A stretch of DNA of 64,000 bases. It comes from Aquimarina megaterium XH134 (GTDB taxonomy: Bacteria > Bacteroidota > Bacteroidia > Flavobacteriales > Flavobacteriaceae). How positions within the stretch are numbered: position 1 is the first letter of the stretch; each line of letters starts with the position of its first letter. Of the stretch, positions 1 to 64,000 are shown in pieces. A program made the position numbers and the translations under genes. The notes under the pieces are model-generated. The model did not search any database. It saw only the letters and a program-made list of their open reading frames with translations, and was not told the origin of the DNA. The stretch lies in assembly GCF_000520975.1 (NCBI RefSeq), contig NZ_JACB01000006.1, forward strand, positions 310,001-374,000, written 5' to 3'.

Positions 1-1
1 T

Positions 2-325
2 GCTCACCAGGTACAACACAGCACTATTTTTCATAAATATCTCGAACTACCAGAAAAAGAACAAAATAATGTGCTCCTTATCGAAGCATTACGTACTTTT
101 GACACTAATGTGAATGTTAATTGGTTATTAATGCACATGGGTGCTGCCTATAGGTATCTCAATAAAGAGAAAGGTGAAGTTTTGGCTACAGGAGGAACGA
201 ACTGGAAAAGTTTCTTGCCTCCAAGTTTTCAAAGGATTATGTTTTTTCCTAATCTTTGGACTAAGGAAGAAAAAGAAAACTGGGGTCAACAATGGGTTAC
301 TCATCAATTTAATACCGCAAAATAA
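2..325 (+). CDS. tryptophan 2,3-dioxygenase family protein, C-terminal fragment
   Basis: The reading frame is open from the first bases of the window to the TAA at 323, so the 5' part of the gene lies outside. The visible 107 residues include WLLMHMGAAYRY followed by ATGGTNW, which resembles the end of tryptophan 2,3-dioxygenase (a conserved His-containing helix, then the GTGGS loop that holds the substrate amino group). The family is a cytosolic haem enzyme that opens the indole ring of tryptophan. The haem ligand cannot be checked in the fragment. Only 12 bases separate its stop from the next gene, so the two are probably co-transcribed. The call rests on the loop and helix pattern alone. 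Confidence 0.65.
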   Translation, partial: AHQVQHSTIFHKYLELPEKEQNNVLLIEALRTFDTNVNVNWLLMHMGAAYRYLNKEKGEVLATGGTNWKSFLPPSFQRIMFFPNLWTKEEKENWGQQWVTHQFNTAK

Positions 326-337
326 AATAGTCGTCAG

Positions 338-1600
338 TTGAAGCAAATAGGTTATTTACTACTTATAGCGGTAGTATTATTTTCATGTAAGAAAGAAACA
401 AAAGAAGCAAAAATTATTGTTCCCGAAGTTATCGAGGAAGAAAAAGCACCCCCTATTATAACCGAATTTGGTTATGTCCTAAATGATTTTAATGTTGTGA
501 AAGACACCATACGTCCCGGAGATAGTTTTGGTGCTATTATGGATACTCATGGCATAAGCAGAACTAAAGTATTCGAGATCACCAATACAATTAAAGACAC
601 TTTTAATGTAGCCAGGATTCAGGCAGGAAAACCTTATATGCTTCTTAAATCAAAAGATACTACAGAAAAAGCCCAGGTATTTGTATATCAAAATAATAAA
701 ATCGATTATACTGTGATCGATTTTAGAGATAGTATTATTGCTAAAAAAAGCAAAAAACCGGTAACACTGGTTGAAAAAACTGCTTCAGGAACTATAAACA
801 GCAGTTTAATGCAAACATTTGATGATATGGATCTCAATTTTCTGGTTGCATATAACATGGCAGATATTTATGCCTGGACTATTGATTTCACAAGATTACA
901 AGCCGGAGATAGATTTAAGGTAGTTTATACAGAGAAATTTATTGATGACACTATTCCTGCTGGAGTTGACCAAATTAAAGCATCATATTTTGAGCACAGA
1001 GGTAAACCAATCTATGCTTTTAGATTTATGGATGATTCTATCAATAATTCTGTAGATTACTATGATGAAGAAGCTAATAATTTGCGTAGAGCATTTCTTA
1101 CTGCTCCTGTGAAATTTAGTAGAATTTCTTCTCGATACAACCTTAAACGTAGAATTAAATACTATGGCTACAAAATAAGACCACATAGAGGTACTGATTT
1201 TGCTGCTCCTATAGGCACTCCTATACTAGCCACCGCAGACGGTATTGTAACCAAATCCGAGCGCAAAGGTGGAAACGGTAAATATGTAAAAATAAGACAT
1301 AATGCCACTTATGACACTCAATATCTACACATGAGCAGACAAGCTGTAAAAGTAGGTGAATTTGTAAAGCAAGGAGATGTTATAGGGTATATTGGGATGA
1401 CCGGTAATACAGGAGGTCCTCATGTATGTTACAGATTCTGGAAAAACGGAAAAGAAGTAGATCCATTCAAACAAGATTTGCCAGCTTCAAAACCATTAGC
1501 CGACAGTCTTAGACAAGGATTTTATAACCACATCGAACCTTTAAAGACCGAACTAGATAGTATTTCTTTTAAACCACAAAAACCACTGGAAATTTTATAA
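338..1600 (+). CDS. M23 (LytM-type) peptidoglycan endopeptidase-like lipoprotein
   Basis: This is a 420-residue protein. It starts with a lipoprotein signal (LLLIAVVLFSC, lipid Cys at about residue 17), so it should sit in the periplasm or on a membrane leaflet. The start is TTG; it is the only usable start in frame upstream of the signal, directly after the TAA of the preceding gene in the same frame. The C-terminal half is an M23/LytM domain: HRGTD near 283, YLHM near 329 and GPHVCYRF near 361. In textbook M23 enzymes the last motif is HxH, its second His binding zinc. Here that position is Cys, which could still bind zinc but may alter activity. Family members cut peptide bridges in the cell wall. 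It lies 3 bp before pgi, so they are likely one operon. Confidence 0.85.
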   Translation: MKQIGYLLLIAVVLFSCKKETKEAKIIVPEVIEEEKAPPIITEFGYVLNDFNVVKDTIRPGDSFGAIMDTHGISRTKVFEITNTIKDTFNVARIQAGKPYMLLKSKDTTEKAQVFVYQNNKIDYTVIDFRDSIIAKKSKKPVTLVEKTASGTINSSLMQTFDDMDLNFLVAYNMADIYAWTIDFTRLQAGDRFKVVYTEKFIDDTIPAGVDQIKASYFEHRGKPIYAFRFMDDSINNSVDYYDEEANNLRRAFLTAPVKFSRISSRYNLKRRIKYYGYKIRPHRGTDFAAPIGTPILATADGIVTKSERKGGNGKYVKIRHNATYDTQYLHMSRQAVKVGEFVKQGDVIGYIGMTGNTGGPHVCYRFWKNGKEVDPFKQDLPASKPLADSLRQGFYNHIEPLKTELDSISFKPQKPLEIL

Positions 1601-1603
1601 ATC

Positions 1604-3250
1604 ATGACATTACCAACTATTAACCCAACCACCACAAAAGCCTGGGAAGCATTACAATCTCATTATGAAACTATAAAAAAAACACATCTTAAAGATCTTT
1701 TCGAACAATATCCAGATCGTGCTACTGACTTGTCGATTGAATGGAAGGACTTTTATGTAGATTATTCTAAAAACAGAATAGATAAGACTACAAAAAAATT
1801 ATTATTAGATCTGGCTAGAGAAGTAAAACTTGATGAAGCCATACAATGTTATTTTGACGGAAGCACTATCAATGAAACAGAAAATAGAGCTGTTCTACAC
1901 ACTGCTCTTAGAACACCATCAACACATCAAGTCACCATTGATGGGAAAAATATAATTTCGGAAGTTACAAACGTAAAAGAAAAAATAAAGTCCTTTAGCC
2001 ACCAGGTTATTTCAGGAAATCTTAAAGGGTATACAGGTAAAGCTTTTACAGATATTGTAAATATTGGTATTGGGGGGTCTGATCTTGGCCCTGCTATGAT
2101 TACAGAGTCCTTAGCTTATTATAAGAATCATCTTAACCTACATTTTATTTCTAATGTAGATGGAGATCATGTTCATCAAAACTTAAAAAATTTAAACCCA
2201 GAGACTACTTTATTTGTAGTTGTATCTAAAACTTTTTCTACTCAAGAAACGATATCCAATGCTACAACAGCAAGAAATTGGTTCACCAAAAATGCACCAA
2301 AAGAAGCTGTAGGAAGCCATTTTGTAGCCGTGTCAAGTAATATTTCTAATGTGACCAACTTTGGGATTGCAGAAGAAAATATCTTCCCACTATGGGATTG
2401 GGTTGGGGGTCGCTTTTCTTTATGGAGCGCAGTTGGATTATCTATATGTTTATCTATAGGTTATGAAAATTTTGAAGCTCTGCTAGTAGGTGCTCATGAA
2501 ATGGATGAGCATTTTAAGAACACTCCTTTTGAAGAAAATATTCCAGTAATTTTAGGAATGCTTAGTATATGGTATAATAATTTTTTTAATGCAGAAAGTG
2601 AAGCTATCATCCCATATTCTCAATATTTACATAGATTACCAGCATACCTGCAGCAAGGTATTATGGAAAGTAACGGAAAAAGTATCGATCGCAATGGTAA
2701 CCCTATTAACTACCAAACGGGTACAATTATCTGGGGCGAACCAGGTACCAATGCCCAGCATGCCTTTTTTCAATTGATTCATCAAGGGACAAAATTGATT
2801 CCAGCAGAGTTTATTGGCTTTAAGCACTCTTTATTTGGAGATCAGGATCATCAAAATAAATTAATGGCCAACTTTTTTGCACAAACAGAAGCCTTGATGA
2901 ATGGTAAAACACAAGAAGAAGTGCTTCAGGAATTAAATGCAATAAACACCTCTGAAGAAACACTGAAAAAACTATTGCCTTTTAAAGTATTCGCAGGTAA
3001 CAAACCTACTACTACTATTTTAATTGACACCCTTACCCCAAAAAGTTTAGGAGCACTAGTATCAATGTATGAACAACGTATTTTTGTTCAAGGTATCATA
3101 TGGAATATTTTTAGCTATGACCAATGGGGTGTAGAATTAGGTAAGCAATTGGCTACTACGATCTTATCAGAAATCGATACTCATGAGGTTAAAAAACATG
3201 ATTCGTCAACAAATACGCTTTTACAACGGTATTTAAAGAAATCTGAATAA
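1604..3250 (+). CDS. pgi: glucose-6-phosphate isomerase
   Basis: This 548-residue protein has the full length usual for bacterial PGI. It contains the sugar-phosphate loop [11 protein letters not shown] (about residue 154), the signature [12 protein letters not shown] (about 267) and the C-terminal signature [12 protein letters not shown] (about 510). It interconverts glucose-6-phosphate and fructose-6-phosphate in the cytosol, linking glycolysis, gluconeogenesis and the supply of hexose phosphate for the cell wall. The ATG lies 3 bp after the M23 peptidase gene, so it is translated from the same transcript. A strong hairpin follows the stop codon. Confidence 0.97.
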
Positions 3251-3275
3251 TAAATCTATTTTCAGAAAATAAAAA

Positions 3276-3332
3276 AATAAGTTTTCAAATCAATTTGTAA
3301 CCATAAATTGATTTGAAAACTTATTCTCTTTT
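3276..3332. terminator. 21-bp perfect hairpin, probable terminator of the pgi operon
   Basis: Left arm 3276-3296 and right arm 3305-3325 are perfect reverse complements with an 8-base loop. The right arm is followed by CTCTTTTT. The left arm is preceded by a run of A, so it could also stop transcription from the other side. It starts 25 bp after the pgi stop. Confidence 0.75.
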
Positions 3333-3712
3333 TGGTACTAGTAATATGTTAATATTAATCTATTTAGCATCTATTTTTCATACTCTGGACGTTTTTTTCA
3401 CCCAATGTTGCAAGATTGTATCAATTTTTAATTAACAATTTCTTAGTTAATAACTTTTTAATATCTTCAATTAATTAATAATCAATCTGGTACAAAAAAA
3501 AATTATCTTAAAAACTATAATACAAATCTGTATAAAATTTAACATTTTAATAAACTATGCACGCATAAAGATTCGTTCTTTTGCGAAGATTATTAACTCT
3601 ATCAAATATTTACGAAACTGGATACGATTTAAATGATTTTTAAACCTTATAGTGTTATTATTTTAATCGTTAAGAGTTTCATGAGACAATTAAAAACAAC
3701 TAAAACACACTC
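3333..3712. other. long AT-rich leader/promoter region without a gene
   Basis: No ORF or RNA gene is visible. The stretch is the upstream region of the TonB receptor gene. The nearest promoter-like element is TTCTTTTGC at 3576-3584, one base off the TAnnTTTG box, which would leave a leader of about 130 bases. No -33 TTG is obvious at the usual distance, so the promoter is not assigned with confidence. Confidence 0.4.
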
Positions 3713-6700
3713 ATGAAAAAGATTACATTTTTATTTGTTGTAATCCTTATGGCAGTCGTTGGGGAAACGTTTGCGCAAGGGGTAACCAAATCTTCCATTA
3801 ATGGTAAGATAACTGATAATACAGGACAAGCTCTTCCTGGTGCCAATGTAGTTGCGATCCACACTCCATCTGGAACAAAATATGGTGCAATTACCGATTT
3901 TGATGGCTTTTACAGAATAGCAAATATGAGAACTGGTGGACCATACAAGGTTACTATTTCTTATGTTGGTTTTAAGGATTATGTAAAAGACAATACTTTT
4001 CTTCAATTAGGAGATTCGCAAAATATCAGCACTCAAATGATTGAAGAGGCTAGTGCTCTTGAACAAGTTATAATTACAGTAACTAACAATAGTGTTTTTG
4101 ATTCTGGTAAAACAGGTACAGAAACTACGGTGACAGAGAGACAAATTAATTCTTTACCTTCGGTATCAAGATCTGTTGCCGACTTTGTAAGAATTACACC
4201 TCAAGCTCAAATAACTGAAGGAGACGATGGTTTTTCTGTTTCTTTAGCTGGGCAAAATAACAGATACAATGCCTTATATATTGACGGAGGGGTAAGTAAT
4301 GATGTATTTGGTCTTGCCGGATCAGGTACTGATGGTGGACAAACAGGGGTAAATCCATTCTCAATCGATGCGATTGAAACTTTTCAAATTAACATAGCTC
4401 CTTTTGATGTAAGACAATCAGGATTCTCTGGAGGTGCTATAAATGCAATCACTCGATCAGGAACAAATACCATAGAAGGATCTGCCTATACCTATTTTAG
4501 AAACGAAAGTCTTGCAGGAAAAACTCCTCCAAGTTTAGTAGGAACTGGTGAATCAAGAGAAAAATTATCTGATTTCTCAGCAAAAATTTATGGAGCTCGT
4601 ATTGGTGGTCCAATTATAAAAGACAAATTATTTTACTTTGTTAATTACGAGAGAGAAGAACAAGAAACTCCACAGCCATTTAATTTTAGCAACTACCAAG
4701 GAAATGCTACTTTGGCTGATATCCAAAATCTATCTAATTTCTTACAGACAACATATGGTTATAATCCTGGTGGGTTTGACAATAATACAAGAACATTAGA
4801 CAGTGATAAATTAACCGTTAAATTAGATTGGAATATTAATGACAACCATCAATTAAGTCTAAAGCACAATTTTGTAAAAGCTGAAAATTTAGAAGCAAGA
4901 AATAGTGGTAACAGAAATATTGGTTTTATTAATGGTTCTGAGCTTTTTGAAAGTACTAAAAACGAAACTACTTTAGAATTTAGTTCTTCTATAGGAAGTT
5001 GGGCTTCTAACAACTTACTTATTGGTTATAAATCGGTAAGAGACGATCGTGATCCTTCTGGTAACCCATTTCCAACTGTTGATATTCGTGATGGTGGAGG
5101 AACAATTTCTTTTGGAGCAGAACCTTTTTCTACTGCAAACCTATTAGATCAGGATATTGTTAATATAGCCGATAATTTTGAGATTTACAGTGGTAAACAC
5201 ACAGTAACTATAGGTACTCAACATGAGTTTTCAAAAATTAAAAACTTATTTTTTGCTTTTAATTACGGAGATTACACCTTTAATAGTTTAAGTGATTTCT
5301 TTAATGGTATTATTGATGAATATCAAAAAGGATATTCTCTAGTAGGAGGTAATGCCGTAGGTGATGAGTCTTCTGGAGCATCTGAATTTAAATTATATCA
5401 ACCAAGTTTTTATGTTCAAGATGAAATAAGTGTAACTGATAATTTTAAATTAACAGCTGGACTAAGAGTTGATGTTCCTATTTTTGATGCGGGTGCTGAA
5501 AATCCTGATTTTAACGATAGAACTATTCCTCTTCTTGAAGCTGCAGGAAAAGATCTTCAAGGTGCAAGAGTAGGTAAAAAAATAAGACCTTCTGCACATT
5601 TATCTCCTCGTGTTGGATTTAACTGGGATGTAAAAAATGATAAGACTACTCAAATACGCGGTGGTTTTGGTATTTTTACTTCAAGAATCCCATTAGTATG
5701 GCCAGGTGGTTCATATAACAATAATGGTATTACCGGTGGATTTACTGGCGGCTTTAATCTAGACCCTTCTACAATAACTTTTAACCCAAATGTTAACCAA
5801 CAACCTGTAGCCGTAGCACCAGGAACTGGAGAAACAGCAGGAAATATTGACATTTTCACTCCTGATCTAAAATTACCTCAGGTAATGAAATACAATATCG
5901 CTATTGATCAAAAATTACCACTTTGGGGATTAATTGCAAGTGCAGACTTTTTATACACAGATGTTATTACTAATATTTATTATCAAAACTTAAATATTCG
6001 TGGACCAGAAGGAACTTTAAATGGTGCTGATAACAGACCGTACTACAGTGATAGTTTCGGAGATCGAATCGACAATACTTATGGAAGAATAATTCTTGGA
6101 ACCAATACTGGTGAAGGATTCTCTTATAATACATCTTTTACCCTAAGAAAACCTTTTGACAACGGATTTCAAGGAAGTGTATCATATTCTTATGGTGAAT
6201 CAGAATCTGTTTTTGATGGTACTTCTTCACAAAACAGTTCACAGTGGAGAAATATTCAAACAGTAAATGGTAAGAACTCTAACATCCCAAGGTCAAGATC
6301 TGATTTTTCACAAGGATCTCGTTTTTCTGCTAATGTTAGTTACGAAAAAGAATACCTAGGGTTTATGAAATCGACAATTGCATTATTTTATGAAGGTACA
6401 CAAGGTGCTCCTCACTCTTTTGTTTACAGAGAAGGTAGAGACCTTTTAAATGATGATTCTAGAGATAATGCTCTTATCTACATCCCTTCAAACGCAAGTG
6501 AAATTAACCTTGTTCCTTTTAGAGATCGCGACGGAAACATAATCCCAGGATCAGCTACTCCTGCAGAACAGTGGGCTTCATTAGATGCTTTTATAGAAGG
6601 AAATGATTATTTAAGAAAAAGAAGAGGTGGATATGCAGAACGTAATGGAGATAGAGGTCCTTGGAGTCATGCTATTGACTTAAAATTCTTACAGGATTTT

Positions 6701-6967
6701 TATATCAATACTGGTGATAAGAAAAATACGCTTCAGCTTTCTCTTGATATTTTCAACTTTACTAATCTTTTAAATAAAGATTGGGGAAAACGTAAATTTA
6801 TCCCTGGAAATGTTGCATTAATTGAAACAGTAAGAGGAGGAACAGCAGATCCTGAGTTTACTTTTGACGCTAGTTCTTTTGAAGACGGAATTGAACAAAT
6901 AGATGACAATGGTCTTCAATCATCTAGATGGCAAATGCAAGTAGGATTACGTTATATATTCAATTAA
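3713..6967 (+). CDS. TonB-dependent receptor, Oar-like, with carboxypeptidase-regulatory-like N-domain
   Basis: This 1084-residue outer-membrane protein has a cleavable signal peptide (Met-Lys-Lys start, hydrophobic core, cut near ETFAQG at about residue 22). A carboxypeptidase-D regulatory-like domain follows at about 28-105 (GKITDNTGQALPGANV, DFDGFYRI). The plug covers about 130-250 (VADFVRITPQ, NRYNALYIDGG, GGAINAITRSGTN), then comes a long beta-barrel ending in LRYIF plus Asn, a typical aromatic barrel end. These features match the Oar-like family common in Bacteroidota, which takes up unknown ligands using TonB energy. No SusD partner is adjacent, arguing against a classical SusCD glycan locus. 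It has its own long upstream region and a terminator, so it appears monocistronic. Confidence 0.9.
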   Translation: MKKITFLFVVILMAVVGETFAQGVTKSSINGKITDNTGQALPGANVVAIHTPSGTKYGAITDFDGFYRIANMRTGGPYKVTISYVGFKDYVKDNTFLQLGDSQNISTQMIEEASALEQVIITVTNNSVFDSGKTGTETTVTERQINSLPSVSRSVADFVRITPQAQITEGDDGFSVSLAGQNNRYNALYIDGGVSNDVFGLAGSGTDGGQTGVNPFSIDAIETFQINIAPFDVRQSGFSGGAINAITRSGTNTIEGSAYTYFRNESLAGKTPPSLVGTGESREKLSDFSAKIYGARIGGPIIKDKLFYFVNYEREEQETPQPFNFSNYQGNATLADIQNLSNFLQTTYGYNPGGFDNNTRTLDSDKLTVKLDWNINDNHQLSLKHNFVKAENLEARNSGNRNIGFINGSELFESTKNETTLEFSSSIGSWASNNLLIGYKSVRDDRDPSGNPFPTVDIRDGGGTISFGAEPFSTANLLDQDIVNIADNFEIYSGKHTVTIGTQHEFSKIKNLFFAFNYGDYTFNSLSDFFNGIIDEYQKGYSLVGGNAVGDESSGASEFKLYQPSFYVQDEISVTDNFKLTAGLRVDVPIFDAGAENPDFNDRTIPLLEAAGKDLQGARVGKKIRPSAHLSPRVGFNWDVKNDKTTQIRGGFGIFTSRIPLVWPGGSYNNNGITGGFTGGFNLDPSTITFNPNVNQQPVAVAPGTGETAGNIDIFTPDLKLPQVMKYNIAIDQKLPLWGLIASADFLYTDVITNIYYQNLNIRGPEGTLNGADNRPYYSDSFGDRIDNTYGRIILGTNTGEGFSYNTSFTLRKPFDNGFQGSVSYSYGESESVFDGTSSQNSSQWRNIQTVNGKNSNIPRSRSDFSQGSRFSANVSYEKEYLGFMKSTIALFYEGTQGAPHSFVYREGRDLLNDDSRDNALIYIPSNASEINLVPFRDRDGNIIPGSATPAEQWASLDAFIEGNDYLRKRRGGYAERNGDRGPWSHAIDLKFLQDFYINTGDKKNTLQLSLDIFNFTNLLNKDWGKRKFIPGNVALIETVRGGTADPEFTFDASSFEDGIEQIDDNGLQSSRWQMQVGLRYIFN

Positions 6968-6990
6968 GAGAATTTATAAAACAAATATCA

Positions 6991-7024
6991 AAAACCTCAT
7001 TCGAAAATCGAATGAGGTTTTTTT
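6991..7024 (+). terminator. rho-independent terminator after the TonB receptor gene
   Basis: Arms 6991-7004 and 7008-7021 (core ACCTCATTCGA / TCGAATGAGGT) form a 14-bp stem with a 3-base loop, followed by a T run to 7024. It sits 23 bp after the stop. Confidence 0.9.
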
Positions 7025-7230
7025 ATGCTCTCAATTTCTGGTCTTTATTATCTATACTTAAACGAATAATAAACCATCACAAACTCCGTTGTAAATTTCT
7101 GATATTGAAACAATTACAACAGCTTATTTTTTTTCAAAAAAAACACTGTTTTATTTGTAAGTATCCCTATATGATAACGACAGTAAAAAATCCAACTTTA
7201 ACATATATATATTAACACAAAAACAATACT

Positions 7231-8283
7231 ATGAAAAACTTACTTCAATGGGGGTTAGTCCTTGCAATATGCGTAGGGTGTAAAAACGATTCTAAACAAA
7301 AAGATAAAGATTACATTCCTGTTTCCTCAATCGGAAATAAGGCGGTTGCAGTATCAGAACTTGACAAAACAGCTCGAAAAACTTTTGGTGTATTACCCAA
7401 AATAGCAGAAAATCCAGAAAATCCTATAACTCATGAGAAAGTAACTCTGGGTAAAACACTTTATTATGACAAACGACTTTCTAAAGACAATACACAAAGT
7501 TGCAATACCTGCCATAATCTAAAAACATATGGAGTTGACAATCAATCTTTTTCGATAGGTAATGATGGTAAACCAGGAGGACGTAACTCTCCTACAACTC
7601 TAAATGCCGCACTACATATGGCCCAATTTTGGGATGGGCGAGAACCGGATGTAGAAGCACAAGCTGGAGGCCCTATATTAAACCCAATAGAAATGGCAAT
7701 GCCCAGCGAAACAGTAGTAGTAGATCGAATATCAAAAATCGAAGAATATGTTGAGCTTTTTGCCAAAGCTTTTCCAGAGGAAAAAACTCCTATAACCTAC
7801 AGAAACATAGAAAAAGCCATTGGTGCTTTTGAACGAAAGCTAATCACTCCTTCTAAGTTTGACAAATATATGGCTGGCGATGGTTCTGCATTAAATAAAT
7901 ATGAAAAGAAAGGTATGGAAACTTTTATAAGTGTTGGTTGTATTACCTGTCATACAGGAGCACTACTAGGAGGTAATATGTATCAAAAATTTGGGCTTAC
8001 TGTAAATTATTGGGACTACACAAACAGTGAAAAAATAGATAACGGTAGATTTGATCTCACCAAAAATGAAACCGATAAATATGTCTTTAAGGTTCCTTCG
8101 TTACTTAATATTGAAAAAACAGCACCTTACTTTCATGATGGCAGTGTTAAAGATCTTAAAAAAGCCATTTCAATTATGGGAGAAACTCAGTTAAATCAAA
8201 AATTAAATCCACAGCAAATTAACGAGATTCATTTATTTTTAGAAACCTTAACAGGAGAGGTTCCGCAGGAAGCTTTAGAATAA
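7231..8283 (+). CDS. di-haem cytochrome c peroxidase family lipoprotein
   Basis: This 350-residue protein has a lipoprotein signal (LVLAICVGC, lipid Cys near residue 17). Two haem-binding CxxCH motifs are visible, CNTCH at about residue 91 and CITCH at about 236, the arrangement of the CcpA/MauG family. FWDGRE near 130 and the C-terminal PYFHDGSV are also typical. Classical members reduce hydrogen peroxide in the periplasm with electrons from small c-type cytochromes. Whether this one is a peroxidase or a MauG-like oxidase cannot be told from sequence. The gene follows the TonB receptor terminator by about 200 bp and is probably transcribed alone. Confidence 0.9.
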   Translation: MKNLLQWGLVLAICVGCKNDSKQKDKDYIPVSSIGNKAVAVSELDKTARKTFGVLPKIAENPENPITHEKVTLGKTLYYDKRLSKDNTQSCNTCHNLKTYGVDNQSFSIGNDGKPGGRNSPTTLNAALHMAQFWDGREPDVEAQAGGPILNPIEMAMPSETVVVDRISKIEEYVELFAKAFPEEKTPITYRNIEKAIGAFERKLITPSKFDKYMAGDGSALNKYEKKGMETFISVGCITCHTGALLGGNMYQKFGLTVNYWDYTNSEKIDNGRFDLTKNETDKYVFKVPSLLNIEKTAPYFHDGSVKDLKKAISIMGETQLNQKLNPQQINEIHLFLETLTGEVPQEALE

Positions 8284-8366
8284 AACTGATATATCATATG
8301 TATCTAAACTTATTATGAGTAACAATAAGCACAAATAGCTCATACACTTCGTAGAATAAGTCTAAA

Positions 8367-8402
8367 TAAAGACTCCTATCCTACTAGGGTGAGGCTTTTT
8401 TA
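8367..8402 (+). terminator. possible imperfect terminator hairpin
   Basis: An imperfect hairpin (GACTCCTATCCT with AGGGTGAGGCT) is followed by six T. Several mismatches make it weak. It lies between the peroxidase gene and the next gene on the same strand. Confidence 0.4.
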
Positions 8403-8413
8403 TGCATTATATG

Positions 8414-8421
8414 TACCTTTG
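8414..8421 (+). promoter_or_regulatory. Bacteroidota -7 box (TACCTTTG)
   Basis: TACCTTTG is an exact match to TAnnTTTG and lies 20 bp before the ATG at 8442. No clear -33 TTG is seen at the expected spacing. Confidence 0.45.
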
Positions 8422-8441
8422 AATAAACTAAACACATCATT

Positions 8442-8882
8442 ATGTACGAAGCTATTCAAATCGTCCATTCGTATTGGGCTTACCTTGTTGTTCTTATCGT
8501 TACACTAGCAACTATTAATGCCCTTGCTGGGTTTTTTGCCAAAAGAGAATATGCTCCTAAAGACTTTAGAGTCTCTCTATTTGCACTTATTGTCACTCAT
8601 ATTCAGCTTTTAATAGGTATTATTATTTTCTTTGTATCTCCTCTGGTCGTTTGGTTCTCAGGAACTCACAAAATGGGAGAAATTATGAAAGATGCTACGT
8701 TACGATTGTATAATGTAGAGCATCCTATAGTGATGATCCTAACCATTGTTTTTATTACAATGGGATATTCTAAACATAAAAAGAAACTTACTTCTACACC
8801 TAAATTTAAAACATTGGCTATTTTCTATACCATTGCCTGGATTCTTATGCTATCGAGAATACCTTGGGCACAATGGTTTTAG
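8442..8882 (+). CDS. conserved four-TM inner-membrane protein
   Basis: This 146-residue protein consists mostly of hydrophobic helices at about 12-32, 43-66, 92-112 and 122-141, with a basic loop KHKKK near 110-115. It resembles a Bacteroidota family of about 145 residues often labelled 'cytochrome B' or, wrongly, ribosomal protein L27. It has conserved His residues (VHSYWAY, VTHIQL, EHPI) in or near the membrane that could hold haem or metal, but there is no proof of cytochrome function. Its stop is followed by a bidirectional hairpin that also serves the convergent yjbQ-type gene. Confidence 0.7.
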   Translation: MYEAIQIVHSYWAYLVVLIVTLATINALAGFFAKREYAPKDFRVSLFALIVTHIQLLIGIIIFFVSPLVVWFSGTHKMGEIMKDATLRLYNVEHPIVMILTIVFITMGYSKHKKKLTSTPKFKTLAIFYTIAWILMLSRIPWAQWF

Positions 8883-8936
8883 GATCGTAAAGTATTTTAG
8901 TTATAATACTAGATTAGACTCATAAAATCTATGATG

Positions 8937-8968
8937 CTTGTCATTCTGGTTTGCACCAGAATGGCAAG
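8937..8968. terminator. bidirectional hairpin between convergent genes
   Basis: Arms 8937-8949 (CTTGTCATTCTGG) and 8956-8968 (CCAGAATGGCAAG) pair over 13 bp with one mismatch and a 6-base loop. It lies between two convergent genes and could end both transcripts. T runs are weak. Confidence 0.55.
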
Positions 8969-9008
8969 TTTAATTAATATAAAAGCAAAATCGTCTTTTA
9001 TATAATCT

Positions 9009-9431
9009 CTATACTCCATAAGCTGTTAAAACCAGTTTTCTCGGGCCTCCGTAATCTCTATGCTCACAGAGATAAATACCTTGCCATGTTCCTAGATTTA
9101 ATTCTCCCTTAGTAACAGGAATCAAAACAGAAGTACCCATCAATGAAGCTTTAATATGAGCAGGCATATCATCAGGACCCTCATAGGTATGTATATAATA
9201 AGAAGCATTTTCTGGAACCATAACATTCATATGACTTTCAAAATCCTGTCGTACCGTGGGGTCTGCATTCTCATTTATAGTAAGACTAGCAGATGTATGC
9301 TTAATAAACACCTGTAACTGACCTATCTGTATTTCTTTTATTTCATTTATTTCGGCAAGAATTTTAGGCGTAATCAAATGAAATCCTCTGGGATATGACG
9401 GTAATTGTATCTCTTTTTGAAAAAATCTCAT
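9009..9431 (-). CDS. yjbQ: YjbQ family protein (UPF0047)
   Basis: The ATG at 9431 gives MRFFQKEI and a 140-residue protein, the usual family length; an upstream in-frame TTG at 9449 would add six poorly conserved residues and was not chosen. Family motifs are present: IKHTSASLTINENADP, DDMPAHIKASLMG and LGTWQGIYLCEHRD. The YjbQ fold is a small trimeric beta-barrel with conserved His and Glu residues. Some members complement thiamine-phosphate synthase weakly, but the physiological role is not settled. It is divergent from the HAD phosphatase gene, with 178 bp between them. Confidence 0.9.
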   Translation of the reverse strand: MRFFQKEIQLPSYPRGFHLITPKILAEINEIKEIQIGQLQVFIKHTSASLTINENADPTVRQDFESHMNVMVPENASYYIHTYEGPDDMPAHIKASLMGTSVLIPVTKGELNLGTWQGIYLCEHRDYGGPRKLVLTAYGV

Positions 9432-9609
9432 GGTATTATCCCGGTACAACTCGGGGGTTCCTTTAATTAATATTCAATCTGTTTTGAAAGGTATTATCAA
9501 ACCGATCAAAGCTCTTTATTTACCAGCAATTTAATACAAATTTTACAGTTATAATACCTTGTATTTACCCTAACTCTAATACCTTTACAATTTAAAATTA
9601 TAAATTACT

Positions 9610-10422
9610 ATGGATCTATCACAAATCAAAATGGTTGCTACAGATATGGATGGCACACTTCTTAATACTAATGGTGAAGTTAGCCGTCGTTTTTTTGAAC
9701 TTTTTGAAGAGCTAAATAACCTGGGTGTAACCTTTGTTGCTGCTAGTGGAAGACAATACTATAGTATTATTGACAAACTAAAACCAATTAAAGATGATAT
9801 CTATGTCATTGCCGAAAACGGAGCTTTGACTATGCAACAAGACAAAGAACTTCAGACTACAGAAATCGATCGCGAAACGTATCTGGAATTACTTGATATC
9901 TCTAAAACATTACAAGGTTCTCAGGTAATAGTTTGTGGAAGAAAACGAGGGTATATTGAAGATTACGGGCAAGATTTTATCGATATGTTTAATGAATATT
10001 ATTATCGATATGAAATTGTAGAAAATCTTGCAGAAGTAATCGATGATCAATATCTCAAAATTGCAATTTGTAATCAAAAAGGAGCAGAAGAATACCTCTA
10101 TCCTGCTTTAAAACATCTAGAGAACAAATTGAAAGTAAAAGTATCTGGAGAAATCTGGCTAGACCTTTCTCATAACCTTGCCAATAAAGGCCATGCACTA
10201 CAACAATTGCAAAAAAACAATAATATATTACCAGAAGAGACTATGGTTTTTGGAGATTACAACAATGACCTCGAAATGATGACCAGAGCAACGTATAGCT
10301 TTGCTATGGAAAATGCCCATCCAAACGTAAAAGCAATTGCCAATTACTCAACAAAAAGTAATAATGATAATGGTGTAGAATATATGTTACACAAGATGAT
10401 TGAAGCTAAAAAAGCTAGTTAG
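9610..10422 (+). CDS. HAD-superfamily Cof-like phosphatase
   Basis: This 270-residue protein has the HAD motif I DMDGT (residues about 12-16), motif II AASGR (about 50), a Lys near 198 and motif III GDYNNDLEMM (about 216). The long cap between motifs II and III places it in the Cof/IIB subfamily. Such enzymes hydrolyse sugar phosphates, flavin mononucleotide or PLP in the cytosol. The substrate is unknown here. It converges on the HExxH lipoprotein gene with only 6 bp between the two stops. Confidence 0.88.
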   Translation: MDLSQIKMVATDMDGTLLNTNGEVSRRFFELFEELNNLGVTFVAASGRQYYSIIDKLKPIKDDIYVIAENGALTMQQDKELQTTEIDRETYLELLDISKTLQGSQVIVCGRKRGYIEDYGQDFIDMFNEYYYRYEIVENLAEVIDDQYLKIAICNQKGAEEYLYPALKHLENKLKVKVSGEIWLDLSHNLANKGHALQQLQKNNNILPEETMVFGDYNNDLEMMTRATYSFAMENAHPNVKAIANYSTKSNNDNGVEYMLHKMIEAKKAS

Positions 10423-10428
10423 AATTAG

Positions 10429-11502
10429 CTATTTTATGTCTTGCTGCGAGATTTCAATCTCAAGCGTAGCTCTTTCTCCTGTCGCCTGCCAAAAGTTAAA
10501 GAAAAAACTACCCCAATCAGGAGTTCCTTTTTTAGTAAAATTATCTAAATCTTTATTGATAGATGTAACCTTTTCATCATCTAATTTCGAAGTAGAAATA
10601 ACCACTGTAATTCCTTTAAAGCTTTTTTGAGAATTCTCTTCAGAAGGTACACGAGCTCCATTTTTTGTAATTAAATCTGCCGCTGTAAAAGTTGTGATTT
10701 TATCTGCCGTAAACTTACCTCCGGCTGCAACTGCCTGCGGGTTTTCTGCTACCTGAACCGATTTAAGTTCACTTTCTTTTATTAGTCCCATAAGGTACAA
10801 TTCTAAATTACCATACGCAAGCGTGTTTCCTCCATTGGCAAAAGTGCCAAACCCATCTTCACCATCTATCTTTCCTTGATAATTACCACCTCCTAAATCA
10901 ATAAGCTCATCAAAACCACCAAGTTGCCCTCCTACACTAGAATACCCCCAGTGACCACCAACTGTGGTTGGGATAAAATCATAATTTGCCCAATAATGCA
11001 TGATTTCATGTAAAAAGGGGCCATTTTTAATATATTCTGCTCTAGGCATGTGAATAACACTCTTTAACACACCTTTAGAACCATATGCCGCGGTATTATC
11101 ATAAATAGATGACCCTACACCCTGAACATCGTTTTTAACTTTCTGATTTACTCCATAATACAAACCATTAGGTTGTTCGGTTTCAACAGAGAGTATAAAA
11201 ATAAAATCAAAATTGTCATTTAAATACTCATATACCTTTTTAGACACCATAGCAAAATCACCATTCCCGGCAATAAACTTATTGTAATCTGCTTCCGATA
11301 AAACATAGTTTATAAGCTTACTATCTTTACCTAAAATAAAATCTTCTGCAAAAACAGTCTGTTCTCCCGAGGGATCTGGGTCAACTCCAGTATCAGTAGT
11401 ATTTGTAGTATCATCATCTTTGCTACAAGAAAGAAAACAAAAAACAAAGAAAGCTATAAAAGATAAGACCTTTAGACTCTGCTTTAATTGGGGCTTTAGC
11501 AT
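10429..11502 (-). CDS. putative zincin-type (HExxH) metallopeptidase lipoprotein
   Basis: This 357-residue protein has a lipoprotein signal (FVFCFLSC, lipid Cys near residue 26) followed by an acidic, Thr-rich linker (KDDDTTNTTDTG). A zincin motif, FLHEIMHYWANY, lies near residue 165, with a further His in GGHWGY about 16 residues later that could be the third ligand. A later element, LELYLMGL, recurs in unassigned bacterial metallopeptidases I recall. The inference is a cell-surface or periplasmic zinc peptidase. The fold and substrate are unknown, and the protein may be annotated only as hypothetical. It is transcribed alone, tail-to-tail with the HAD gene. Confidence 0.6.
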   Translation of the reverse strand: MLKPQLKQSLKVLSFIAFFVFCFLSCSKDDDTTNTTDTGVDPDPSGEQTVFAEDFILGKDSKLINYVLSEADYNKFIAGNGDFAMVSKKVYEYLNDNFDFIFILSVETEQPNGLYYGVNQKVKNDVQGVGSSIYDNTAAYGSKGVLKSVIHMPRAEYIKNGPFLHEIMHYWANYDFIPTTVGGHWGYSSVGGQLGGFDELIDLGGGNYQGKIDGEDGFGTFANGGNTLAYGNLELYLMGLIKESELKSVQVAENPQAVAAGGKFTADKITTFTAADLITKNGARVPSEENSQKSFKGITVVISTSKLDDEKVTSINKDLDNFTKKGTPDWGSFFFNFWQATGERATLEIEISQQDIK

Positions 11503-11609
11503 GGGTATATATTCTTAGATTATAAAAAAACAACGCTATAATAAGCACTTTATTTGAATTGCACAACAAATAAATTAAACCTATCTATAAGGAACTAATA
11601 ATCAAATCT

Positions 11610-13406
11610 CTAATCATTTAATTTTAATACCGCCATAAATGCTTCCTGAGGAATCTCTACATTACCTACCTGGCGCATTCGTTTCTTTCCTTTTTTCTGC
11701 TTTTCTAATAATTTACGTTTACGAGAAATATCACCACCATAACATTTGGCTGTTACATCTTTACGAAGAGCTTTTACGGTTTCACGAGCAATAAATTTTG
11801 CTCCAATTGCTGCCTGTATTGGGATATCAAATTGTTGGCGAGGGATCAGTTCTTTTAATTTCTCACAGATCTTCTTACCTATATTATAAGCATTATCTTT
11901 ATGTAATAATGCCGATAATGCATCTACAATATTTCCATTAAGTAAAACATCTACTTTTACCAGCTTAGAAGAGCGCATACCAATAGGTGTATAATCAAAA
12001 GATGCATATCCTTTTGATACTGTTTTTAAGCGATCATAAAAATCAAATACGATCTCTGCCAATGGCATATCAAAGGTAAGCTCTACTCGCTCTGTAGTCA
12101 AATAGGTTTGGTTTGTTATTTCTCCTCGTTTCTCGATACATAAAGACATTACGGATCCTACAAAATCAGATTTGGTAATAATAGAAGCTTTGATATACGG
12201 TTCTTCTACTCTGTTCATAGAAGAGGGATCCGGTAAATCAGATGGATTATTTACAATTATGATATCATCAGGATTTTTATTGGTAAACGCATGATACGAC
12301 ACATTGGGTACTGTAGTGATAACGGTCATGTTAAATTCACGCTCCAATCGTTCCTGAATAATCTCCATATGTAACATCCCCAGGAATCCACATCTAAAAC
12401 CAAAACCTAGTGCTGCCGAACTCTCTGGTACAAACACCAAAGAAGCATCATTAAGTTGTAATTTTTCCATAGAATTACGAAGTTCTTCATAATCTTCTGT
12501 ATCTACAGGATAAATCCCAGCAAATACCATAGGTTTTACATCCTCAAAACCTTCAATTGCATTTTGTGTAGGTGTTTTGGCATCTGTAATAGTATCTCCT
12601 ACTTTTACTTCGCGTGCATCTTTAATACCTGTAATAAGATATCCTACATCTCCTGTTTTGATTACCTGTTTAGGTTCCTGATTTAATTTCAATGTTCCTA
12701 CCTCATCAGCAGAATAGTTTTTCCCGGTAGCCACAAACTTAATCTGTTGCCCTTTTTTAATTTCACCATTAACTACCTTAAAATATGTTTCTACACCTCT
12801 AAACGAGTTATAAACCGAATCAAAAATCAGAGCCTGCAAAGGTTCTTCAGGATTTCCTTCTGGTGGAGGAACACGTTCTATAATGGCAGTAAGAATTTCT
12901 TCTATACCTATCCCTGTTTTAGCACTTGCAGGAATTACTTCTTCGGCATCACATCCCAAAAGATCTACAATATCATCGGTCACTTCTTCTGGATTAGCAC
13001 TTGGTAAGTCTACTTTATTGAGTACCGGAATAATTTCCAGATCATTTTCGAGAGCCAGATATAAATTAGAAATTGTCTGCGCCTGTATACTTTGTGCTGC
13101 ATCTACAATTAGTAGCGCTCCTTCACAGGCTGCAATAGAACGAGAAACCTCATAAGAAAAATCAACATGACCAGGAGTATCAATAAGATTAAGGATATAC
13201 TCCTCTCCTTTGTGTTTATATTCCATCTGGATCGCATGACTCTTGATCGTAATCCCACGTTCACGCTCCAAATCCATACTATCAAGTAATTGTGCTTGCG
13301 CTTCACGAGCGGTTACTGATCCGGTAAAGTCCAATAATCGATCTGCCAGTGTACTCTTACCGTGATCAATATGTGCAATAATGCAAAAATTTCTAATATT
13401 TTTCAT
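11610..13406 (-). CDS. lepA: elongation factor 4 (LepA), back-translocating ribosomal GTPase
   Basis: This 598-residue protein has the usual family length. The G-domain opens with [15 protein letters not shown] (G1), with RGITIKSHA (switch I), DTPGHVDF (G3) and NKVDLP (G4). The LepA-specific C-terminal domain ends with [21 protein letters not shown] and KKRMRQVG, the hallmark that separates it from EF-G. It binds ribosomes and aids translation and subunit assembly under stress. The transcript probably starts near 13605 and carries a leader of about 200 bases that includes a structured repeat. Confidence 0.97.
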
Positions 13407-13514
13407 GTAGTCTCTCTCTTGTATACCATCAAATCTAACATAATCATTTATAAAGGTATATCAATCATTTTTAAATACCCATTATGGGTTCCATTCTTCT
13501 TTTTCAATACGTTT

Positions 13515-13589
13515 TGGGGCGTGACCCGTCATTACATTATGGGTCGGGCTATTCGCGCTACACGGTAGCTCGCTTCTATCCCTCACGCA
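13515..13589 (-). repeat. structured repeat/RNA-like element in the lepA leader
   Basis: Read on the minus strand it begins TGCGTGAGGGATAGAAGCG, contains a GCTAC-CGT-GTAGC hairpin, then ATAGCCCGACCC, and ends with GGGTCACGCCCC; GACCC and GGGTC can also pair. It is clearly more GC-rich than its surroundings. The flanks (GCGTGAGGGAT.AGAAG and TAGCCCGACCC...CGCCC) resemble a dispersed element I remember from many Flavobacteriia genomes. Whether it is mobile, a structured RNA such as the flavo-1 motif, or a terminator-like element cannot be settled here. Confidence 0.55.
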
Positions 13590-13612
13590 ATTTTCATGCT
13601 CTTAATGACTTG

Positions 13613-13620
13613 CAAATATA
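13613..13620 (-). promoter_or_regulatory. -7 box upstream of lepA (TATATTTG)
   Basis: On the minus strand TATATTTGC matches TAnnTTTGC exactly. It would place the transcript start near 13606 and give lepA a leader of about 200 bases. The -33 TTG is not clear. Confidence 0.45.
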
Positions 13621-13731
13621 ATTGATTTTAGAAGCTTTATACTATCTCTCCCAGTATTTTTAGATTTCGTTCATTTCAAAAAAAATTAGACTTCACAGGT
13701 CATAGAGATCTGCGAGGTATTAAAGAATTTG

Positions 13732-13739
13732 TATTTTTG
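13732..13739 (+). promoter_or_regulatory. -7 box for dusB (TATTTTTG)
   Basis: TATTTTTGC is an exact TAnnTTTGC match. It overlaps the possible TTG start at 13737, so that codon would lie upstream of the transcript. This supports the GTG at 13758 as the dusB start. Confidence 0.5.
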
Positions 13740-13757
13740 CCAAAAAAAAGATTCGCT

Positions 13758-14750
13758 GTGGCCAAGATAGGAGACATAGATGTAGGAGAATTCCCATTAT
13801 TATTAGCCCCAATGGAAGATGTAAGTGATCCTCCTTTTCGTGCATTGTGCAAAGAGCAAGGTGCCGATGTAGTGTATACAGAATTTATTTCTAGTGAAGG
13901 GCTAATTCGTGACGCTGCCAAAAGTGTTATGAAGCTTGATATTTATGAAAAAGAACGTCCGGTTGGTATTCAGATTTTTGGAGCCAACCTGGATTCTATG
14001 CTTAAATCTGTTGAGATTGTAGAAGCATCGGGCCCTGATATTATTGATATTAATTTTGGGTGCCCTGTAAAAAAAGTAGTAAGCAAAGGTGCCGGAGCAG
14101 GGATTCTTAAAGATATTGATCTTATGGTTTCTCTTACCGAAGCTATGGTTAAACACACCAAATTACCCGTTACTATAAAGACACGATTGGGTTGGGACCA
14201 TAACTCTATTAGAATTGTAGAAGTTGCAGAACGGCTACAGGATGTAGGAGCCAAAGCTATTTCTATTCATGGTCGTACCCGGGCACAGATGTATAAAGGT
14301 AATGCAGATTGGAAACCCATTGCCGAAGTAAAAAACAACCCGAGAATGCACATTCCCGTATTTGGTAATGGCGATGTAGATACTCCCGAGCGTGCTATGG
14401 AAATGAGAGATCTATACGGTCTTGATGGTGCTATGATTGGTCGTGCCAGTATTGGTTATCCCTGGTTTTTTGCAGCAGTAAAACACTTTTTTAAAACTGG
14501 TGAGCATTTACCACCACCAACCATAGAAGAACGAGTAAATGCAGCTCGCAGACACTTACAAATGGCAATCGATTGGAAAGGCGAAAAATTAGGTGTTTTT
14601 GAAACCCGCAGACATTACACTAATTATTTTAAAGGAATACCTCATTTTAAAGAATACCGAACCAAAATGGTAACCAGTGATCTCTCCCAGGATGTATTTG
14701 CTGCTTTTGATGAAGTGCAATCAACATTTTCTGGATTTGAATTCGTATGA
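13758..14750 (+). CDS. dusB: tRNA-dihydrouridine synthase (DusB type)
   Basis: From the GTG at 13758 the protein is 330 residues and begins MAKIGDI, which matches the usual start of Bacteroidota homologues. The longer TTG start at 13737 falls inside the -7 box. The FMN-binding TIM barrel shows LLAPMEDVSDPPFR (about 14-28), IDINFGCPVKKV with the catalytic Cys (about residue 102), KTRLGWD, ISIHGRTRAQMYKG and FGNGDV. It reduces uridines in tRNA to dihydrouridine using NADPH. It converges on the LolC/E-like permease gene 102 bp downstream. Confidence 0.95.
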   Translation: MAKIGDIDVGEFPLLLAPMEDVSDPPFRALCKEQGADVVYTEFISSEGLIRDAAKSVMKLDIYEKERPVGIQIFGANLDSMLKSVEIVEASGPDIIDINFGCPVKKVVSKGAGAGILKDIDLMVSLTEAMVKHTKLPVTIKTRLGWDHNSIRIVEVAERLQDVGAKAISIHGRTRAQMYKGNADWKPIAEVKNNPRMHIPVFGNGDVDTPERAMEMRDLYGLDGAMIGRASIGYPWFFAAVKHFFKTGEHLPPPTIEERVNAARRHLQMAIDWKGEKLGVFETRRHYTNYFKGIPHFKEYRTKMVTSDLSQDVFAAFDEVQSTFSGFEFV

Positions 14751-14852
14751 TTTTTTTGTTATTCCGAACTTAATTTATGAGATATTTTAGTTTGCTTGTA
14801 TAGTATAGTTTTTCAGAAAAATACAACCGTATTACTTTAAACCTAAGAAGAG

Positions 14853-16055
14853 TCAACTCACTAATTTCTGATTAATTCTACTAGAGGCCAATAAAGAAGC
14901 TATAAAACCGATAATAGTAATCGTAAAAAAGACTACAACAAAACTAATTACGGTAATACGAGTCGGATACGGTAATGAGGGTGTAATCATTAATAATCCA
15001 AATTGCTGTTGTAATATGATAACAATGAACCCTAATAACAAGCCTAATACTGTGCCCAAAACGGTCATAAGCGAACCTTGAAACAAAAATATTTTTCTAA
15101 TACTAGGCAGAGAAGCCCCTACATTATAGAGCGTTTTTACATTGCTTTTCTTATCGATAATCATCATAATAATTGCTCCGGCAACATTAAACAAAGCAAT
15201 AATAGCAATTAACGTGATCACCAGGTAGGAGACTAAATTCTCAGTATTTAACATTTTATACAATGTATCATTAAGCTGCATCCTGTTTTTTACAATCACA
15301 TTATGATCAAAAATCTGTTGTAATCCTTTTATCACCACTTCTTCATTAGCTTGTGGTAATAATTTAAGCTCTATATGAGTCACTTTATCTTCTGGTAATT
15401 TCAACAATTTGCGTACTAATCCTGTAGTTGCAAAAATGTATTTTTTATCAAGTTCTTCATTTACGCTATACACCCCAATATTTACAGCTTTCTCTGATCT
15501 AAATGCTTTTGAAGGATCACTGGGAATACCTTTACCTGGCTTTGGCACATAAATACTAAGCAGATTTGTATAGGTTTGCTCTACTCCCATATTAAGTTCT
15601 CTGCTAATCCCATTACCCGCAACGATCTGGAAATCATTATCGGTTAACCAATCCCCAAATACCAGTATACTATCGGTGTGAATAACATTGTGATAATTAG
15701 CATCTACCCCTTTGATATAGGACATCTTTTGTTTACCCACAAACTCTAAGAAAACACGTTCTTCTACTATTTCAGAAAAATGAGCAACTCCTTCAAGTTT
15801 AGCTAGCTTTTCTTTTTGAGTATCGGTGAATGTAAATGTCTTTCCGCTTGACGGAAAAATCTTAAGATCGGGATCAAAATATGAAGAAAATTGAAGGCTA
15901 AAATCCTTAAGCCCCGCAAATCCTGATAACACAAGAAATAATGCCATCGCTCCTATAACCACGCCAGTTGCAGCAATAATTGTAATAATATTAATGGCGT
16001 TGCTACTACCAGGAGAAAACAAGTATCGCTTTGCGATGTAGTATGAAAAATTCAA
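14853..16055 (-). CDS. LolC/E-type ABC transporter permease
   Basis: This 400-residue membrane protein has one N-terminal TM helix (about 20-45), a large periplasmic MacB-like domain, and three C-terminal helices (about 275-300, 322-350, 370-395). The start YYIAKRYLFSP and the segment NVAGAIIMMIIDKKSNVKTL are typical of the lipoprotein-releasing LolC/LolE family, in which the permease extracts lipoproteins from the inner membrane for transfer to the outer membrane. The matching ATPase is not in the window. The gene lies downstream of rbfA on the same strand (119-bp gap), an order common in Flavobacteriia. Confidence 0.88.
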   Translation of the reverse strand: MNFSYYIAKRYLFSPGSSNAINIITIIAATGVVIGAMALFLVLSGFAGLKDFSLQFSSYFDPDLKIFPSSGKTFTFTDTQKEKLAKLEGVAHFSEIVEERVFLEFVGKQKMSYIKGVDANYHNVIHTDSILVFGDWLTDNDFQIVAGNGISRELNMGVEQTYTNLLSIYVPKPGKGIPSDPSKAFRSEKAVNIGVYSVNEELDKKYIFATTGLVRKLLKLPEDKVTHIELKLLPQANEEVVIKGLQQIFDHNVIVKNRMQLNDTLYKMLNTENLVSYLVITLIAIIALFNVAGAIIMMIIDKKSNVKTLYNVGASLPSIRKIFLFQGSLMTVLGTVLGLLLGFIVIILQQQFGLLMITPSLPYPTRITVISFVVVFFTITIIGFIASLLASSRINQKLVS

Positions 16056-16174
16056 ATCCTTATGATGAGCATTAGATGTGTATGAAATTTTAATTCTGCA
16101 ATAAAGATAAGAGAAAAGAAAATTCTATTTCTTCTACTTTCTATGATTTTTCTATTTGTAAGGACCGCTAAAGA

Positions 16175-16567
16175 TTACTTCTTTTTACGTTTTTCGAGAA
16201 GTTCGGGATTATTTATAGGATCTTCTTTGCCCTTTACAGCTTCTTCTATATTAGAAATATACTCAAGAGAATCATCAATAAAATAGGATAACTCTGGCAT
16301 ACGGCGTAACTGATTTTTGGTGCGCTGCGCTACCTGATGTTTTATTTGTGATTTTACCTGGTTTACTTCTTTTAATACTCTTTCTCCTTCCTGATGCGGG
16401 AAGACGCTCATATATACTTTTGCAATAGAAAGATCTGTAGTTACGCTTACTTTGGTAACGGAAACCAAAATCCCCTGTACTCCCGCTTCACGTAATGCAA
16501 GTTGTATCACATCGGCTACATCGCGTTGTAATACTCCTCCAATTTTTTTCTGTCTGTTTGTTTCCAT
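16175..16567 (-). CDS. rbfA: ribosome-binding factor A
   Basis: The ATG at 16567 gives METNRQKKIG and 130 residues, the usual size. A longer in-frame ORF to 16678 would run through the promoter region and into mce, so it was rejected. The KH-like domain carries VLQRDVADVIQ and VTKVSVTTDLSIAKVYMSVF, typical of RbfA, which binds the 30S subunit during late maturation of 16S rRNA. The -7 box lies only a few bases before the ATG, so the mRNA may be leaderless. The LolC/E-like permease gene follows on the same strand. Confidence 0.93.
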   Translation of the reverse strand: METNRQKKIGGVLQRDVADVIQLALREAGVQGILVSVTKVSVTTDLSIAKVYMSVFPHQEGERVLKEVNQVKSQIKHQVAQRTKNQLRRMPELSYFIDDSLEYISNIEEAVKGKEDPINNPELLEKRKKK

Positions 16568-16571
16568 GGTG

Positions 16572-16579
16572 CAAAAGTA
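16572..16579 (-). promoter_or_regulatory. -7 box of rbfA (TACTTTTG)
   Basis: On the minus strand TACTTTTGCACC directly precedes the ATG of rbfA. If used, transcription starts at or next to the A of the start codon. No convincing -33 TTG is present. Confidence 0.5.
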
Positions 16580-16590
16580 CAATTTATATG

Positions 16591-16598
16591 TATTTTTG
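16591..16598 (+). promoter_or_regulatory. -7 box of mce (TATTTTTG)
   Basis: TATTTTTGCG is an exact TAnnTTTGC match 23 bp before the mce ATG. It is only 11 bp from the oppositely directed rbfA box, so the two promoters must overlap physically. Confidence 0.5.
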
Positions 16599-16621
16599 CG
16601 ACATAGTGATAAAAGTATATT

Positions 16622-17053
16622 ATGAACCACATCAATAAAATAGAACACCTGGGTATTGCAGTCAAAGATATCGAGCAAGCAAATACATTATACGAGAAAC
16701 TTTTGGGAGTTGCTCCTTATAAGCAAGAGGCCGTAGAAAGCGAAGCTGTAATCACTTCTTTTTTTAAGGTAGGAGATAGTAAAATAGAATTACTGGCCAG
16801 TACCCGAGAGGATGGACCCATCGGAAAATTTATTGCCAAAAAAGGAGAAGGTATTCATCACATCGCTTTTGATGTCGATAATATCGAATTAGAACTGGAT
16901 CGATTAGAAAAAGAAGGGTTTCAATTAATCAATAAGGTACCTAAACCTGGCGCTGATAATAAATTAGTTGCTTTTTTACATCCTAAAAGTACAAATGGGG
17001 TCTTAATAGAGTTATGCCAGGAAAAACCTATTGATCAGGATATTACAAAATAA
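16622..17053 (+). CDS. mce: methylmalonyl-CoA epimerase
   Basis: This 143-residue glyoxalase/VOC-fold protein has the metal-binding elements expected for the family: IEHLGIAV (His near residue 9), GIHHIAFDV (His near 81) and VLIELCQ (Glu near 132). It interconverts the D and L epimers of methylmalonyl-CoA, needed for propionyl-CoA metabolism with methylmalonyl-CoA mutase, which is not in the window. It is divergent from rbfA with only 54 bp between the two starts. Confidence 0.93.
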   Translation: MNHINKIEHLGIAVKDIEQANTLYEKLLGVAPYKQEAVESEAVITSFFKVGDSKIELLASTREDGPIGKFIAKKGEGIHHIAFDVDNIELELDRLEKEGFQLINKVPKPGADNKLVAFLHPKSTNGVLIELCQEKPIDQDITK

Positions 17054-17153
17054 ATTTTATCGTTTTTATAGCTCTTTTTTCCTTTTTTAAAGAAGAATCA
17101 AAGTCTTTATACGGCTTAAGAATAAAAGACAATTAAAATAATAGAAAAAAATG

Positions 17154-17184
17154 TTGGCGCGTTTATATCAAATCCTTAAATTTG
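17154..17184 (+). promoter_or_regulatory. promoter of the CAU tRNA gene
   Basis: TTG at 17154-17156 and TAAATTTG at 17177-17184 are separated by 20 bp, which fits the Bacteroidota consensus. The predicted transcript start is a few bases upstream of the mature tRNA 5' end. Confidence 0.65.
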
Positions 17185-17196
17185 CCCTCCGTTTTA

Positions 17197-17270
17197 GGTC
17201 CCATAGCTCAGCTGGTTAGAGCACCTGACTCATAATCAGGGGGTCCTTGGTTCGAGCCCAAGTGGGACCA
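17197..17270 (+). tRNA. tRNA with CAU anticodon (Met elongator or Ile2)
   Basis: A full cloverleaf can be drawn: acceptor GGTCCCA/TGGGACC, D-arm GCTCAGCTGGTTAGAGC, anticodon arm CCTGA-CTCATAA-TCAGG, variable GGGTC, T-arm CTTGG-TTCGAGC-CCAAG, discriminator A. It is 74 nt. The next three bases are CCT, so CCA is not fully encoded. Anticodon CAU is shared by elongator Met and lysidine-modified Ile2 tRNAs; I cannot separate them by eye. Confidence 0.95.
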
Positions 17271-17277
17271 CCTAGTT

Positions 17278-17313
17278 AAAAAGCTGTTTCTTGTATTAGA
17301 AACAGCTTTTTTT
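17278..17313 (+). terminator. terminator after the tRNA
   Basis: Arms 17278-17290 (AAAAAGCTGTTTC) and 17299-17311 (GAAACAGCTTTTT) pair over 13 bp with an 8-base loop and end in a T run. It lies 8 bp after the tRNA. Confidence 0.9.
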
Positions 17314-17363
17314 GTTCACTCAGGATACTACATCGTTATTTTAATCCAATTTCGATATCAAAA

Positions 17364-18152
17364 TCACATTACACTAATTTCATCTCCCACAGCAATAGTA
17401 TAATCTTTGCTATCAATAAGCTTAAGATATCTTCCAAACCAGATTTTTCGCTCTGATAATCGATATTGTGATAAGGTTTTTAAAGGTTCTTCACCTTTTT
17501 CTCCCGTTTCTTGATTTACCGTCGTTACTGTACACCGAGCACATGATTTGGTGATTTCGAAAGTAGTCTCATTAATTTTAATCTTTTTCCATTGATCTTC
17601 AATAAACGGGCTTCCTCCTGCAAAGACAATATTGGGTCTAAATCTGTTCATTTTAATAGGAGAAGGCAACTTACTATTTAAATCATCCAAAGAACTATCT
17701 CCTATAATCAAGTACTGAGCACCATCCTGAAAAAGAATTCGTGCCTCATTATTTTGCTTAACCCATCTTTTTTCGGTACTCGATTGCCGAACCAGGTATA
17801 CTTGTTTTCCTAAAAGGTCCGAAAACCATTCATTCACCACCTGTTCTTCTTTTATAGCCTCTACTTTTTCTTTAAAAACAGAAACCAAAATTGGTTCTTT
17901 TAACGTTGGATTCTCTAGCTTAATCTCAATAGTGCTTTCTTTATAGGTAACCAATAATGAATCCTGTGATAATGCTACCTGAAACAATGCCAATTTAGGT
18001 TCTTCTCGTTGGGTAATATGTTTTCCGTTTTTATCGGCCAGCATCCAATACCGGTCATACTCAAAACCTGTTTCGGATAAAGTAGCACTTTGTAATTCAA
18101 TTCTGCCCAGTGATTTAACCGGATACACATATAATTCTGAGATTTTTAGCAT
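17364..18152 (-). CDS. MOSC domain protein with MOSC N-terminal beta-barrel
   Basis: This 262-residue protein has an N-terminal domain opening with ISELYVYPVKSLG and the DRYWMLADKNG motif, then a MOSC domain with RFRPNIVF and the Cys-containing KSCARCTVTTVNQETG (about residues 190-205). The domain is that of molybdenum-cofactor sulfurase C-terminal regions and of the mARC reductases, and typically binds or transfers sulfur bound to molybdopterin. The cytosolic function here is unknown. It is followed on the same strand upstream by the EamA transporter gene. Confidence 0.85.
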   Translation of the reverse strand: MLKISELYVYPVKSLGRIELQSATLSETGFEYDRYWMLADKNGKHITQREEPKLALFQVALSQDSLLVTYKESTIEIKLENPTLKEPILVSVFKEKVEAIKEEQVVNEWFSDLLGKQVYLVRQSSTEKRWVKQNNEARILFQDGAQYLIIGDSSLDDLNSKLPSPIKMNRFRPNIVFAGGSPFIEDQWKKIKINETTFEITKSCARCTVTTVNQETGEKGEEPLKTLSQYRLSERKIWFGRYLKLIDSKDYTIAVGDEISVM

Positions 18153-18210
18153 CTTTTTGCTTTTAATATTTGTTGTCTATCGATTTAGAAACAGTATTAT
18201 TTTGTAAAGT

Positions 18211-19104
18211 TCAGCTTTTCTTTTTAGTAAACCCAAATAATAACAGGCCAATAATTACCACACCTCCTCCTATTAGTTGCTCAGCATACAACGTTTCCCC
18301 AAAAGGAAATGCAAGTAACACCGTAAAAAACGGAATAAGATTCATAAACAAAGTCGAGGTTGTTGCTCCCAATTTAACGACACAGAAATAAAATGCAGTA
18401 TATGCGATTCCGGTTCCTAGTATTCCCATAAATAAGATACTACTCCAAAAAGATATATCGGCAGGAACATCGGTTGTTATAAATTCTGGTAGTGAAAAAA
18501 CCGCAAACAAAACAAAGGCCATGAGCGAAGTAATCGTGGTCATCACAACAGCATCTACATGAGGAAGGTATTTACTTACAATGACCTGAGAAAGCGAAAA
18601 TACAATAGCCATACCCATGATATAAACATCTCCAATTTCGAACTGCAATTCTGCCAGCTTCCCAAAATCTCCTTTTACCAAAATAATGGCCACTCCAAAA
18701 AAGCTAATCGCAATAGCAATCCATTGTATTAATTTCACTTTTTTTCTTTGCAATAAAAAAGTGAAAACAGCAGTAATTGCCGGGCTAGTTGCAATAATAA
18801 GAGATCCATTTACAGCACTGGTAGTTTTTAGGCCTAGATTAAAAAAGTATATGGTTAAAAAGATTCCGAAAAAGGAAGTAAGAAACATATACCACCATTC
18901 TTTTGCAGAAAATCTGAGTTTGAATAATGAATTACCAAACCTTATATACACAAGAAGAAATAACGAGAGAACTCCAAAGAAAAATCGCAAAGCAGCCACA
19001 CTTACAGGAGAATAAAACTCTAAAGTTATTTTTACCACATGAAAATTAGCTGCCCAAAAAAGCATGGTTAGTATTAAAAACAGAAACGTAATTATTTTAG
19101 TCAT
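18211..19104 (-). CDS. EamA/DMT-family inner-membrane exporter
   Basis: This 297-residue protein has about ten hydrophobic helices in two repeats of five, the EamA arrangement. Typical elements are FWAANFHVVKI in helix 1 and LGTGIAYTAFYFCVVKLGA in the second repeat. DMT carriers export amino acids, sugars or metabolites. It shares its strand with the ABM-like gene 66 bp upstream and faces away from the CGNR-led cluster, so it could export the substrate or product of that cluster. That link is inference from position only. Confidence 0.88.
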   Translation of the reverse strand: MTKIITFLFLILTMLFWAANFHVVKITLEFYSPVSVAALRFFFGVLSLFLLVYIRFGNSLFKLRFSAKEWWYMFLTSFFGIFLTIYFFNLGLKTTSAVNGSLIIATSPAITAVFTFLLQRKKVKLIQWIAIAISFFGVAIILVKGDFGKLAELQFEIGDVYIMGMAIVFSLSQVIVSKYLPHVDAVVMTTITSLMAFVLFAVFSLPEFITTDVPADISFWSSILFMGILGTGIAYTAFYFCVVKLGATTSTLFMNLIPFFTVLLAFPFGETLYAEQLIGGGVVIIGLLLFGFTKKKS

Positions 19105-19170
19105 TATAGATATATATTATTTATGGTTCGGTTCATTAAGAAGTTTTTTAATCTGAAATCATCCTTTATT

Positions 19171-19491
19171 TTAAAAAACAAACGTTTCAAAATGTTGCAC
19201 TTCTTCTTCAAATTCAAGAAGAAAATCCTTATCTCTATCATAATATTTCGCTTTGGCATAGTCTTCTCCAGCGAAAGTTTTAATACTCTCATAATCTTTC
19301 CATTTGGTCACTGTCCATAAATGGCAGATATCATCTTCAAATCTTCTTAAAATTTCTACACCTAGTATTCCATCAACAGATTTATAATCTGCAACACCAC
19401 TTTCTATTAAGTATCGCAAATATTCCTCGGCATCTTCGGCATTAATTTTCCCATGCCATTTTCTTGTAATTACACTTGATTTATAATTCAT
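19171..19491 (-). CDS. antibiotic biosynthesis monooxygenase (ABM)-like small enzyme
   Basis: Starting at the ATG at 19491 it is 106 residues (MNYKSSVI...). A longer ORF to 19545 runs through the promoter and was rejected. The pattern is that of a ferredoxin-like ABM/dimeric alpha-beta barrel protein: TRKWHGKINAEDAEEYLRYL, an EILRRFEDDICHLWTVTKW strand pair, and AGEDYAKAKYYDRD. Members act as small monooxygenases, haem-degrading enzymes or isomerases; no substrate can be named. It is divergent from the CGNR regulator gene and is a likely target of it. Confidence 0.7.
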   Translation of the reverse strand: MNYKSSVITRKWHGKINAEDAEEYLRYLIESGVADYKSVDGILGVEILRRFEDDICHLWTVTKWKDYESIKTFAGEDYAKAKYYDRDKDFLLEFEEEVQHFETFVF

Positions 19492-19516
19492 ACTACTAAA
19501 ATTAATTACACTGGTG

Positions 19517-19545
19517 CAAATATAAGATAATATTTTTACTACCAA
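19517..19545 (-). promoter_or_regulatory. promoter of the ABM-like gene
   Basis: On the minus strand TTG (19545-19543) is followed after 18 bp by TATATTTG (19524-19517) and then CACC. Both boxes match the Bacteroidota consensus. The leader would be about 15-20 bases. Confidence 0.7.
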
Positions 19546-19548
19546 AAC

Positions 19549-19579
19549 TTGTTTTACTGGTTATAATTATTTTACTTTG
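19549..19579 (+). promoter_or_regulatory. possible promoter of the CGNR regulator gene, leaderless
   Basis: TTG at 19549-19551 and TACTTTG at 19573-19579 are 21 bp apart. The second box has one base fewer between TA and TTTG than the consensus. It continues CACC and abuts the ATG at 19584, so the mRNA would be leaderless. It overlaps the oppositely directed ABM promoter region. Confidence 0.4.
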
Positions 19580-19583
19580 CACC

Positions 19584-20174
19584 ATGAATAATGTAGAACA
19601 TATACAAAACAGCCTTTTAGACGGAGGAAATCTATCTCTCAATTTTATCAATACGATTAAAGATAGGCTGGTTGCAGACCCTATAGACTACCTTACCGGG
19701 AAAGAGGAATGGATTGCCTGGTTAAAACACGTTGATATTTTAGAAAATGAAACATCAAACTTTGATGAAGTTAGTTTTAATCTAAAGGAAGTTATAAGGA
19801 AAAGAGAATTTTTGCATCGTGTATTTCAAGGACTTGTTTTTCAAAGAGAAATCAAAGAAAAAGATCTTAAATGTTTTGACACACTTTTACAAAAAATCAG
19901 AAGATCCACTAAAATTTTTGTAGTAGACAATAAGCCTCAAGAACACTTGGAGATAGACCCAAATGATCTAAATAGCTATATCTTAAAAATTGGAAAAGCA
20001 GCTCACGAACTATTGATGTCTGAAGAAATAGACCGAGTAAAAGAGTGTGGCAATTGCGGATGGATTTACTTTGATTCTAGTAAAAACAGATGTAGAAAAT
20101 GGTGCAATATGGACACTTGTGGTAACGAGGTAAAAGCCAGAAAGTATTATGAAAGTAAAAAAAATAAAGTATAA
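19584..20174 (+). CDS. CGNR zinc-finger (ABATE domain) transcriptional regulator
   Basis: This 196-residue protein has an N-terminal ABATE-like region (GGNLSLNFINTIKDRL, about 15-30) and a C-terminal CGNR zinc finger from about residue 152: CGNCGWIYFDSSKNRCRKWC then MDTCGNEVKARKYY. The four Cys ligands are present; the name-giving CGNR reads CGNE. The family is DNA-binding and often controls nearby operons in response to a small ligand. It is the first gene of the plus-strand cluster that runs to 26120 and is divergent from the ABM-like gene, so it probably regulates one or both. Confidence 0.85.
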   Translation: MNNVEHIQNSLLDGGNLSLNFINTIKDRLVADPIDYLTGKEEWIAWLKHVDILENETSNFDEVSFNLKEVIRKREFLHRVFQGLVFQREIKEKDLKCFDTLLQKIRRSTKIFVVDNKPQEHLEIDPNDLNSYILKIGKAAHELLMSEEIDRVKECGNCGWIYFDSSKNRCRKWCNMDTCGNEVKARKYYESKKNKV

Positions 20175-20186
20175 AACTATATAAAA

Positions 20187-20576
20187 ATGAAAAACAGAAA
20201 AAATGTTTCATCTGGTAGCCCCTGGGAAGATATCGTAGGGTATTCTAGAGCCGTAAAAGTAGGGAATATCATCGAGGTTTCTGGTACTACTGCTACCGGT
20301 AAAGATGGTAATATTATCGGTATAGACGATCCTTATCTTCAGACCAAAACAATTATAGAAACTGCTAAAAATGTTCTAGAAGAGATGGGGTATAGCTTAG
20401 ACAATGTTATACGAACAAGAATTTATACAACCGATATATCTCAATGGGAAGCTATAGGAAAAGCACATGGAGAATATTTTGGCACCATAAAACCCACTAC
20501 CGCAATGGTAGAAATAGCCAAACTAATTAATCCTGATATGCTAGTAGAAATAGAATTTACTGCTATAGTGGATTAA
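20187..20576 (+). CDS. RidA/YjgF family protein lacking the catalytic Arg
   Basis: This 129-residue protein begins 12 bp after the CGNR gene. It has the RidA core VGNIIEVSGTTATGKDG, VIRTRIYTTDISQWEAIG and MLVEIEFTAIVD. In active imine deaminases such as E. coli RidA an Arg in the segment PARSCVEVARL is essential. Here the aligned segment is PTTAMVEIAKL, with Thr in its place. By that comparison this copy should not hydrolyse 2-aminoacrylate-type imines in the standard way and may bind a different ligand. Its cluster mate near 24.6 kb keeps the Arg. Confidence 0.88.
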   Translation: MKNRKNVSSGSPWEDIVGYSRAVKVGNIIEVSGTTATGKDGNIIGIDDPYLQTKTIIETAKNVLEEMGYSLDNVIRTRIYTTDISQWEAIGKAHGEYFGTIKPTTAMVEIAKLINPDMLVEIEFTAIVD

Positions 20577-20627
20577 TTATAGGAAAATGAATTAAAAATT
20601 ATTACTAACCTTTAAATACTTATAGTT

Positions 20628-20771
20628 ATGAATTGTAATGTAGAATGTTTACCAAATGATTGTTCAGAAGTAAGAGAAAGGAGTACTATCAAAATTTCTA
20701 CTCAATCTATTACTGATTGGTTAAAAACCTTTAGTATCCCGGGAGCCGAAGATGCCTCGAGGTTTAAATAA
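20628..20771 (+). CDS. small Cys-containing ORF (47 aa), unknown
   Basis: ATG at 20628, TAA at 20769-20771. The peptide begins MNCNVECLPNDCSEV, with Cys at positions 3, 7 and 12, and continues with a polar helix-like stretch (QSITDWLKTF) and a charged end (ASRFK). It lies 51 bp after one cluster gene and 161 bp before the next on the same strand. Cys spacing x3 and x4 near the N-terminus could bind metal. I do not recognise it. No other gene is visible in 20577-20932; translation is unproven. Confidence 0.4.
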   Translation: MNCNVECLPNDCSEVRERSTIKISTQSITDWLKTFSIPGAEDASRFK

Positions 20772-20932
20772 CATCTATTTCAATAATCTGTATGATATGA
20801 AATAGACCACACAAATCATCTTAATTTATAAAAAAAGAGATCAAATAGATGGTCAAAAATTAGAGATCATGAATCTGCCGAGTCATTATATTTTAGAGAT
20901 CCTGATAAAAAATTTAACCGAAACAAGTATTT

Positions 20933-21715
20933 ATGAAAGATAAAATCTACAGCTCAAAAACTCTATTATACAGGTCAGAAATGATGGCAGCATACAAGAA
21001 AGAGATCTCACTACCATATCTGTCGGATTTTGATATAGTATTAACTTCAGATCAAGCCTATCAGATTCAGAAACATTTGGTGCAGGAAGCATCAGAAAAT
21101 GATGCTATTATTGCTTACGAAGCAGGTATGACTTCTAAAGGTTCTCAGAAAAAATTTGGTGCAACTCAACCACTTGCGGCAGCACGATTTGCTTCTGGAC
21201 TTTATTTCGACACTACAGAAATTAAACTCTCTGAATTTCAAAATCCAATCCTCGAAACAGAAATCGGTTACCGAATGAAATCAGCAATCACAAAAAAAGT
21301 AACCTTAGGTAGCGTAAAAGAATTGGTAAAAGAAATTATACCTATGATCGAAATCCCGGATATTAAACATCCAGATATGTCCAGGTTAACTCAGAAAGAT
21401 ATGATAGCTACCAATGGTGCTGGTGCAGTAATTATCCAAGGCAAACCAATGAATCCCAATGTAGATATTAATGAAGAAATCATAACCCTAGCATTGGGTG
21501 AAGAAGAAATTAGCAGAGGAAAAGGAAGTGACGCTATGGGAGATCAATGGACATCATTAGTATGGTTAATCAATAAGACCTTGGATCAAGGATACCCAAT
21601 TACTTCAGAACATACCCTTATGACTGGTACAGTTGGACAAATAGTACCACTAACCAAAGGTTCTTATACTGCTTTATACGGATCTCTGGGAATGATCAAG
21701 TTTATAGTAGTCTAG
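20933..21715 (+). CDS. 2-keto-4-pentenoate hydratase / FAH-fold enzyme
   Basis: This 260-residue protein resembles the MhpD/4-oxalocrotonate decarboxylase group of the fumarylacetoacetase fold: YEAGMTSKGSQKKFG near residue 62, the metal-binding element ILETEIGYRM near 103, a DMIATNGAGAVIIQG strand and a C-terminal LGMIKFIVV. The family adds water to, or decarboxylates, unsaturated 2-keto acids with a divalent metal in the cytosol. No aromatic ring-cleavage enzyme is nearby, so the usual pathway does not apply. The substrate here is unknown. It is 31 bp upstream of the aminotransferase gene. Confidence 0.78.
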   Translation: MKDKIYSSKTLLYRSEMMAAYKKEISLPYLSDFDIVLTSDQAYQIQKHLVQEASENDAIIAYEAGMTSKGSQKKFGATQPLAAARFASGLYFDTTEIKLSEFQNPILETEIGYRMKSAITKKVTLGSVKELVKEIIPMIEIPDIKHPDMSRLTQKDMIATNGAGAVIIQGKPMNPNVDINEEIITLALGEEEISRGKGSDAMGDQWTSLVWLINKTLDQGYPITSEHTLMTGTVGQIVPLTKGSYTALYGSLGMIKFIVV

Positions 21716-21746
21716 ACTAGACTAAAGAATTTCTAACACATAAAAA

Positions 21747-22850
21747 ATGAACTGGGAAAAGTATCGTCAGGAATTTCCTGCATTAAACACCTATACATAT
21801 CTAAATACTGCGGGAGGATGTCCCTTGGCAACATCGGTAAAAAATGCTGGTATTCAGTTTTATAAAGACATGGAAAAGCATGGGGATACTCCTTGGGACA
21901 AATGGATGGTTAAGATAGAGGAAACGCGTCAAAAATTAGCTCTGTCTATAAATGCAGATGTAGATGAAGTTGCATTTCTTTCGACAGCTACACAGGCCGC
22001 TAATTTGGTTTCCCGAATGCTTCCAAAAGGAGGAGTACTTATGTTACATAAAGAGTTTCCATCTACTAGTTTACCCTGGCTACACCAAAACTATCCGGTA
22101 ACTTTTGTTGACTTCCCAAATGATCAGGATGAATTATATACCAATTTAAAAAAAGCAATACAACCAGATACTCATTATCTAGTTACAAGCCACACCCATT
22201 ACATGACTGGTTTTAGGCATGACCTAAAAGAACTTTCGGCATTTTGCAGAGAGCATAATCTAAAACTTATACTAGACGCCACACAATCTTTTGGCTCTAC
22301 ACCTATTGATGTAAAAAGCGATTGTATTGATATTCTATGGTTTAGCGGATACAAATATGCACTTGCAGGATATGGAATTGCCGCTTTATATATCAACCAT
22401 TCTCTTCTAAACGATATGGAAATTTCAGAGGTTGGTTGGCGAAGTGCCGAGGATCATGGAGAGATGTGGCATGACCGTATAGCCATAAAAAAGGGAGCAG
22501 CTGCACTAGAAACAGGGCACCCACCTTTTGCCGGAATCTTTGCCCTAAATCAAGGTCTTAATATTCTAACTGAAATATCTATAGAAGCTATTCATAAGCG
22601 TTTAACAGAACTTACTGATTATTTGGTATCCTGTTTGGTTAAAAACGAAATGGAAATAACCTCACCAACATCAGAAAAATATCGATCTCCAATTGTTATA
22701 ATAAAGGTAAAAGATGCCAATCAAATTGAAAAGAAGCTTATACAGCATAATATATTTATAGGAAAACACAGCAACCGATTAAGAGTTTCTTTGAATTTCT
22801 ATACTACTCAAAAAGACATCGATCACTTTATAGCGATTTTAAAAAAATAA
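21747..22850 (+). CDS. class V aminotransferase-fold PLP enzyme
   Basis: This 367-residue PLP enzyme has YLNTAGGCP near the N-terminus, a cofactor-contacting STATQAANLV (about residue 80), TSHTHYMTGF and DATQSFGSTP (Asp for the pyridine nitrogen, about 182), and WFSGYKYALAGYG with the Schiff-base Lys (about 206). It lacks the catalytic Cys loop of cysteine desulfurases, so transamination, racemisation or a lyase reaction is more likely. Closest in feel are the isopenicillin-N epimerase-like proteins. The next gene starts 4 bp after its stop, so the two are translationally coupled. Confidence 0.85.
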   Translation: MNWEKYRQEFPALNTYTYLNTAGGCPLATSVKNAGIQFYKDMEKHGDTPWDKWMVKIEETRQKLALSINADVDEVAFLSTATQAANLVSRMLPKGGVLMLHKEFPSTSLPWLHQNYPVTFVDFPNDQDELYTNLKKAIQPDTHYLVTSHTHYMTGFRHDLKELSAFCREHNLKLILDATQSFGSTPIDVKSDCIDILWFSGYKYALAGYGIAALYINHSLLNDMEISEVGWRSAEDHGEMWHDRIAIKKGAAALETGHPPFAGIFALNQGLNILTEISIEAIHKRLTELTDYLVSCLVKNEMEITSPTSEKYRSPIVIIKVKDANQIEKKLIQHNIFIGKHSNRLRVSLNFYTTQKDIDHFIAILKK

Positions 22851-22854
22851 GAGC

Positions 22855-23757
22855 ATGAAAAAATTCACTGTATATCAAATAGATGCTTTCACCAAAGAAA
22901 AATTTAAAGGAAATCCTGCAGGAGTTGTAATTAACGCAACAGGATTAGATGATACTCAAATGCTGGCTATCGCACGAGAATTAAACAACTCTGAAACAGC
23001 ATTTATTTTTCCTTCTGATAGCAAAGACAATGATGGTGTTATACGATATTTTACACCTACAGTAGAGGTTCCTATTTGTGGTCATGCAACTATCGCTGCT
23101 ATGTATGCCAAAGCCATATCCGAAAATCTTAATTCTTGCGTATTAAGAATGAAAACCAAAGTAGGTGTTTTACCATTTACTATCTATAAAAAAAATGATG
23201 ATTATAAAATAGAAATGACACAGGGCCCTATCAGTTTTGAGTCACCTTTTAGTAAAGAAATTCAACATCAAATTATAGCTGCACTTGGACTAAAAAGTAC
23301 CGATATAGATGAAAAATGTCCTATCCAAATTGCTTCTACAGGGCATTCTAAAGTAATGATAGGCATCAAAAACAATAAAACACTTAATACCCTTAAGCCC
23401 AATAATAGTAGACTTAGTGAACTCAGTAAAATAATTGGATGTAATGGGTATTATGTTTTTACGTTTGATTCTACCGATAAGGATTGTTTGATCGATGGGC
23501 GCATGTTTGCTCCGGCTATAGGTATAAATGAAGACCCCGTTACTGGTAATGCTAATGGTCCTTTAGGCGCTTATTTGATTCATCATGAATTGGTTTCATA
23601 TAATGGTAAAGAATTTACTTTTAAAATCAAACAAGGTGAAAAAATGAAGCGTACAGGTTATATGAATGTTCATGTGACCTGTGCATATAATCAACCAAAA
23701 CAAGTACAAATTACAGGCAATGCAGTCGTTGTATTTAAAACCACAATAACCATATGA
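22855..23757 (+). CDS. PhzF family isomerase/epimerase, copy 1
   Basis: This 300-residue protein has the PhzF pattern: YQIDAFTKEKFKGNPAGVV at the start, the catalytic-Glu segment ELNNSETAFIF (about residue 48), RYFTPTVEVPICGHAT, and EDPVTGNANGPLGAYL near 225. PhzF proteins isomerise or epimerise small metabolites by acid-base catalysis with this Glu; the best known makes a phenazine precursor, but most have unknown substrates. It overlaps the second PhzF gene by 4 bp (ATGA). Confidence 0.9.
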   Translation: MKKFTVYQIDAFTKEKFKGNPAGVVINATGLDDTQMLAIARELNNSETAFIFPSDSKDNDGVIRYFTPTVEVPICGHATIAAMYAKAISENLNSCVLRMKTKVGVLPFTIYKKNDDYKIEMTQGPISFESPFSKEIQHQIIAALGLKSTDIDEKCPIQIASTGHSKVMIGIKNNKTLNTLKPNNSRLSELSKIIGCNGYYVFTFDSTDKDCLIDGRMFAPAIGINEDPVTGNANGPLGAYLIHHELVSYNGKEFTFKIKQGEKMKRTGYMNVHVTCAYNQPKQVQITGNAVVVFKTTITI

Positions 23758-24593
23758 AAACAACAAAAATTCAAAAAATAGCGGCTTTCTCTTATAACAA
23801 TACAGGAGGAAATCCTGCAGGTGTTGTAATAACAGATAAAATGCCGAAAGAAGAAGAAATGTTTAGCATCGCTAAAGAAGTGGGATTCTCTGAAACTGCT
23901 TTTTTACATCCCAAAGATGACGGGTGGCGTATTCGGTATTTTTCTCCTGAAATAGAAGTTGATTTTTGTGGTCATGCTACCATTGCCACAGGAGCAGGTT
24001 TGGGGCAAAGTCATGGAGAAGGAACATACAAACTGTTTTTAAACAATGGAGAAATTAGTGTTGCCGTTAAAAAAACTACAGGAAAGGATTTTAAAGTAAC
24101 ATTGCAATCGCCCGAAACTTGGTCAAAACCAGCACCACAATCGGTTATAGATGATATTCTTAGTTTATTTAACCTTCCGGTTACGGCACTTCATACAGAT
24201 TTCCCGATTCGATATGCTTTTGCAGGAGCCAAACATCTTATTCTTGTTGTAAACGATCGAAAAACAATAGCCAATATGAAGTATGAATTCGAAAAGACCA
24301 AAACTCTTATGCTTAAAGAAGACCTGGTCACTATAAGTTTACTATGGTTAGACACCAATAATGTATTTCATTCCAGAAACGCATTTGCTTCAGGAGGAGT
24401 ATATGAAGATCCTGCTACAGGAGCTGCCGCTGCTGCCCTAGCGGGTTATTTGCGCGATATACATTGGAAAGGAAATAATAAATTCGAAATCATCCAGGGA
24501 GAAGATATGAGATCTCCATCACGACTAATGGTAGAATATACTTCCGTTATCGGATCTAGTGTAAAAATATCAGGAAGTACACGGAATATTTAG
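23754..24593 (+). CDS. PhzF family isomerase/epimerase, copy 2
   Basis: This 279-residue protein starts inside the last codons of the preceding PhzF gene. It carries NTGGNPAGVVI, EVGFSETAFLHP with the catalytic Glu, YFSPEIEVDFCGHATIATG and YEDPATGAAAAALAGYLRD. It differs strongly from copy 1 outside these motifs, so the pair is not a recent duplication. PhzF proteins work as two-domain folds or dimers; the coupled genes could form a heteromer or catalyse successive steps. Confidence 0.9.
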   Translation: MKTTKIQKIAAFSYNNTGGNPAGVVITDKMPKEEEMFSIAKEVGFSETAFLHPKDDGWRIRYFSPEIEVDFCGHATIATGAGLGQSHGEGTYKLFLNNGEISVAVKKTTGKDFKVTLQSPETWSKPAPQSVIDDILSLFNLPVTALHTDFPIRYAFAGAKHLILVVNDRKTIANMKYEFEKTKTLMLKEDLVTISLLWLDTNNVFHSRNAFASGGVYEDPATGAAAAALAGYLRDIHWKGNNKFEIIQGEDMRSPSRLMVEYTSVIGSSVKISGSTRNI

Positions 24594-24627
24594 ATAAAAT
24601 TTTGAACAACCGACTCAAATAAAAAAC

Positions 24628-25005
24628 ATGAAGACAAATGAAACTTTACACATACCCAAAAGTAATGGACACTATGCTATGTGGGTAGAACATAAAGGGA
24701 CTCTTTATTTAAGCGGACAATTACCGATACATCCAATTACCAAAGAAGTTCCTGTAGGTATTGAAGCACAAACAAAATTGCTACTACAGAATATAGAACT
24801 CACGCTAAAAGAAGCTGGAAGCAGTAAAAATCATATCATTAGAAATGAGATTTTTATTAATGATGTTGCCCATTGGCCAACAATAGACAAAGTATATGCT
24901 GATTTTTTTGGAGATTACAAACCCGCTCGAGCAGTGGTTGGCAATGCCGAACTACATCTCGGTTGCCTCATTGAAATCGTAACAACAGCAGCAATAATCG
25001 AATAA
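24628..25005 (+). CDS. RidA/YjgF family imine deaminase, Arg retained
   Basis: This 125-residue protein has GTLYLSGQLPIHPITKEVP near residue 23, HIIRNEIFINDVAHWPTI and the active-site segment KPARAVVGNAELHLG, which keeps the Arg equivalent to Arg105 of E. coli RidA. C-terminal LIEIVTTAAII is also typical. It should hydrolyse enamine or imine intermediates, such as those released by PLP enzymes, to keto acids and ammonia. It follows the second PhzF gene by 34 bp and precedes the M29 peptidase by 14 bp. Confidence 0.9.
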   Translation: MKTNETLHIPKSNGHYAMWVEHKGTLYLSGQLPIHPITKEVPVGIEAQTKLLLQNIELTLKEAGSSKNHIIRNEIFINDVAHWPTIDKVYADFFGDYKPARAVVGNAELHLGCLIEIVTTAAIIE

Positions 25006-25019
25006 TTAATACTAAAAAA

Positions 25020-26120
25020 ATGAATTCATCTATATTAAAAAAATACGCAGATCTATTGGTACATTACTCCCTTGATATACAACCAGGAGATAAATTATTT
25101 ATTCAAACTACAACACTTGCAGAACCATTAGTGCGAGAAGTTTTTAGAACTGCTATCAAAGCCGGAGCACATGTAGAATACCAATTGGAGTTTAGTGAAG
25201 CTCATAAAATTAAAATTGATAATTCTGAAGAAAAGCAATTAAATCAACCTCCTGTATTGTATGCGCATGCGATGGAGCATTTTGATGCTTATCTTAAAAT
25301 TATGGCTCCCCATAATCTTATCGAAAATCAAAATATAGATGCTCAAAAACAACGAAAGCATAAAGAGACTTTAAAACCAATAACAGAACATTATTATAAA
25401 AGAACCGCCAATGGCAGCTTAAAACGAACTTTGTGCTTATATCCAACACAAGCGGGTGCACAAATGGCAGGCATGTCACTAGAAGAATATTCACATTTTG
25501 TCTTTAATGCTTGCCATCTATTTGATGAAGACCCTAAAACATCCTGGCTGCACATACGAAAAGAACAACAAAATATTGTTGATTATTTAAACAAGGTAGA
25601 TAAGATACAGTATATCACCAAAGGAACCAACATACAGTTTAGTGTTAAAGGACGAAAATGGATAAACTCTGATGGACGAACAAATATGCCCAGCGGAGAA
25701 GTATTTACCGGACCAATTGAGGATAGCGTGAACGGAACAGTATATTTTAGTTTACCTTCTATCTTTGAAGGTCATATCGTAAAAGGAATTACACTAACGG
25801 TTAATGATGGTAAAATTATAGATTGGAAAGCAGAAGAAGGACAAGAATTATTAGACGACATATTTAAAGTTCCGGGAGCTAATTATTTTGGAGAAGTCGC
25901 TATCGGGACCAATTACAATATACAGCAAGCTACAAAAAACATCTTATTTGATGAAAAAATAGGAGGCACTATACATATGGCGGTAGGACAATCGTATTTT
26001 CAAACCGGTGCCAAAAACAAATCTATTATTCATTGGGATATGATTACAGATATGACACAAGGAGGCAAGATATTGGCAGATGGAAAATTAATCTATGAAA
26101 ATGGAAAATTTCTTATATAA
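25020..26120 (+). CDS. M29 family metallo-aminopeptidase
   Basis: This 366-residue protein resembles the AmpS/AmpT group. The two-metal site appears intact: SGEVFTGP (Glu, about 227), FGEVAIGTN (Glu, about 290), FDEKIGGTIHMAVG (Glu and His, about 311-318) and IHWDMI (His and Asp, about 338). It is shorter than classical M29 enzymes (about 410 residues). Members release N-terminal residues from short peptides in the cytosol. A distant relative, the NicX ring-opening dioxygenase, shares the fold, so a non-peptidase role is possible. It is the last gene of the cluster. Confidence 0.85.
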   Translation: MNSSILKKYADLLVHYSLDIQPGDKLFIQTTTLAEPLVREVFRTAIKAGAHVEYQLEFSEAHKIKIDNSEEKQLNQPPVLYAHAMEHFDAYLKIMAPHNLIENQNIDAQKQRKHKETLKPITEHYYKRTANGSLKRTLCLYPTQAGAQMAGMSLEEYSHFVFNACHLFDEDPKTSWLHIRKEQQNIVDYLNKVDKIQYITKGTNIQFSVKGRKWINSDGRTNMPSGEVFTGPIEDSVNGTVYFSLPSIFEGHIVKGITLTVNDGKIIDWKAEEGQELLDDIFKVPGANYFGEVAIGTNYNIQQATKNILFDEKIGGTIHMAVGQSYFQTGAKNKSIIHWDMITDMTQGGKILADGKLIYENGKFLI

Positions 26121-26369
26121 TACACAAACGATTGGCAAAATTAATCTTAAGTAATTTTTATTAATATTATATTCAATAAATTCTCTGGGATAAGCCGATT
26201 ATAATCAAATCTAAACATCATGTAAAAAGGGATATTTAACTTATATTGTTTCGGGTGAATGTTTCAAAAACAGGTATTAAATATTTTCTTTTGAGGAAAA
26301 CCCATAATCAGGCACTTCAATTAATATATACTATAGCACTTTTTTATTCACGTTTTAGAAGAAATAAAA

Positions 26370-26708
26370 CTATACCAACTTAATATCCTCTTTAAATAAC
26401 ATATGAATATATTCGGCATGCACTTCTGCATGGTGTTGATTTTCTAGGCAATGAAATAGTAGATGAATCAATCCATAATCACCCAAACTATCCCTATACT
26501 CATATCTGGCCTTATTTTTTACCCATAAAATAAAACAACATAAATGACCTATCTCCCCCAACTTTTGAGGATCTTTTAAGCATTCTCTAAATTCGTCTAA
26601 TGTCATATGAGCATATTCATCATACTTTTTTTTGCAAAAGTCATAATCAAAAGTATGCTTATACGATTGTAATTTTCGGTTTTGTATTTCGTAGTTAATA
26701 CCACTCAT
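26370..26708 (-). CDS. hypothetical protein (112 aa)
   Basis: I do not recognise this protein. It is rich in His, Tyr and charged residues (ENQHHAEVHAEYIH near the C-terminus, GHLCCFILWVKNKARYEYRD in the middle), looks mostly alpha-helical and soluble, and has no signal peptide. The His/Glu/Cys residues could bind metal. A well-formed minus-strand promoter overlapped by two dyads lies at 26889-26917, which would give it a leader of about 170 bases. It is convergent with the M29 gene. Confidence 0.6.
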   Translation of the reverse strand: MSGINYEIQNRKLQSYKHTFDYDFCKKKYDEYAHMTLDEFRECLKDPQKLGEIGHLCCFILWVKNKARYEYRDSLGDYGLIHLLFHCLENQHHAEVHAEYIHMLFKEDIKLV

Positions 26709-26871
26709 AACATAAGAGTAATTTACATCAGGTTAAGTATTCATATCCTCATAAATATACGATTTGAAGTTATCTCTGTTTTTACAAAACGCATGCCAGG
26801 ACTTTAAAAAATTAACCCAAAAAGCTTAAGTAAATCTTAAAATTTTAATTAATAGTTTATATTTTTATTTA

Positions 26872-26886
26872 TTGGAATAATTCCAA
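26872..26886. promoter_or_regulatory. operator-like dyad 1, TTGGAATAATTCCAA
   Basis: A perfect 15-bp dyad (7-bp arms, one central base). It covers the predicted start point of the minus-strand promoter at 26889-26917. It matches dyad 2 in every base except the centre. The regulator is unknown. Confidence 0.7.
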
Positions 26887-26888
26887 TA

Positions 26889-26917
26889 CAAAAATACAAA
26901 ATTTGGAATGATTCCAA
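26889..26917 (-). promoter_or_regulatory. minus-strand promoter between the dyads
   Basis: On the minus strand TTG (26917-26915) is followed after 18 bp by TATTTTTG (26896-26889), both matching the Bacteroidota consensus. The -33 TTG lies inside dyad 2 and the start point inside dyad 1. It points toward the hypothetical gene at 26370-26708. Confidence 0.65.
26903..26917. promoter_or_regulatory. operator-like dyad 2, TTGGAATGATTCCAA
   Basis: A perfect 15-bp dyad whose centre is 31 bp from that of dyad 1, about three helical turns, so two bound dimers would face the same side of the DNA. It contains the -33 TTG of the minus-strand promoter. Confidence 0.7.
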
Positions 26918-27084
26918 TAAAGATATTTCGTTTTTGTGCCTTAATTTTTCAACTTATTACCAGAAAAAGCAAAAATACAAAGGAGACAAACCAAGATGTA
27001 ACTTATTGTTTTACAGGTTTTTAAAACCAAACATTCATAAGTTTTGTTAATAAAACCTGATAAGTTTATTTTAAAAAATCAAAC
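26918..27084. other. AT-rich leader-like stretch, no gene seen
   Basis: Between the dyads and the first small plus-strand ORF nothing codes convincingly. A purine stretch CAAAGGAGACAAACC near 26980 looks like a ribosome site, but the ATG after it is followed at once by TAA. Together with 26709-26871, which is also empty, this forms an unusually long non-coding region. Confidence 0.35.
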
Positions 27085-27171
27085 ATGTCTATTAAATTTA
27101 CTCTTGAATTTGATACGATATGGTATGTTTTTTGGGGAAAGAACTACTATAACGAAAAATTGGGAAAATAA
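27085..27171 (+). CDS. very small ORF (28 aa)
   Basis: ATG at 27085, TAA at 27169. The peptide begins MSIKFTLEFDTIWYVFWGK and ends in a Tyr/Lys-rich tail. It is aromatic and amphipathic, with no recognised family. It sits 15 bp upstream of a 51-codon ORF on the same strand, so it could be a leader peptide or a small protein. Support is only the open frame and context. Confidence 0.25.
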   Translation: MSIKFTLEFDTIWYVFWGKNYYNEKLGK

Positions 27172-27186
27172 ATCAAATCTAGAATT

Positions 27187-27342
27187 ATGCAGTATAAAGT
27201 AATTGATGCAAAAAGCCAGTATTTTGGCAAAGTATTGGATTTCGAATCCTGCTCCACTTTAAGCGATCTGGGAGGAGTACTCTTAAAGATCGAAAGAAAC
27301 AGGGTTTCACTTTTTAAATTTAACGAAGTAGAACTGGTATAA
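27187..27342 (+). CDS. small protein (51 aa), unknown
   Basis: ATG at 27187, TAA at 27340. The sequence (MQYKVIDAKSQYFGKVLDF, then LGGVLLKIERNRVSLFKF and EVELV) alternates polar and hydrophobic residues like a small beta-barrel or SH3/PRC-like fold. This and the natural codon use make it look like a real gene. It is convergent with ribE, 69 bp away. I know no family for it. Confidence 0.55.
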   Translation: MQYKVIDAKSQYFGKVLDFESCSTLSDLGGVLLKIERNRVSLFKFNEVELV

Positions 27343-27411
27343 TTGCCATTCTACTTCTTTATATTTTCCTTACTTATTTTTACTACATCCTTAAGATGTT
27401 TATAAGTTAAG

Positions 27412-27999
27412 CTATCTTAGTTCTGTAATTCGTTTTACATATTTACCAATTACATCAAACTCGAGGTTAACAACACTTCCTTCTTTAAAAGTGTTAAAGT
27501 TTGTATGCTCATAAGTATATGGAATAATAGCAACACTAAATTCGTTCTTTTTAGAATTAACTACAGTCAAACTAACTCCATTAACCGTTACCGATCCTTT
27601 TTCTATAGTGATATTATTTAGTGAAGGATCATAATCAAAAGTAAAATACCAACTTCCATCAGCCTCTGTGATTGCTGTGCAAATTGCAGTTTGATCTACA
27701 TGTCCTTGTACAATATGCCCATCTAACCTATCACCTAATTTCATTCCTCTTTCCAGGTTTACTACGTCATCAACCACAAGGGTATTAAGATTAGTCTTAT
27801 CCAGCGTTTCTTTGATCGCCGTAACTGTATACATATCTTCATTAATAGATACCACCGTCAAACAAACCCCGTTATGCGCTATACTTTGATCGATTTTCAA
27901 TTCTGAAGTAAAATTCGCGCGTATAGTAATATCCAGATTTTCTTTATTAGTTTGTAAAGAAGTAACAATTCCTAATTCTTCGATGATTCCTGTAAACAT
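27412..27999 (-). CDS. ribE: riboflavin synthase, alpha chain
   Basis: This 195-residue protein begins MFTGIIEELG, the signature of riboflavin synthase, and has the duplicated barrel: SIAHNGVCLTV and GDRLDGHIVQGHVD in the first and second halves, GSVTVNGVSLTVV in the second. It dismutates two molecules of 6,7-dimethyl-8-ribityllumazine to riboflavin and a pyrimidine by-product in the cytosol. It is divergent from pdxA with 87 bp between the starts, so two cofactor genes share one control region. Confidence 0.96.
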   Translation of the reverse strand: MFTGIIEELGIVTSLQTNKENLDITIRANFTSELKIDQSIAHNGVCLTVVSINEDMYTVTAIKETLDKTNLNTLVVDDVVNLERGMKLGDRLDGHIVQGHVDQTAICTAITEADGSWYFTFDYDPSLNNITIEKGSVTVNGVSLTVVNSKKNEFSVAIIPYTYEHTNFNTFKEGSVVNLEFDVIGKYVKRITELR

Positions 28000-28086
28000 A
28001 AATGCGAATTATTTAATTAAATTTGTGACCTTGAAGTTTGAAGTCTGATTTTAGATTTCAAAAATACTGATAAAGTAGTTTATATA

Positions 28087-29145
28087 ATGAAGAAAGAAGA
28101 AAAAATAAGATTAGGGATTTCTATTGGTGATCTTAACGGAATAGGAAGTGAAGTCATCCTTAAAACTTTTGAAGATTCGCGAATGTTAGATTTTTGTACT
28201 CCGGTAATTTTTGCTTCGGTAAAAATTCTTTCTTTCTTAAAAAAACAATATAAAAGCAACATAAACCTTCATGGTATAGATAAGACATCTCAGATTCTGG
28301 ATGGTAAAATAAATGTTCTTAATGTTTGGAAAGAAGCCGTTAGTCTTAATTTTGGAAAAGAAGATGAAAAAGTAGGAAGCTATGCGATCAAATCACTTAA
28401 ATCTGCAACCGAAGCTTTAAAAAACAATCAAATTGATGTACTGGTTACCGCACCTATTAATAAACATAGTATTCAATCTAACGAATTTAAATTCCCAGGA
28501 CATACCGATTATCTGGATCAGGAGTTAGAAGGAAATAGTCTTATGTTTATGATCACCGATGATTTAAAAGTTGGATTACTTACCGATCATGTTGCTGTTA
28601 AGGATATAGCCGATACCATTACACCAGAATTGATTGAACAAAAAATAGATACTATTCATCATGCGCTTAAACAAGATTTTGGTATCTCAAAACCAAAAAT
28701 TGCAGTATTAGGAATTAATCCACATAGTGGAGACAACGGTGTAATTGGTAAAGAAGATGAAGATGTATTAAAGCCAACAATCCAAAAAATTAATGAATCT
28801 GGTAAATTAGTATACGGTCCCTACGCAGCAGATAGTTTTTTTGGTTCTAATAATTATAAAGCCTTTGATGCAATTGTAGCTTCATATCATGATCAGGGAT
28901 TAATTCCTTTTAAAACACTCTCTTTTGGCAAAGGAGTAAATTATACGGCAGGCCTACATAAAGTTCGTACTTCTCCAGATCATGGTACTGCTTTTGAAAT
29001 TGCAGGAAAAAACCTAGCCGATAATAGTTCATTTAAAGAAGCTGTTTTTGCGGCATTAAAAATTTTTAAAAATAGAAATGAATATAATGAATTAACTCAA
29101 AACCCTCTAAAAAAACAACCTCGTAAACCGCAAAATAAGTTATGA
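28087..29145 (+). CDS. pdxA: 4-hydroxythreonine-4-phosphate dehydrogenase
   Basis: This 352-residue protein has the PdxA pattern: SIGDLNGIGSEVILK at the N-terminus, TAPINKHSI and FPGHTDYL (first metal His near 140), GINPHSGDNG, and YHDQGLIPFKTLSFGKGVNYTAGL (second metal His near 272). It oxidises 4-phosphohydroxy-L-threonine for the DXP-dependent route to pyridoxal phosphate. The basic Lys/Arg/Pro-rich C-terminal tail (KKQPRKPQNKL) extends the core. The next gene starts 175 bp later from its own promoter. Confidence 0.95.
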   Translation: MKKEEKIRLGISIGDLNGIGSEVILKTFEDSRMLDFCTPVIFASVKILSFLKKQYKSNINLHGIDKTSQILDGKINVLNVWKEAVSLNFGKEDEKVGSYAIKSLKSATEALKNNQIDVLVTAPINKHSIQSNEFKFPGHTDYLDQELEGNSLMFMITDDLKVGLLTDHVAVKDIADTITPELIEQKIDTIHHALKQDFGISKPKIAVLGINPHSGDNGVIGKEDEDVLKPTIQKINESGKLVYGPYAADSFFGSNNYKAFDAIVASYHDQGLIPFKTLSFGKGVNYTAGLHKVRTSPDHGTAFEIAGKNLADNSSFKEAVFAALKIFKNRNEYNELTQNPLKKQPRKPQNKL

Positions 29146-29267
29146 GAGGCTAGGAATTAGTTGTAAAAACGATCCTCAAACCTATTACCCTGATCCTTAA
29201 ACCTAATTAATCACTAACAATCTGATATAATTTTGTTTACAAAAATACTTTCATAACGAATTTTTAT

Positions 29268-29275
29268 TATCTTTG
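29268..29275 (+). promoter_or_regulatory. promoter -7 box of the yceD-rpmF operon (TATCTTTG)
   Basis: TATCTTTGCACC matches the TAnnTTTGC consensus. No exact -33 TTG is present at the usual distance. The predicted start falls at about 29281, right where a short hairpin (GCC..TATCA / TGATAGGC, 29281-29301) begins, so the mRNA would carry a stem at its very 5' end. Confidence 0.55.
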
Positions 29276-29320
29276 CACCCGCCTTTATCAAATTGATAGG
29301 CACTTGAAACTGATGATGAA

Positions 29321-29863
29321 ATGATACAACTTAAAGAGTATACTATTCCTTTCGTTGGACTGAAGCAAGGATTACACCAGTTTGAGTATCAAATTGACAA
29401 TACGTTCTTTGAACATTTTGAGTATGATGAGTTTAATTCATCTGCAGTAAAAGTTGATATGGAGTTTAATAAAAAAACAACTTTATTAGAACTTCAATTT
29501 AAAGCAACCGGAACTGTAAATGTAAATTGTGATCTCACCAATGAACCTTTTGACTTACCTATTAAAAATGAATTCTTTTTGGTAGTAAAGTTTGGAGATG
29601 AATATAATGATGAAAATGAAGAGCTTCTTATTCTTCCTCATGGAGAATATGAAGTTAATGTTCAGCAATATATTTATGAGCTTATTGTTTTGGCTATGCC
29701 ATCTAAAAGAGTTCATCCAGGTGTTGAGAACGGAACATTACAATCAGACATACTTGAAAAACTAGAAGAATTAAGTCCGAAAGAAAAAACAATAGTGAAC
29801 AACAATGAGGAAACAGATCCTCGCTGGGATAAATTAAAAAACTTATTAAACGATAAACAATAG
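29321..29863 (+). CDS. yceD: YceD/DUF177 family protein
   Basis: This 180-residue acidic protein precedes rpmF by 7 bp, the widespread conserved arrangement. The FKATGTVNVNCDLTNEPFDLPI segment (about 65-86) corresponds to the DUF177 core, and the protein ends with a charged helix (DPRWDKLKNLLNDKQ). In other bacteria and plants the family is linked to 23S rRNA accumulation and large-subunit assembly. It is cytosolic. It starts the operon that continues with rpmF. Confidence 0.9.
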   Translation: MIQLKEYTIPFVGLKQGLHQFEYQIDNTFFEHFEYDEFNSSAVKVDMEFNKKTTLLELQFKATGTVNVNCDLTNEPFDLPIKNEFFLVVKFGDEYNDENEELLILPHGEYEVNVQQYIYELIVLAMPSKRVHPGVENGTLQSDILEKLEELSPKEKTIVNNNEETDPRWDKLKNLLNDKQ

Positions 29864-29870
29864 CTAAGCA

Positions 29871-30068
29871 ATGGCACATCCTAAGAGAAAAATATCGAAA
29901 ACAAGAAGAGATAAAAGAAGAACGCATTATAAAGCTTCTGTACCACAAATAGCTACTGATCCAACTACTGGAGAGGCGCATTTATATCACAGAGCACACT
30001 GGCATGAAGGTAAATTATACTATCGTGGTCAGATTGTTATCGACAATACTGAAGAAGAAGTAGCGTAA
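29871..30068 (+). CDS. rpmF: 50S ribosomal protein L32
   Basis: This 65-residue protein begins [20 protein letters not shown], the standard L32 start. It has no Cys, so it is the zinc-independent form. It is a structural protein of the large ribosomal subunit. A terminator follows 27 bp after its stop, separating it in part from fabH. Confidence 0.97.
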
Positions 30069-30094
30069 GGATACTGTTAAAATTTTAATGAGAG

Positions 30095-30120
30095 CTCTCA
30101 CAAATGTGAGAGTTTTTTTG
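30095..30120 (+). terminator. terminator after rpmF
   Basis: CTCTCAC (30095-30101) and GTGAGAG (30106-30112) pair with a 4-base loop, followed by TTTTTTTG. Confidence 0.85.
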
Positions 30121-30241
30121 TTTTTAGTTGAATATGTGTCAAAATCCCGTTATTTTGCGCCATATTTGTGTATAATTTAGTAATTTCGACAACTTTTTGA
30201 ACGCATTTTTATGCTATAGTTTGTGAAACTAAAACTAAGAT

Positions 30242-31237
30242 ATGAGTAAAATCACAGCCGCTATCACCGCTGTAGGTGCATACGTGCCAGACTATGTGTT
30301 AACTAATGATATATTAGCAACAATGGTCGAAACTAACGACGAATGGATAACCAGTCGTACAGGTATCAAAGAACGCAGGATACTAAAAGATAAAGATAAG
30401 GGAACATCTTTCTTAGGTATAAAAGCGGCAGAAGATCTAATCGCTAAAAAAAATCTCGACCCTAAAGAGATTGATATGGTGATTTTTGCAACTGCAACTC
30501 CAGATCTTCCAGTTGCTGCAACCGCAGCATACACAGCTTCGAAGATAGGGGCCGTTAATGCTTTTTCCTACGATTTACAGGCAGCTTGTTCCAGTTTTTT
30601 ATATGGAATGTCTACTGCTGCCAGTTATATAGAATCAGGAAGATATAAAAAAGTGTTAGTAATAGGAGCAGATAAAATGTCCTCTATTATTGATTATACC
30701 GATCGTACCACTTGCATCATTTTTGGTGATGGTGGTGGTGCAGCTCTTTTTGAACCCAATTATGAAGGTTTAGGACTTCAAGACGAATACCTACGTACCG
30801 ATGGTATCGGAAGAGAGTTCTTAAAAATTGAAGCCGGAGGATCTATTCTACCTCCATCAGAACAAACTGTAGCCAAAAGGCAGCACTTTGTTCAACAAGA
30901 CGGAAAAACTGTATTTAAATATGCAGTTTCTAATATGGCAGATGCCAGTTCTAAGATTATGGAACGTAATAGTTTAACAGGACAGGATGTAAACTGGCTT
31001 ATTGCACATCAAGCCAATAAACGTATCATCGACGCTACAGCCAAAAGAATGGAGCTAGATGAAAGTAAAGTTCTTATGAATATCCAACGATATGGTAATA
31101 CAACCTCAGCCACCTTACCATTATTGTTACACGATTACGAGAAACAACTCAAAAAAGGAGACAACATAGTATTTGCCTCATTCGGTGGAGGCTTTACTTG
31201 GGGATCCATTTATCTTAAATGGGCCTATAATTCCTAA
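30242..31237 (+). CDS. fabH: beta-ketoacyl-ACP synthase III
   Basis: This 331-residue thiolase-fold enzyme has the complete catalytic triad: Cys in DLQAACSSFLYG (about 113), His in LIAHQANKRI (about 257) and Asn in QRYGNTTSATLP (about 287). It condenses acetyl-CoA (or branched starters) with malonyl-ACP, the first step of fatty-acid elongation. It is followed by accB and accC, which supply malonyl-CoA. In many other bacteria plsX lies between rpmF and fabH; here it is absent. Confidence 0.97.
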   Translation: MSKITAAITAVGAYVPDYVLTNDILATMVETNDEWITSRTGIKERRILKDKDKGTSFLGIKAAEDLIAKKNLDPKEIDMVIFATATPDLPVAATAAYTASKIGAVNAFSYDLQAACSSFLYGMSTAASYIESGRYKKVLVIGADKMSSIIDYTDRTTCIIFGDGGGAALFEPNYEGLGLQDEYLRTDGIGREFLKIEAGGSILPPSEQTVAKRQHFVQQDGKTVFKYAVSNMADASSKIMERNSLTGQDVNWLIAHQANKRIIDATAKRMELDESKVLMNIQRYGNTTSATLPLLLHDYEKQLKKGDNIVFASFGGGFTWGSIYLKWAYNS

Positions 31238-31264
31238 ACAACTAAAACACACAATACCCACATT

Positions 31265-31750
31265 ATGGATTTAAAAGAAATTCAGAATTTAATTAAATTC
31301 GTAGCCAAATCAGGAGCTAGCGAAGTAAAGTTAGAAATGGATGACATTAAAATCACCATTAAAACAGCATCAGAAGATGGTAAAGAAACCACAATTGTAC
31401 AACAACTACCAGCAACTCCTCAAGTGGTAGCTCCCGTACAACCAACACCTCCTGCAATTACACCTGCAGCAGTTGTAGAAGAAAAAAGTGCTTCTGACGA
31501 TAATTCAAAATACATAACCATCAAATCACCTATAATAGGTACTTTATACAGAAAACCATCACCAGACAAACCTACATTTGTAGAAGTTGGTGATTCTATA
31601 AAAGAAGGAGATGTACTTTGTATTATTGAAGCGATGAAACTCTTTAATGAGATCGAAAGTGAAGTCTCTGGTAAAATTGTAAAAGTATTAGTTGATGACT
31701 CTTCTCCAGTAGAATTTGATCAGCCACTATTCTTAGTAGACCCATCATAA
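31265..31750 (+). CDS. accB: acetyl-CoA carboxylase biotin carboxyl carrier protein
   Basis: This 161-residue protein has an N-terminal helical domain, a Pro/Ala/Val-rich linker (about 50-80) and a C-terminal biotinyl domain with CIIEAMKLFNEIE, where the Lys at about residue 125 is biotinylated. It carries carboxybiotin between the biotin carboxylase and the carboxyltransferase. It lies 27 bp after fabH and 89 bp before accC. Confidence 0.97.
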   Translation: MDLKEIQNLIKFVAKSGASEVKLEMDDIKITIKTASEDGKETTIVQQLPATPQVVAPVQPTPPAITPAAVVEEKSASDDNSKYITIKSPIIGTLYRKPSPDKPTFVEVGDSIKEGDVLCIIEAMKLFNEIESEVSGKIVKVLVDDSSPVEFDQPLFLVDPS

Positions 31751-31839
31751 TTAAACTCATAATTTCAAACCTTTAAATTTCAAATCAAATATCAAGAATT
31801 GAAATTTATTGTTTTGAATATTGTAATTTCTAAGAAGTT

Positions 31840-33189
31840 ATGTTTAAAAAAATTCTAATTGCAAATAGAGGTGAGATTGCATTGCGTGTAATCAGAACCT
31901 GCAAAGAAATGGGGATAAAATCTGTTGCGGTATACTCTACAGCAGATGCAGAAAGTTTACATGTACGTTTCGCAGATGAAGCCGTTTGTATCGGACCTGC
32001 ACCCAGTAATGAATCTTACCTTAAAATGTCTAATATTATTGCTGCTGCAGAAATCACAAATGCAGATGCAATACATCCAGGCTATGGTTTCCTTTCAGAA
32101 AACGCTAAGTTCTCTAAAATTTGTGAAGAGCACGAAATAAAATTTATTGGTGCCAGTGCCGAAATGATTGATAAGATGGGTGATAAAGCTTCTGCAAAAG
32201 CAACTATGAAAGCAGCAGGAGTACCTACAATCCCTGGTAGTGAAGGTATTTTGGATTCTTTTGAAGAAACCGAAAAGCTTGCCGATGAAATGGGATACCC
32301 AGTAATGCTAAAAGCTACGGCTGGTGGTGGTGGAAAAGGTATGCGCGCTGTATGGGCAAAAGAAGACTTGAGAAAATCATGGGATAGTGCCCGCCAGGAA
32401 GCAGCAGCCTCATTTGGTAATGACGGTATGTATATGGAGAAACTCATCGAAGAACCACGCCATATAGAAATTCAGATTGTAGGAGATAGCAACGGAAGAG
32501 CTTGTCATTTATCTGAAAGAGATTGCTCGGTACAACGTAGACACCAAAAGCTTACAGAAGAAACTCCTTCGCCATTCATGACAGATGAGTTGCGTAAAAA
32601 AATGGGAGAAGCTGCAGTAAAAGCTTCAGAATATATCAAATATGAAGGTGCAGGAACAGTAGAGTTTTTGGTTGACAAACACCGTAATTTCTACTTTATG
32701 GAAATGAATACTCGTATCCAGGTAGAACACCCTATCACAGAGCAAGTAGTTGATTATGATTTGATTAGAGAACAAATTCTTGTTGCTGCGGGAGTACCAA
32801 TTTCAGGTAAAAATTATTTCCCACAATTACATTCTATAGAATGTAGAATCAATGCCGAAGATCCATATAAAGATTTTCGACCTTCACCTGGTAAAATTAC
32901 CAATTTGCATATACCAGGAGGTCATGGTGTACGAATAGATACTCATGTATATAGTGGATACATTATTCCGCCTAATTACGACTCTATGATTGCCAAATTA
33001 ATAACCACTGCACAAACACGTGAAGAGGCGATTAATAAAATGAAGAGAGCATTAGATGAATTCGTAGTAGAAGGTATAAAAACTACCGTTCCCTTTCATA
33101 GACAACTTATGGACGATCCAGATTATATCTCTGGAAATTATACCACTAAGTTTATGGAAGATTTTGAAATGGAAGACCCAACTGAATAA
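31840..33189 (+). CDS. accC: acetyl-CoA carboxylase biotin carboxylase subunit
   Basis: This 449-residue ATP-grasp enzyme has the family landmarks: [16 protein letters not shown] at the start, [11 protein letters not shown], the glycine-rich ATP loop [12 protein letters not shown] (about 158), and [16 protein letters not shown] [16 protein letters not shown] (about 286-300). It carboxylates the biotin of AccB using ATP and bicarbonate. It ends the fabH-accB-accC operon and is followed by a terminator. Confidence 0.97.
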
Positions 33190-33198
33190 CAACCAATT

Positions 33199-33223
33199 AA
33201 GCCTCAGCAATGAGGCTTTTTTT
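33199..33223 (+). terminator. terminator after accC
   Basis: AAGCCTCA (33199-33206) and TGAGGCTT (33211-33218) pair with a GCAA loop, followed by a T run. Confidence 0.88.
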
Positions 33224-33322
33224 ATGCACTTTACTTATTAATTTTAGAGATAGTCCGTGGATGCATAAGATCAAGTACTCCTTTAGAGCATTATGACTTC
33301 ATATATTCTTCTTATAAGTTTT

Positions 33323-34912
33323 TTAATTATTTTCTATTAAGCCAAATCCTTTCCAACCACTATTAGTATATACCCAACCAACATAACCTCCAGGAATTGC
33401 ATTGGTATTATAAACAATATCACCTTGATTCCAACTACCTGTGACTGGTATTGAAGATGAATAGTTTATTTTATTACTTTCTGAAGACCCTAACCCCCTT
33501 AATGATATACCATTTGAGGATCTTAAACTTAGGCCTCCATAATTACCATTTGCGGATGAAGGATTAAAAACAAAACTATTTGAAGGAATAGAATTTATAA
33601 TTGGAAAATTTTCGTTGGATACACACATGTTTACATTAACTCCTTCTGCGTAATCTGCACTATATATCGGAGTTTTTCCAAACTCATAAAAATAAGAACC
33701 AGAAATATTCATTCCTTTTACTCCTCCCAATACTATAGCCCAATATGGGGAAACGTTCCATTTTGAATTAAAATAATTATCGATAACATTTACCCCTCGA
33801 ACATTAGCAAGATTATTTATAGCAATAGCTTCATAATCTAGCCACTCCCAATAACAACCTATAAAGGAAATATTAGTAAGAGGAGCATTTCCTCTATTAT
33901 CTAGTAATACACCATGCCCAAATTCAAAATTACAGCTAACAAAATTGATACTTGATGAGTCTCCAACTATTTTAAATAAAAAACTGCTTTCATTTTGAGG
34001 TTTATTACTTAAAAAACATCTTTCTATCAATAAGTTGTTACATTGTCTATTGAAAATATATCTTGGTGCAGAAATGTCCAAATGTCTTTGAGTACTTCTA
34101 CAATTTTTAATAGTCGCTCTCCAGAACGATTGTGCATTAATATCGTTTACCAAATTTCTAAAATGAATATTCTCAATTAATGCATCTTCATTATACTTTA
34201 ATTTTATGCCAGAAATGTTACTTCTTTGAATATAAGTTGTATCATTTACTTTTATATCTGTATCACTTAATAAAGTTAAATTACTTAGTATCATATTTGT
34301 AATTTTGGCCTTATATCTAATATTTCCCTGATTATCCGTTTTCTCCGGCATTTCTAAATCAAAAATATAACCACCACCATCAATTGCTCCATAAATATTC
34401 GATCCCTTATATCCTTCTCCTTTTATTTTAAGCCTATGGATATGTGATTTTTTCTCATCGATTTCAATTTTTAAAGAATTAACAATGCGATAATCTCCTT
34501 TAGGAATAATCAGAGTATTTCCTATTCGTTGAGTTTCGTAAATTGCATTTTGTATAGCAGCTGTATCATCCGTATTATAGCTATACGCTCCACGTGCTCC
34601 AAACCACTTGACATTTATATCGCCTTTATATACTCTAATCCATTTTTTGTTAGGATTTGCATTTACATTAAAAACTGTACCTCCATTCTCCTTTAAATCA
34701 GAAACTTCATTTTTGAAAAGTCCACCACCACCATCATCAGGAGTATAATAACCTTTAACATAAACATAATCATCATTACCAGGGTGGTTTTGGAGTTCAG
34801 ATATATTAGGAAAGATTGCTGTTGCCAAAACTGATTGAGCTCTCGAATTAATAATGAATGATAATACTAAAACTATAAAAATGTATTTTCTCATTTTTTT
34901 ATATCGTTTCAT
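33323..34912 (-). CDS. secreted right-handed beta-helix protein (pectate-lyase-3-like)
   Basis: The ORF encodes 529 residues with a signal peptide (YIFIVLVLSFIINSRAQ). An internal ATG at 34894 would give a shorter start (MRKYIF) and may be the true one. After the signal, VKWFGARGAYSYNTDDTAAIQNAI and TLIIPKGDYRI (about 95-145) mark the entry of a pectate-lyase-3 / GH28-like beta-helix. The middle is made of repeated short strands. The last 60 residues (SWNQGDIVYNTNAIPGG, GWKGFG) form a separate small module of a kind I associate with tail-spike and exopolysaccharide-related proteins. A polysaccharide-binding or cleaving role is inferred. No type IX sorting tail is evident, and the gene sits alone. 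Confidence 0.7.
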   Translation of the reverse strand: MKRYKKMRKYIFIVLVLSFIINSRAQSVLATAIFPNISELQNHPGNDDYVYVKGYYTPDDGGGGLFKNEVSDLKENGGTVFNVNANPNKKWIRVYKGDINVKWFGARGAYSYNTDDTAAIQNAIYETQRIGNTLIIPKGDYRIVNSLKIEIDEKKSHIHRLKIKGEGYKGSNIYGAIDGGGYIFDLEMPEKTDNQGNIRYKAKITNMILSNLTLLSDTDIKVNDTTYIQRSNISGIKLKYNEDALIENIHFRNLVNDINAQSFWRATIKNCRSTQRHLDISAPRYIFNRQCNNLLIERCFLSNKPQNESSFLFKIVGDSSSINFVSCNFEFGHGVLLDNRGNAPLTNISFIGCYWEWLDYEAIAINNLANVRGVNVIDNYFNSKWNVSPYWAIVLGGVKGMNISGSYFYEFGKTPIYSADYAEGVNVNMCVSNENFPIINSIPSNSFVFNPSSANGNYGGLSLRSSNGISLRGLGSSESNKINYSSSIPVTGSWNQGDIVYNTNAIPGGYVGWVYTNSGWKGFGLIENN

Positions 34913-35062
34913 GTTTATGTCTCGATAATTAAAAATGTTACTTCCCTTTTTAAGAAAGCTGTTTTAAAAATGTATTTTCTGCTATAGTAACTATACAAGA
35001 AATCATAAAATCTCTTTAGGAACAACTATATTTGTTTTCTAACATATAATACCTGTTGTACT

Positions 35063-36175
35063 TTGAATTTTAGTTATTGGGAGCATAAAACTTGGTTATC
35101 TAATATCGATTTTACTGTTATCGGAAGTGGAATTGTAGGACTTACTTGTGCATTAAGATTACAAAACAATTTTCCGAAAGCTAAAATTCTTATTCTGGAG
35201 CGTGGTATATTACCAAACGGAGCTAGTACCAAGAATGCAGGTTTTGCTTGTTTTGGAAGTCTTTCAGAAATTCTAGACGACTTAAATTCGCATAGCGAAG
35301 AAGAAGTATTACAACTTGTCAAAAAAAGACACAATGGACTTCAGTTATTAAGAAAACACTTAGGAGACCAGACCATCGGCTATTTTCAAAATGGCGGTTA
35401 TGAACTTTTTACCAAAAATGACCAAGCTCTATATGAAGACTGTTTTTCAAAAAGAGAGCAAATAAATACGTTATTAAAACCAATTTTTGAAGATGATGTT
35501 TTTAGTACAAGTTCTAATATTTTCAATTTTGAGAATATCCAGCCTCAATACATCGTTAATCAATTTGAAGGTCAAATCGATACCGGAAAAATGATGGAAG
35601 CATTACTAAAAAAGGTTCGAAATTCTGGTATTAAGATTCTAAATAATTGTACAGTCGAAACTTTTGATGATGACCATACTTCTGTAAAAATAAAAACCAA
35701 TCAGTTTACGTTTTCTACACACAAAGTATTGATCGCTACAAATGGTTTTGCTTCTCAATTAGGAATTCGGGAAGTAAAACCCGCCCGTGCTCAGGTTTTG
35801 ATTACCCAACCCATAGATAATTTACATATTAAAGGAACGTTTCATCTAGATAAAGGATATTATTATTTTAGAAATATTGATAACAGAATCCTATTTGGCG
35901 GAGGCCGAAATTTAGATTTTAAAGCTGAAGAAACTACAGATTTGGCTCAAACTGAATTGGTACAACAAAAATTAGAAGAAATTTTACGGGATGTCATTTT
36001 ACCCGATATTAATTTTGAAATCAATCATCGCTGGAGTGGAATTATGGGAGTAGGAAATCAAAAACAATCTATCGTTAAACAATTATCTCAAAACGTATTT
36101 TGTGGTGTACGACAAGGCGGAATGGGCGTTGCTATAGGAAGTCTGGTAGGTACAGAATTAGCTGATCTTTTATAA
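35063..36175 (+). CDS. FAD-dependent amino-acid oxidase-like oxidoreductase (DAO family)
   Basis: This 370-residue protein starts at a TTG; no ATG precedes the FAD-binding site, and NFSYWEHKTW agrees with the usual N-terminus of its relatives as I remember them. The Rossmann motif FTVIGSGIVGLTCALRL lies at about 17-33, GASTKNAGFACFGS near 53, and MGVAIGSLVGTELADLL at the C-terminus binds FAD. Family members oxidise glycine, sarcosine or D-amino acids. The substrate here is unknown. It is divergent from the beta-helix gene with 150 bp between them. Confidence 0.85.
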   Translation: MNFSYWEHKTWLSNIDFTVIGSGIVGLTCALRLQNNFPKAKILILERGILPNGASTKNAGFACFGSLSEILDDLNSHSEEEVLQLVKKRHNGLQLLRKHLGDQTIGYFQNGGYELFTKNDQALYEDCFSKREQINTLLKPIFEDDVFSTSSNIFNFENIQPQYIVNQFEGQIDTGKMMEALLKKVRNSGIKILNNCTVETFDDDHTSVKIKTNQFTFSTHKVLIATNGFASQLGIREVKPARAQVLITQPIDNLHIKGTFHLDKGYYYFRNIDNRILFGGGRNLDFKAEETTDLAQTELVQQKLEEILRDVILPDINFEINHRWSGIMGVGNQKQSIVKQLSQNVFCGVRQGGMGVAIGSLVGTELADLL

Positions 36176-36283
36176 GTCATTCCTGGTGTTATGAAATGAG
36201 TTTTAACAATTAATGTTGACACCAAACAAGATCTTCAATGGTGAATTCTATCTGACAACTAAAAAAACAACAAAAAAGAACAG

Positions 36284-36961
36284 ATGAAAAAATACCTTCA
36301 TTTTATACTTAAAAGCAGTATCACATTTATCATACTAAGTGTGTTGTGGGTATGTATGTATATATGGGTTAATGTTCCTGTCACCCCGTTAATGGGAATT
36401 CGAAAATTACAATCCAAAAATGAGTATACAATTCGACATCAATGGGTACCGTTATCCAAGATTTCTAACGCTTTACAACTTGCTGTAATTTGTAGCGAAG
36501 ACCAACGATTTATCGATCATCATGGTTTTGATAAAGAAGCTATCGAAAAAGCAATGGCAGCCTATAAATCTGGGAAACGATTGCGAGGTGCAAGTACGAT
36601 TTCTCAACAAACCGCCAAAAATGTTTTTTTATGGCCACATCGCAGCTGGGTACGAAAAGGGTTCGAAACTTATTTTACATTTTTGATAGAGACTTTCTGG
36701 AGTAAAGAACGTATTCTAGAAATTTACCTAAATAGTATAGAAATGGGAGATGGGATCTACGGGGCCGAAGCTGCTGCCCAGTTTTGGTTTAATACCTCTG
36801 CCGCTGCTCTTAATACAGACCAGGCCGCAGCTATCGCAGCAATACTTCCTAATCCCATACGCTTTTTGGCAAATCCGCCTTCGGCATACACCAAAAAAAG
36901 AAAAAAATGGATTATGATACAAATGCGTAATTACGGTACTTTAGTATTTGATAAGAAATAG
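36284..36961 (+). CDS. mtgA: monofunctional peptidoglycan glycosyltransferase
   Basis: This 225-residue protein has one N-terminal TM helix (about 8-30) and a GT51 domain: [16 protein letters not shown] with the catalytic Glu (about 70), [17 protein letters not shown] (about 104), and [22 protein letters not shown] (about 143). There is no penicillin-binding domain, so it only polymerises glycan strands from lipid II. The stop overlaps the region just before the next gene start, suggesting co-expression. Confidence 0.93.
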
Positions 36962-36965
36962 AAAT

Positions 36966-37421
36966 ATGAATCCACAGAAGACCAAAGAAGAAATACTAAA
37001 TCAATGCCAAAATTATGTAGATCAAAGACTACAAAGAATTCAAAATACTATTGCTGGTATTCAAGAATCTTTAACTTCTGAAACCAAAAGTACTGCTGGA
37101 GATAAACACGAAACTGGGCGAGCTATGTTACAATTAGAGCGTGAAAAAGCAGGAAAACAATTAGCCGAAGTACAGAAACTGCAGGAAATCTTGGCGAAGA
37201 TTAATATTTCTCCTTCAGAACATATTCACCTTGGTAGTCTGGTGATTACCTCACAAGGTCATTACTTTATTAGTATCTCTGTCGGTAAACTCTCTATAGG
37301 AAATAAATCCTATTTTGCCATAGCTGCTAATTCTCCTATTGGTAAATTACTATTAGGAAAAACTATCGGTGATCGTTTTAGCTTTAATGAAAATGAAATT
37401 GTAATCAAACAAGTTTCTTAA
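36966..37421 (+). CDS. coiled-coil protein with GreA/GreB C-terminal-like domain
   Basis: The ATG at 36966 gives 151 residues; an upstream in-frame start would overlap mtgA. The first 80 residues are a long charged coiled coil (ETGRAMLQLEREKAGKQLAE), and the rest is a small beta domain (LGSLVITSQGHYFISISVG, SPIGKLLLGKTIGDRFSFN) that resembles the C-terminal FKBP-like domain of GreA. Flavobacterial homologues are often mislabelled as 3-oxoacyl-ACP synthase. A role with RNA polymerase is possible but not shown. It follows mtgA by 4 bp. Confidence 0.7.
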   Translation: MNPQKTKEEILNQCQNYVDQRLQRIQNTIAGIQESLTSETKSTAGDKHETGRAMLQLEREKAGKQLAEVQKLQEILAKINISPSEHIHLGSLVITSQGHYFISISVGKLSIGNKSYFAIAANSPIGKLLLGKTIGDRFSFNENEIVIKQVS

Positions 37422-37518
37422 CCTCATTTTAAACATAGTGGCTATTAAATTTTTAAACCTATATAGCATACAAAAATGATTTTAAGTAAATTGCCAGTTC
37501 ATAAATCATCTTTTTACC

Positions 37519-38454
37519 ATGAAGAAATTTTTTGTGCTTACCCTAATAGGGGTATTGCTCTTTTCGTGTAAACCATACGAGAATACCAAAATCAGAAAAA
37601 ACCAAATTACTTACGAAGATTTTAGATCTGATCAAAGATTATATCCTACAGATGATGGTTTACTAAAATATATAGATAAAGGAAAAGGGCCTGCAATTGT
37701 ATTATTACATGGTGTACCCACTTCGGGATGGTTATATCGTAAAATGATCGATCCTTTGGTTGCAAATGGATTTAGAGTAATTGTACCCGATATGTTGGGG
37801 TATGGTTCTAGTGATTCTCCCGAAGGTTTTGAAATCTACAATGCAGAAAATCATGCCAAACGCTTGTTAGAGCTTATGCAAGCATTAGGGATCGATACCT
37901 GGTCTCATGTAATGCATGATGCTGGTGGACTATGGACCTGGGAGCTTATGAAACAAGCGCCCGATAAAATTGAAAAACTTATTGTATTAAATACCATTAT
38001 TTATGACGATGGATTTTACCCTCCTGTACGTATGAAACCAGGAGGTCTTGCCAAGACAGCAATGTGGGGCTATAGAAATGGTGTTACAACCAATACTTTG
38101 CTTAAAAGCCTATTTAACCAGGGATTGAAAGAAAACGTCTTAAATTCTCTTGATGTAGAAGGATACAAAACTCCTTTATTAGAAGGTAAAACACATGCTA
38201 TGTATTATTTCTATAGCCAGACCTGTAATGAATTACCAGACTACTCAGAAGTTTTTGAAAATGTTAATATGCCTGTTACGGTTATATGGGGTATACATGA
38301 CACTATGTTACAATGGCCTCCACAACAAGTGCGTGCGGCTAATGCCCTAAAGGTTAAAAATGAAGACATTCATTTTATAGATGAGAAACATTTTTTGCAG
38401 GAAACAAAAGCAAAAGAAATCACATATAAAATTGTTGAGTTTTTGTATAAATAA
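37519..38454 (+). CDS. alpha/beta hydrolase lipoprotein with Asp nucleophile
   Basis: This 311-residue protein has a lipoprotein signal (TLIGVLLFSC, lipid Cys near 17). The hydrolase core has the oxyanion element LLHGVPTSG (about 71), the nucleophile elbow VMHDAGGLW with Asp (about 134), a later Asp in WGIHDTM and the catalytic His in DEKHFLQE. An Asp nucleophile is typical of haloalkane dehalogenases and epoxide hydrolases, not esterases. A lipid anchor on such an enzyme is unusual; it would act in the periplasm or at the outer membrane. The substrate is unknown. Confidence 0.8.
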   Translation: MKKFFVLTLIGVLLFSCKPYENTKIRKNQITYEDFRSDQRLYPTDDGLLKYIDKGKGPAIVLLHGVPTSGWLYRKMIDPLVANGFRVIVPDMLGYGSSDSPEGFEIYNAENHAKRLLELMQALGIDTWSHVMHDAGGLWTWELMKQAPDKIEKLIVLNTIIYDDGFYPPVRMKPGGLAKTAMWGYRNGVTTNTLLKSLFNQGLKENVLNSLDVEGYKTPLLEGKTHAMYYFYSQTCNELPDYSEVFENVNMPVTVIWGIHDTMLQWPPQQVRAANALKVKNEDIHFIDEKHFLQETKAKEITYKIVEFLYK

Positions 38455-38556
38455 AGAATGGCCTTTTAGATTAAAATTGCCTTTTTAATAAGTAACAAAT
38501 CCTTTATTAACGACATTAACTAAAAACACTTATAATTTCGTAAAAAAATCTAAAAA

Positions 38557-38676
38557 ATGAACACAAAGAAAGAATTAGAAAATTTTGAATTTGCAAAAAT
38601 CGACATGAGTAAAATTTATGGTGGAACAATCTATCTAGAACATGAAAAAGTAAAAGGAAATGTAACCGCTGAATAA
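38557..38676 (+). CDS. small Gly-Gly leader peptide (39 aa), natural-product-precursor-like
   Basis: ATG at 38557, TAA at 38674. The peptide begins MNTKKELENFEFAKIDMSK and continues IYGGT, then a short 16-residue tail (IYLEHEKVKGNVTAE). A short charged helix followed by Leu/Phe/Ile and a Gly-Gly pair is the look of Bacteroidota ribosomal-peptide precursor leaders. No transporter or modifying enzyme is adjacent. It stands alone in 38455-38871 and is followed by its own terminator, which supports it being a real transcription unit. Confidence 0.55.
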   Translation: MNTKKELENFEFAKIDMSKIYGGTIYLEHEKVKGNVTAE

Positions 38677-38710
38677 GGCATTGTATCCAGGCATTTCAAA
38701 ATACAAATAA

Positions 38711-38742
38711 AAAAGGCTACTCTTTATGGAATAGCCTTTTTT
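38711..38742 (+). terminator. terminator after the 39-codon ORF
   Basis: AAAAGGCTA (38711-38719) pairs with TAGCCTTTT (38732-38740), 12-base loop, followed by TT. It lies 34 bp after the small ORF. Confidence 0.8.
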
Positions 38743-38871
38743 GTTATAATTTTAAAGAACATTTATGATGTCATTAAACCATTTATAGTATCCTTTTTGA
38801 GATAGATTAGATGCTTGCTTACTGTCCTCTTATTAAGGATCATGAGTTAAAAAGGTTATATGTTATATTTT

Positions 38872-39225
38872 TCAGTTTAAAGACAAATTCTTTACCCAGT
38901 CTTTTAACTCTACTCTAAAAATAGTACCCTTGATTAGTTCCTGGATTTGATGCACTTCTTCTCTACTTACTGCCAAATCAATCTTATCAGAAGGTGTTCT
39001 TAATAATAGAGATCTACATTGTTGTGAATTTTTACATTGCCTACAGCATTGAGATTCTATAGTGGTAGTACAAGAATTTGAAAAATCCTTCAATTCATTT
39101 AACGTAAGTAAAAATCCAATATCTCTAAATACTAACTGAACTCTAGGCATTGAAATATGCTTTTCTTGTTTCCAAAAGAAAGAAATACCTAATTCGTTAC
39201 TGTATATTTTATCTATAGCGTTCAT
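38872..39225 (-). CDS. hypothetical Cys-rich protein (117 aa)
   Basis: I do not recognise a named family. The protein is soluble, with a CCRQCKNSQQC cluster near residue 60 that looks like a metal site, flanked by a predicted strand-rich N-terminus (MPRVQLVFRDIGFLLTLNEL) and a helical C-terminus (EVHQIQELIKGTIF). It lies 61 bp downstream of recJ on the same strand and could be co-transcribed with it. Confidence 0.65.
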   Translation of the reverse strand: MNAIDKIYSNELGISFFWKQEKHISMPRVQLVFRDIGFLLTLNELKDFSNSCTTTIESQCCRQCKNSQQCRSLLLRTPSDKIDLAVSREEVHQIQELIKGTIFRVELKDWVKNLSLN

Positions 39226-39286
39226 CCTGAATACATATTTGAATCAAAAATAATAACTATTTATAATAAATCTAAATAAAAATAAG

Positions 39287-40972
39287 TTAATTTATATCTT
39301 TCAATTTTAATTGAAGCGATACTTCTCCATTCCATTCGTTTTCATCGATAGTATACGCAGCTTTAAAATATTGCCCTTCGGTTATCAAATTGTATTTAGA
39401 ACCAAGATTAAAGCCAATAGCACCTATAGCAACTCCATTTTTTTGCACTCTACATTTTAAATGTTTCTCATCGGCTCCTACGCATTTTCCGTATCCGGTA
39501 TCATTTAATCCTTCTGTCATAAAAACCGGAGCCATATTTCCTGGACCATATGGAGCGAATTGTTTTAAAATACGATAGAATTTAGGGGTGATTTGATCTA
39601 GTTCTAGAGAGGCATCAATAGATATTTCGGGGATAAGCATTTTTTTATCAATAGTAGCAGATACTATTTCTTCAAACTTTTGCTTAAACGGCAGGTATTG
39701 CTCTTCTTCTAATGTTAACCCTGCAGCATATTTATGGCCTCCAAACTGTTCTATATGCTCTGAGCAAGCTTCTAATGCATTATAGACATCAAACCCTTTT
39801 ACAGATCGTGCAGAAGCTGCTAATTTCGAGCCACTTTTTGTAAAAACCAAAGTCGGGCGATAATACGTCTCTGTTAATCGTGATGCGACAATGCCTATTA
39901 CTCCTTTATGCCAATTTTCTTCATACACCACAGTAGTATATCTATCCTCTTCTTTATTCTGAAGTATCTGTCCCAATGCTTCCTGGGTTATGCTTTTATC
40001 AGCATCTTTTCTATTACTATTATAAAGTTCTATTTCTGCAGCATATTGCAGTGCAATATCAAGATTTTCTTCTGTCAACAAATTAACCGCATGTAATCCA
40101 TGTTTCATTCTTCCGGCTGCATTAATCCTTGGTGCAATGATAAATACCAGATCTGTTATCGTTAAAGTTTCTTTTTTTACTTCAGACAACATTGCTCTAA
40201 ACCCAATTCTGGGATTTGCATTAATAACCTGTAAGCCAAAATATGCCAATACACGATTCTCACCTGTTATTGGTACAATATCTGCACCAATTGCCGTAGC
40301 CACCAGGTCCAAATATGGCAATAAATCCTCTATAGTTTGATTTTGATGAACGGCCAATCCCTGGATCAATTTAAATCCTACTCCACAACCGCATAATTCT
40401 TTATATGGGTACTCACAATCTTTACGTTTTGGATCCAAAACCGCAACTGCATCAGGAATCTTATCTCCCGGTCTATGGTGATCACAAATAATAAAATCGA
40501 TTCCTTTTTCTTTGGCATACGCTATTTTCTCTATAGCTTTAATTCCACAATCTAAAGCAACAATAAGAGAAATATCATTGTCATGAGCATAATCAATTCC
40601 CATATACGATATCCCATATCCTTCATTATATCGATCAGGAATATAGGTAGCAATTTGATGAGATAACGTTTTTAAATAAGAGGAGAGTAACGCCACAGAT
40701 GTGGTACCATCTACATCATAATCTCCGTATACCATTATGTTTTCGCCATCAGTAATTGCCTTTAGGATTCTGGCAGTTGCCTTATCCATATCTTTCATCA
40801 AAAAAGGATCATGTATATCATCTAAAGACGGTCTAAAAAACTTTTTGGCCTGATCAAAAGTTGTTATCCCTCTTTGCACTAATAACGAAGCAATTATTGT
40901 ATCTACATTAAGAGTTTTTGCCAAATTTTCTGTTGCCGAAATATCAGGCTTTGGTTGTAGTGTCCATCTCAT
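39287..40972 (-). CDS. recJ: single-stranded-DNA-specific exonuclease RecJ
   Basis: This 561-residue DHH-family nuclease has the motifs MVYGDYDVDGTTS (about 80), ALDCGIK, ICDHHRPG (about 160), AAGRMKHG and GGHKYAAG (about 410). It degrades single-stranded DNA 5' to 3' in recombination and mismatch repair. It is divergent from the AhpD-like gene; 127 bp separate the two. Confidence 0.96.
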   Translation of the reverse strand: MRWTLQPKPDISATENLAKTLNVDTIIASLLVQRGITTFDQAKKFFRPSLDDIHDPFLMKDMDKATARILKAITDGENIMVYGDYDVDGTTSVALLSSYLKTLSHQIATYIPDRYNEGYGISYMGIDYAHDNDISLIVALDCGIKAIEKIAYAKEKGIDFIICDHHRPGDKIPDAVAVLDPKRKDCEYPYKELCGCGVGFKLIQGLAVHQNQTIEDLLPYLDLVATAIGADIVPITGENRVLAYFGLQVINANPRIGFRAMLSEVKKETLTITDLVFIIAPRINAAGRMKHGLHAVNLLTEENLDIALQYAAEIELYNSNRKDADKSITQEALGQILQNKEEDRYTTVVYEENWHKGVIGIVASRLTETYYRPTLVFTKSGSKLAASARSVKGFDVYNALEACSEHIEQFGGHKYAAGLTLEEEQYLPFKQKFEEIVSATIDKKMLIPEISIDASLELDQITPKFYRILKQFAPYGPGNMAPVFMTEGLNDTGYGKCVGADEKHLKCRVQKNGVAIGAIGFNLGSKYNLITEGQYFKAAYTIDENEWNGEVSLQLKLKDIN

Positions 40973-41099
40973 TCGTGTGGTAAATTCCTATATTAAAAAA
41001 TCCAAAGTACAAAAAACATCCTGACCTCTCTTGATTTGACATTAGTTTTGTATTTTGCTTTGCTAAAAATTATACGTTTAAACTAAAAAAATACATACT

Positions 41100-41690
41100 A
41101 TGGCATTAGTCACTCCATTATCGGCTGATCATGATCCGGAAACCAGAGAATTAGCAGAATTCTTTAATGAAACTTTAGGATTTTGTCCTAATTCTGTACT
41201 TACCATGCAAAGAAGGCCCGCTATTTCTAAAGCATTTATTAATCTTAATAAAGCCGTAATGGCAAATGAAGGTCGAGTAACCTCTGCATTAAAACGTATG
41301 ATTGCCTGGGTAAGTAGTAATGCTACAGGGTGTAGATATTGCCAGGCACATGCTATTCGTGCAGCCGAAAGATATGGTGCAGAACAAGAGCAATTAGATA
41401 ATATATGGGAGTATAAAACACATCCCGCTTTTAGTGATGCAGAACGTGCAGCACTTGATTTTTCTCTTGCTGCATCAGTAGTCCCAAATGCTGTAGACGA
41501 TACTATCAAAGAAGAATTGTATAAATACTGGAATGAAGGAGAAATTGTAGAAATGTTAGGAGTAATTTCTTTATTTGGGTATCTAAATCGCTGGAATGAT
41601 TCTATGGGTACAATGGTAGAGGAAGGAGCTATTGAATCTGGTGAAAAATACCTAGGAAAACACGGTTGGGAGAAAGGAAAGCATATTTAA
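41100..41690 (+). CDS. carboxymuconolactone decarboxylase / AhpD-like protein
   Basis: This 196-residue all-helical protein has the AhpD core CRYCQAHAIRAAERYG (about 80-95), the redox CxxC with the downstream His. DAERAALDFSLAAS follows as in peroxidase-related enzymes. Such proteins reduce peroxides through the CxxC pair. The electron donor is not visible in the neighbourhood. It is transcribed alone and ends with a strong hairpin. Confidence 0.85.
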   Translation: MALVTPLSADHDPETRELAEFFNETLGFCPNSVLTMQRRPAISKAFINLNKAVMANEGRVTSALKRMIAWVSSNATGCRYCQAHAIRAAERYGAEQEQLDNIWEYKTHPAFSDAERAALDFSLAASVVPNAVDDTIKEELYKYWNEGEIVEMLGVISLFGYLNRWNDSMGTMVEEGAIESGEKYLGKHGWEKGKHI

Positions 41691-41734
41691 TATTTTCTAG
41701 AGCTAGAGATTATAATAGAATATTTCGTACTATA

Positions 41735-41773
41735 AAACCTGTCAGGATTTTAAAACCCTGACAGGTTTATTTT
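41735..41773. terminator. hairpin terminator after the AhpD-like gene
   Basis: AAACCTGTCAGG (41735-41746) pairs with CCTGACAGGTTT (41757-41768) and is followed by ATTTTTAC. The same core sequence (ACCTGTCAGG / CCTGACAGGT) recurs in flavobacterial genomes I remember, so it may be a dispersed repeat used as terminator. It also lies at the end of the convergent response-regulator gene. Confidence 0.8.
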
Positions 41774-41789
41774 TACTTTCCAAAATGAT

Positions 41790-42443
41790 CTAAACAGAAA
41801 TGATTTTCTCTTTAACTGCTTTAATAACTAAACCGGCCGTATTCTTCACACCTAATTTACCCATTAAATTTTTGCGATGCCCTTCAATTGTTCTTACGCT
41901 TAGAAAAAGTTGTTCTGCAATTTCTGCAGTTGTAAACTCTTGAGTAATCCCTTCTAACACTTCTAGTTCTCTAGAAGTAAGATGATAATCTTTTCGTATC
42001 GCAGGAGGTTTTGAGGTTTTATGTTTCAACCCTTTTAATAACGCTTCTGATACAAAGGAATTAAAATAAAATCCATTTTCGTATGTAGATCGTATTGCTA
42101 TTTCTAACTCATGCTGGGTAGTATCTTTTAATAGATATCCATTCGCTCCCGCTTCCATCAAATAAGAGATCATTCTTTCTTCTGTATGCATTGTTAGAAT
42201 AATAATTTTTAGATCGGGATACAATTCTTGTAATTTTAGAGTTGTATCTACACCGTTCATATCTCCCATCTCTAAATCCAAAAGGATTACATCCGGAACC
42301 ACATTATTCAACTGTGCTAATAGGTCTTTACCACTCACCGCTTCTAATACCAAAGAAATATTGGTCATTCTTTTTAACAGTGATTTTATACCTTCACGAA
42401 ATAAGTTATGATCATCAATCAGTCCTAGTTTTATAGTCTCCAT
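41790..42443 (-). CDS. NarL/FixJ-type response regulator
   Basis: This 217-residue protein has a receiver domain with LIDDHNLFREG (acid pocket), the phosphorylated Asp in VILLDLEMGD (about 56), a Thr/Lys later (LTMHTEE, LLKDTT), and a LuxR-type helix-turn-helix at the C-terminus (LTSRELEVLEGI, TAEIAEQLFLSVRTIEGHRKNL). It lies 64 bp downstream of a histidine kinase gene on the same strand and is surely its partner. Confidence 0.95.
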   Translation of the reverse strand: METIKLGLIDDHNLFREGIKSLLKRMTNISLVLEAVSGKDLLAQLNNVVPDVILLDLEMGDMNGVDTTLKLQELYPDLKIIILTMHTEERMISYLMEAGANGYLLKDTTQHELEIAIRSTYENGFYFNSFVSEALLKGLKHKTSKPPAIRKDYHLTSRELEVLEGITQEFTTAEIAEQLFLSVRTIEGHRKNLMGKLGVKNTAGLVIKAVKEKIISV

Positions 42444-42507
42444 GATTAATTGTGATTAAAATTGTTAATGCTTCTTTTTATCTAGGGGTTTTTTACTGTT
42501 TTTATGG

Positions 42508-43290
42508 TCAAACTGGTATTACAATTTTCACTTTCATACCAGAGCTCTTTTTAAAAAAATGTATCTTTCCAGAAAGTACCGACAATCTACTTTCTATGTT
42601 TTTGAGTCCTAGCCCTTTTTTATGCAAAAGGTTTTTTTGTTTCAAACCCTTCCCATCATCTTCATAGAGTATAATTAACGAATTTCCTTCATTTTTTAAC
42701 TCAACATATATTGCAGAAGCTTCTGCATGTTTAAGTGTATTCGTAATTAATTCCTGAATAATTCTATACAGGTTAAGTTCTTTTGATTTGGCAATCGTTT
42801 TTATAGTATTATTCTTAAAATGCACTTTAATCTTTCCCGAGTCATTTATAGTTTGCACCAAACTTTGTGTTGCCTCTATCAATCCTAACTTTTCCAGAAC
42901 CACTGGTCTTAGATCTTGAGAAATGCTACGTACACTTTGTATCATATCATCGAAAAAAGAGCTCATTTTTTTCGCAATGCTTTTAAGCTCTTCTGGAGGC
43001 AATTCTGGTGTAATTTGCCCAAAATACAATTTGGTTGTGGTTAACATAGCTCCCACATCATCATGCAGTTCTTTGGCAATCCTACTTCGTTCTTCCTCCT
43101 GACTAATAATCGAGGTTTTTAGTAATTCTTTCTGATAATCTGATTCTATTTTTTGATGTTTCTCTTGTTGTGCCAACAATCTGCGCTGATAAAGAATAAA
43201 AAATATTATTACTGATAATGACAGTAAAAAAATCACCACCATACCAATGATTATAACCTTTAACGCAACAGCTTCTTCGGGTTCACCCAT
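42508..43290 (-). CDS. membrane-bound NarL-partner sensor histidine kinase
   Basis: This 260-residue kinase has one TM helix (about 9-35), a short coiled coil, the HisKA_3 H-box SRIAKELHDDVGAMLTTT (His near 73) and a HATPase domain with RIIQELITNTLKHAEA and YEDDGKG. It has no periplasmic sensing domain, so it likely senses through the TM helix or a partner such as the multi-TM protein encoded upstream. Confidence 0.93.
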   Translation of the reverse strand: MGEPEEAVALKVIIIGMVVIFLLSLSVIIFFILYQRRLLAQQEKHQKIESDYQKELLKTSIISQEEERSRIAKELHDDVGAMLTTTKLYFGQITPELPPEELKSIAKKMSSFFDDMIQSVRSISQDLRPVVLEKLGLIEATQSLVQTINDSGKIKVHFKNNTIKTIAKSKELNLYRIIQELITNTLKHAEASAIYVELKNEGNSLIILYEDDGKGLKQKNLLHKKGLGLKNIESRLSVLSGKIHFFKKSSGMKVKIVIPV

Positions 43291-43530
43291 AAAATAAATA
43301 GTATAAAAAACAGTAAAGAGTTACATCAAATACAATAGTTATACCTCTTGCTTTTTATTAGTAACATGCCATATTCTATAGCTCTTTACTTTTTAATTAA
43401 TTATCTTTTCCAGACTAGTCTATTATCAGTGGGGGTATAAGATTTTGAATGCTCATAAATAAACGGCCCTATTTTAGTCTAATTCTAATAAAAACCAAAC
43501 ATCATGACTTCTGGGTCTACTTTTTTCCAA
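43291..43530. other. upstream region of the histidine kinase gene
   Basis: No gene seen. A 9-bp inverted repeat, AGTAAAGAG at 43312-43320 and CTCTTTACT at 43382-43390, flanks much of the leader. A promoter could not be assigned. Confidence 0.3.
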
Positions 43531-43632
43531 TTAAGTATTGGTTTTTTGTTCTCTATTATCTGGAGGTGCTTCTTCTTGTCTAGCAATAAATGAATTCGAT
43601 GAGGTTAAAAATAATAAACGAATTGTTTTCAT
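43531..43632 (-). CDS. possible small secreted peptide or its remnant (33 aa)
   Basis: An ATG-to-TAA frame of 33 residues starting MKTIRLLFLTSSNSFIA and then QEEAPPDN. It looks like the start of the small secreted proteins with a short signal and a Pro-rich tail that are common in Flavobacteriia, but it stops early, so it may be a frameshifted remnant. It lies on the kinase strand, 240 bp upstream. Support is weak. Confidence 0.25.
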   Translation of the reverse strand: MKTIRLLFLTSSNSFIARQEEAPPDNREQKTNT

Positions 43633-43702
43633 GTTTTCAGGTTTTAAAAGTTTACATAAATATAGCTCAAAAAAACAGTAAAACCAGCACTTCAGGCCAA
43701 AA

Positions 43703-44383
43703 TCATTCGATCAAAAAATCATTATTTTCATTAATCTCTTTTTGGGGTTTTACCCATATAGCCACCGTATAAAAAATAGTTAATACAATATTTATCACAG
43801 CATGTAGTCCCCAAAGAATATGACTAGCTTCAGTAACTCCTTTAAATAAGGTATTATTCATAAAAAACAAGATTAAACTACTGGAAAAATAAATCAAGAA
43901 CCCTGAATTGATCCAAAACATAGGATTCGTTTCCAGGGTACTATATTTTACTTCTTTAAGTAATGCATAAAAATAACTTAGAGACAAAAAGATAATTATC
44001 GCTCCCATAAGTGTTGTTGCATTAGAATTAAAAGTTAATAAATCTTGAAAGAATACAATATTTACAATAGCAAATACAACAAAACCAATACTTAAACTAG
44101 TAAAGAAATATTTTGAAAATGTTTGTGATAACGCTCTCCTATAAATATTAACAATCAATAAAAAATGAATTACCGTAAAAAAATGATATACTGGTAAATT
44201 ATTTATTTTTTTGTACCAAAGTATATTCGATATAGATTCTACTATTAATACTATTATTAATAAGTACAGTAATTTTTTCTGTACAATATTTAGTGATTTA
44301 AATTTATATCCCGATAATATTAAAGGGACAATCACTATAAAAGATGAAATATTACCCAAAATATCAAAAAGCTCTTCACTCAT
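43703..44383 (-). CDS. multi-TM (about 7) inner-membrane protein, unknown
   Basis: This 226-residue protein has about seven hydrophobic helices (starting near 8, 37, 62, 93, 123, 152 and 185), a 7TM-type layout without a signal peptide or recognised domain. The loops are short. It is upstream of, and on the same strand as, the histidine kinase and regulator genes, so it might feed a signal to the short kinase. That is inference from position. Confidence 0.7.
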   Translation of the reverse strand: MSEELFDILGNISSFIVIVPLILSGYKFKSLNIVQKKLLYLLIIVLIVESISNILWYKKINNLPVYHFFTVIHFLLIVNIYRRALSQTFSKYFFTSLSIGFVVFAIVNIVFFQDLLTFNSNATTLMGAIIIFLSLSYFYALLKEVKYSTLETNPMFWINSGFLIYFSSSLILFFMNNTLFKGVTEASHILWGLHAVINIVLTIFYTVAIWVKPQKEINENNDFLIE

Positions 44384-44402
44384 TAGTCTCTAATTAAGTA
44401 AA

Positions 44403-45149
44403 TCATTCTCCTGTACAGGTAGGTGGACAAGGTTTAGAATATTCAATAAACACTTCATTATCTCCATATTCGATAATCCCGGCTCGTTGCATCATGTTTT
44501 CTACTGGTTCTTTGGGTGTGATCCCAATAACAGGAGTAAACGATATCATATCCTTATACTGAAATTTGTTCATATCTAATCCAGGATAAAATTTTATTTT
44601 TTCGATACCATTTGGCAGATAAGGATTGATCAAATCTGCTGTTACCGTATAAAAAAGTACTCTCTCCATAGGCTTTTTCTTTTCCTTTACGGTAAACAAG
44701 TCATCAACCAGGCTCATATCTACCTCTTCCCAATTATCATGAATCATTTGCTTAAAGGTAAGGGGGACAATTTCTGATCCCAGTTCGGTTTCTTTAATTT
44801 GTGGTTTTTTGATTTTAGGTTTTTGAAAAGCTTCCAGGCCAAAGTATTGTATATTTCCTTCTATATCAACAATCTTAAAAATTGGAAAAAATGTAAACTT
44901 TTCTTTATATCCACGTTTCAAGGCCATGTACATAGTAAAAGTCTTAATCTCTTGTATATCATTAAAACGTTTAACATCGTCTTTGCTCATACTAAAATAA
45001 TATACGCGTTCATATTGCCCTATAGCAGGATCTAGTTTATGAAAATGATGTGTTAATTGTAGTACATCTGCATTTCTCCACAGCGTGGTAGATTCTTTAA
45101 AAATTTCTTCTGTAATTAGGGTGTTTTCTTGTGTGATTACGTTTTCCAT
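44403..45149 (-). CDS. hypothetical protein (248 aa)
   Basis: I do not recognise this protein. It is soluble, with no signal or TM helix. It has an N-terminal helix, a strand-rich middle (FTFFPIFKIVDIEGNIQYFG) and a C-terminal CPPTC motif close to the end (KPCPPTCTGE) that could bind metal or form a disulfide. It is 19 bp upstream of the multi-TM gene on the same strand, so the two may be co-transcribed. Its upstream region holds direct repeats and a palindrome. Confidence 0.65.
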   Translation of the reverse strand: MENVITQENTLITEEIFKESTTLWRNADVLQLTHHFHKLDPAIGQYERVYYFSMSKDDVKRFNDIQEIKTFTMYMALKRGYKEKFTFFPIFKIVDIEGNIQYFGLEAFQKPKIKKPQIKETELGSEIVPLTFKQMIHDNWEEVDMSLVDDLFTVKEKKKPMERVLFYTVTADLINPYLPNGIEKIKFYPGLDMNKFQYKDMISFTPVIGITPKEPVENMMQRAGIIEYGDNEVFIEYSKPCPPTCTGE

Positions 45150-45232
45150 GTGATACTATATTTATAAGTTAATAATTAGTATTAAAGTTAATCAAAAAAA
45201 ACCTGCACGCTTTGTTGCAAAAGGAATTTACA

Positions 45233-45271
45233 GGTAATTACCATATAAAAACACGTATTTACCACGTATTT
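45233..45271. promoter_or_regulatory. palindrome and 11-bp-spaced direct repeats
   Basis: GGTAATTACC at 45233-45242 is a perfect palindrome. CACGTATTT occurs at 45252-45260 and 45263-45271, one helical turn apart (11 bp). Both lie about 85-120 bp upstream of the hypothetical gene that starts at 45149. Repeats spaced by one turn are a common layout for response-regulator binding. Confidence 0.4.
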
Positions 45272-45383
45272 CAATTTCTCGATTTTTTTCGATTTTTTAT
45301 ATGTCTTTTTTAAGAAAACATCAAGACACTACTAACTTGTAAAACGTAAGTGATTTACACAAAAAACAATGTTTGCCACAACA

Positions 45384-46082
45384 TCATTTTCTTAGATAAT
45401 ATCGATAACTTTTATACAGCAGGTAAATGGAAATTAGTAGAATACATATGGCCCACATCCAATAAGTGCCAGGCAGGTAAGCCGCAATCATTTGTGTGTC
45501 AGAATACTGAATTTTCCCGTCTCGTTCGAATTGTTTTGTAAACAGGTACCCTATTTGTAGATATGAACTTAATACACATTGAGTTCCTAAAAACAAGAGT
45601 GTAAAAGCTTCGAGTTTTCTTACTCTAAGAATTGCAATAAAAAAGAGAAGTGCAGCAAAAACGCTTAGGATAATTAATGCCAGCAGTTCATGAATCCACA
45701 AGCATAATGATAGTACCATTATTATAATTAGTGACCATAGTGCAATTTTAGAGCTTATTTTATTTCTGGCCGAAGCTATAAGTATAGCTCCCGAAATTGC
45801 CGGACCCAACAAACCTCCCGCTGCAGTAATACTTCTGGCGATACTAAAAGGTAAGTAACTGGCCGAAACATTAGAGTACGCTACACCTCCTCCGTTTTCG
45901 TATATTTCGAGGTAGATAAACTTACCTCCCACCAATATTGCTGTTAAGCCATGGCCCATTTCATGAAACCAGGTACCTAATAGTAATAACGGGTATTGTA
46001 TAAATCCAAAATAAGGTAGTTGCCATAATAAAAAAACAAGCAGACTAATTCCTAGTATAGAGAGCAAGGGGTAGTTTTTCAT
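45384..46082 (-). CDS. M50-type membrane metallopeptidase
   Basis: This 232-residue protein has six or so TM helices and the zinc motif WFHEMGHGLTAILVGG at about 40-55 (HExxH inside a helix), followed by GGVAYSN. This matches the M50B-like family. Members cut proteins within the membrane or are inactive relatives. The usual second site (a distal Asp motif) is not obvious, so activity is uncertain. It is the last gene of a minus-strand run from 47995. Confidence 0.78.
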   Translation of the reverse strand: MKNYPLLSILGISLLVFLLWQLPYFGFIQYPLLLLGTWFHEMGHGLTAILVGGKFIYLEIYENGGGVAYSNVSASYLPFSIARSITAAGGLLGPAISGAILIASARNKISSKIALWSLIIIMVLSLCLWIHELLALIILSVFAALLFFIAILRVRKLEAFTLLFLGTQCVLSSYLQIGYLFTKQFERDGKIQYSDTQMIAAYLPGTYWMWAICILLISIYLLYKSYRYYLRK

Positions 46083-46142
46083 GCAATCAAAGTTTTACAC
46101 TTAAAATACATAACGATTTTTATGGCTAAAAATTGAAGTGCT

Positions 46143-46814
46143 CTATTTCTTACCTTTTACAATAATTACAATTTCGCCTTTTGGAGGCTTATTTTCAAAA
46201 TGCTTTATGACTTCTGCTGTGCTTCCTCGTATAGTTTCTTCGTGAAGTTTACTTAGTTCTCGTGATACCGAAACTTGTCGATCTACACCAAAATAGGTTG
46301 CAAAATCTCTCAAAGTTTTAATCAGTTTATGTGGAGATTCATAAAACACCATCGTTCTAGATTCTTCGGATAAAAATTTTAACCTGGTTTGTCTTCCTTT
46401 TTTTACGGGTAGAAATCCTTCAAAGATGAACTTATCATTAGGTAAGCCACTATTAACCAAAGCAGGTACAAAAGCTGTTGCTCCAGGAAGGCATTCTACC
46501 GCTATTCCTTGCTCTACACATGCTCTGGTGAGTAAAAATCCAGGATCACTTATTGCGGGAGTACCTGCATCACTTATTAAGGCAATAGTTTCTCCAGCAT
46601 TTAATTTCTGAATAATACGATCCACCATTTTATGCTCATTATGCATATGATGACTTTGCATAGGGGTTGTTATTTCAAAATGTTTCAACAATTTTCCGCT
46701 GGTTCGGGTATCTTCGGCTAATATCAAATCTGCCCCCTCAAGAACTTTTATAGCTCTAAAAGTCATATCATCAAGATTCCCAATTGGCGTAGGTACGAGG
46801 TATAATTTTGACAT
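46143..46814 (-). CDS. rsmI: 16S rRNA 2'-O-ribose C1402 methyltransferase
   Basis: This 223-residue SAM enzyme of the tetrapyrrole-methylase fold has LYLVPTPIGNLDDMTFRA at the start, LAEDTRTSGKLL, ISDAGTPAISDPGF (about 82) and VFYESPHKLI (about 155). It is shorter than E. coli RsmI (about 286) because it lacks the C-terminal extension, as usual in Bacteroidota. It methylates C1402 of 16S rRNA in the P site. It overlaps the DoxX-like gene by one base. Confidence 0.94.
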   Translation of the reverse strand: MSKLYLVPTPIGNLDDMTFRAIKVLEGADLILAEDTRTSGKLLKHFEITTPMQSHHMHNEHKMVDRIIQKLNAGETIALISDAGTPAISDPGFLLTRACVEQGIAVECLPGATAFVPALVNSGLPNDKFIFEGFLPVKKGRQTRLKFLSEESRTMVFYESPHKLIKTLRDFATYFGVDRQVSVSRELSKLHEETIRGSTAEVIKHFENKPPKGEIVIIVKGKK

Positions 46815-47158
46815 TAAGGTCTTATTTTTTTACCAATAGCGTAGGAAACGACAAGGATTAAAATTGCATATACAGATAACCCTATGGGGTGCTCTGCATG
46901 ATAATGTGCTAAAGTAGCCAATACCAAATCAAAGAAGAAACCTGCATATGCCCACTCTTTGAGCCATTTTATTTTATTTGTTAGAATAGCTGTTATCCCT
47001 AACACTTTAGCCACTGCCAGGGGAATTACTATATATGTAGGGTAATTAAAACTTTCGAAAAAACCTTTTACCATTTCAGTTTTAAAAAAATACATCTGGG
47101 CAGAATACAGCATTATAGCGCATAAAGCAATCGTGGCAATCCAATATATAATTTTCAT
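46814..47158 (-). CDS. DoxX-like four-TM membrane protein
   Basis: This 114-residue protein has four TM helices (about 4-22, 43-60, 68-84, 92-108), the size and layout of the DoxX-like family. YPTYIVIPLAVAKVLG in helix 2 fits the family pattern. DoxX proteins have been linked to quinone or thiol redox chemistry in a few cases; here the role is unknown. It is coupled to rsmI by a one-base overlap. Confidence 0.8.
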   Translation of the reverse strand: MKIIYWIATIALCAIMLYSAQMYFFKTEMVKGFFESFNYPTYIVIPLAVAKVLGITAILTNKIKWLKEWAYAGFFFDLVLATLAHYHAEHPIGLSVYAILILVVSYAIGKKIRP

Positions 47159-47167
47159 AATCTTTAT

Positions 47168-47995
47168 TTAGTGATCAAATTTACTAAGAACAATATCCAT
47201 AAAACGCTCTTCATACTCTTCTTTACCTTCCCAATTTTGATAATCGGGCTTTATCATAGTTGTGATAAATTCTTCTGCTTCACTTTTACCTCTTAATGTA
47301 TTTAATTGGGATAATACACGATTATAATCAGGAGCACTCCCCCCAAAAAGGTATTTTATAAATGCTAAACGATCATTAAGCCCGATATGAATTTCTTTTC
47401 TTAATTGATCATTAAGAGATTTAGGCCGATCATTAGCATCTGATATATCTTCTACAGTTGGAGTAATATTCTCCTTATCATTTTTTTCATATGTCGATTG
47501 AGGAGGGATCGAATCTGAAAAAGAAACCGATTCTTCTGCTACTTTAGTACTTGCAGGTACAAAAAGATCTTCGGTAACCCTCGCATTAATTTCTTCAATA
47601 ATAATCTCAGGTTTATTTTCTATAGTATCAATACTAGCCTCTTTTTGTTCCTGATCACTCTTTGGCGAAGAAAATTCCTCGGGGATAGATTCTTCCTTTT
47701 TGTCAGAAATTGGTTTGGGATCAATAATTGCTTTGATTTTTTGCCTTACTTTTTTTAATTCGTCTGATTCATTTGATGTTTCAGAGACATCTGGTTCATT
47801 AGTATCCAGAGCTTCTTTAATCTGACCAATAGTAGGCTGTGGCCCTGCAAAATGAGATTCAGAAAAATTAAGAATAGTTAACTTTTCATATAACTCACGG
47901 GCTTCTTCCTGTAACTGAGATAAGGTAGTCTTATCCTTAAGTTGTAATATTCTATGGGCAATACTTATAAGTTCCGCTTCCAATTTCTTCTTCAT
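47168..47995 (-). CDS. conserved hypothetical protein with acidic disordered middle (275 aa)
   Basis: The protein has a helical N-terminus (about 1-45), a long low-complexity acidic stretch (about 65-185), and a conserved C-terminal block (LNDRLAFIKYLFGG, YNRVLSQLNTL, MIKPDYQNWEGKEEYEERF) that recurs in Bacteroidota proteins of unknown function as I remember them. It has no signal peptide or TM helix. It is first in the minus-strand run ahead of DoxX and rsmI, and divergent from tdk. Confidence 0.75.
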   Translation of the reverse strand: MKKKLEAELISIAHRILQLKDKTTLSQLQEEARELYEKLTILNFSESHFAGPQPTIGQIKEALDTNEPDVSETSNESDELKKVRQKIKAIIDPKPISDKKEESIPEEFSSPKSDQEQKEASIDTIENKPEIIIEEINARVTEDLFVPASTKVAEESVSFSDSIPPQSTYEKNDKENITPTVEDISDANDRPKSLNDQLRKEIHIGLNDRLAFIKYLFGGSAPDYNRVLSQLNTLRGKSEAEEFITTMIKPDYQNWEGKEEYEERFMDIVLSKFDH

Positions 47996-48100
47996 AACTT
48001 TCTTATTCGTTTACAATACTGCTTTTTGTTTTTTAATAAATTTACCTCATCTTTAGAGTAAGGAGAAGGGATTTCTTTAATTGATGCTGAAAAATACAAA

Positions 48101-48748
48101 ATGTTTCTCGAAAATACGGTAAATCATAAAGAGCAATTTGGGTGGATAGAAGTAATCTGTGGTTCTATGTTTTCGGGTAAAACCGAAGAATTGATTCGCA
48201 GATTAAAACGTGCACAATTTGCCAAACAAAATGTTGAAATTTTTAAACCTGCAATTGATGTTAGGTATAACGATGAAATGGTAGTCTCTCATGACGCTAA
48301 TGAGATTCGTTCTACTCCTGTTCCTGCAGCAGCTAATATTAGAATTCTGGCCGATACCTGTGATGTTGTTGGTATCGATGAAGCACAATTCTTTGATGAT
48401 GAAATTGTATCGGTCTGCAATGATTTGGCGAATAAAGGAATTCGCGTTATCGTTGCAGGGTTAGACATGGATTTTAAAGGAAATCCTTTTGGCCCCATGC
48501 CCGCATTGATGGCTACAGCAGAATATGTGACCAAAGTACATGCCGTTTGTACCAGGACAGGAAATCTTGCTCAGTTTAGTTATAGAAAATCTACCAAAGA
48601 TGATTTGGTTTTATTAGGAGAAACAGACGAGTATGAACCTTTAAGTCGAGCTGCATATTATAAAGCCATGCTGAAAGAAAAAGTAAATCAAATGGAGGTT
48701 AAAGATCCTAAAGAAGTATCAAAAAAAACTGAAAAAACTGATGAGTAG
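48101..48748 (+). CDS. tdk: thymidine kinase (type II)
   Basis: This 215-residue enzyme has the P-loop [15 protein letters not shown] (about 25-40), the Asp-Glu pair in [12 protein letters not shown] (about 92) and the lasso region [21 protein letters not shown] (about 145-165). In most type II enzymes the lasso carries a CxxC pair and a later pair that bind structural zinc; here only one Cys remains and [12 protein letters not shown] replaces the second pair, which I recall as typical of Bacteroidota. It phosphorylates thymidine in salvage. It overlaps alr by 8 bp. Confidence 0.94.
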
Positions 48749-49853
48749 CGTAAAAGAAACCGTTTTGCAGATCAACCTGGCTCATCTTACTCATAATTTT
48801 AATTATTTAAAAAGCAAGGTTAACTCTAATGTTAAAATCTTAGCTGTAGTAAAAGCTTCGGGATATGGCAGTGATGCTTCTGTAATTGCAAAACACTTAG
48901 AAAAAATAGGAGCCGATTATTTTGCCGTTGCTTATGTTTCAGAAGGTATTGCACTTCGAGAATCAGGAATAAAAACTCCTATTCTGGTATTGCACCCACA
49001 GCCTATAAATTTTCAAAAATTAATCGAATATCAATTAGAGCCTAGTCTATATAGCTTAAGAGTTCTCAAAACATTTATAACAACAGCTACTACTTTGGGT
49101 CAAAAAGAGTATCCGGTTCATATCAAATTCAATACAGGGTTAAACCGAATCGGTTTTTGGGAAAATGATATTGACCATATTATTGAAAATCTCAATACAA
49201 CTGAAGCGATTAAAGTAGTTGCTCTTCTTTCTCATCTGGCGGCTAGTGAAGATGCTTCAGAAAGAGATTTTACGATACAACAGATCAATTCTTTTAATAA
49301 AATTGCTAATCATATGATTGATAAGTTAGGGTACACACCCATACTTCATCAATCTAATACCTCTGGGATTCTTAATTATCCCGAAGCACATTTTGGTATG
49401 GTAAGAGCCGGGATAGGATTGTATGGATACGGAAACGATGCAAAATACGATGCTGCATTAAAACCTGTGGCAGGATTAAAATCGGTAATCTCGCAAATTC
49501 ATGAGTTAGAACCTGGAGAATCATTAGGGTATAACCGAGCATTCATTGCTTCAGAATTTACAAAAACCGCTACCATACCTATCGGGCACGCCGATGGGAT
49601 TAGCAGACAGTATGGAAATAAAAAAGGATTTGTAACCATACATAATAAAAAAGCTTATGTTATTGGTAATGTATGTATGGATATGATCATGGTAGACGTT
49701 ACCTATATTGATTGTAAAGAAGGAGATGAAGTGGTTATTTTTGATGCAGATTCGAGTGCAGCCACAGTAGCCGAAAATTCTGGAACAATCTCTTATGAAC
49801 TACTTACTGCAATTTCTCCTAGGGTAAAACGTGTTGTTGTCGACGATAATTGA
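48741..49853 (+). CDS. alr: alanine racemase
   Basis: This 370-residue fold-III PLP enzyme has the cofactor Lys in [14 protein letters not shown] (about 37), RIGFW (about 136), and [11 protein letters not shown] (about 312). The second catalytic residue, Tyr, lies in [11 protein letters not shown] (about 260). It makes D-alanine for peptidoglycan. Its start overlaps the end of tdk. Confidence 0.96.
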
Positions 49854-49954
49854 TTTTTAACGAAAAACGAAACGTATTAGACAGAACCATTCTTATAATT
49901 ATTTTAATTTTTCGTTAAATTAGTGCATTACTAACTATCTAAATAAAATTAATT

Positions 49955-50371
49955 ATGGGGTTTTTTAAAGATTTTAAATCTTTCTTACTAAAAGGAGACA
50001 TCGTTGCGCTAGCTACTGCTGTTGTAATCGGCGGTGCATTTAATAAAATTGTTGGTTCTGCTGTAGCAGATATTATAATGCCTATTGTTGGTGTTATAAC
50101 TGGTGGAACAGATTTTACTCAAAAGTTTATTGCTCTCGATGGTGGAGAATACGCTACTCTTGCTGCTGCCCAAGAAGCAGGAGCTGCCGTTATGACCTAT
50201 GGTAACCTGATACAGGCAATAATTAATTTTATTATTGTAGGTTTATTTATCTTTATGGTACTTAAAGCATATGAAAAATCTAAAAAGAAAGAAGAAGAAG
50301 CTCCCGCAGCACCAGCCGGACCAACTCAAGAAGAGTTATTAGCAGAGATACGAGATTTATTAAAAAAATAA
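49955..50371 (+). CDS. mscL: large-conductance mechanosensitive channel
   Basis: This 138-residue protein begins [33 protein letters not shown], the MscL N-terminal helix and TM1, with a periplasmic loop (about 50-75) and TM2 (about 80-105), and ends in an acidic-basic coiled coil (SKKKEEEAP...). It opens under membrane tension to release solutes on osmotic downshock. It is followed by a clear terminator. Confidence 0.95.
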
Positions 50372-50433
50372 AATGCTCAATAGTATAACGAATTATCTAT
50401 AGCTACCGCTATACTACATATTCTAACACACTA

Positions 50434-50465
50434 AACCGCCCAAATTAAGGGCGGTTCTTTTTTAC
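50434..50465 (+). terminator. terminator after mscL
   Basis: AACCGCCC (50434-50441) pairs with GGGCGGTT (50449-50456), loop AAATTAA, followed by CTTTTTTT. Confidence 0.92.
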
Positions 50466-50608
50466 ACATTGTTATATAATAAACAAATGGTACAAATTTT
50501 TATATTTTCAATATAAATGCTTGTCGTCTAGGAAATATTCCTCAAATTTGTATGAAATTAAAAAGTGTATGACTTTCGCTATGCGAAAATGAAAACAAAT
50601 ATAAACTG

Positions 50609-51601
50609 ATGAAAGTAGCTGTAGTAGGTGCTACCGGTCTGGTAGGAACCGTAATGTTAAAAGTATTAGAAGAAAGAAATTTTCCGGTAACAGAATTAAT
50701 TCCTGTAGCGTCAGAACGATCTATTGGGAAACAAATTTCATATAAAGGCAAGGAGTTTTCTGTAGTAGGACTTGCTACTGCTATAGAAATGAAACCAGAT
50801 GTTGCCTTATTCTCTGCTGGAGGAAGTACTTCTCAAGAATGGGCTCCAAAATTTGCAGAAGCAGGAATAACTGTTATCGATAACTCGTCTGCATGGAGAA
50901 TGGATCCTACAAAAAAACTAGTTGTTCCAGAAATCAATGCTAAATCGCTGACCAAAGAAGATAAAATTATTGCTAATCCTAATTGTTCTACTATACAATT
51001 GGTTATGGCTTTGGGTCCATTACACGATAAATATAAGATAAACCGTGCTGTGATTTCTACGTACCAATCTATAACAGGTACTGGAGTAAAAGCAGTACAG
51101 CAATTAGAAAATGAATATGCTGGTGAAAAAGGAGAAATGGCATATCCATATCCTATTCACCGTAATGCCATCCCACACTGTGATGTGTTTCAGGAAAACG
51201 GGTATACCAAAGAAGAAATGAAGTTGGTAAACGAAACTCAAAAAATCCTTGATGACCGCACTATCGCAGTAACAGCAACAGCAATTCGTATTCCTGTAGT
51301 TGGTGGGCATAGTGAGAGTGTTAATATCGAATTTGATAGTGATTTCAATGAAAATGAAATACGACAACTTCTAAACGAAACATCTGGAGTTACTGTACAG
51401 GATAATCCTGATACCAATACGTATCCTATGCCAATCTATGCCGAAGGCAAAAACGATGTTTTTGTAGGCAGAATTAGAAGGGATCACTCTAGAGAGAATG
51501 CTCTTAATATGTGGATAGTATCAGATAATCTGCGTAAAGGAGCTGCTACTAATGCAGTACAAATAGGAGAATACCTGGTCGAAAACGAGCTTATAGGGTA
51601 G
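50609..51601 (+). CDS. asd: aspartate-semialdehyde dehydrogenase
   Basis: This 330-residue enzyme has the NADP-binding VVGATGLVGTVML (about 4-17), the catalytic Cys in IIANPNCSTIQLV (about 129) and the His region RIPVVGGHSESVNIE (about 230). It reduces aspartyl phosphate to the semialdehyde that leads to lysine, diaminopimelate, methionine and threonine. It is transcribed alone, closed by a strong terminator. Confidence 0.96.
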   Translation: MKVAVVGATGLVGTVMLKVLEERNFPVTELIPVASERSIGKQISYKGKEFSVVGLATAIEMKPDVALFSAGGSTSQEWAPKFAEAGITVIDNSSAWRMDPTKKLVVPEINAKSLTKEDKIIANPNCSTIQLVMALGPLHDKYKINRAVISTYQSITGTGVKAVQQLENEYAGEKGEMAYPYPIHRNAIPHCDVFQENGYTKEEMKLVNETQKILDDRTIAVTATAIRIPVVGGHSESVNIEFDSDFNENEIRQLLNETSGVTVQDNPDTNTYPMPIYAEGKNDVFVGRIRRDHSRENALNMWIVSDNLRKGAATNAVQIGEYLVENELIG

Positions 51602-51621
51602 TCTATCGCAACAAAATGATA

Positions 51622-51663
51622 AAAAAAACCCTTGCTTTCTTAATGTAAGCAAGGGTTTTTTTT
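51622..51663. terminator. bidirectional terminator between asd and the M14 gene
   Basis: AACCCTTGCTT (51627-51637) pairs with AAGCAAGGGTT (51647-51657), flanked by A runs on the left and T runs on the right. It can stop both convergent transcripts. Confidence 0.92.
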
Positions 51664-51683
51664 ATCTAATTACAATAATTTCG

Positions 51684-54230
51684 TCATTCTCTCACTTTAG
51701 GCACAGATATATGATTTCCTAAAAACAATGCATTCAAAAATAGACGATTGGTGCCATACCAAGAACCCCTAAAATTGGGGTTATCAGCAAATAGAATTAC
51801 ACGTCCACTGCCTAACTTACTTACAATTAGCGAAGCCGAAGGTTTTAAGTAATTTTCATAGTTATCAGCAGAAATATAACCATCAATATGTGCGTTTTCT
51901 GTATATTTTGCAATCGTAGAATATGGGTTTTTACTGGGCGCAATAAACACTTCATTATTTTTATATACCGGAAGAGAAGTATCACGATACCCAAAACCTA
52001 AAGGATGAGTGATATCCAGATCAACTTCAAAAATAGCACCCCCCAAACGTTCACGACCAATATGCTCCCCTGCATCAACATATGATAATCGTTTTATTAC
52101 TTTATTCTTTGTCGTATCCTTTGGTTTTTTGATAAGTTTCTCCTTTACAATTTTCTTATCAATCGCCCATTTTGAAGCCCTTGCAATAGTAATTAAGGTA
52201 TTTCCTTGTGATACCCAATCTTTTATTTTTTTCTGATGAAGAGAATCTAATGTATTATATCTTCCCGAAACCATAACCAACATATTATATTTCTTTAGAG
52301 GTACATTGCCAAAACCACTCATTTGTAATTTTGTTATAGGCATATGCACTCGTGTATCCAGCAAATGCCACACCTCTCCTGCTTCATAAGAACTAACGGC
52401 TTCACCAACTAGTAATAATGCTTTTGGTTTATCCAACTTCTGAAAATTTCTGCTTCCTAAATCAATTCCTGATACGCTAAAACCAGAATCTACTGAATAT
52501 ATGGGCACATCATATTTATCCTGTGCTTCTTTAATGATTGCATAAACCTCGTCATTGGCTTTCTTCTGCTTACTTACCGGTACCATCACACTACCATAAT
52601 TAAAGCTTTTATTCCCTTCTGAAGTTATACTACTAAAAGGTTTAAATGCTGAAGCTACTTTTAATCCTTTAGACTGCATAAAATATAAAGCTGCCGGGGC
52701 ATTATAATCATCCCAATCCATGATATATGCATAGTCAGATTTTGATACTTTTGAAACATTCACCAATCCATCTGTTGAGAGAATTTCCTCGCTTATATCA
52801 GCAGATTTTATGCCTTTATATTTCATATTATAAAAATTGGCTATACTCCAGGCCGAAGCATCATAAAACACACTATCACGATACTTATTATAGGTTTCAA
52901 AAACCGTTTGTACCATACGCTGTTGAGGCTGCTTTACAGGCACAACAAAACGCGATCCTTTTTTATAAACCTTTATATGATGAAGTAATAATTTATCTAT
53001 AAAAGCTTTATTTCTATTATGATCGTAAGCATCCCCAAACTCATACGCCTCATTTCCTTTTTTGAAAGTATTACTAACTGCTGATTTAAAAAAGTCTTGT
53101 TGGTATTTACGTAGTTTGCTCTTATTATCAACTGCAGCTTTAATAGTGGCGATACTAGATACATATTGATTACGAATCGTAAATGGAAACGATATGGTTC
53201 CATAATCTGTATCCTGTAAATGTCCGCGAGAACTAGCTTGTTCAAACAATAGTGCTAATGCTCCTTGTAAATCAGGATAAGAAGAACCATATCCAGGATA
53301 GGTGCCGTCAAAAGCTTCTTTGGTAAAATAAAATGATCCAATATTATCCAGAGCTTTAGAAAAATAAGGAGCAAACAAATTGTTTAGATCTTCATAATTC
53401 TCTTTAGGCATAATAGGGTCCTGAGAACCAATGGGTTTCATAGGTTCAAAAAAATAGGTGCTATTCGTTCCCATTTCATGAAAGTCGGTCACCACATTAG
53501 GATACCACTCATGATACCATTGTAATTTTCCTCGACTCTCTGGATTAATACCTAGCAACCAATCACGATTAAGATCAAACCAATAATGATTCGTACGTCC
53601 CCGAGGCCACATTTCATTATGCTCTGCATCATAATTATCACTTACCAAAGGAGTTCCTCTAAATTGGTTTGCCCATTGCGTATGTCTGTCACGCCCATCT
53701 GGATTGATTGTCGGATCAATAAATATTACAGCATTTTCTATATAATTTTTCACTTCTGCACTAGTAGATGCCACCAGTGTATATGCTGTTAACATAGCAG
53801 CTTCTGAACTAGAAGGTTCATTACCATGTACGTTATATCCTAATTGAACAAAAATAGGTATTGCATCATAGTTAGCAGATGTCTCAGAAGGATTGGTGAA
53901 TGCCAAATGCTGCTGTTTTAGCACAGAAAGCTTATTTAGATTCTCTGGATTAGAAACAGTAAGTATTACTAATTTTCTGTTTTCATGAGTTTTTCCATAG
54001 CTAGTGATCGTTGCCCGATCAGAAGTTTGTGCAAGTTTAATAAAATATGCTACAATTTGATCATGGCGCGTATGCTGCTGCCCAATAGGATATCCAAGAA
54101 ATTCTTCGGGTGAAGGGATTTCTGAATTAAAAGGTGCTTTGTCTTTAAGAAAATAATCCTGCGCAGTAGCAGAAAAAACAGAGAATACACAAACCAAAAA
54201 GTTGATTTTTAGCAAGTTAATTAGTTTCAT
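51684..54230 (-). CDS. secreted M14 zinc carboxypeptidase
   Basis: This 848-residue protein has a signal peptide (FLVCVFSVFSATAQ). The M14 domain shows YNVHGNEPSSSEAA (HxxE zinc ligands, about 131-142), DLNRDW near 215, DFHEMGTNS (third zinc His, about 251) and ALLFEQASSRG (catalytic Glu, about 335). A large C-terminal region of about 450 residues resembles a glutamine-amidotransferase-like fold found in long Bacteroidota M14 enzymes. It should trim peptides outside the cytoplasm. No sorting tail is evident. Confidence 0.88.
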   Translation of the reverse strand: MKLINLLKINFLVCVFSVFSATAQDYFLKDKAPFNSEIPSPEEFLGYPIGQQHTRHDQIVAYFIKLAQTSDRATITSYGKTHENRKLVILTVSNPENLNKLSVLKQQHLAFTNPSETSANYDAIPIFVQLGYNVHGNEPSSSEAAMLTAYTLVASTSAEVKNYIENAVIFIDPTINPDGRDRHTQWANQFRGTPLVSDNYDAEHNEMWPRGRTNHYWFDLNRDWLLGINPESRGKLQWYHEWYPNVVTDFHEMGTNSTYFFEPMKPIGSQDPIMPKENYEDLNNLFAPYFSKALDNIGSFYFTKEAFDGTYPGYGSSYPDLQGALALLFEQASSRGHLQDTDYGTISFPFTIRNQYVSSIATIKAAVDNKSKLRKYQQDFFKSAVSNTFKKGNEAYEFGDAYDHNRNKAFIDKLLLHHIKVYKKGSRFVVPVKQPQQRMVQTVFETYNKYRDSVFYDASAWSIANFYNMKYKGIKSADISEEILSTDGLVNVSKVSKSDYAYIMDWDDYNAPAALYFMQSKGLKVASAFKPFSSITSEGNKSFNYGSVMVPVSKQKKANDEVYAIIKEAQDKYDVPIYSVDSGFSVSGIDLGSRNFQKLDKPKALLLVGEAVSSYEAGEVWHLLDTRVHMPITKLQMSGFGNVPLKKYNMLVMVSGRYNTLDSLHQKKIKDWVSQGNTLITIARASKWAIDKKIVKEKLIKKPKDTTKNKVIKRLSYVDAGEHIGRERLGGAIFEVDLDITHPLGFGYRDTSLPVYKNNEVFIAPSKNPYSTIAKYTENAHIDGYISADNYENYLKPSASLIVSKLGSGRVILFADNPNFRGSWYGTNRLFLNALFLGNHISVPKVRE

Positions 54231-54410
54231 TAGTTGTTAGATTAAATAGATTAGCCACATAAAAATAATTGAAGTCACTTATAATAAAGAGACAGATCAA
54301 TGTATAATCTCGAAAGGTATTTTTTTAACTCTGGTTTTCCTTGATATTTGTAAGGTTTTTAACATTTCTCCCTCTAATACAGCAATTTAATCCCTTAAAA
54401 AATATTAAAA

Positions 54411-54779
54411 ATGAATAAATTGATTTTAATCTTAAGAATACTATTGGGAGCGATGTTAGTCGTTTTTGGAAGTAATAAATTTTTTGAATTTATGCCTGCT
54501 TTTGAATTTGCCAATCCCGATGCTGGTATTTTTTTTGGTGCATTAGCCAATAGTTATGTACTAAAAGTAGTAGGAATCATCGAAGTGATTGTTGGACTTT
54601 TGCTTCTTACAAATAAAGCCATTCCCTTTGCCTTGATATTATTAGCCCCTATTTCTGTAAACATTATTTTATTTCATGCCACATTAGATCCCGCCAATAT
54701 TGGTCCCGGAGCATTAGTCTTCCTTATAAACGCTTTCTTAATATTTAAATATTGGGACAAGTATAAAACACTTTTCTAA
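54411..54779 (+). CDS. DoxX-family membrane protein
   Basis: This 122-residue protein has four TM helices (about 3-22, 47-65, 70-88, 96-113). ILLGAMLVVFGSNKFFEF at the start and SYVLKVVGIIEVIVGLLLL match the DoxX family. Its function is unknown. It is upstream of the S9 peptidase with 195 bp between them and so probably separate. Confidence 0.82.
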   Translation: MNKLILILRILLGAMLVVFGSNKFFEFMPAFEFANPDAGIFFGALANSYVLKVVGIIEVIVGLLLLTNKAIPFALILLAPISVNIILFHATLDPANIGPGALVFLINAFLIFKYWDKYKTLF

Positions 54780-54946
54780 AACCAAAATTTTTCGTTTCTT
54801 ACAGAAAATTCTGACTGCTCCTACATATTAATCCTACATAGTGCTATACCCCAAAGCAATATGGTAGAAACCTTACTTTCTTTACAGGTTAATTGCGGAG
54901 CAGTCTTTTTTATATTTTCTTTAGCATTTATACCCACATCTTTTGA

Positions 54947-54954
54947 TAGATTTG
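54947..54954 (+). promoter_or_regulatory. -7 box of the S9 peptidase gene (TAGATTTG)
   Basis: TAGATTTG matches TAnnTTTG and lies 20 bp before the ATG at 54975. This supports the lipoprotein start and argues against the longer ORF from 54861. The -33 TTG is not clear. Confidence 0.5.
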
Positions 54955-54974
54955 TGAATCTAACGCATTACATC

Positions 54975-57143
54975 ATGAAAAAAGCAATCCTTGTATTATC
55001 CATCATTACAGTAATGGTGGCTTGCAAAAACGAAACTAAAGAAGAAACCTCTAAAACTACCATTGCATTGAACTATCCTGAAACTAAAACAGTAGATACA
55101 GTAGATACGTATTTTGGTACTCAAGTAGAAGATCCATATCGTTGGCTAGAAGATGATCGCAGCAAAGAAACCGAAGACTGGGTGGCTACGCAAAACAAAA
55201 CTACTTTTGGATATTTAGAAAATATCCCTTTTAGAAAAGATCTAAAAAAACGGCTATCCGACCTTTGGAACTACGAAAAAGTTGGCTCTCCTTTTAAAGA
55301 AGGAGATTATAGCTATTTTTATAAGAATGACGGACTTCAAGATCAATATGTTCTCTATCGTTTTAAGAATGAAGGTGATGATCCCGAAGTTTTTCTAGAT
55401 CCTAACACCTTTAGTAAAGATGGTACAACATCTTTGGGTGGAGTATTTTTTTCTAAAAATGGAAAACTCATCGCTTATTCTATTTCTGAAGGAGGTAGTG
55501 ACTGGCGTAAAGTAATCGTTAAAAATGCTGAAACCAAAGAGATCATAGAAGATACTATTGTTGATGTTAAGTTTTCTGGAATATCCTGGAAAGGCAACGA
55601 AGGGTTTTACTACTCTAGCTACGATAAGCCAGAAGGAAGTGAGCTTTCTGCCAAAACAGATCAACACAAGGTATACTATCATACCCTGGGTACTTCTCAA
55701 AAAGACGATGCCCTAATTTTTGGAGGTACTCCAGAAGAAAAACATAGATATATTGGTGCAAGTGTTACCGAGGATGATCAATATCTTATTATTTCTGCAA
55801 GTGTTTCTACTTCTGGAAATAAGTTATTTATCAAAGATCTTACAAACCCAAATAGTAAGCTCGTTACAATTATGGGTACTACAGATAGTGATACTTATAT
55901 TATAGAAAATGTAGGTTCTAAGCTCTATCTTGTTACCAATCTAAATGCGCCTAACCAGAAAATTGTAACGGTAGACGTCTCTAACCCGACCCCAGAGCAT
56001 TGGAAAGACTTTATTCCTGAAACCGAAAATGTATTAAGCCCTAATAAAGGAGGAGGGTACTTCTTTGCAGAATATATGGTTGATGCCGTTTCTAAAGTAT
56101 TGCAATATGATTATGATGGTAAATTGATTCGTGAAGTAGCGTTACCTGGAGTAGGAAGCGCAAATGGATTTGGCACCAAAAAAGAAGAAAAAGAATTGTA
56201 TTACACTTTTACCAACTATAAAACACCTGGTAGTATTTATAAATACAATATTGCCGAAGGCACTTCAGAATTATATCGTAAACCAAAAATCGATTTTAAT
56301 CCAGAAAATTACGAAAGTAAACAAGTTTTTTATACCTCTAAGGATGGTACAAAAATACCGATGATTATTACCTACAAAAAAGGGATAGAGCTTAATGGTA
56401 AAAATCCAACTATCTTATATGGATACGGAGGGTTTAATATTAGTCTTACTCCAGCGTTTAGTATTGCCAATGCGGTATGGATGGAGCAAGGTGGAGTATA
56501 TGCAGTACCTAACCTAAGAGGTGGTGGTGAGTATGGTAAAAAATGGCACGTTGCCGGAACAAAATTGCAAAAGCAAAATGTATTTGATGATTTTATTGCT
56601 GCAGCAGAATATCTTATAGAAAACAAATATACATCTAGTGATTATTTGGCCATTCGCGGTGGATCTAATGGGGGATTACTTGTTGGTGCTACCATGACAC
56701 AGCGACCAGACCTTATGAAAGTAGCTTTGCCAGCTGTTGGTGTTTTAGACATGCTACGCTATCACACCTTTACCGCAGGAGCAGGATGGGCCTATGACTA
56801 TGGTACATCAGAAGAAAGTAAAGAGATGTTTGATTATATAAAAGGATACTCTCCTGTACATAATGTAAAAGCCGGGGTGCAATACCCTGCTACTTTGGTT
56901 ACCACAGGAGATCATGATGACCGCGTAGTACCGGCACACTCATTTAAGTTTGCAGCACAGCTACAGGCCAAACAATCAGGTGACAACCCTACATTGATTA
57001 GAATTGAAACCAAAGCTGGTCATGGTGCAGGAACACCGGTAAGCAAAACTATAGAACAATATGCCGATATTTTTGGGTTTACTCTCTACAATATGGGATA
57101 TGAAGTATTACCAGAAAAAGTTACCGACGAAGTAAAAGGATAA
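54975..57143 (+). CDS. S9A prolyl oligopeptidase family lipoprotein
   Basis: The ATG at 54975 gives a 722-residue protein with a lipoprotein signal ([11 protein letters not shown], lipid Cys near 17); the longer ORF from 54861 would bury this signal. An N-terminal beta-propeller (DPYRWLEDD near 55) is followed by the hydrolase domain with the nucleophile [10 protein letters not shown] (about 564), Asp in [11 protein letters not shown] (about 648) and His in AGHGAG (about 680). It cuts short peptides after proline in the periplasm. Confidence 0.93.
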
Positions 57144-57175
57144 CGTTTTGAACTAAGAACTCGTCTTAAAAAAAT

Positions 57176-57212
57176 AAAAAATCCGTTTTCTGAAAAGAAG
57201 CGGATTTTTTTT
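57176..57212 (+). terminator. terminator after the S9 peptidase gene
   Basis: AAAAATCCG (57176-57184) pairs with CGGATTTTT (57201-57209), with a partly paired 16-base interior (TTTTC/GAAAA), then T run. Confidence 0.85.
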
Positions 57213-57236
57213 GTTAAAGTTCAATATATTTGAGTA

Positions 57237-58208
57237 ATGTTAAAAGTAGACAATATATCCTTCGCGTATGATAAACTTCCCGTTTTAAAAAACGTTAGTT
57301 TTACTATTGAAAAAGGGCAGCATATTGCCTTAATTGGTGCTAGTGGTTGTGGAAAAAGTACCTTACTTAAAATCATTTATGGTCTTTTACATGTACAGGA
57401 AGGAGAACTATCCTGGGAGGGTACTAAAATATTAGGACCGAATTTTAACCTTGTTCCTGGCGAGGAAAACATGAAATACCTCTCGCAAGGCTTTGAGCTG
57501 CAATCCTATCGAAGTGTTGCAGAAAATATCGGGCAATACTTATCTAATTTTCAGCCAGAATTAAAACAAGGCCGGGTAGATGAGTTACTCGACATTGTAG
57601 AAATGACTGATTTTGCCAATGCCAAAGTCGAGAACCTGAGTGGTGGTCAAAAACAAAGAGTAGCACTAGCAAAAGCATTGGCCAAAAGACCAGAATTATT
57701 ACTGCTTGATGAACCATTTGGGAATATCGATAACTTCAGACGTAGTTCTTTAAGAAGAAATCTGTTTAGATATCTAAAACGTAATAAAATTACAAGTATC
57801 ACCGCTACACATGATAAAACAGATATTCTCTCTTTTGCAGATCAAACCATTGTTATTCGACAAGGAAAAATTTTAATTCAAGAAAATACGATCACTTTAT
57901 ATCAAAATCCTACTGATTATTATATTGCTTCTCTTTTTGGCGAAGTGAATGAAATACAACTTTCTTCATTTACAACATCTGATAGCCAGGATACGATTTT
58001 GGTCTATCCTCATGAGATCGAAGTTAATCCTAATTCTATGACAAAGGCACGAGTAAAAAATGCGTATTTCAATGGAGGGTATTACTTGATTGAAGCTATA
58101 CTCGACAATACCATTCTTTTTTTTAATCATCATAGTAAATTAACTGCTCCCAAAATGGTCGGGATTACAATTCCTGAAGAAATCATTGAGAAAAGAAAAC
58201 CAATTTAG
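57237..58208 (+). CDS. orphan ABC transporter ATP-binding protein
   Basis: This 323-residue protein has Walker A LIGASGCGKSTLL (about 33-45), the Q-loop region near 85, the signature ENLSGGQKQRVALAKAL (about 134), Walker B LLLLDEPFGNID (about 156) and the switch His in TATHDKTD. About 110 residues beyond the ATPase core form a regulatory, TOBE-like domain, as in PotA/FbpC-type importers. No permease or binding-protein gene is adjacent, so its partners must lie elsewhere. It converges on lpxH, with a 4-bp overlap of the ends. Confidence 0.88.
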   Translation: MLKVDNISFAYDKLPVLKNVSFTIEKGQHIALIGASGCGKSTLLKIIYGLLHVQEGELSWEGTKILGPNFNLVPGEENMKYLSQGFELQSYRSVAENIGQYLSNFQPELKQGRVDELLDIVEMTDFANAKVENLSGGQKQRVALAKALAKRPELLLLDEPFGNIDNFRRSSLRRNLFRYLKRNKITSITATHDKTDILSFADQTIVIRQGKILIQENTITLYQNPTDYYIASLFGEVNEIQLSSFTTSDSQDTILVYPHEIEVNPNSMTKARVKNAYFNGGYYLIEAILDNTILFFNHHSKLTAPKMVGITIPEEIIEKRKPI

Positions 58209-58963
58209 TTGTTGTAGTGTACTAACTCAAGCTTATTTCCGTCAAAAACACCATACGTATAATGAGTAATCCAATCTCCTAGATTTATGTATTGAGATTG
58301 CTGGTTTAATTGTATTTCCATAGGAAGGTGTCTATGTCCAAACACAAAATAATCCCTGTGCTTACTTTCTAGTTTTCTTTTGCAATATTGTACCAACCAC
58401 TCGTTATCTTCTCCTAAAAAAGTCACATCTTCATCTCCCGAAATCAATTTATTTTTTACAGAAAGATATTGTGCCAGTTTTACTCCAAGATCTGGATGTA
58501 GCCATCTAAAAAACCATTTTGCTACAGGATTGGTAAACACTTTTTTCATTCGTTTATACCCCTTGTCTCCCGGGCCTAAACCATCACCATGGCCGATAAA
58601 AAAAGTAGTGTCGTTAAAAGTGAACTCCTGAGGTTTATGATACACAGGAATATTTAATTCTTCTTCAAAATATCCATTCATCCATAAGTCATGATTTCCT
58701 ACAAAATAATAGACTGGGATTCCAGAATCTGTAATTTCTGCTAATTTCCCCAATGTTCTGGTAAATCCTTTGGGAACCACAGTTTTATATTCGAACCAAA
58801 AGTCAAAAAGATCTCCTAACAAGAAGATAGCGCCTGCATCTTTTTTAACTTCATCTAACCATTTTACAAATTTTTGCTCTCTTGGGAAACTCTTTTCTGA
58901 TGTTGGAGCCCCCAAATGATTATCACTGGCAAAGTATATTTTTTTCCCTTCAGGAAGGTTCAT
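58205..58963 (-). CDS. lpxH: UDP-2,3-diacylglucosamine diphosphatase
   Basis: This 252-residue calcineurin-type phosphoesterase has metal motifs FASDNHLGAP (about 11), LLGDLFDFW, YFVGNHDLW (about 88), IGHGDGLGPGD and FGHRHLP (about 226). It fits the LpxH/LpxH2 group that cleaves UDP-diacylglucosamine to lipid X in lipid A synthesis at the inner membrane. It lies 51 bp downstream of queD. The exact LpxH type is not certain. Confidence 0.85.
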   Translation of the reverse strand: MNLPEGKKIYFASDNHLGAPTSEKSFPREQKFVKWLDEVKKDAGAIFLLGDLFDFWFEYKTVVPKGFTRTLGKLAEITDSGIPVYYFVGNHDLWMNGYFEEELNIPVYHKPQEFTFNDTTFFIGHGDGLGPGDKGYKRMKKVFTNPVAKWFFRWLHPDLGVKLAQYLSVKNKLISGDEDVTFLGEDNEWLVQYCKRKLESKHRDYFVFGHRHLPMEIQLNQQSQYINLGDWITHYTYGVFDGNKLELVHYNN

Positions 58964-59014
58964 AGGTATAATTTAAAAGGTAAAGGTAAGAAAAGGACCT
59001 AAGATTTAAATGAT

Positions 59015-59467
59015 CTATTCATTATCTGATGCATACCACTCTGCAAATGATGTTTCGGTTTCTTGAAGTTTTAACGAAAATAATGTAATCCCTTCGGGCA
59101 ATCGAGAGGTAATCTTTTTAGCAAAATCAATTACCATATTCTCACTGGTAGGTTGATAATCTACCAAAATTACATTATGCCCTCTGTCTTTTAATTCTTT
59201 TGCAAGTTCTATATGTGGTGTGTTTTTGTTAAATACTGTTGCATGATCAAAAACATCTTCGATATCTTCTTTTACAATTTTTTTAAGGTCTCCAAAATCA
59301 ATTACCATTCCTAGTTTTACATGCGAAGTATCTGTAATCGGTGTCCCGATTACAGTCACACTTAGTTTATAACTATGACCATGAACATTTCTACATTTAC
59401 CATCATATCCATATAAAGCATGTCCGGTTTCGAAAGAAAATTGTTTCGTGATACGAATTTTACTCAT
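59015..59467 (-). CDS. queD: 6-carboxytetrahydropterin synthase (QueD/PTPS family)
   Basis: This 150-residue protein has the zinc and catalytic pattern of 6-pyruvoyl-tetrahydropterin synthases: FSFETGHALYGYDGKCRNVHGHSYKL (about 10-35), with the catalytic Cys and His pair, MVIDFGDLKK and PTSENMVIDFAKKI, and LQETETSFAEW near the end. In bacteria the usual role is queuosine precursor synthesis. A -7 box 22 bp upstream serves it. Confidence 0.9.
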   Translation of the reverse strand: MSKIRITKQFSFETGHALYGYDGKCRNVHGHSYKLSVTVIGTPITDTSHVKLGMVIDFGDLKKIVKEDIEDVFDHATVFNKNTPHIELAKELKDRGHNVILVDYQPTSENMVIDFAKKITSRLPEGITLFSLKLQETETSFAEWYASDNE

Positions 59468-59488
59468 CGTTTACTTTGTGATTTTTGG

Positions 59489-59496
59489 CAAAGTTA
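59489..59496 (-). promoter_or_regulatory. -7 box of queD (TAACTTTG)
   Basis: On the minus strand TAACTTTGC matches TAnnTTTGC and lies 21 bp before the ATG of queD, just past the end of the 32-codon ORF. No clear -33 TTG is seen. Confidence 0.5.
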
Positions 59497-59503
59497 CGGA
59501 AGA

Positions 59504-59602
59504 TTATCGTCTCTTTCTCTTATTTATAAAGTAAACCACAACCAGAACAATTCCTAATACCAGAAACAATCCATTGCCTCCTAAAAAGTTTAGTATATCC
59601 AT
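59504..59602 (-). CDS. small single-TM protein (32 aa)
   Basis: ATG at 59602, TAA at 59504. The peptide begins MDILNFLGGNG, then a hydrophobic stretch (LFLVLGIVLVVVYFI) and a NKRKRR tail, the pattern of a small inner-membrane protein with a cytosolic basic end. It is upstream of queD on the same strand. Similar tiny membrane proteins are often missed by gene callers. Function unknown. Confidence 0.5.
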   Translation of the reverse strand: MDILNFLGGNGLFLVLGIVLVVVYFINKRKRR

Positions 59603-59767
59603 TATTAATTTAGACTTTTAATTTATAATCCAGATCTACACTAAAGAAACAACGCCTTTTTGAATGTTTTCTTATACTAAACTAATAAAAGCGGGAAAAC
59701 CCGCTTTATAATTCACAATATTTAGTAAAATACAATCTTTAAAAAAGTAAATCACAATATACAAATA

Positions 59768-59944
59768 TTAACATGCAGATCTACATGCAATATAATCTGC
59801 CAGACAGTTAGAACCTCCACTACTTAGACAACTAACATAGTCTTGTCTGCAAACAAGAAAACAACTGCTTCCTCCATTAATACTTGATTGTTCTGTTTTG
59901 TTTAATGATTTAACATCATTACGGTTTAAAATGTTTTTTAACAT
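59768..59944 (-). CDS. Gly-Gly leader peptide with six cysteines (58 aa)
   Basis: The ATG at 59944 gives a 58-residue peptide; the longer ORF to 59998 adds an unlikely extension. A polar leader (MLKNILNRNDVKSLNKTEQ then SSINGG) ends in a double Gly at 24-25, the cut site of bacteriocin-type leader peptidases. The 33-residue core has Cys at 28, 32, 39, 47, 54 and 58, spacing C-x3-C-x6-C-x7-C-x6-C-x3-C, which is mirror-symmetric and suggests two helices clamped by disulfides, as in alpha-hairpinin folds. No transporter, protease or modifying gene is adjacent. It is probably an exported disulfide-rich peptide of unknown role. Confidence 0.7.
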   Translation of the reverse strand: MLKNILNRNDVKSLNKTEQSSINGGSSCFLVCRQDYVSCLSSGGSNCLADYIACRSAC

Positions 59945-60022
59945 AATTAAAGGTTTTAAATTTGTAATGATGTAATGTAAAGAAAATAACAAAGGCAAAA
60001 TTGAGGTTTACCGTAGACTCTG

Positions 60023-60787
60023 TTATTTTTTAAATTTTTCTAATGCTTTTTTAGTAAATTCTGAAAGTACTAACTCTCCAGAAATTGCTGCCCTTTCTAA
60101 AAGAAGTTCTTCCCAGTACTCTGTTCCTCTCCAGTTTACTTTTTTCATTTGTTGTATTGCTTGTGGATTATAACTAGCCAGTTTTTCGGCAAATAGTTGT
60201 ATTTCTTTATCCAACTCTGTTATAGTTTCAAAAACACGGGCATACAATCCTTGTTCTTTTGCCCAATATGCATTTTTCCACTGTGATGCATCCCATGCAA
60301 GAGCTTCAAAAGCAGCTAATCCTATTTTTCTTGATACTGCTGGTTCTATTACAAATGGACCTATACCAATGGTTAATTCACTTAATTTAATCGATGCAGC
60401 TTCTGTAGCCAGGCAGTAATCACAAGCAGATGCTAATCCAACTCCTCCTCCTACAGTTTTACCTTGTACTCTTCCTATGATTGGTTTTTTACATTTTCGC
60501 ATGGCATTAATCACATTTGCAAACCCAGAAAAAAATTGTTTTCCTTCCTTTAGATTTGTTATTGCCATTAGTTCATCAAAAGAGGCTCCTGCACAAAATG
60601 CCCGGTCTCCTTCTGATTTAAGAATGATTACAGATACTGATGTATCCTTTGATAATTCATCAAAAGCTTTAGCTAATCTTATTAATAATTCTGAAGGAAA
60701 AGAATTACTGGCATGGTGGCCAAATTCTATCGTTGCAATGGTGTTTTCGGTATGAGTATATAGACTTCCGTTAGATCTTGGTATCAT
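60023..60787 (-). CDS. enoyl-CoA hydratase/isomerase (crotonase) family protein
   Basis: The ATG at 60787 gives MIPRSNG and 254 residues, the usual crotonase length; the ORF to 60910 adds an unlikely N-terminus. The family motifs are FCAGASFDELM (about 69, oxyanion hole) and GRVQGKTVGGGVGLASACDYCLA (about 100-122), the second oxyanion-hole element. The fold acts on acyl-CoA thioesters as hydratase, isomerase or hydrolase. The Glu pair of true hydratases is not complete, so the reaction is uncertain. Confidence 0.85.
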   Translation of the reverse strand: MIPRSNGSLYTHTENTIATIEFGHHASNSFPSELLIRLAKAFDELSKDTSVSVIILKSEGDRAFCAGASFDELMAITNLKEGKQFFSGFANVINAMRKCKKPIIGRVQGKTVGGGVGLASACDYCLATEAASIKLSELTIGIGPFVIEPAVSRKIGLAAFEALAWDASQWKNAYWAKEQGLYARVFETITELDKEIQLFAEKLASYNPQAIQQMKKVNWRGTEYWEELLLERAAISGELVLSEFTKKALEKFKK

Positions 60788-60995
60788 TATTGTTATAACT
60801 TTTATAGTAAAAGTAACTAATACCAACTGAAGATTAAAATACCACACATAATTATTTTGGTTGGTATCATTCACCCATCTGGTGACCTCTGTATTAAAAT
60901 TGTTTAACAAATAATCTTAATACAATCAAATGGCTTATTTCTTAGTAAAAATTAATTGTAATTATCTAAAATATAACACGTTTATATTTATAGAG

Positions 60996-61121
60996 ATGGT
61001 TCATAAAAAATATATAAAGAAGATGTTAGAAGAGTTTTTTGAAAAAAACAGATTACGAATAGGGATTTTATTAATTCTTATCTACGCTCCATTACTATTT
61101 GTTCTTATTTATCCTTTTTAA
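60996..61121 (+). CDS. small single-TM protein (41 aa)
   Basis: From the ATG at 60996: a basic N-terminus (MVHKKYIKKMLEEFFEKNRLR) and one TM helix (IGILLILIYAPLLFVLIYPF) ending at the C-terminus. A longer start at 60930 is possible but gives an unlikely sequence. It ends 4 bp inside the MATE gene on the other strand. Function unknown. Confidence 0.4.
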   Translation: MVHKKYIKKMLEEFFEKNRLRIGILLILIYAPLLFVLIYPF

Positions 61122-62446
61122 GAAATCAAGGGCAAAAACTTATTTCTAAACTTTATGACTAGTGCTACTCCTCTAAAAAGAGCCCAAACCGTAAATGCTA
61201 TCCATATCCCATATAACTTTAAATCAAAAAAGTTACATACATAAAGAGTAGGTATAAACCCTAAGAATGTTGCTCCCAGCAATACATTTCTTAAATACCT
61301 CATTTCACCCAGGCCTTTAAAAATTCCATCAAAAACAAAAGCCAAACCGTTAATGGGCTGCACAATCAAAACAATAAAAAAGACACTGTAAAATGTTTCT
61401 AGCACTATGGTTTCACTTGTAAATACTTTTCCTATTGTGTCATAAAATATAAACCCAAATATTGCCAAAATCAAACTCACACCAATACCATAAGTACTTA
61501 CACGTTTTCCTAATTTCCAGAGGGATTTATAATCTTTTGCACCTAATAGTTTTCCTCCAAGGATATTACCTGCTCCGCCATAACCATCAATAAAAAATGC
61601 AGTAAACATCCAGATATTCATTGCTATCGTATATGCTGCTATATATTCATCTCCATATCCTGTAGCATTAGATGTTGCAAAATATAATGCTGTATTTAAT
61701 GCAATAGATCGTACAAACAAATTAAGACTCATTGTAACCAGTCTACCTAATTCCTTATTTAATGGGAAACGTAGCTTAAGACTTACATTGGTTTTGGTCA
61801 ACAATAATATAAAAACGATGACCGCCATTAAGAATTGTGAAATTAAACTTGCCCATGCTGCCCCGCTAATTCCCATCGGAGTAATAAAACCTTCGACACC
61901 ATATACCAGAAAAAAATCTAAAACAATATTAGCTACTGCACCAATTACGGCAACAATCATTGGCCAAAATGTATTTTGCAGTCCTCTAAAAATACCAAAA
62001 ACAGCAAATGTGAATAAGGTTAAAGGAAATCCCCATACTCTGATATCATAGTAAACCACGCAGTATTCTAAAATTAAGCCTGAAGCATTGTATAATTTAA
62101 AAATCTCTTCAACAAAGAAAACAGTAGAGATCAAAACAAAAATACTAAGAGCTACATTAAAAAAAATAGCTTGTGCAGGTAACGTTTTTACTTCTTCTAT
62201 TTTACCTGCTCCCAGGTATTGAGAAATAATAGCAGATATTGCACTTCGGGTTTGCCCGAGAATCCATATTAATGCAGACAAAAACGACCCTACAATACCT
62301 ACTGCCGCAAGGGATTCGGTACCATATTCAGGAATATTACCCACGATAGCGGTATCGGTTATAGATAGTAATGGCTCTGCAATACCAGCAACAATAGCCG
62401 GGATTGCCAGTCGGTTTATATTTTTAAAACCAATTACCTTGCTCAT
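61118..62446 (-). CDS. MATE family multidrug/Na+ antiporter
   Basis: This 442-residue protein has twelve predicted TM helices in two related halves. LAIPAIVAGIAEPLLSITDTAIVGN at the start and GQTRSAISAIISQYLGAGK are family patterns (DinF-like subgroup). It exports drugs or metabolites in exchange for Na+ or H+. It overlaps the GNAT gene by 4 bp, so the two are translationally coupled. Confidence 0.9.
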   Translation of the reverse strand: MSKVIGFKNINRLAIPAIVAGIAEPLLSITDTAIVGNIPEYGTESLAAVGIVGSFLSALIWILGQTRSAISAIISQYLGAGKIEEVKTLPAQAIFFNVALSIFVLISTVFFVEEIFKLYNASGLILEYCVVYYDIRVWGFPLTLFTFAVFGIFRGLQNTFWPMIVAVIGAVANIVLDFFLVYGVEGFITPMGISGAAWASLISQFLMAVIVFILLLTKTNVSLKLRFPLNKELGRLVTMSLNLFVRSIALNTALYFATSNATGYGDEYIAAYTIAMNIWMFTAFFIDGYGGAGNILGGKLLGAKDYKSLWKLGKRVSTYGIGVSLILAIFGFIFYDTIGKVFTSETIVLETFYSVFFIVLIVQPINGLAFVFDGIFKGLGEMRYLRNVLLGATFLGFIPTLYVCNFFDLKLYGIWIAFTVWALFRGVALVIKFRNKFLPLIS

Positions 62447-62943
62447 AGAATGAGTTCATAACAGTGAAATGGGTGTTCGCTTTGTTTCGGGAAATAGATA
62501 TCATCCAAACGTTGATACCCTCTGATTTCATAAAATTTCTGGTTTCTTTTATTTTGACTAAAGGTGTCTAATCTTACCGATTGATATTGATTTTTTTTAG
62601 CATAGTCTTCACCAAAATCCATTAGTTTTTGAGCATATCCCTTTCCCCAATATTCTGGATCAACTGCTACACGATGTATATAAAGATTATTGGTATTGGC
62701 CGTTAACCATGTTACAGGAATATATTCTTCATCCATTAGGTCTGTTAGTACAATAATCCCTTTGATGTGGTTCTCTTCCTCCAGAACATACAATTCTTGT
62801 AGTTCTACATCTTTTTGAAAACGTTCTTGGGTAGGATAATGCTCATTCCATTGATAGATGCCATTAGCTATCATTGCTTTGGCACAAGCTCTAGTCAATG
62901 TGTAAATAGCATCCAGATCAGATAATACTGCTTTACGAATCAT
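62443..62943 (-). CDS. GNAT family N-acetyltransferase
   Basis: This 166-residue protein has the GNAT fold: LYIHRVAVDPEYWGKGYAQKLMDFGE (about 85-112), with the acetyl-CoA loop Q/RxxGxG/A-type WGKGYA, and VRLDTFSQNKRNQKFYEIRGYQRL (about 124-145). It acetylates a small amine or a protein amino group. The 4-bp overlap with the MATE gene suggests the two act on the same or related compounds. Confidence 0.9.
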   Translation of the reverse strand: MIRKAVLSDLDAIYTLTRACAKAMIANGIYQWNEHYPTQERFQKDVELQELYVLEEENHIKGIIVLTDLMDEEYIPVTWLTANTNNLYIHRVAVDPEYWGKGYAQKLMDFGEDYAKKNQYQSVRLDTFSQNKRNQKFYEIRGYQRLDDIYFPKQSEHPFHCYELIL

Positions 62944-63137
62944 ATTTTTTGGAAAGCAGCAAAAATACTAACTTTATATTGCAGTTAATAATCAAAGGTT
63001 ATATTTAAAAAAACTTTAAGAAAAAAGCTGTTTTAGATCGTCAGAAGAGCTTTAAAAATAATATTATATCAAGAAATGAGTTAGTAAAAGGTCTAAAATT
63101 GTAATTTTACACACTGAAACACAAATCATAATAATTA

Positions 63138-63938
63138 ATGAAGAATATATTGGTTCCCTTGGGGTTGTCTGAGCATTCAATTAGCATGGCCAGACTTCAA
63201 TATGCTATTGATTTTGCAAAAGAACTCAAAGCAAAAGTTTATGTAGTAGAGGTTTTTAAAGAATTACCTAGATCTGGTAGTCTTCCCTCTGTAAACAAAA
63301 CATTAAAGGAAATCACCGCTTCTTCTATTGAAGAAAAAGTTGCAAAAATTGATAAAAAAGGAGTAGAAGTAATTGCTTTACCATTAGAAGGTGAACTTCT
63401 TGAAGCTATCCCTAAATTTAATTTACAGCACTCTATAAATTTACTCGTTTTAGGAGCAGAAGTTAAGGATATTAAAGATCCTTATTTTCTTGGTTCGATT
63501 TCGGGAAGTCTTGTAAAAAATACAGAAATCCCGGTATTAATCATTCCTCAAATGTATACTTTTTCGCCTATCAAAAAGATACTAATGGCGGTTAAATCAG
63601 GTATCGTAAAAAAGAAAAATGCATTAATTCCCGTAAAAGAAATTTTAAGTACTTTTGATGGTGATTTAAAATTGCTTCAGGTAAAAACAGCAAATTTCTT
63701 AGCTGAAGATTCTAAATTTGACAAAGATTTAGGAGAGATTACCTCATCTTATAAATCGTCTGAAAATGCTACCTTATTTCAAGGAGTTTTAGAACATCTT
63801 AATGAGAATTATCCAGATCTTATTTGTGTTTTTAGACGAAAACGAGGATTCTTTGCGAAGCTTTGGGAAGAAGATGCTGTTCTCAAAAAAGATTTTGACA
63901 GTAGGATTCCTTTATTAGTTTTAAGAGGATCGGATTAA
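63138..63938 (+). CDS. universal stress protein, two-domain UspA type
   Basis: This 266-residue protein begins KNILVPLGLSEHSISMARLQYAIDFAKEL, the first strand and helix of the Usp fold, with VLGAEVKDIKDPYFLGSISGSLVKNTEIPVLIIP (about 107-140) closing the first domain in the usual G-x2-G-x9-G-S/T type loop. A second, diverged Usp domain follows (KKILMAVKSG...). The second lacks a clear nucleotide loop. Cytosolic and stress related; target unknown. Confidence 0.88.
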   Translation: MKNILVPLGLSEHSISMARLQYAIDFAKELKAKVYVVEVFKELPRSGSLPSVNKTLKEITASSIEEKVAKIDKKGVEVIALPLEGELLEAIPKFNLQHSINLLVLGAEVKDIKDPYFLGSISGSLVKNTEIPVLIIPQMYTFSPIKKILMAVKSGIVKKKNALIPVKEILSTFDGDLKLLQVKTANFLAEDSKFDKDLGEITSSYKSSENATLFQGVLEHLNENYPDLICVFRRKRGFFAKLWEEDAVLKKDFDSRIPLLVLRGSD

Positions 63939-63949
63939 AAATACAGGGG

Positions 63950-64000
63950 ATGTAGCTTCCCAAAAATGCTACGCTCATCGGGACAGGCGCTTCGCTACAT
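63950..64000. repeat. inverted repeat cut by the window end
   Basis: ATGTAGC at 63950-63956 and GCTACAT at 63994-64000 are inverted. The interior has CTACGC and GGGACAGGCGC and is GC-rich for this genome. It may be a hairpin or part of a dispersed repeat that continues past the window. Nothing else is visible after the stress-protein gene. Confidence 0.35.

Follow-up and report, generated by a model that had tools for sequence, protein, structure and literature searches.

Closest described systems

A study of MocR regulons predicts a link between PhzF-like isomerases and DMT transporters (PMC5320631). In that study, PdxQ regulons also hold CsdA-family desulfurases, which are class V PLP enzymes, together with GloA lyases, and RidA occurs in five MocR regulogs that are not stated there to be the same ones as the PdxQ regulons (PMC5320631). 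The association is the closest known theme to the gene cluster discussed here, which lies in a 64-kb stretch of Aquimarina megaterium XH134 (contig NZ_JACB01000006.1, positions 310,001-374,000 of the forward strand; hereafter the window). The cluster shares with these regulons a PhzF-like isomerase accompanied by a DMT transporter, a class V PLP enzyme, and RidA-family proteins. It differs in its regulator, which is a CGNR/ABATE protein and not a MocR protein with GntR-type HTH and aminotransferase domains; Pfam finds no HTH domain in the PLP enzyme (367 aa). Moreover, the cluster has an MhpD-like enzyme, a further PhzF, an M29 aminopeptidase, and an ABM-like protein in addition, and it contains no pdx gene. 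The nearby pdxA (28087-29145) belongs to the flank and adjoins ribE in cluster-free genomes too. The original prediction, made from the DNA alone, knew of no described pathway with such a set, and a literature search likewise found none.

Ten genes in two proposed modules

We put the probability at about 0.5 that the ten genes form a clade-restricted accessory metabolic island of two modules, located in a variable hotspot of a small Aquimarina species group, probably acquired horizontally, now eroding, and serving in salvage or detoxification. All ten open reading frames lie where they had been placed, with the order and spacing first described. In module 1, an EamA/DMT-family transporter, a likely exporter (18211-19104, minus strand; PF00892, 134.6 bits, two repeats), and an ABM-like small protein of 105 aa counted from ATG (19171-19488, minus strand), whose PF03992 match falls below the cut-off (E 0.021, 15.4 bits), are divergent from a CGNR zinc-finger/ABATE transcription regulator (19584-20174, plus strand; PF11706, 49 bits; PF07336, 30 bits), which is followed by the first Rid gene. 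A pattern scan with TTG-N18-TAnnTTTG, which we take to be the Bacteroidota-type consensus, places a possible promoter for ABM-EamA at 19517-19545 (minus strand). This candidate is weak, since the pattern has 15 matches in the window with both strands counted.

The same arrangement occurs without the rest of the set in another Flavobacteriaceae genus (genome G414, locus L163). There, an EamA-domain gene and then an ABM-like gene (55% identical) are divergent from a CGNR/ABATE gene (34-36%). Unlike the window, this 14-kb stretch has no detected Rid, PhzF, hydratase-like, or M29 gene, and its EamA gene is recognised by Pfam only, the window EamA giving no tblastn match to it. Relatives of the CGNR protein (E<=1e-15) are found in two of 258 other genomes of the family.

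The gaps between the eight plus-strand genes are, in order, 12, 356, 31, 4, -4, 34, and 14 bp; hence six of seven are under 35 bp, and the negative value is an ATGA overlap of the two PhzF genes. The tight spacing and the overlap thus stand as predicted, but a 356-bp break between the modules (20577-20932, GC 27.5%) had gone unmentioned. Cluster genes have a GC content of 31-38% compared with 33.8% for the window; a recent transfer is thus not indicated by base composition. No mobility gene such as an integrase caught the eye in passing, which also speaks against an acquired island.

Enzymes of the proposed module 2

PhzA (22855-23757, plus strand) is a PhzF-family isomerase of YddE type: it scores 446.9 bits against NCBIfam NF007625/PRK10281 (cut-off 386) and 267 bits against PhzC-PhzF, and it matches E. 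coli YddE (PDB 1qy9, listed as an uncharacterized isomerase) at E 4e-83. YddE, however, stands in another gene set, and PhzB (23754-24593, plus strand; PF02567, 184.6 bits), the second and divergent PhzF-family isomerase, is only distantly related to it. Both window proteins pass the PF02567 cut-off and carry the SETAF, CGHAT, and EDPxTG motifs, which we take to have catalytic roles. PhzB relatives (E<=1e-25) occur in two of 246 genomes of the phylum. The last gene encodes an M29 aminopeptidase (25020-26120, plus strand; PF02073, 291 bits, over the cut-off) that matches PepS/AmpS/AmpT and has the metal-site motifs GEVFTG, GEVAIG, HMAVG, and HWD, whose Glu, His, and Asp residues presumably bind the metal. 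It has no relative at E<=1e-20 in 396 other genomes of the family, and five of 246 in the phylum (E<=1e-60) all belong to one other family. As metagenomes hold 7694 relatives at E<=1e-30, this rarity applies to the sampled relatives only.

The "hydratase" (20933-21715, plus strand) is better described as a divergent MhpD/HpaH-superfamily protein. It reaches the cut-off of no Pfam family, scores 52.7-72.3 bits against four NCBIfam hydratase/decarboxylase models, far under their cut-offs, and has MhpD (E 3e-17) as a match in the PDB. Shared with MhpD, HpcG, and DmpH are sequence kinship and the metal-ligand glutamate positions: E108, E110, and E140 align with MhpD, are invariant in a six-row alignment, and presumably correspond to E106, E108, and E139 of HpcG. 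The difference lies at the active-site lysine, which we take to be Lys60 in HpcG. Glu63 occupies this position in all eight clade sequences compared (the window, four relatives, and P0121-P0123), whereas Lys is present in MhpD, HpcG, P0124, P0125, and the paralogues of four genomes that are of the type encoded on contig C60, including the window genome's own DmpH/HpaH-type enzyme there. The expectation that the protein acts on unsaturated 2-keto acids is therefore not supported. Its nearest relatives outside the clade are 34-36% identical, and five homologues at E<=1e-15 came from a word-based search through 5.8 billion proteins. It is a tentative idea, to which we give well under even odds, that this Glu-for-Lys protein founds a new activity and, together with two PhzF, Rid, and M29, makes up a route, not yet described, for salvaging or detoxifying a non-standard amino acid; CGNR would switch this route on, EamA would drain it, and the PLP enzyme would be an optional branch that close relatives have already discarded.

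The two Rid proteins also differ at a key residue. Arg105 is essential for imine hydrolysis in Rid proteins, and the family includes 2-aminomuconate deaminase (PMC4433059). Rid1 (20187-20576, plus strand; PF01042, 97.5 bits; best PDB match 3i7t) reads KPTTAM, with Thr at the Arg105 position, and is not predicted to hydrolyse imines. Rid2 (24628-25005, plus strand; PF01042, 95.5 bits) reads KPARAV, has the arginine, and is a predicted imine/enamine deaminase; in G747, its alignment covers residues 1-114 of 125 only. Accordingly, the proposal that RidA hydrolyses imines holds for the second protein and fails for the first. The genome carries five further Rid-family matches outside the cluster and a third PhzF, so that no step need be unique to the cluster.

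The enzyme content also bears on whether the locus is a small specialised-metabolite cluster that makes and exports a modified amino acid, which we consider improbable. Such a role would bring PhzF isomerases, a PLP enzyme, an exporter, and a regulator together, and most module-2 proteins evolve faster than the flanking genes. However, the Pfam matches of the ten genes include no assembly-line, ligase, or scaffold-building enzyme, and the M29 aminopeptidase and Rid seem better suited to breakdown. Of the phzA-G set with phzE/phzD that marks phenazine biosynthesis, the cluster holds PhzF-family genes only.

The class V PLP enzyme

The fold-type I (class V) PLP enzyme (21747-22850, plus strand; Aminotran_5, 145 bits) had been expected to release imines for Rid within one pathway. 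Yet of the five genomes in which the remaining genes keep their order, three lack it. In the 79 other PLP loci from named genomes, tblastn at E 0.01 detects no adjoining Rid, PhzF, hydratase-like, or M29 gene; of the 80 loci in total, 63 are 10 kb or longer and the rest shorter. In two PLP-less genomes, a 3′ stump of the gene remains ahead of PhzA, 60 bp (88%) and 55 bp (91%) long; a stump in G718 lacks BLAST support. The stumps show that an ancestral operon included the gene, and it has been lost in at least two genomes.

Two known activities were considered for this enzyme and rejected. A cysteine desulfurase (SufS/IscS) does not fit, as none of its cysteines (25, 167, 193, and 296) aligns with the catalytic Cys of Nfs2; it thus differs from the SufS desulfurases and the C-DES cyst(e)ine C-S lyase in having no Cys at the desulfurase catalytic position. 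Against the NCBIfam kynureninase equivalog model it scores 63.3 bits (cut-off 246.4), compared with 467 bits for the genome's own kynureninase.

A KYNU_C match just over its cut-off (29.3 bits versus 27) brings up an aromatic branch from tryptophan/kynurenine to 2-aminomuconate, in which the PLP enzyme would be kynureninase-like, Rid the aminomuconate deaminase already mentioned, and the hydratase an oxalocrotonate decarboxylase. Among six loci whose ORFs were listed one by one, two (L015 and L024) have tryptophanase-subfamily genes next to the PLP relative. Nevertheless, we regard this branch as very improbable: contig C35 of this genome encodes a separate set (the kynureninase just mentioned, a 3-HAO of 272 bits, an FAD hydroxylase, a semialdehyde-dehydrogenase-like enzyme, an amidohydrolase, and its own Rid), the DmpH/HpaH-type enzyme noted above is present too, and the Pfam matches of the cluster include no ring-cleaving family.

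Distribution, site, and selection

The original prediction made conservation of the ordered set beyond close relatives its check. Within the genomes searched, the order stops at close relatives: of 65 other Aquimarina genomes, AU58 alone has all ten genes, and 396 other genomes of the family hold neither the M29 gene nor a close PLP relative. Three more Aquimarina genomes lack only the class V PLP enzyme, one keeps EamA-ABM-CGNR-Rid1 and PhzB, and another keeps nothing but an M29 gene truncated to about half. The seven close genomes, the window included, are thus full (two), PLP-less (three), partial (one), and remnant (one). PhzB is the only module-2 enzyme present in all six genomes holding module 1. 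That the carriers found are few close relatives, several of them without the supposedly central enzyme, points to an accessory gene set and not to a conserved new pathway.

The site lies between mce and ribE/pdxA. The six relatives with cluster genes are those in which DNA identity to the window across the mce flank is >=93%; other flank matches are <=83% identical, and the mce-ribE distance in other species ranges from about 0.2 to 75 kb (both among the matches listed, read by eye). Near-empty sites span 0.6 kb (G726) and 1.5 kb (G708), and other cargo includes DndC/DndD-like or LanC-like genes. Such a restricted distribution in a variable site is that of a genomic island, and we infer a horizontal origin. 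The variable site, the piecemeal loss in G707 and G701, and an EamA gene without other cluster genes in G705 would also suit unrelated genes gathered in a hotspot and sharing promoters only. This explanation is unlikely, as the overlapping PhzF pair, two Rid genes, 4-34 bp spacing, and constant order are more operon-like than random accumulation.

Both order and constraint go beyond chance. Core order is kept in five genomes across dS of about 0.05-0.59 (0.94 in one PhzA comparison). Every cluster gene is under purifying selection relative to its orthologue (dN/dS 0 to 0.21; EamA, 0.03-0.12 against five relatives), in agreement with the prediction of a real metabolic gene set. In the comparison with AU58, dN is 0-0.005 for module 1 versus 0.008-0.031 for module 2; the lower dS in ABM-Rid1 (0.05-0.06 versus 0.15-0.25 in module 2) covers part of this difference, and M29, contrary to the contrast, is as constrained as module 1.

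Salvage, detoxification, or one pathway

In the two-module island, module 1 would sense and export a small molecule, and module 2, with the PLP enzyme as an optional entry step, would process amino or imino acids derived from peptides or amino acids. Most likely, M29 would cleave a peptide or conjugate to liberate an unusual amino acid, which the PhzF enzymes, by acid-base isomerisation or epimerisation, and the MhpD-like enzyme would rearrange; Rid2 would deaminate the enamine or imine; CGNR may sense the substrate or product, and EamA may export it. Together, these steps would salvage or detoxify a non-standard amino acid.

Alternatively, all genes could serve one coherent pathway, from peptide to amino acid by M29, through imine release by the PLP enzyme, Rid deamination, and hydratase/PhzF steps, to EamA export, with PLP-less species using a substitute enzyme or another entry compound. 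Tight spacing, the order kept in five genomes, purifying selection on all genes, and the stumps that place the PLP gene in an ancestral operon favor it, and it also suits this pathway that the modules stay side by side, in unchanged order, in every one of the five module-2 carriers. However, the PLP gene is missing where the rest is kept, the first Rid has no arginine and the hydratase no lysine, and none of the other loci examined brings these families together; we therefore hold a single pathway to be possible yet clearly the less probable account. If the two-module island is correct, the seven close genomes are a natural deletion series in which the function of PhzF-like isomerases (E. coli YddE, for example, has a solved structure) and of an arginine-less Rid can be tested directly. 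It would also counsel caution in inferring pathways from co-location, as most genomes that carry the other genes lack an apparently central enzyme.

The intermodule break

A scan of the 356-bp break gave no terminator-like site, a point against a division into two modules. Around 20845-20930, the break resembles decayed coding sequence, without a Pfam match. A small ORF of 47 aa (20628-20771, plus strand) keeps an intact reading frame, with identical start and stop, in each of the six genomes compared. Fourteen of the 15 genome pairs differ within it; the third codon position is the most variable in 12 of these, and in the remaining two, positions 2 and 3 are tied for most differences.

Gene content and spacing of the cluster

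The ten genes that the original prediction had recognized at window positions 18211..26120 are all real and lie where it had placed them, as judged from the open reading frames of the window. Profile searches (Pfam and NCBIfam) identified an EamA transporter and a CGNR/ABATE regulator and assigned two Rid proteins, a class V PLP enzyme, two PhzF proteins, and an M29 peptidase. The ABM-like protein has a weak Pfam match (E 0.021), and the first PhzF (PhzA) scores above the NCBIfam PRK10281 cut-off and is of the YddE type; YddE was also matched in the PDB. The MhpD/HpaH-like protein, here called hydratase-like, was met by four NCBIfam models at 52.7 to 72.3 bits, each far under its cut-off, and by no Pfam family above cut-off.

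The intergenic distances between the plus-strand genes are, in order, 12, 356, 31, 4, -4, 34, and 14 bp. The second of these is a break of 356 bp that the earlier description lacked; it falls directly after the first Rid gene. It divides what we read as module 1 (EamA, ABM, CGNR, and the first Rid) from module 2 (the hydratase-like protein, both PhzF proteins, the second Rid, M29, and optionally PLP). Within the break lies a 47-codon ORF (20628-20771) that is open and has identical ends in all six genomes compared. Its sequence differs in 14 of 15 genome pairs, and the third codon position carries most differences in 12 of these 14; the two remaining pairs, window-G707 and AU58-G707, have equally many at positions 2 and 3 (G numbers denote other genomes; AU58 is Aquimarina sp. 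AU58, G746). This pattern lends modest support to coding. The predicted product has three cysteines near its N-terminus and matches no Pfam family above cut-off. A suspected resemblance of the gap stretches to malate synthase and VOC proteins gained no support from Pfam, where nothing scored above cut-off. Scans found 35 promoter-like sites (50.8 expected) and eight terminator-like sites (5.3 expected).

Distribution within the genus and the mce-ribE site

The cluster was sought by a DNA search with positions 16600-28000 over 66 genomes of the genus and by tblastn on ten stretches of nine genomes. All ten genes are present in AU58, which the genome search placed in the same genus (locus L010; NZ_OMPD01000013.1, 343,948 bp), and all except PLP in G747, G694, and G718, with the alignment to the second Rid of G747 covering residues 1-114 of 125 and no more. 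Of the cluster, G707 has just the module-1 genes (EamA, ABM, CGNR, and the first Rid) together with the second PhzF, so that most of module 2 is missing. G701 retains only a 3′ part of M29 (189 of 366 codons), G705 has only an EamA homologue (77%), and the stretches taken from G700 and G691 hold only flank genes. G720, whose contig begins at the DUF gene, was left out of the presence/absence calls. Among the genomes searched, conservation of the cluster is narrow.

Among the matches listed, the mce flank is at least 93% identical to the window in G746, G747, G694, G718, G707, and G701, and the remaining mce matches are at 83% or less. The mce-ribE distance in other species, read by eye among the matches listed and on single contigs, ranges from ~0.2 to 75 kb, and in the stretches fetched from G726 and G708 mce lies 0.6 and 1.5 kb from ribE with the cluster absent. 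Since the distances differ this widely and short sites lack the cluster, the mce-ribE site is variable. The GC content of the cluster is not atypical, so it is the distribution that points to a probable horizontal origin.

Other genes occur at this site. In G701, a DndC/DndD-like (or PbeC-like) pair, which we take to be defence genes of the DNA-phosphorothioation type, lies between mce and ribE (L144:4497-7762). A LanC-like (lanthionine-synthetase-C-like) protein is encoded beside the cluster in G694 (L140:2939-4156). A MOSC-domain gene adjoining the cluster (window 17364-18152) is complete in the window and likewise in G718 and G707, but AU58 and G747 retain no more of it than a remnant of the C-terminus.

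Selection on the cluster genes

For all cluster genes, Nei-Gojobori comparison of the window with each carrier genome put dN/dS against the orthologue between 0 and 0.21. Two values outside this range, for G707 PhzA (0.59) and second Rid (0.26), come from paralogue matches (28 and 35% identity) and were left out. The MOSC remnant, which is not a cluster gene, has values of 0.53 (AU58) and 0.57 (G747). Relative to AU58, dN is 0-0.005 for EamA, ABM, CGNR, and the first Rid, 0.017-0.031 for the hydratase-like gene, PLP, both PhzF genes, and the second Rid, and 0.008 for M29. The contrast between the modules sits partly in dS, because dS differs between them too: 0.05-0.06 for ABM, CGNR, and the first Rid, 0.19 for EamA, and 0.15-0.25 in module 2. 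The PhzA gene of G718 (L141:6516-7415) is unusually divergent (78%, dS 0.94), far beyond its neighbours, which suggests an allele replacement.

Loss and relatives of the PLP enzyme

A close match to the PLP enzyme occurs in one of 65 other genomes of the genus (93%) and in none of 396 other genomes of the family; at E≤1e-25, 44 of the 396 have a match, the best at 29%. In a class-level sample, five of 295 genomes matched at E≤1e-30, the own genome included and the others at 29-32%. Relatives in the protein collection stand at 97%, 78% (Pontimicrobium sp. SW4), and then 45% and below. The gene has been lost in at least two genomes, G747 and G694, where a 3′-end stump precedes the first PhzF gene (60 bp, 88%, E 6e-15, and 55 bp, 91%, E 1e-16, respectively). 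In a multiple alignment, G718 seems to have such a stump in a more decayed state; BLAST gives it no support (13 bp, E 0.41). The stumps place the PLP gene in an ancestor, the core having since been kept without it.

Neighbourhoods of PLP relatives were searched for cluster genes by tblastn (E 0.01) at 80 loci, 63 of which hold at least 10 kb. None of the 79 loci other than AU58 has a PhzF, Rid, hydratase-like, or M29 neighbour at this threshold; outside AU58, cluster matches other than PLP are confined to two Acidobacteria loci (L016 and L074), which have an ABM-like ORF (28-29%). A tryptophanase-subfamily gene is present in two of the six loci annotated ORF by ORF.

The enzyme has Lys203, Asp177, and Gln180, to all of which we presume functional roles. 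A desulfurase was considered and rejected, as there is no Cys at the desulfurase catalytic position. A fold search with the AlphaFold model (pLDDT 91) found C-DES and SufS nearest, which indicates the general neighbourhood only.

Cluster families elsewhere

M29 is absent from the 396 other genomes of the family at E≤1e-20 and is found in five of 246 other genomes of the phylum at E≤1e-60, all of one other family (50-59%). The protein collection holds 7694 relatives at E≤1e-30; those named among the best 120 are A. spinulae (98%), then Bacteroidota such as Saprospiraceae (~60%). Around the M29 genes of these five genomes, tblastn found neither PhzF nor Rid nor hydratase-like genes; one of the loci has a class V PLP match (23%). 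In two genomes of that family, a 955-aa protein adjoins the M29 gene (L165:3647-6514 and L166:3606-6473); the one scanned, from L165, is a fusion of APH, peptidase M23, and class III aminotransferase domains. A ring-cleaving role for the M29 protein, as in the M29-related 2,5-dihydroxypyridine dioxygenases, gained no support: its PDB matches at E≤1 are PepS, AmpS, and AmpT only.

CGNR matches at E≤1e-15 occur in two of 258 other genomes of the family (30-36%), and the second PhzF (PhzB) in two of 246 other genomes of the phylum at E≤1e-25. In the genome that the window comes from, contig C3 carries a further PhzF, the third in all, and there are seven Rid-family matches, two of them in the cluster. 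G414, from another Flavobacteriaceae genus, resembles the window in having an EamA-domain ORF, which overlaps an ABM-like ORF (55% identical), and a divergent CGNR/ABATE gene (34-36%). Unlike the window, its 14-kb stretch matches none of the hydratase-like, PhzF, Rid, and M29 genes. This arrangement, the gene content of G707, and the M29 and PLP loci that lack the other families are in keeping with a two-module reading of the cluster.

Key residues and the kynurenine alternative

The first Rid has Thr at the Arg105 position; Rid subfamilies without Arg105 appear not to hydrolyse imines, according to a paper on the Rid family (PMC4433059). The second Rid keeps the PAR motif. The hydratase-like protein has Glu63 where MhpD and HpcG have Lys, and Glu stands at this position in all eight sequences compared of the clade that it forms with its closest relatives. 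The position is that of Lys60 in HpcG, a residue with a mechanistic role; the literature consulted gave nothing on the role of this lysine. Five homologues at E≤1e-15 (99, 87, 86, 36, and 34%), none named from Pontimicrobium sp. SW4, emerged when 5.8 billion proteins were screened by a word-based search. A structure model of the protein (six sequences, mean pLDDT 37.5) was left unused.

A kynurenine/2-aminomuconate route was rejected for the cluster, as contig C35 of the genome carries a separate set of genes and contig C60 a DmpH/HpaH-type paralogue. The former (L181:5521-13833, minus strand) is a kynurenine/3-hydroxyanthranilate-type cluster with kynureninase, a KMO-like FAD hydroxylase, a Rid, an IclR regulator, a muconic-semialdehyde-dehydrogenase-like enzyme, an SDR, 3-HAO, and an amidohydrolase. 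The latter (C60:34872-35669; L184) keeps the usual lysine, as do its counterparts in three other genomes; an adjoining ORF resembles an HpaI-type aldolase.

Proposed function

The reading that we favour is that the cluster serves in salvage or detoxification of a non-standard amino acid derived from a peptide or conjugate. CGNR would be the sensor and EamA the exporter, with M29, PhzF, the second Rid, and the MhpD-like enzyme acting on this amino acid and the PLP enzyme supplying an optional step. The data directly show the architecture, the distribution, the PLP loss, and the states of the key residues; from these, a horizontal origin, the chemistry, the transport direction, and the regulation are inferred. 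In the literature searched, we found no description of this gene set or of the lysine-less MhpD-like clade, and none pairing a CGNR zinc finger with EamA or peptidase M29 with PhzF. Searches on Aquimarina, PhzF, and island and on the PhzF family and YddE gave nothing on point by title among the matches listed. The individual parts and the pairing theme are already known: a study of MocR regulons predicts a PhzF-DMT association (PMC5320631). The second PhzF is the only module-2 enzyme in all six module-1 genomes (window, AU58, G747, G694, G718, and G707), and its retention with module 1 fits this association.
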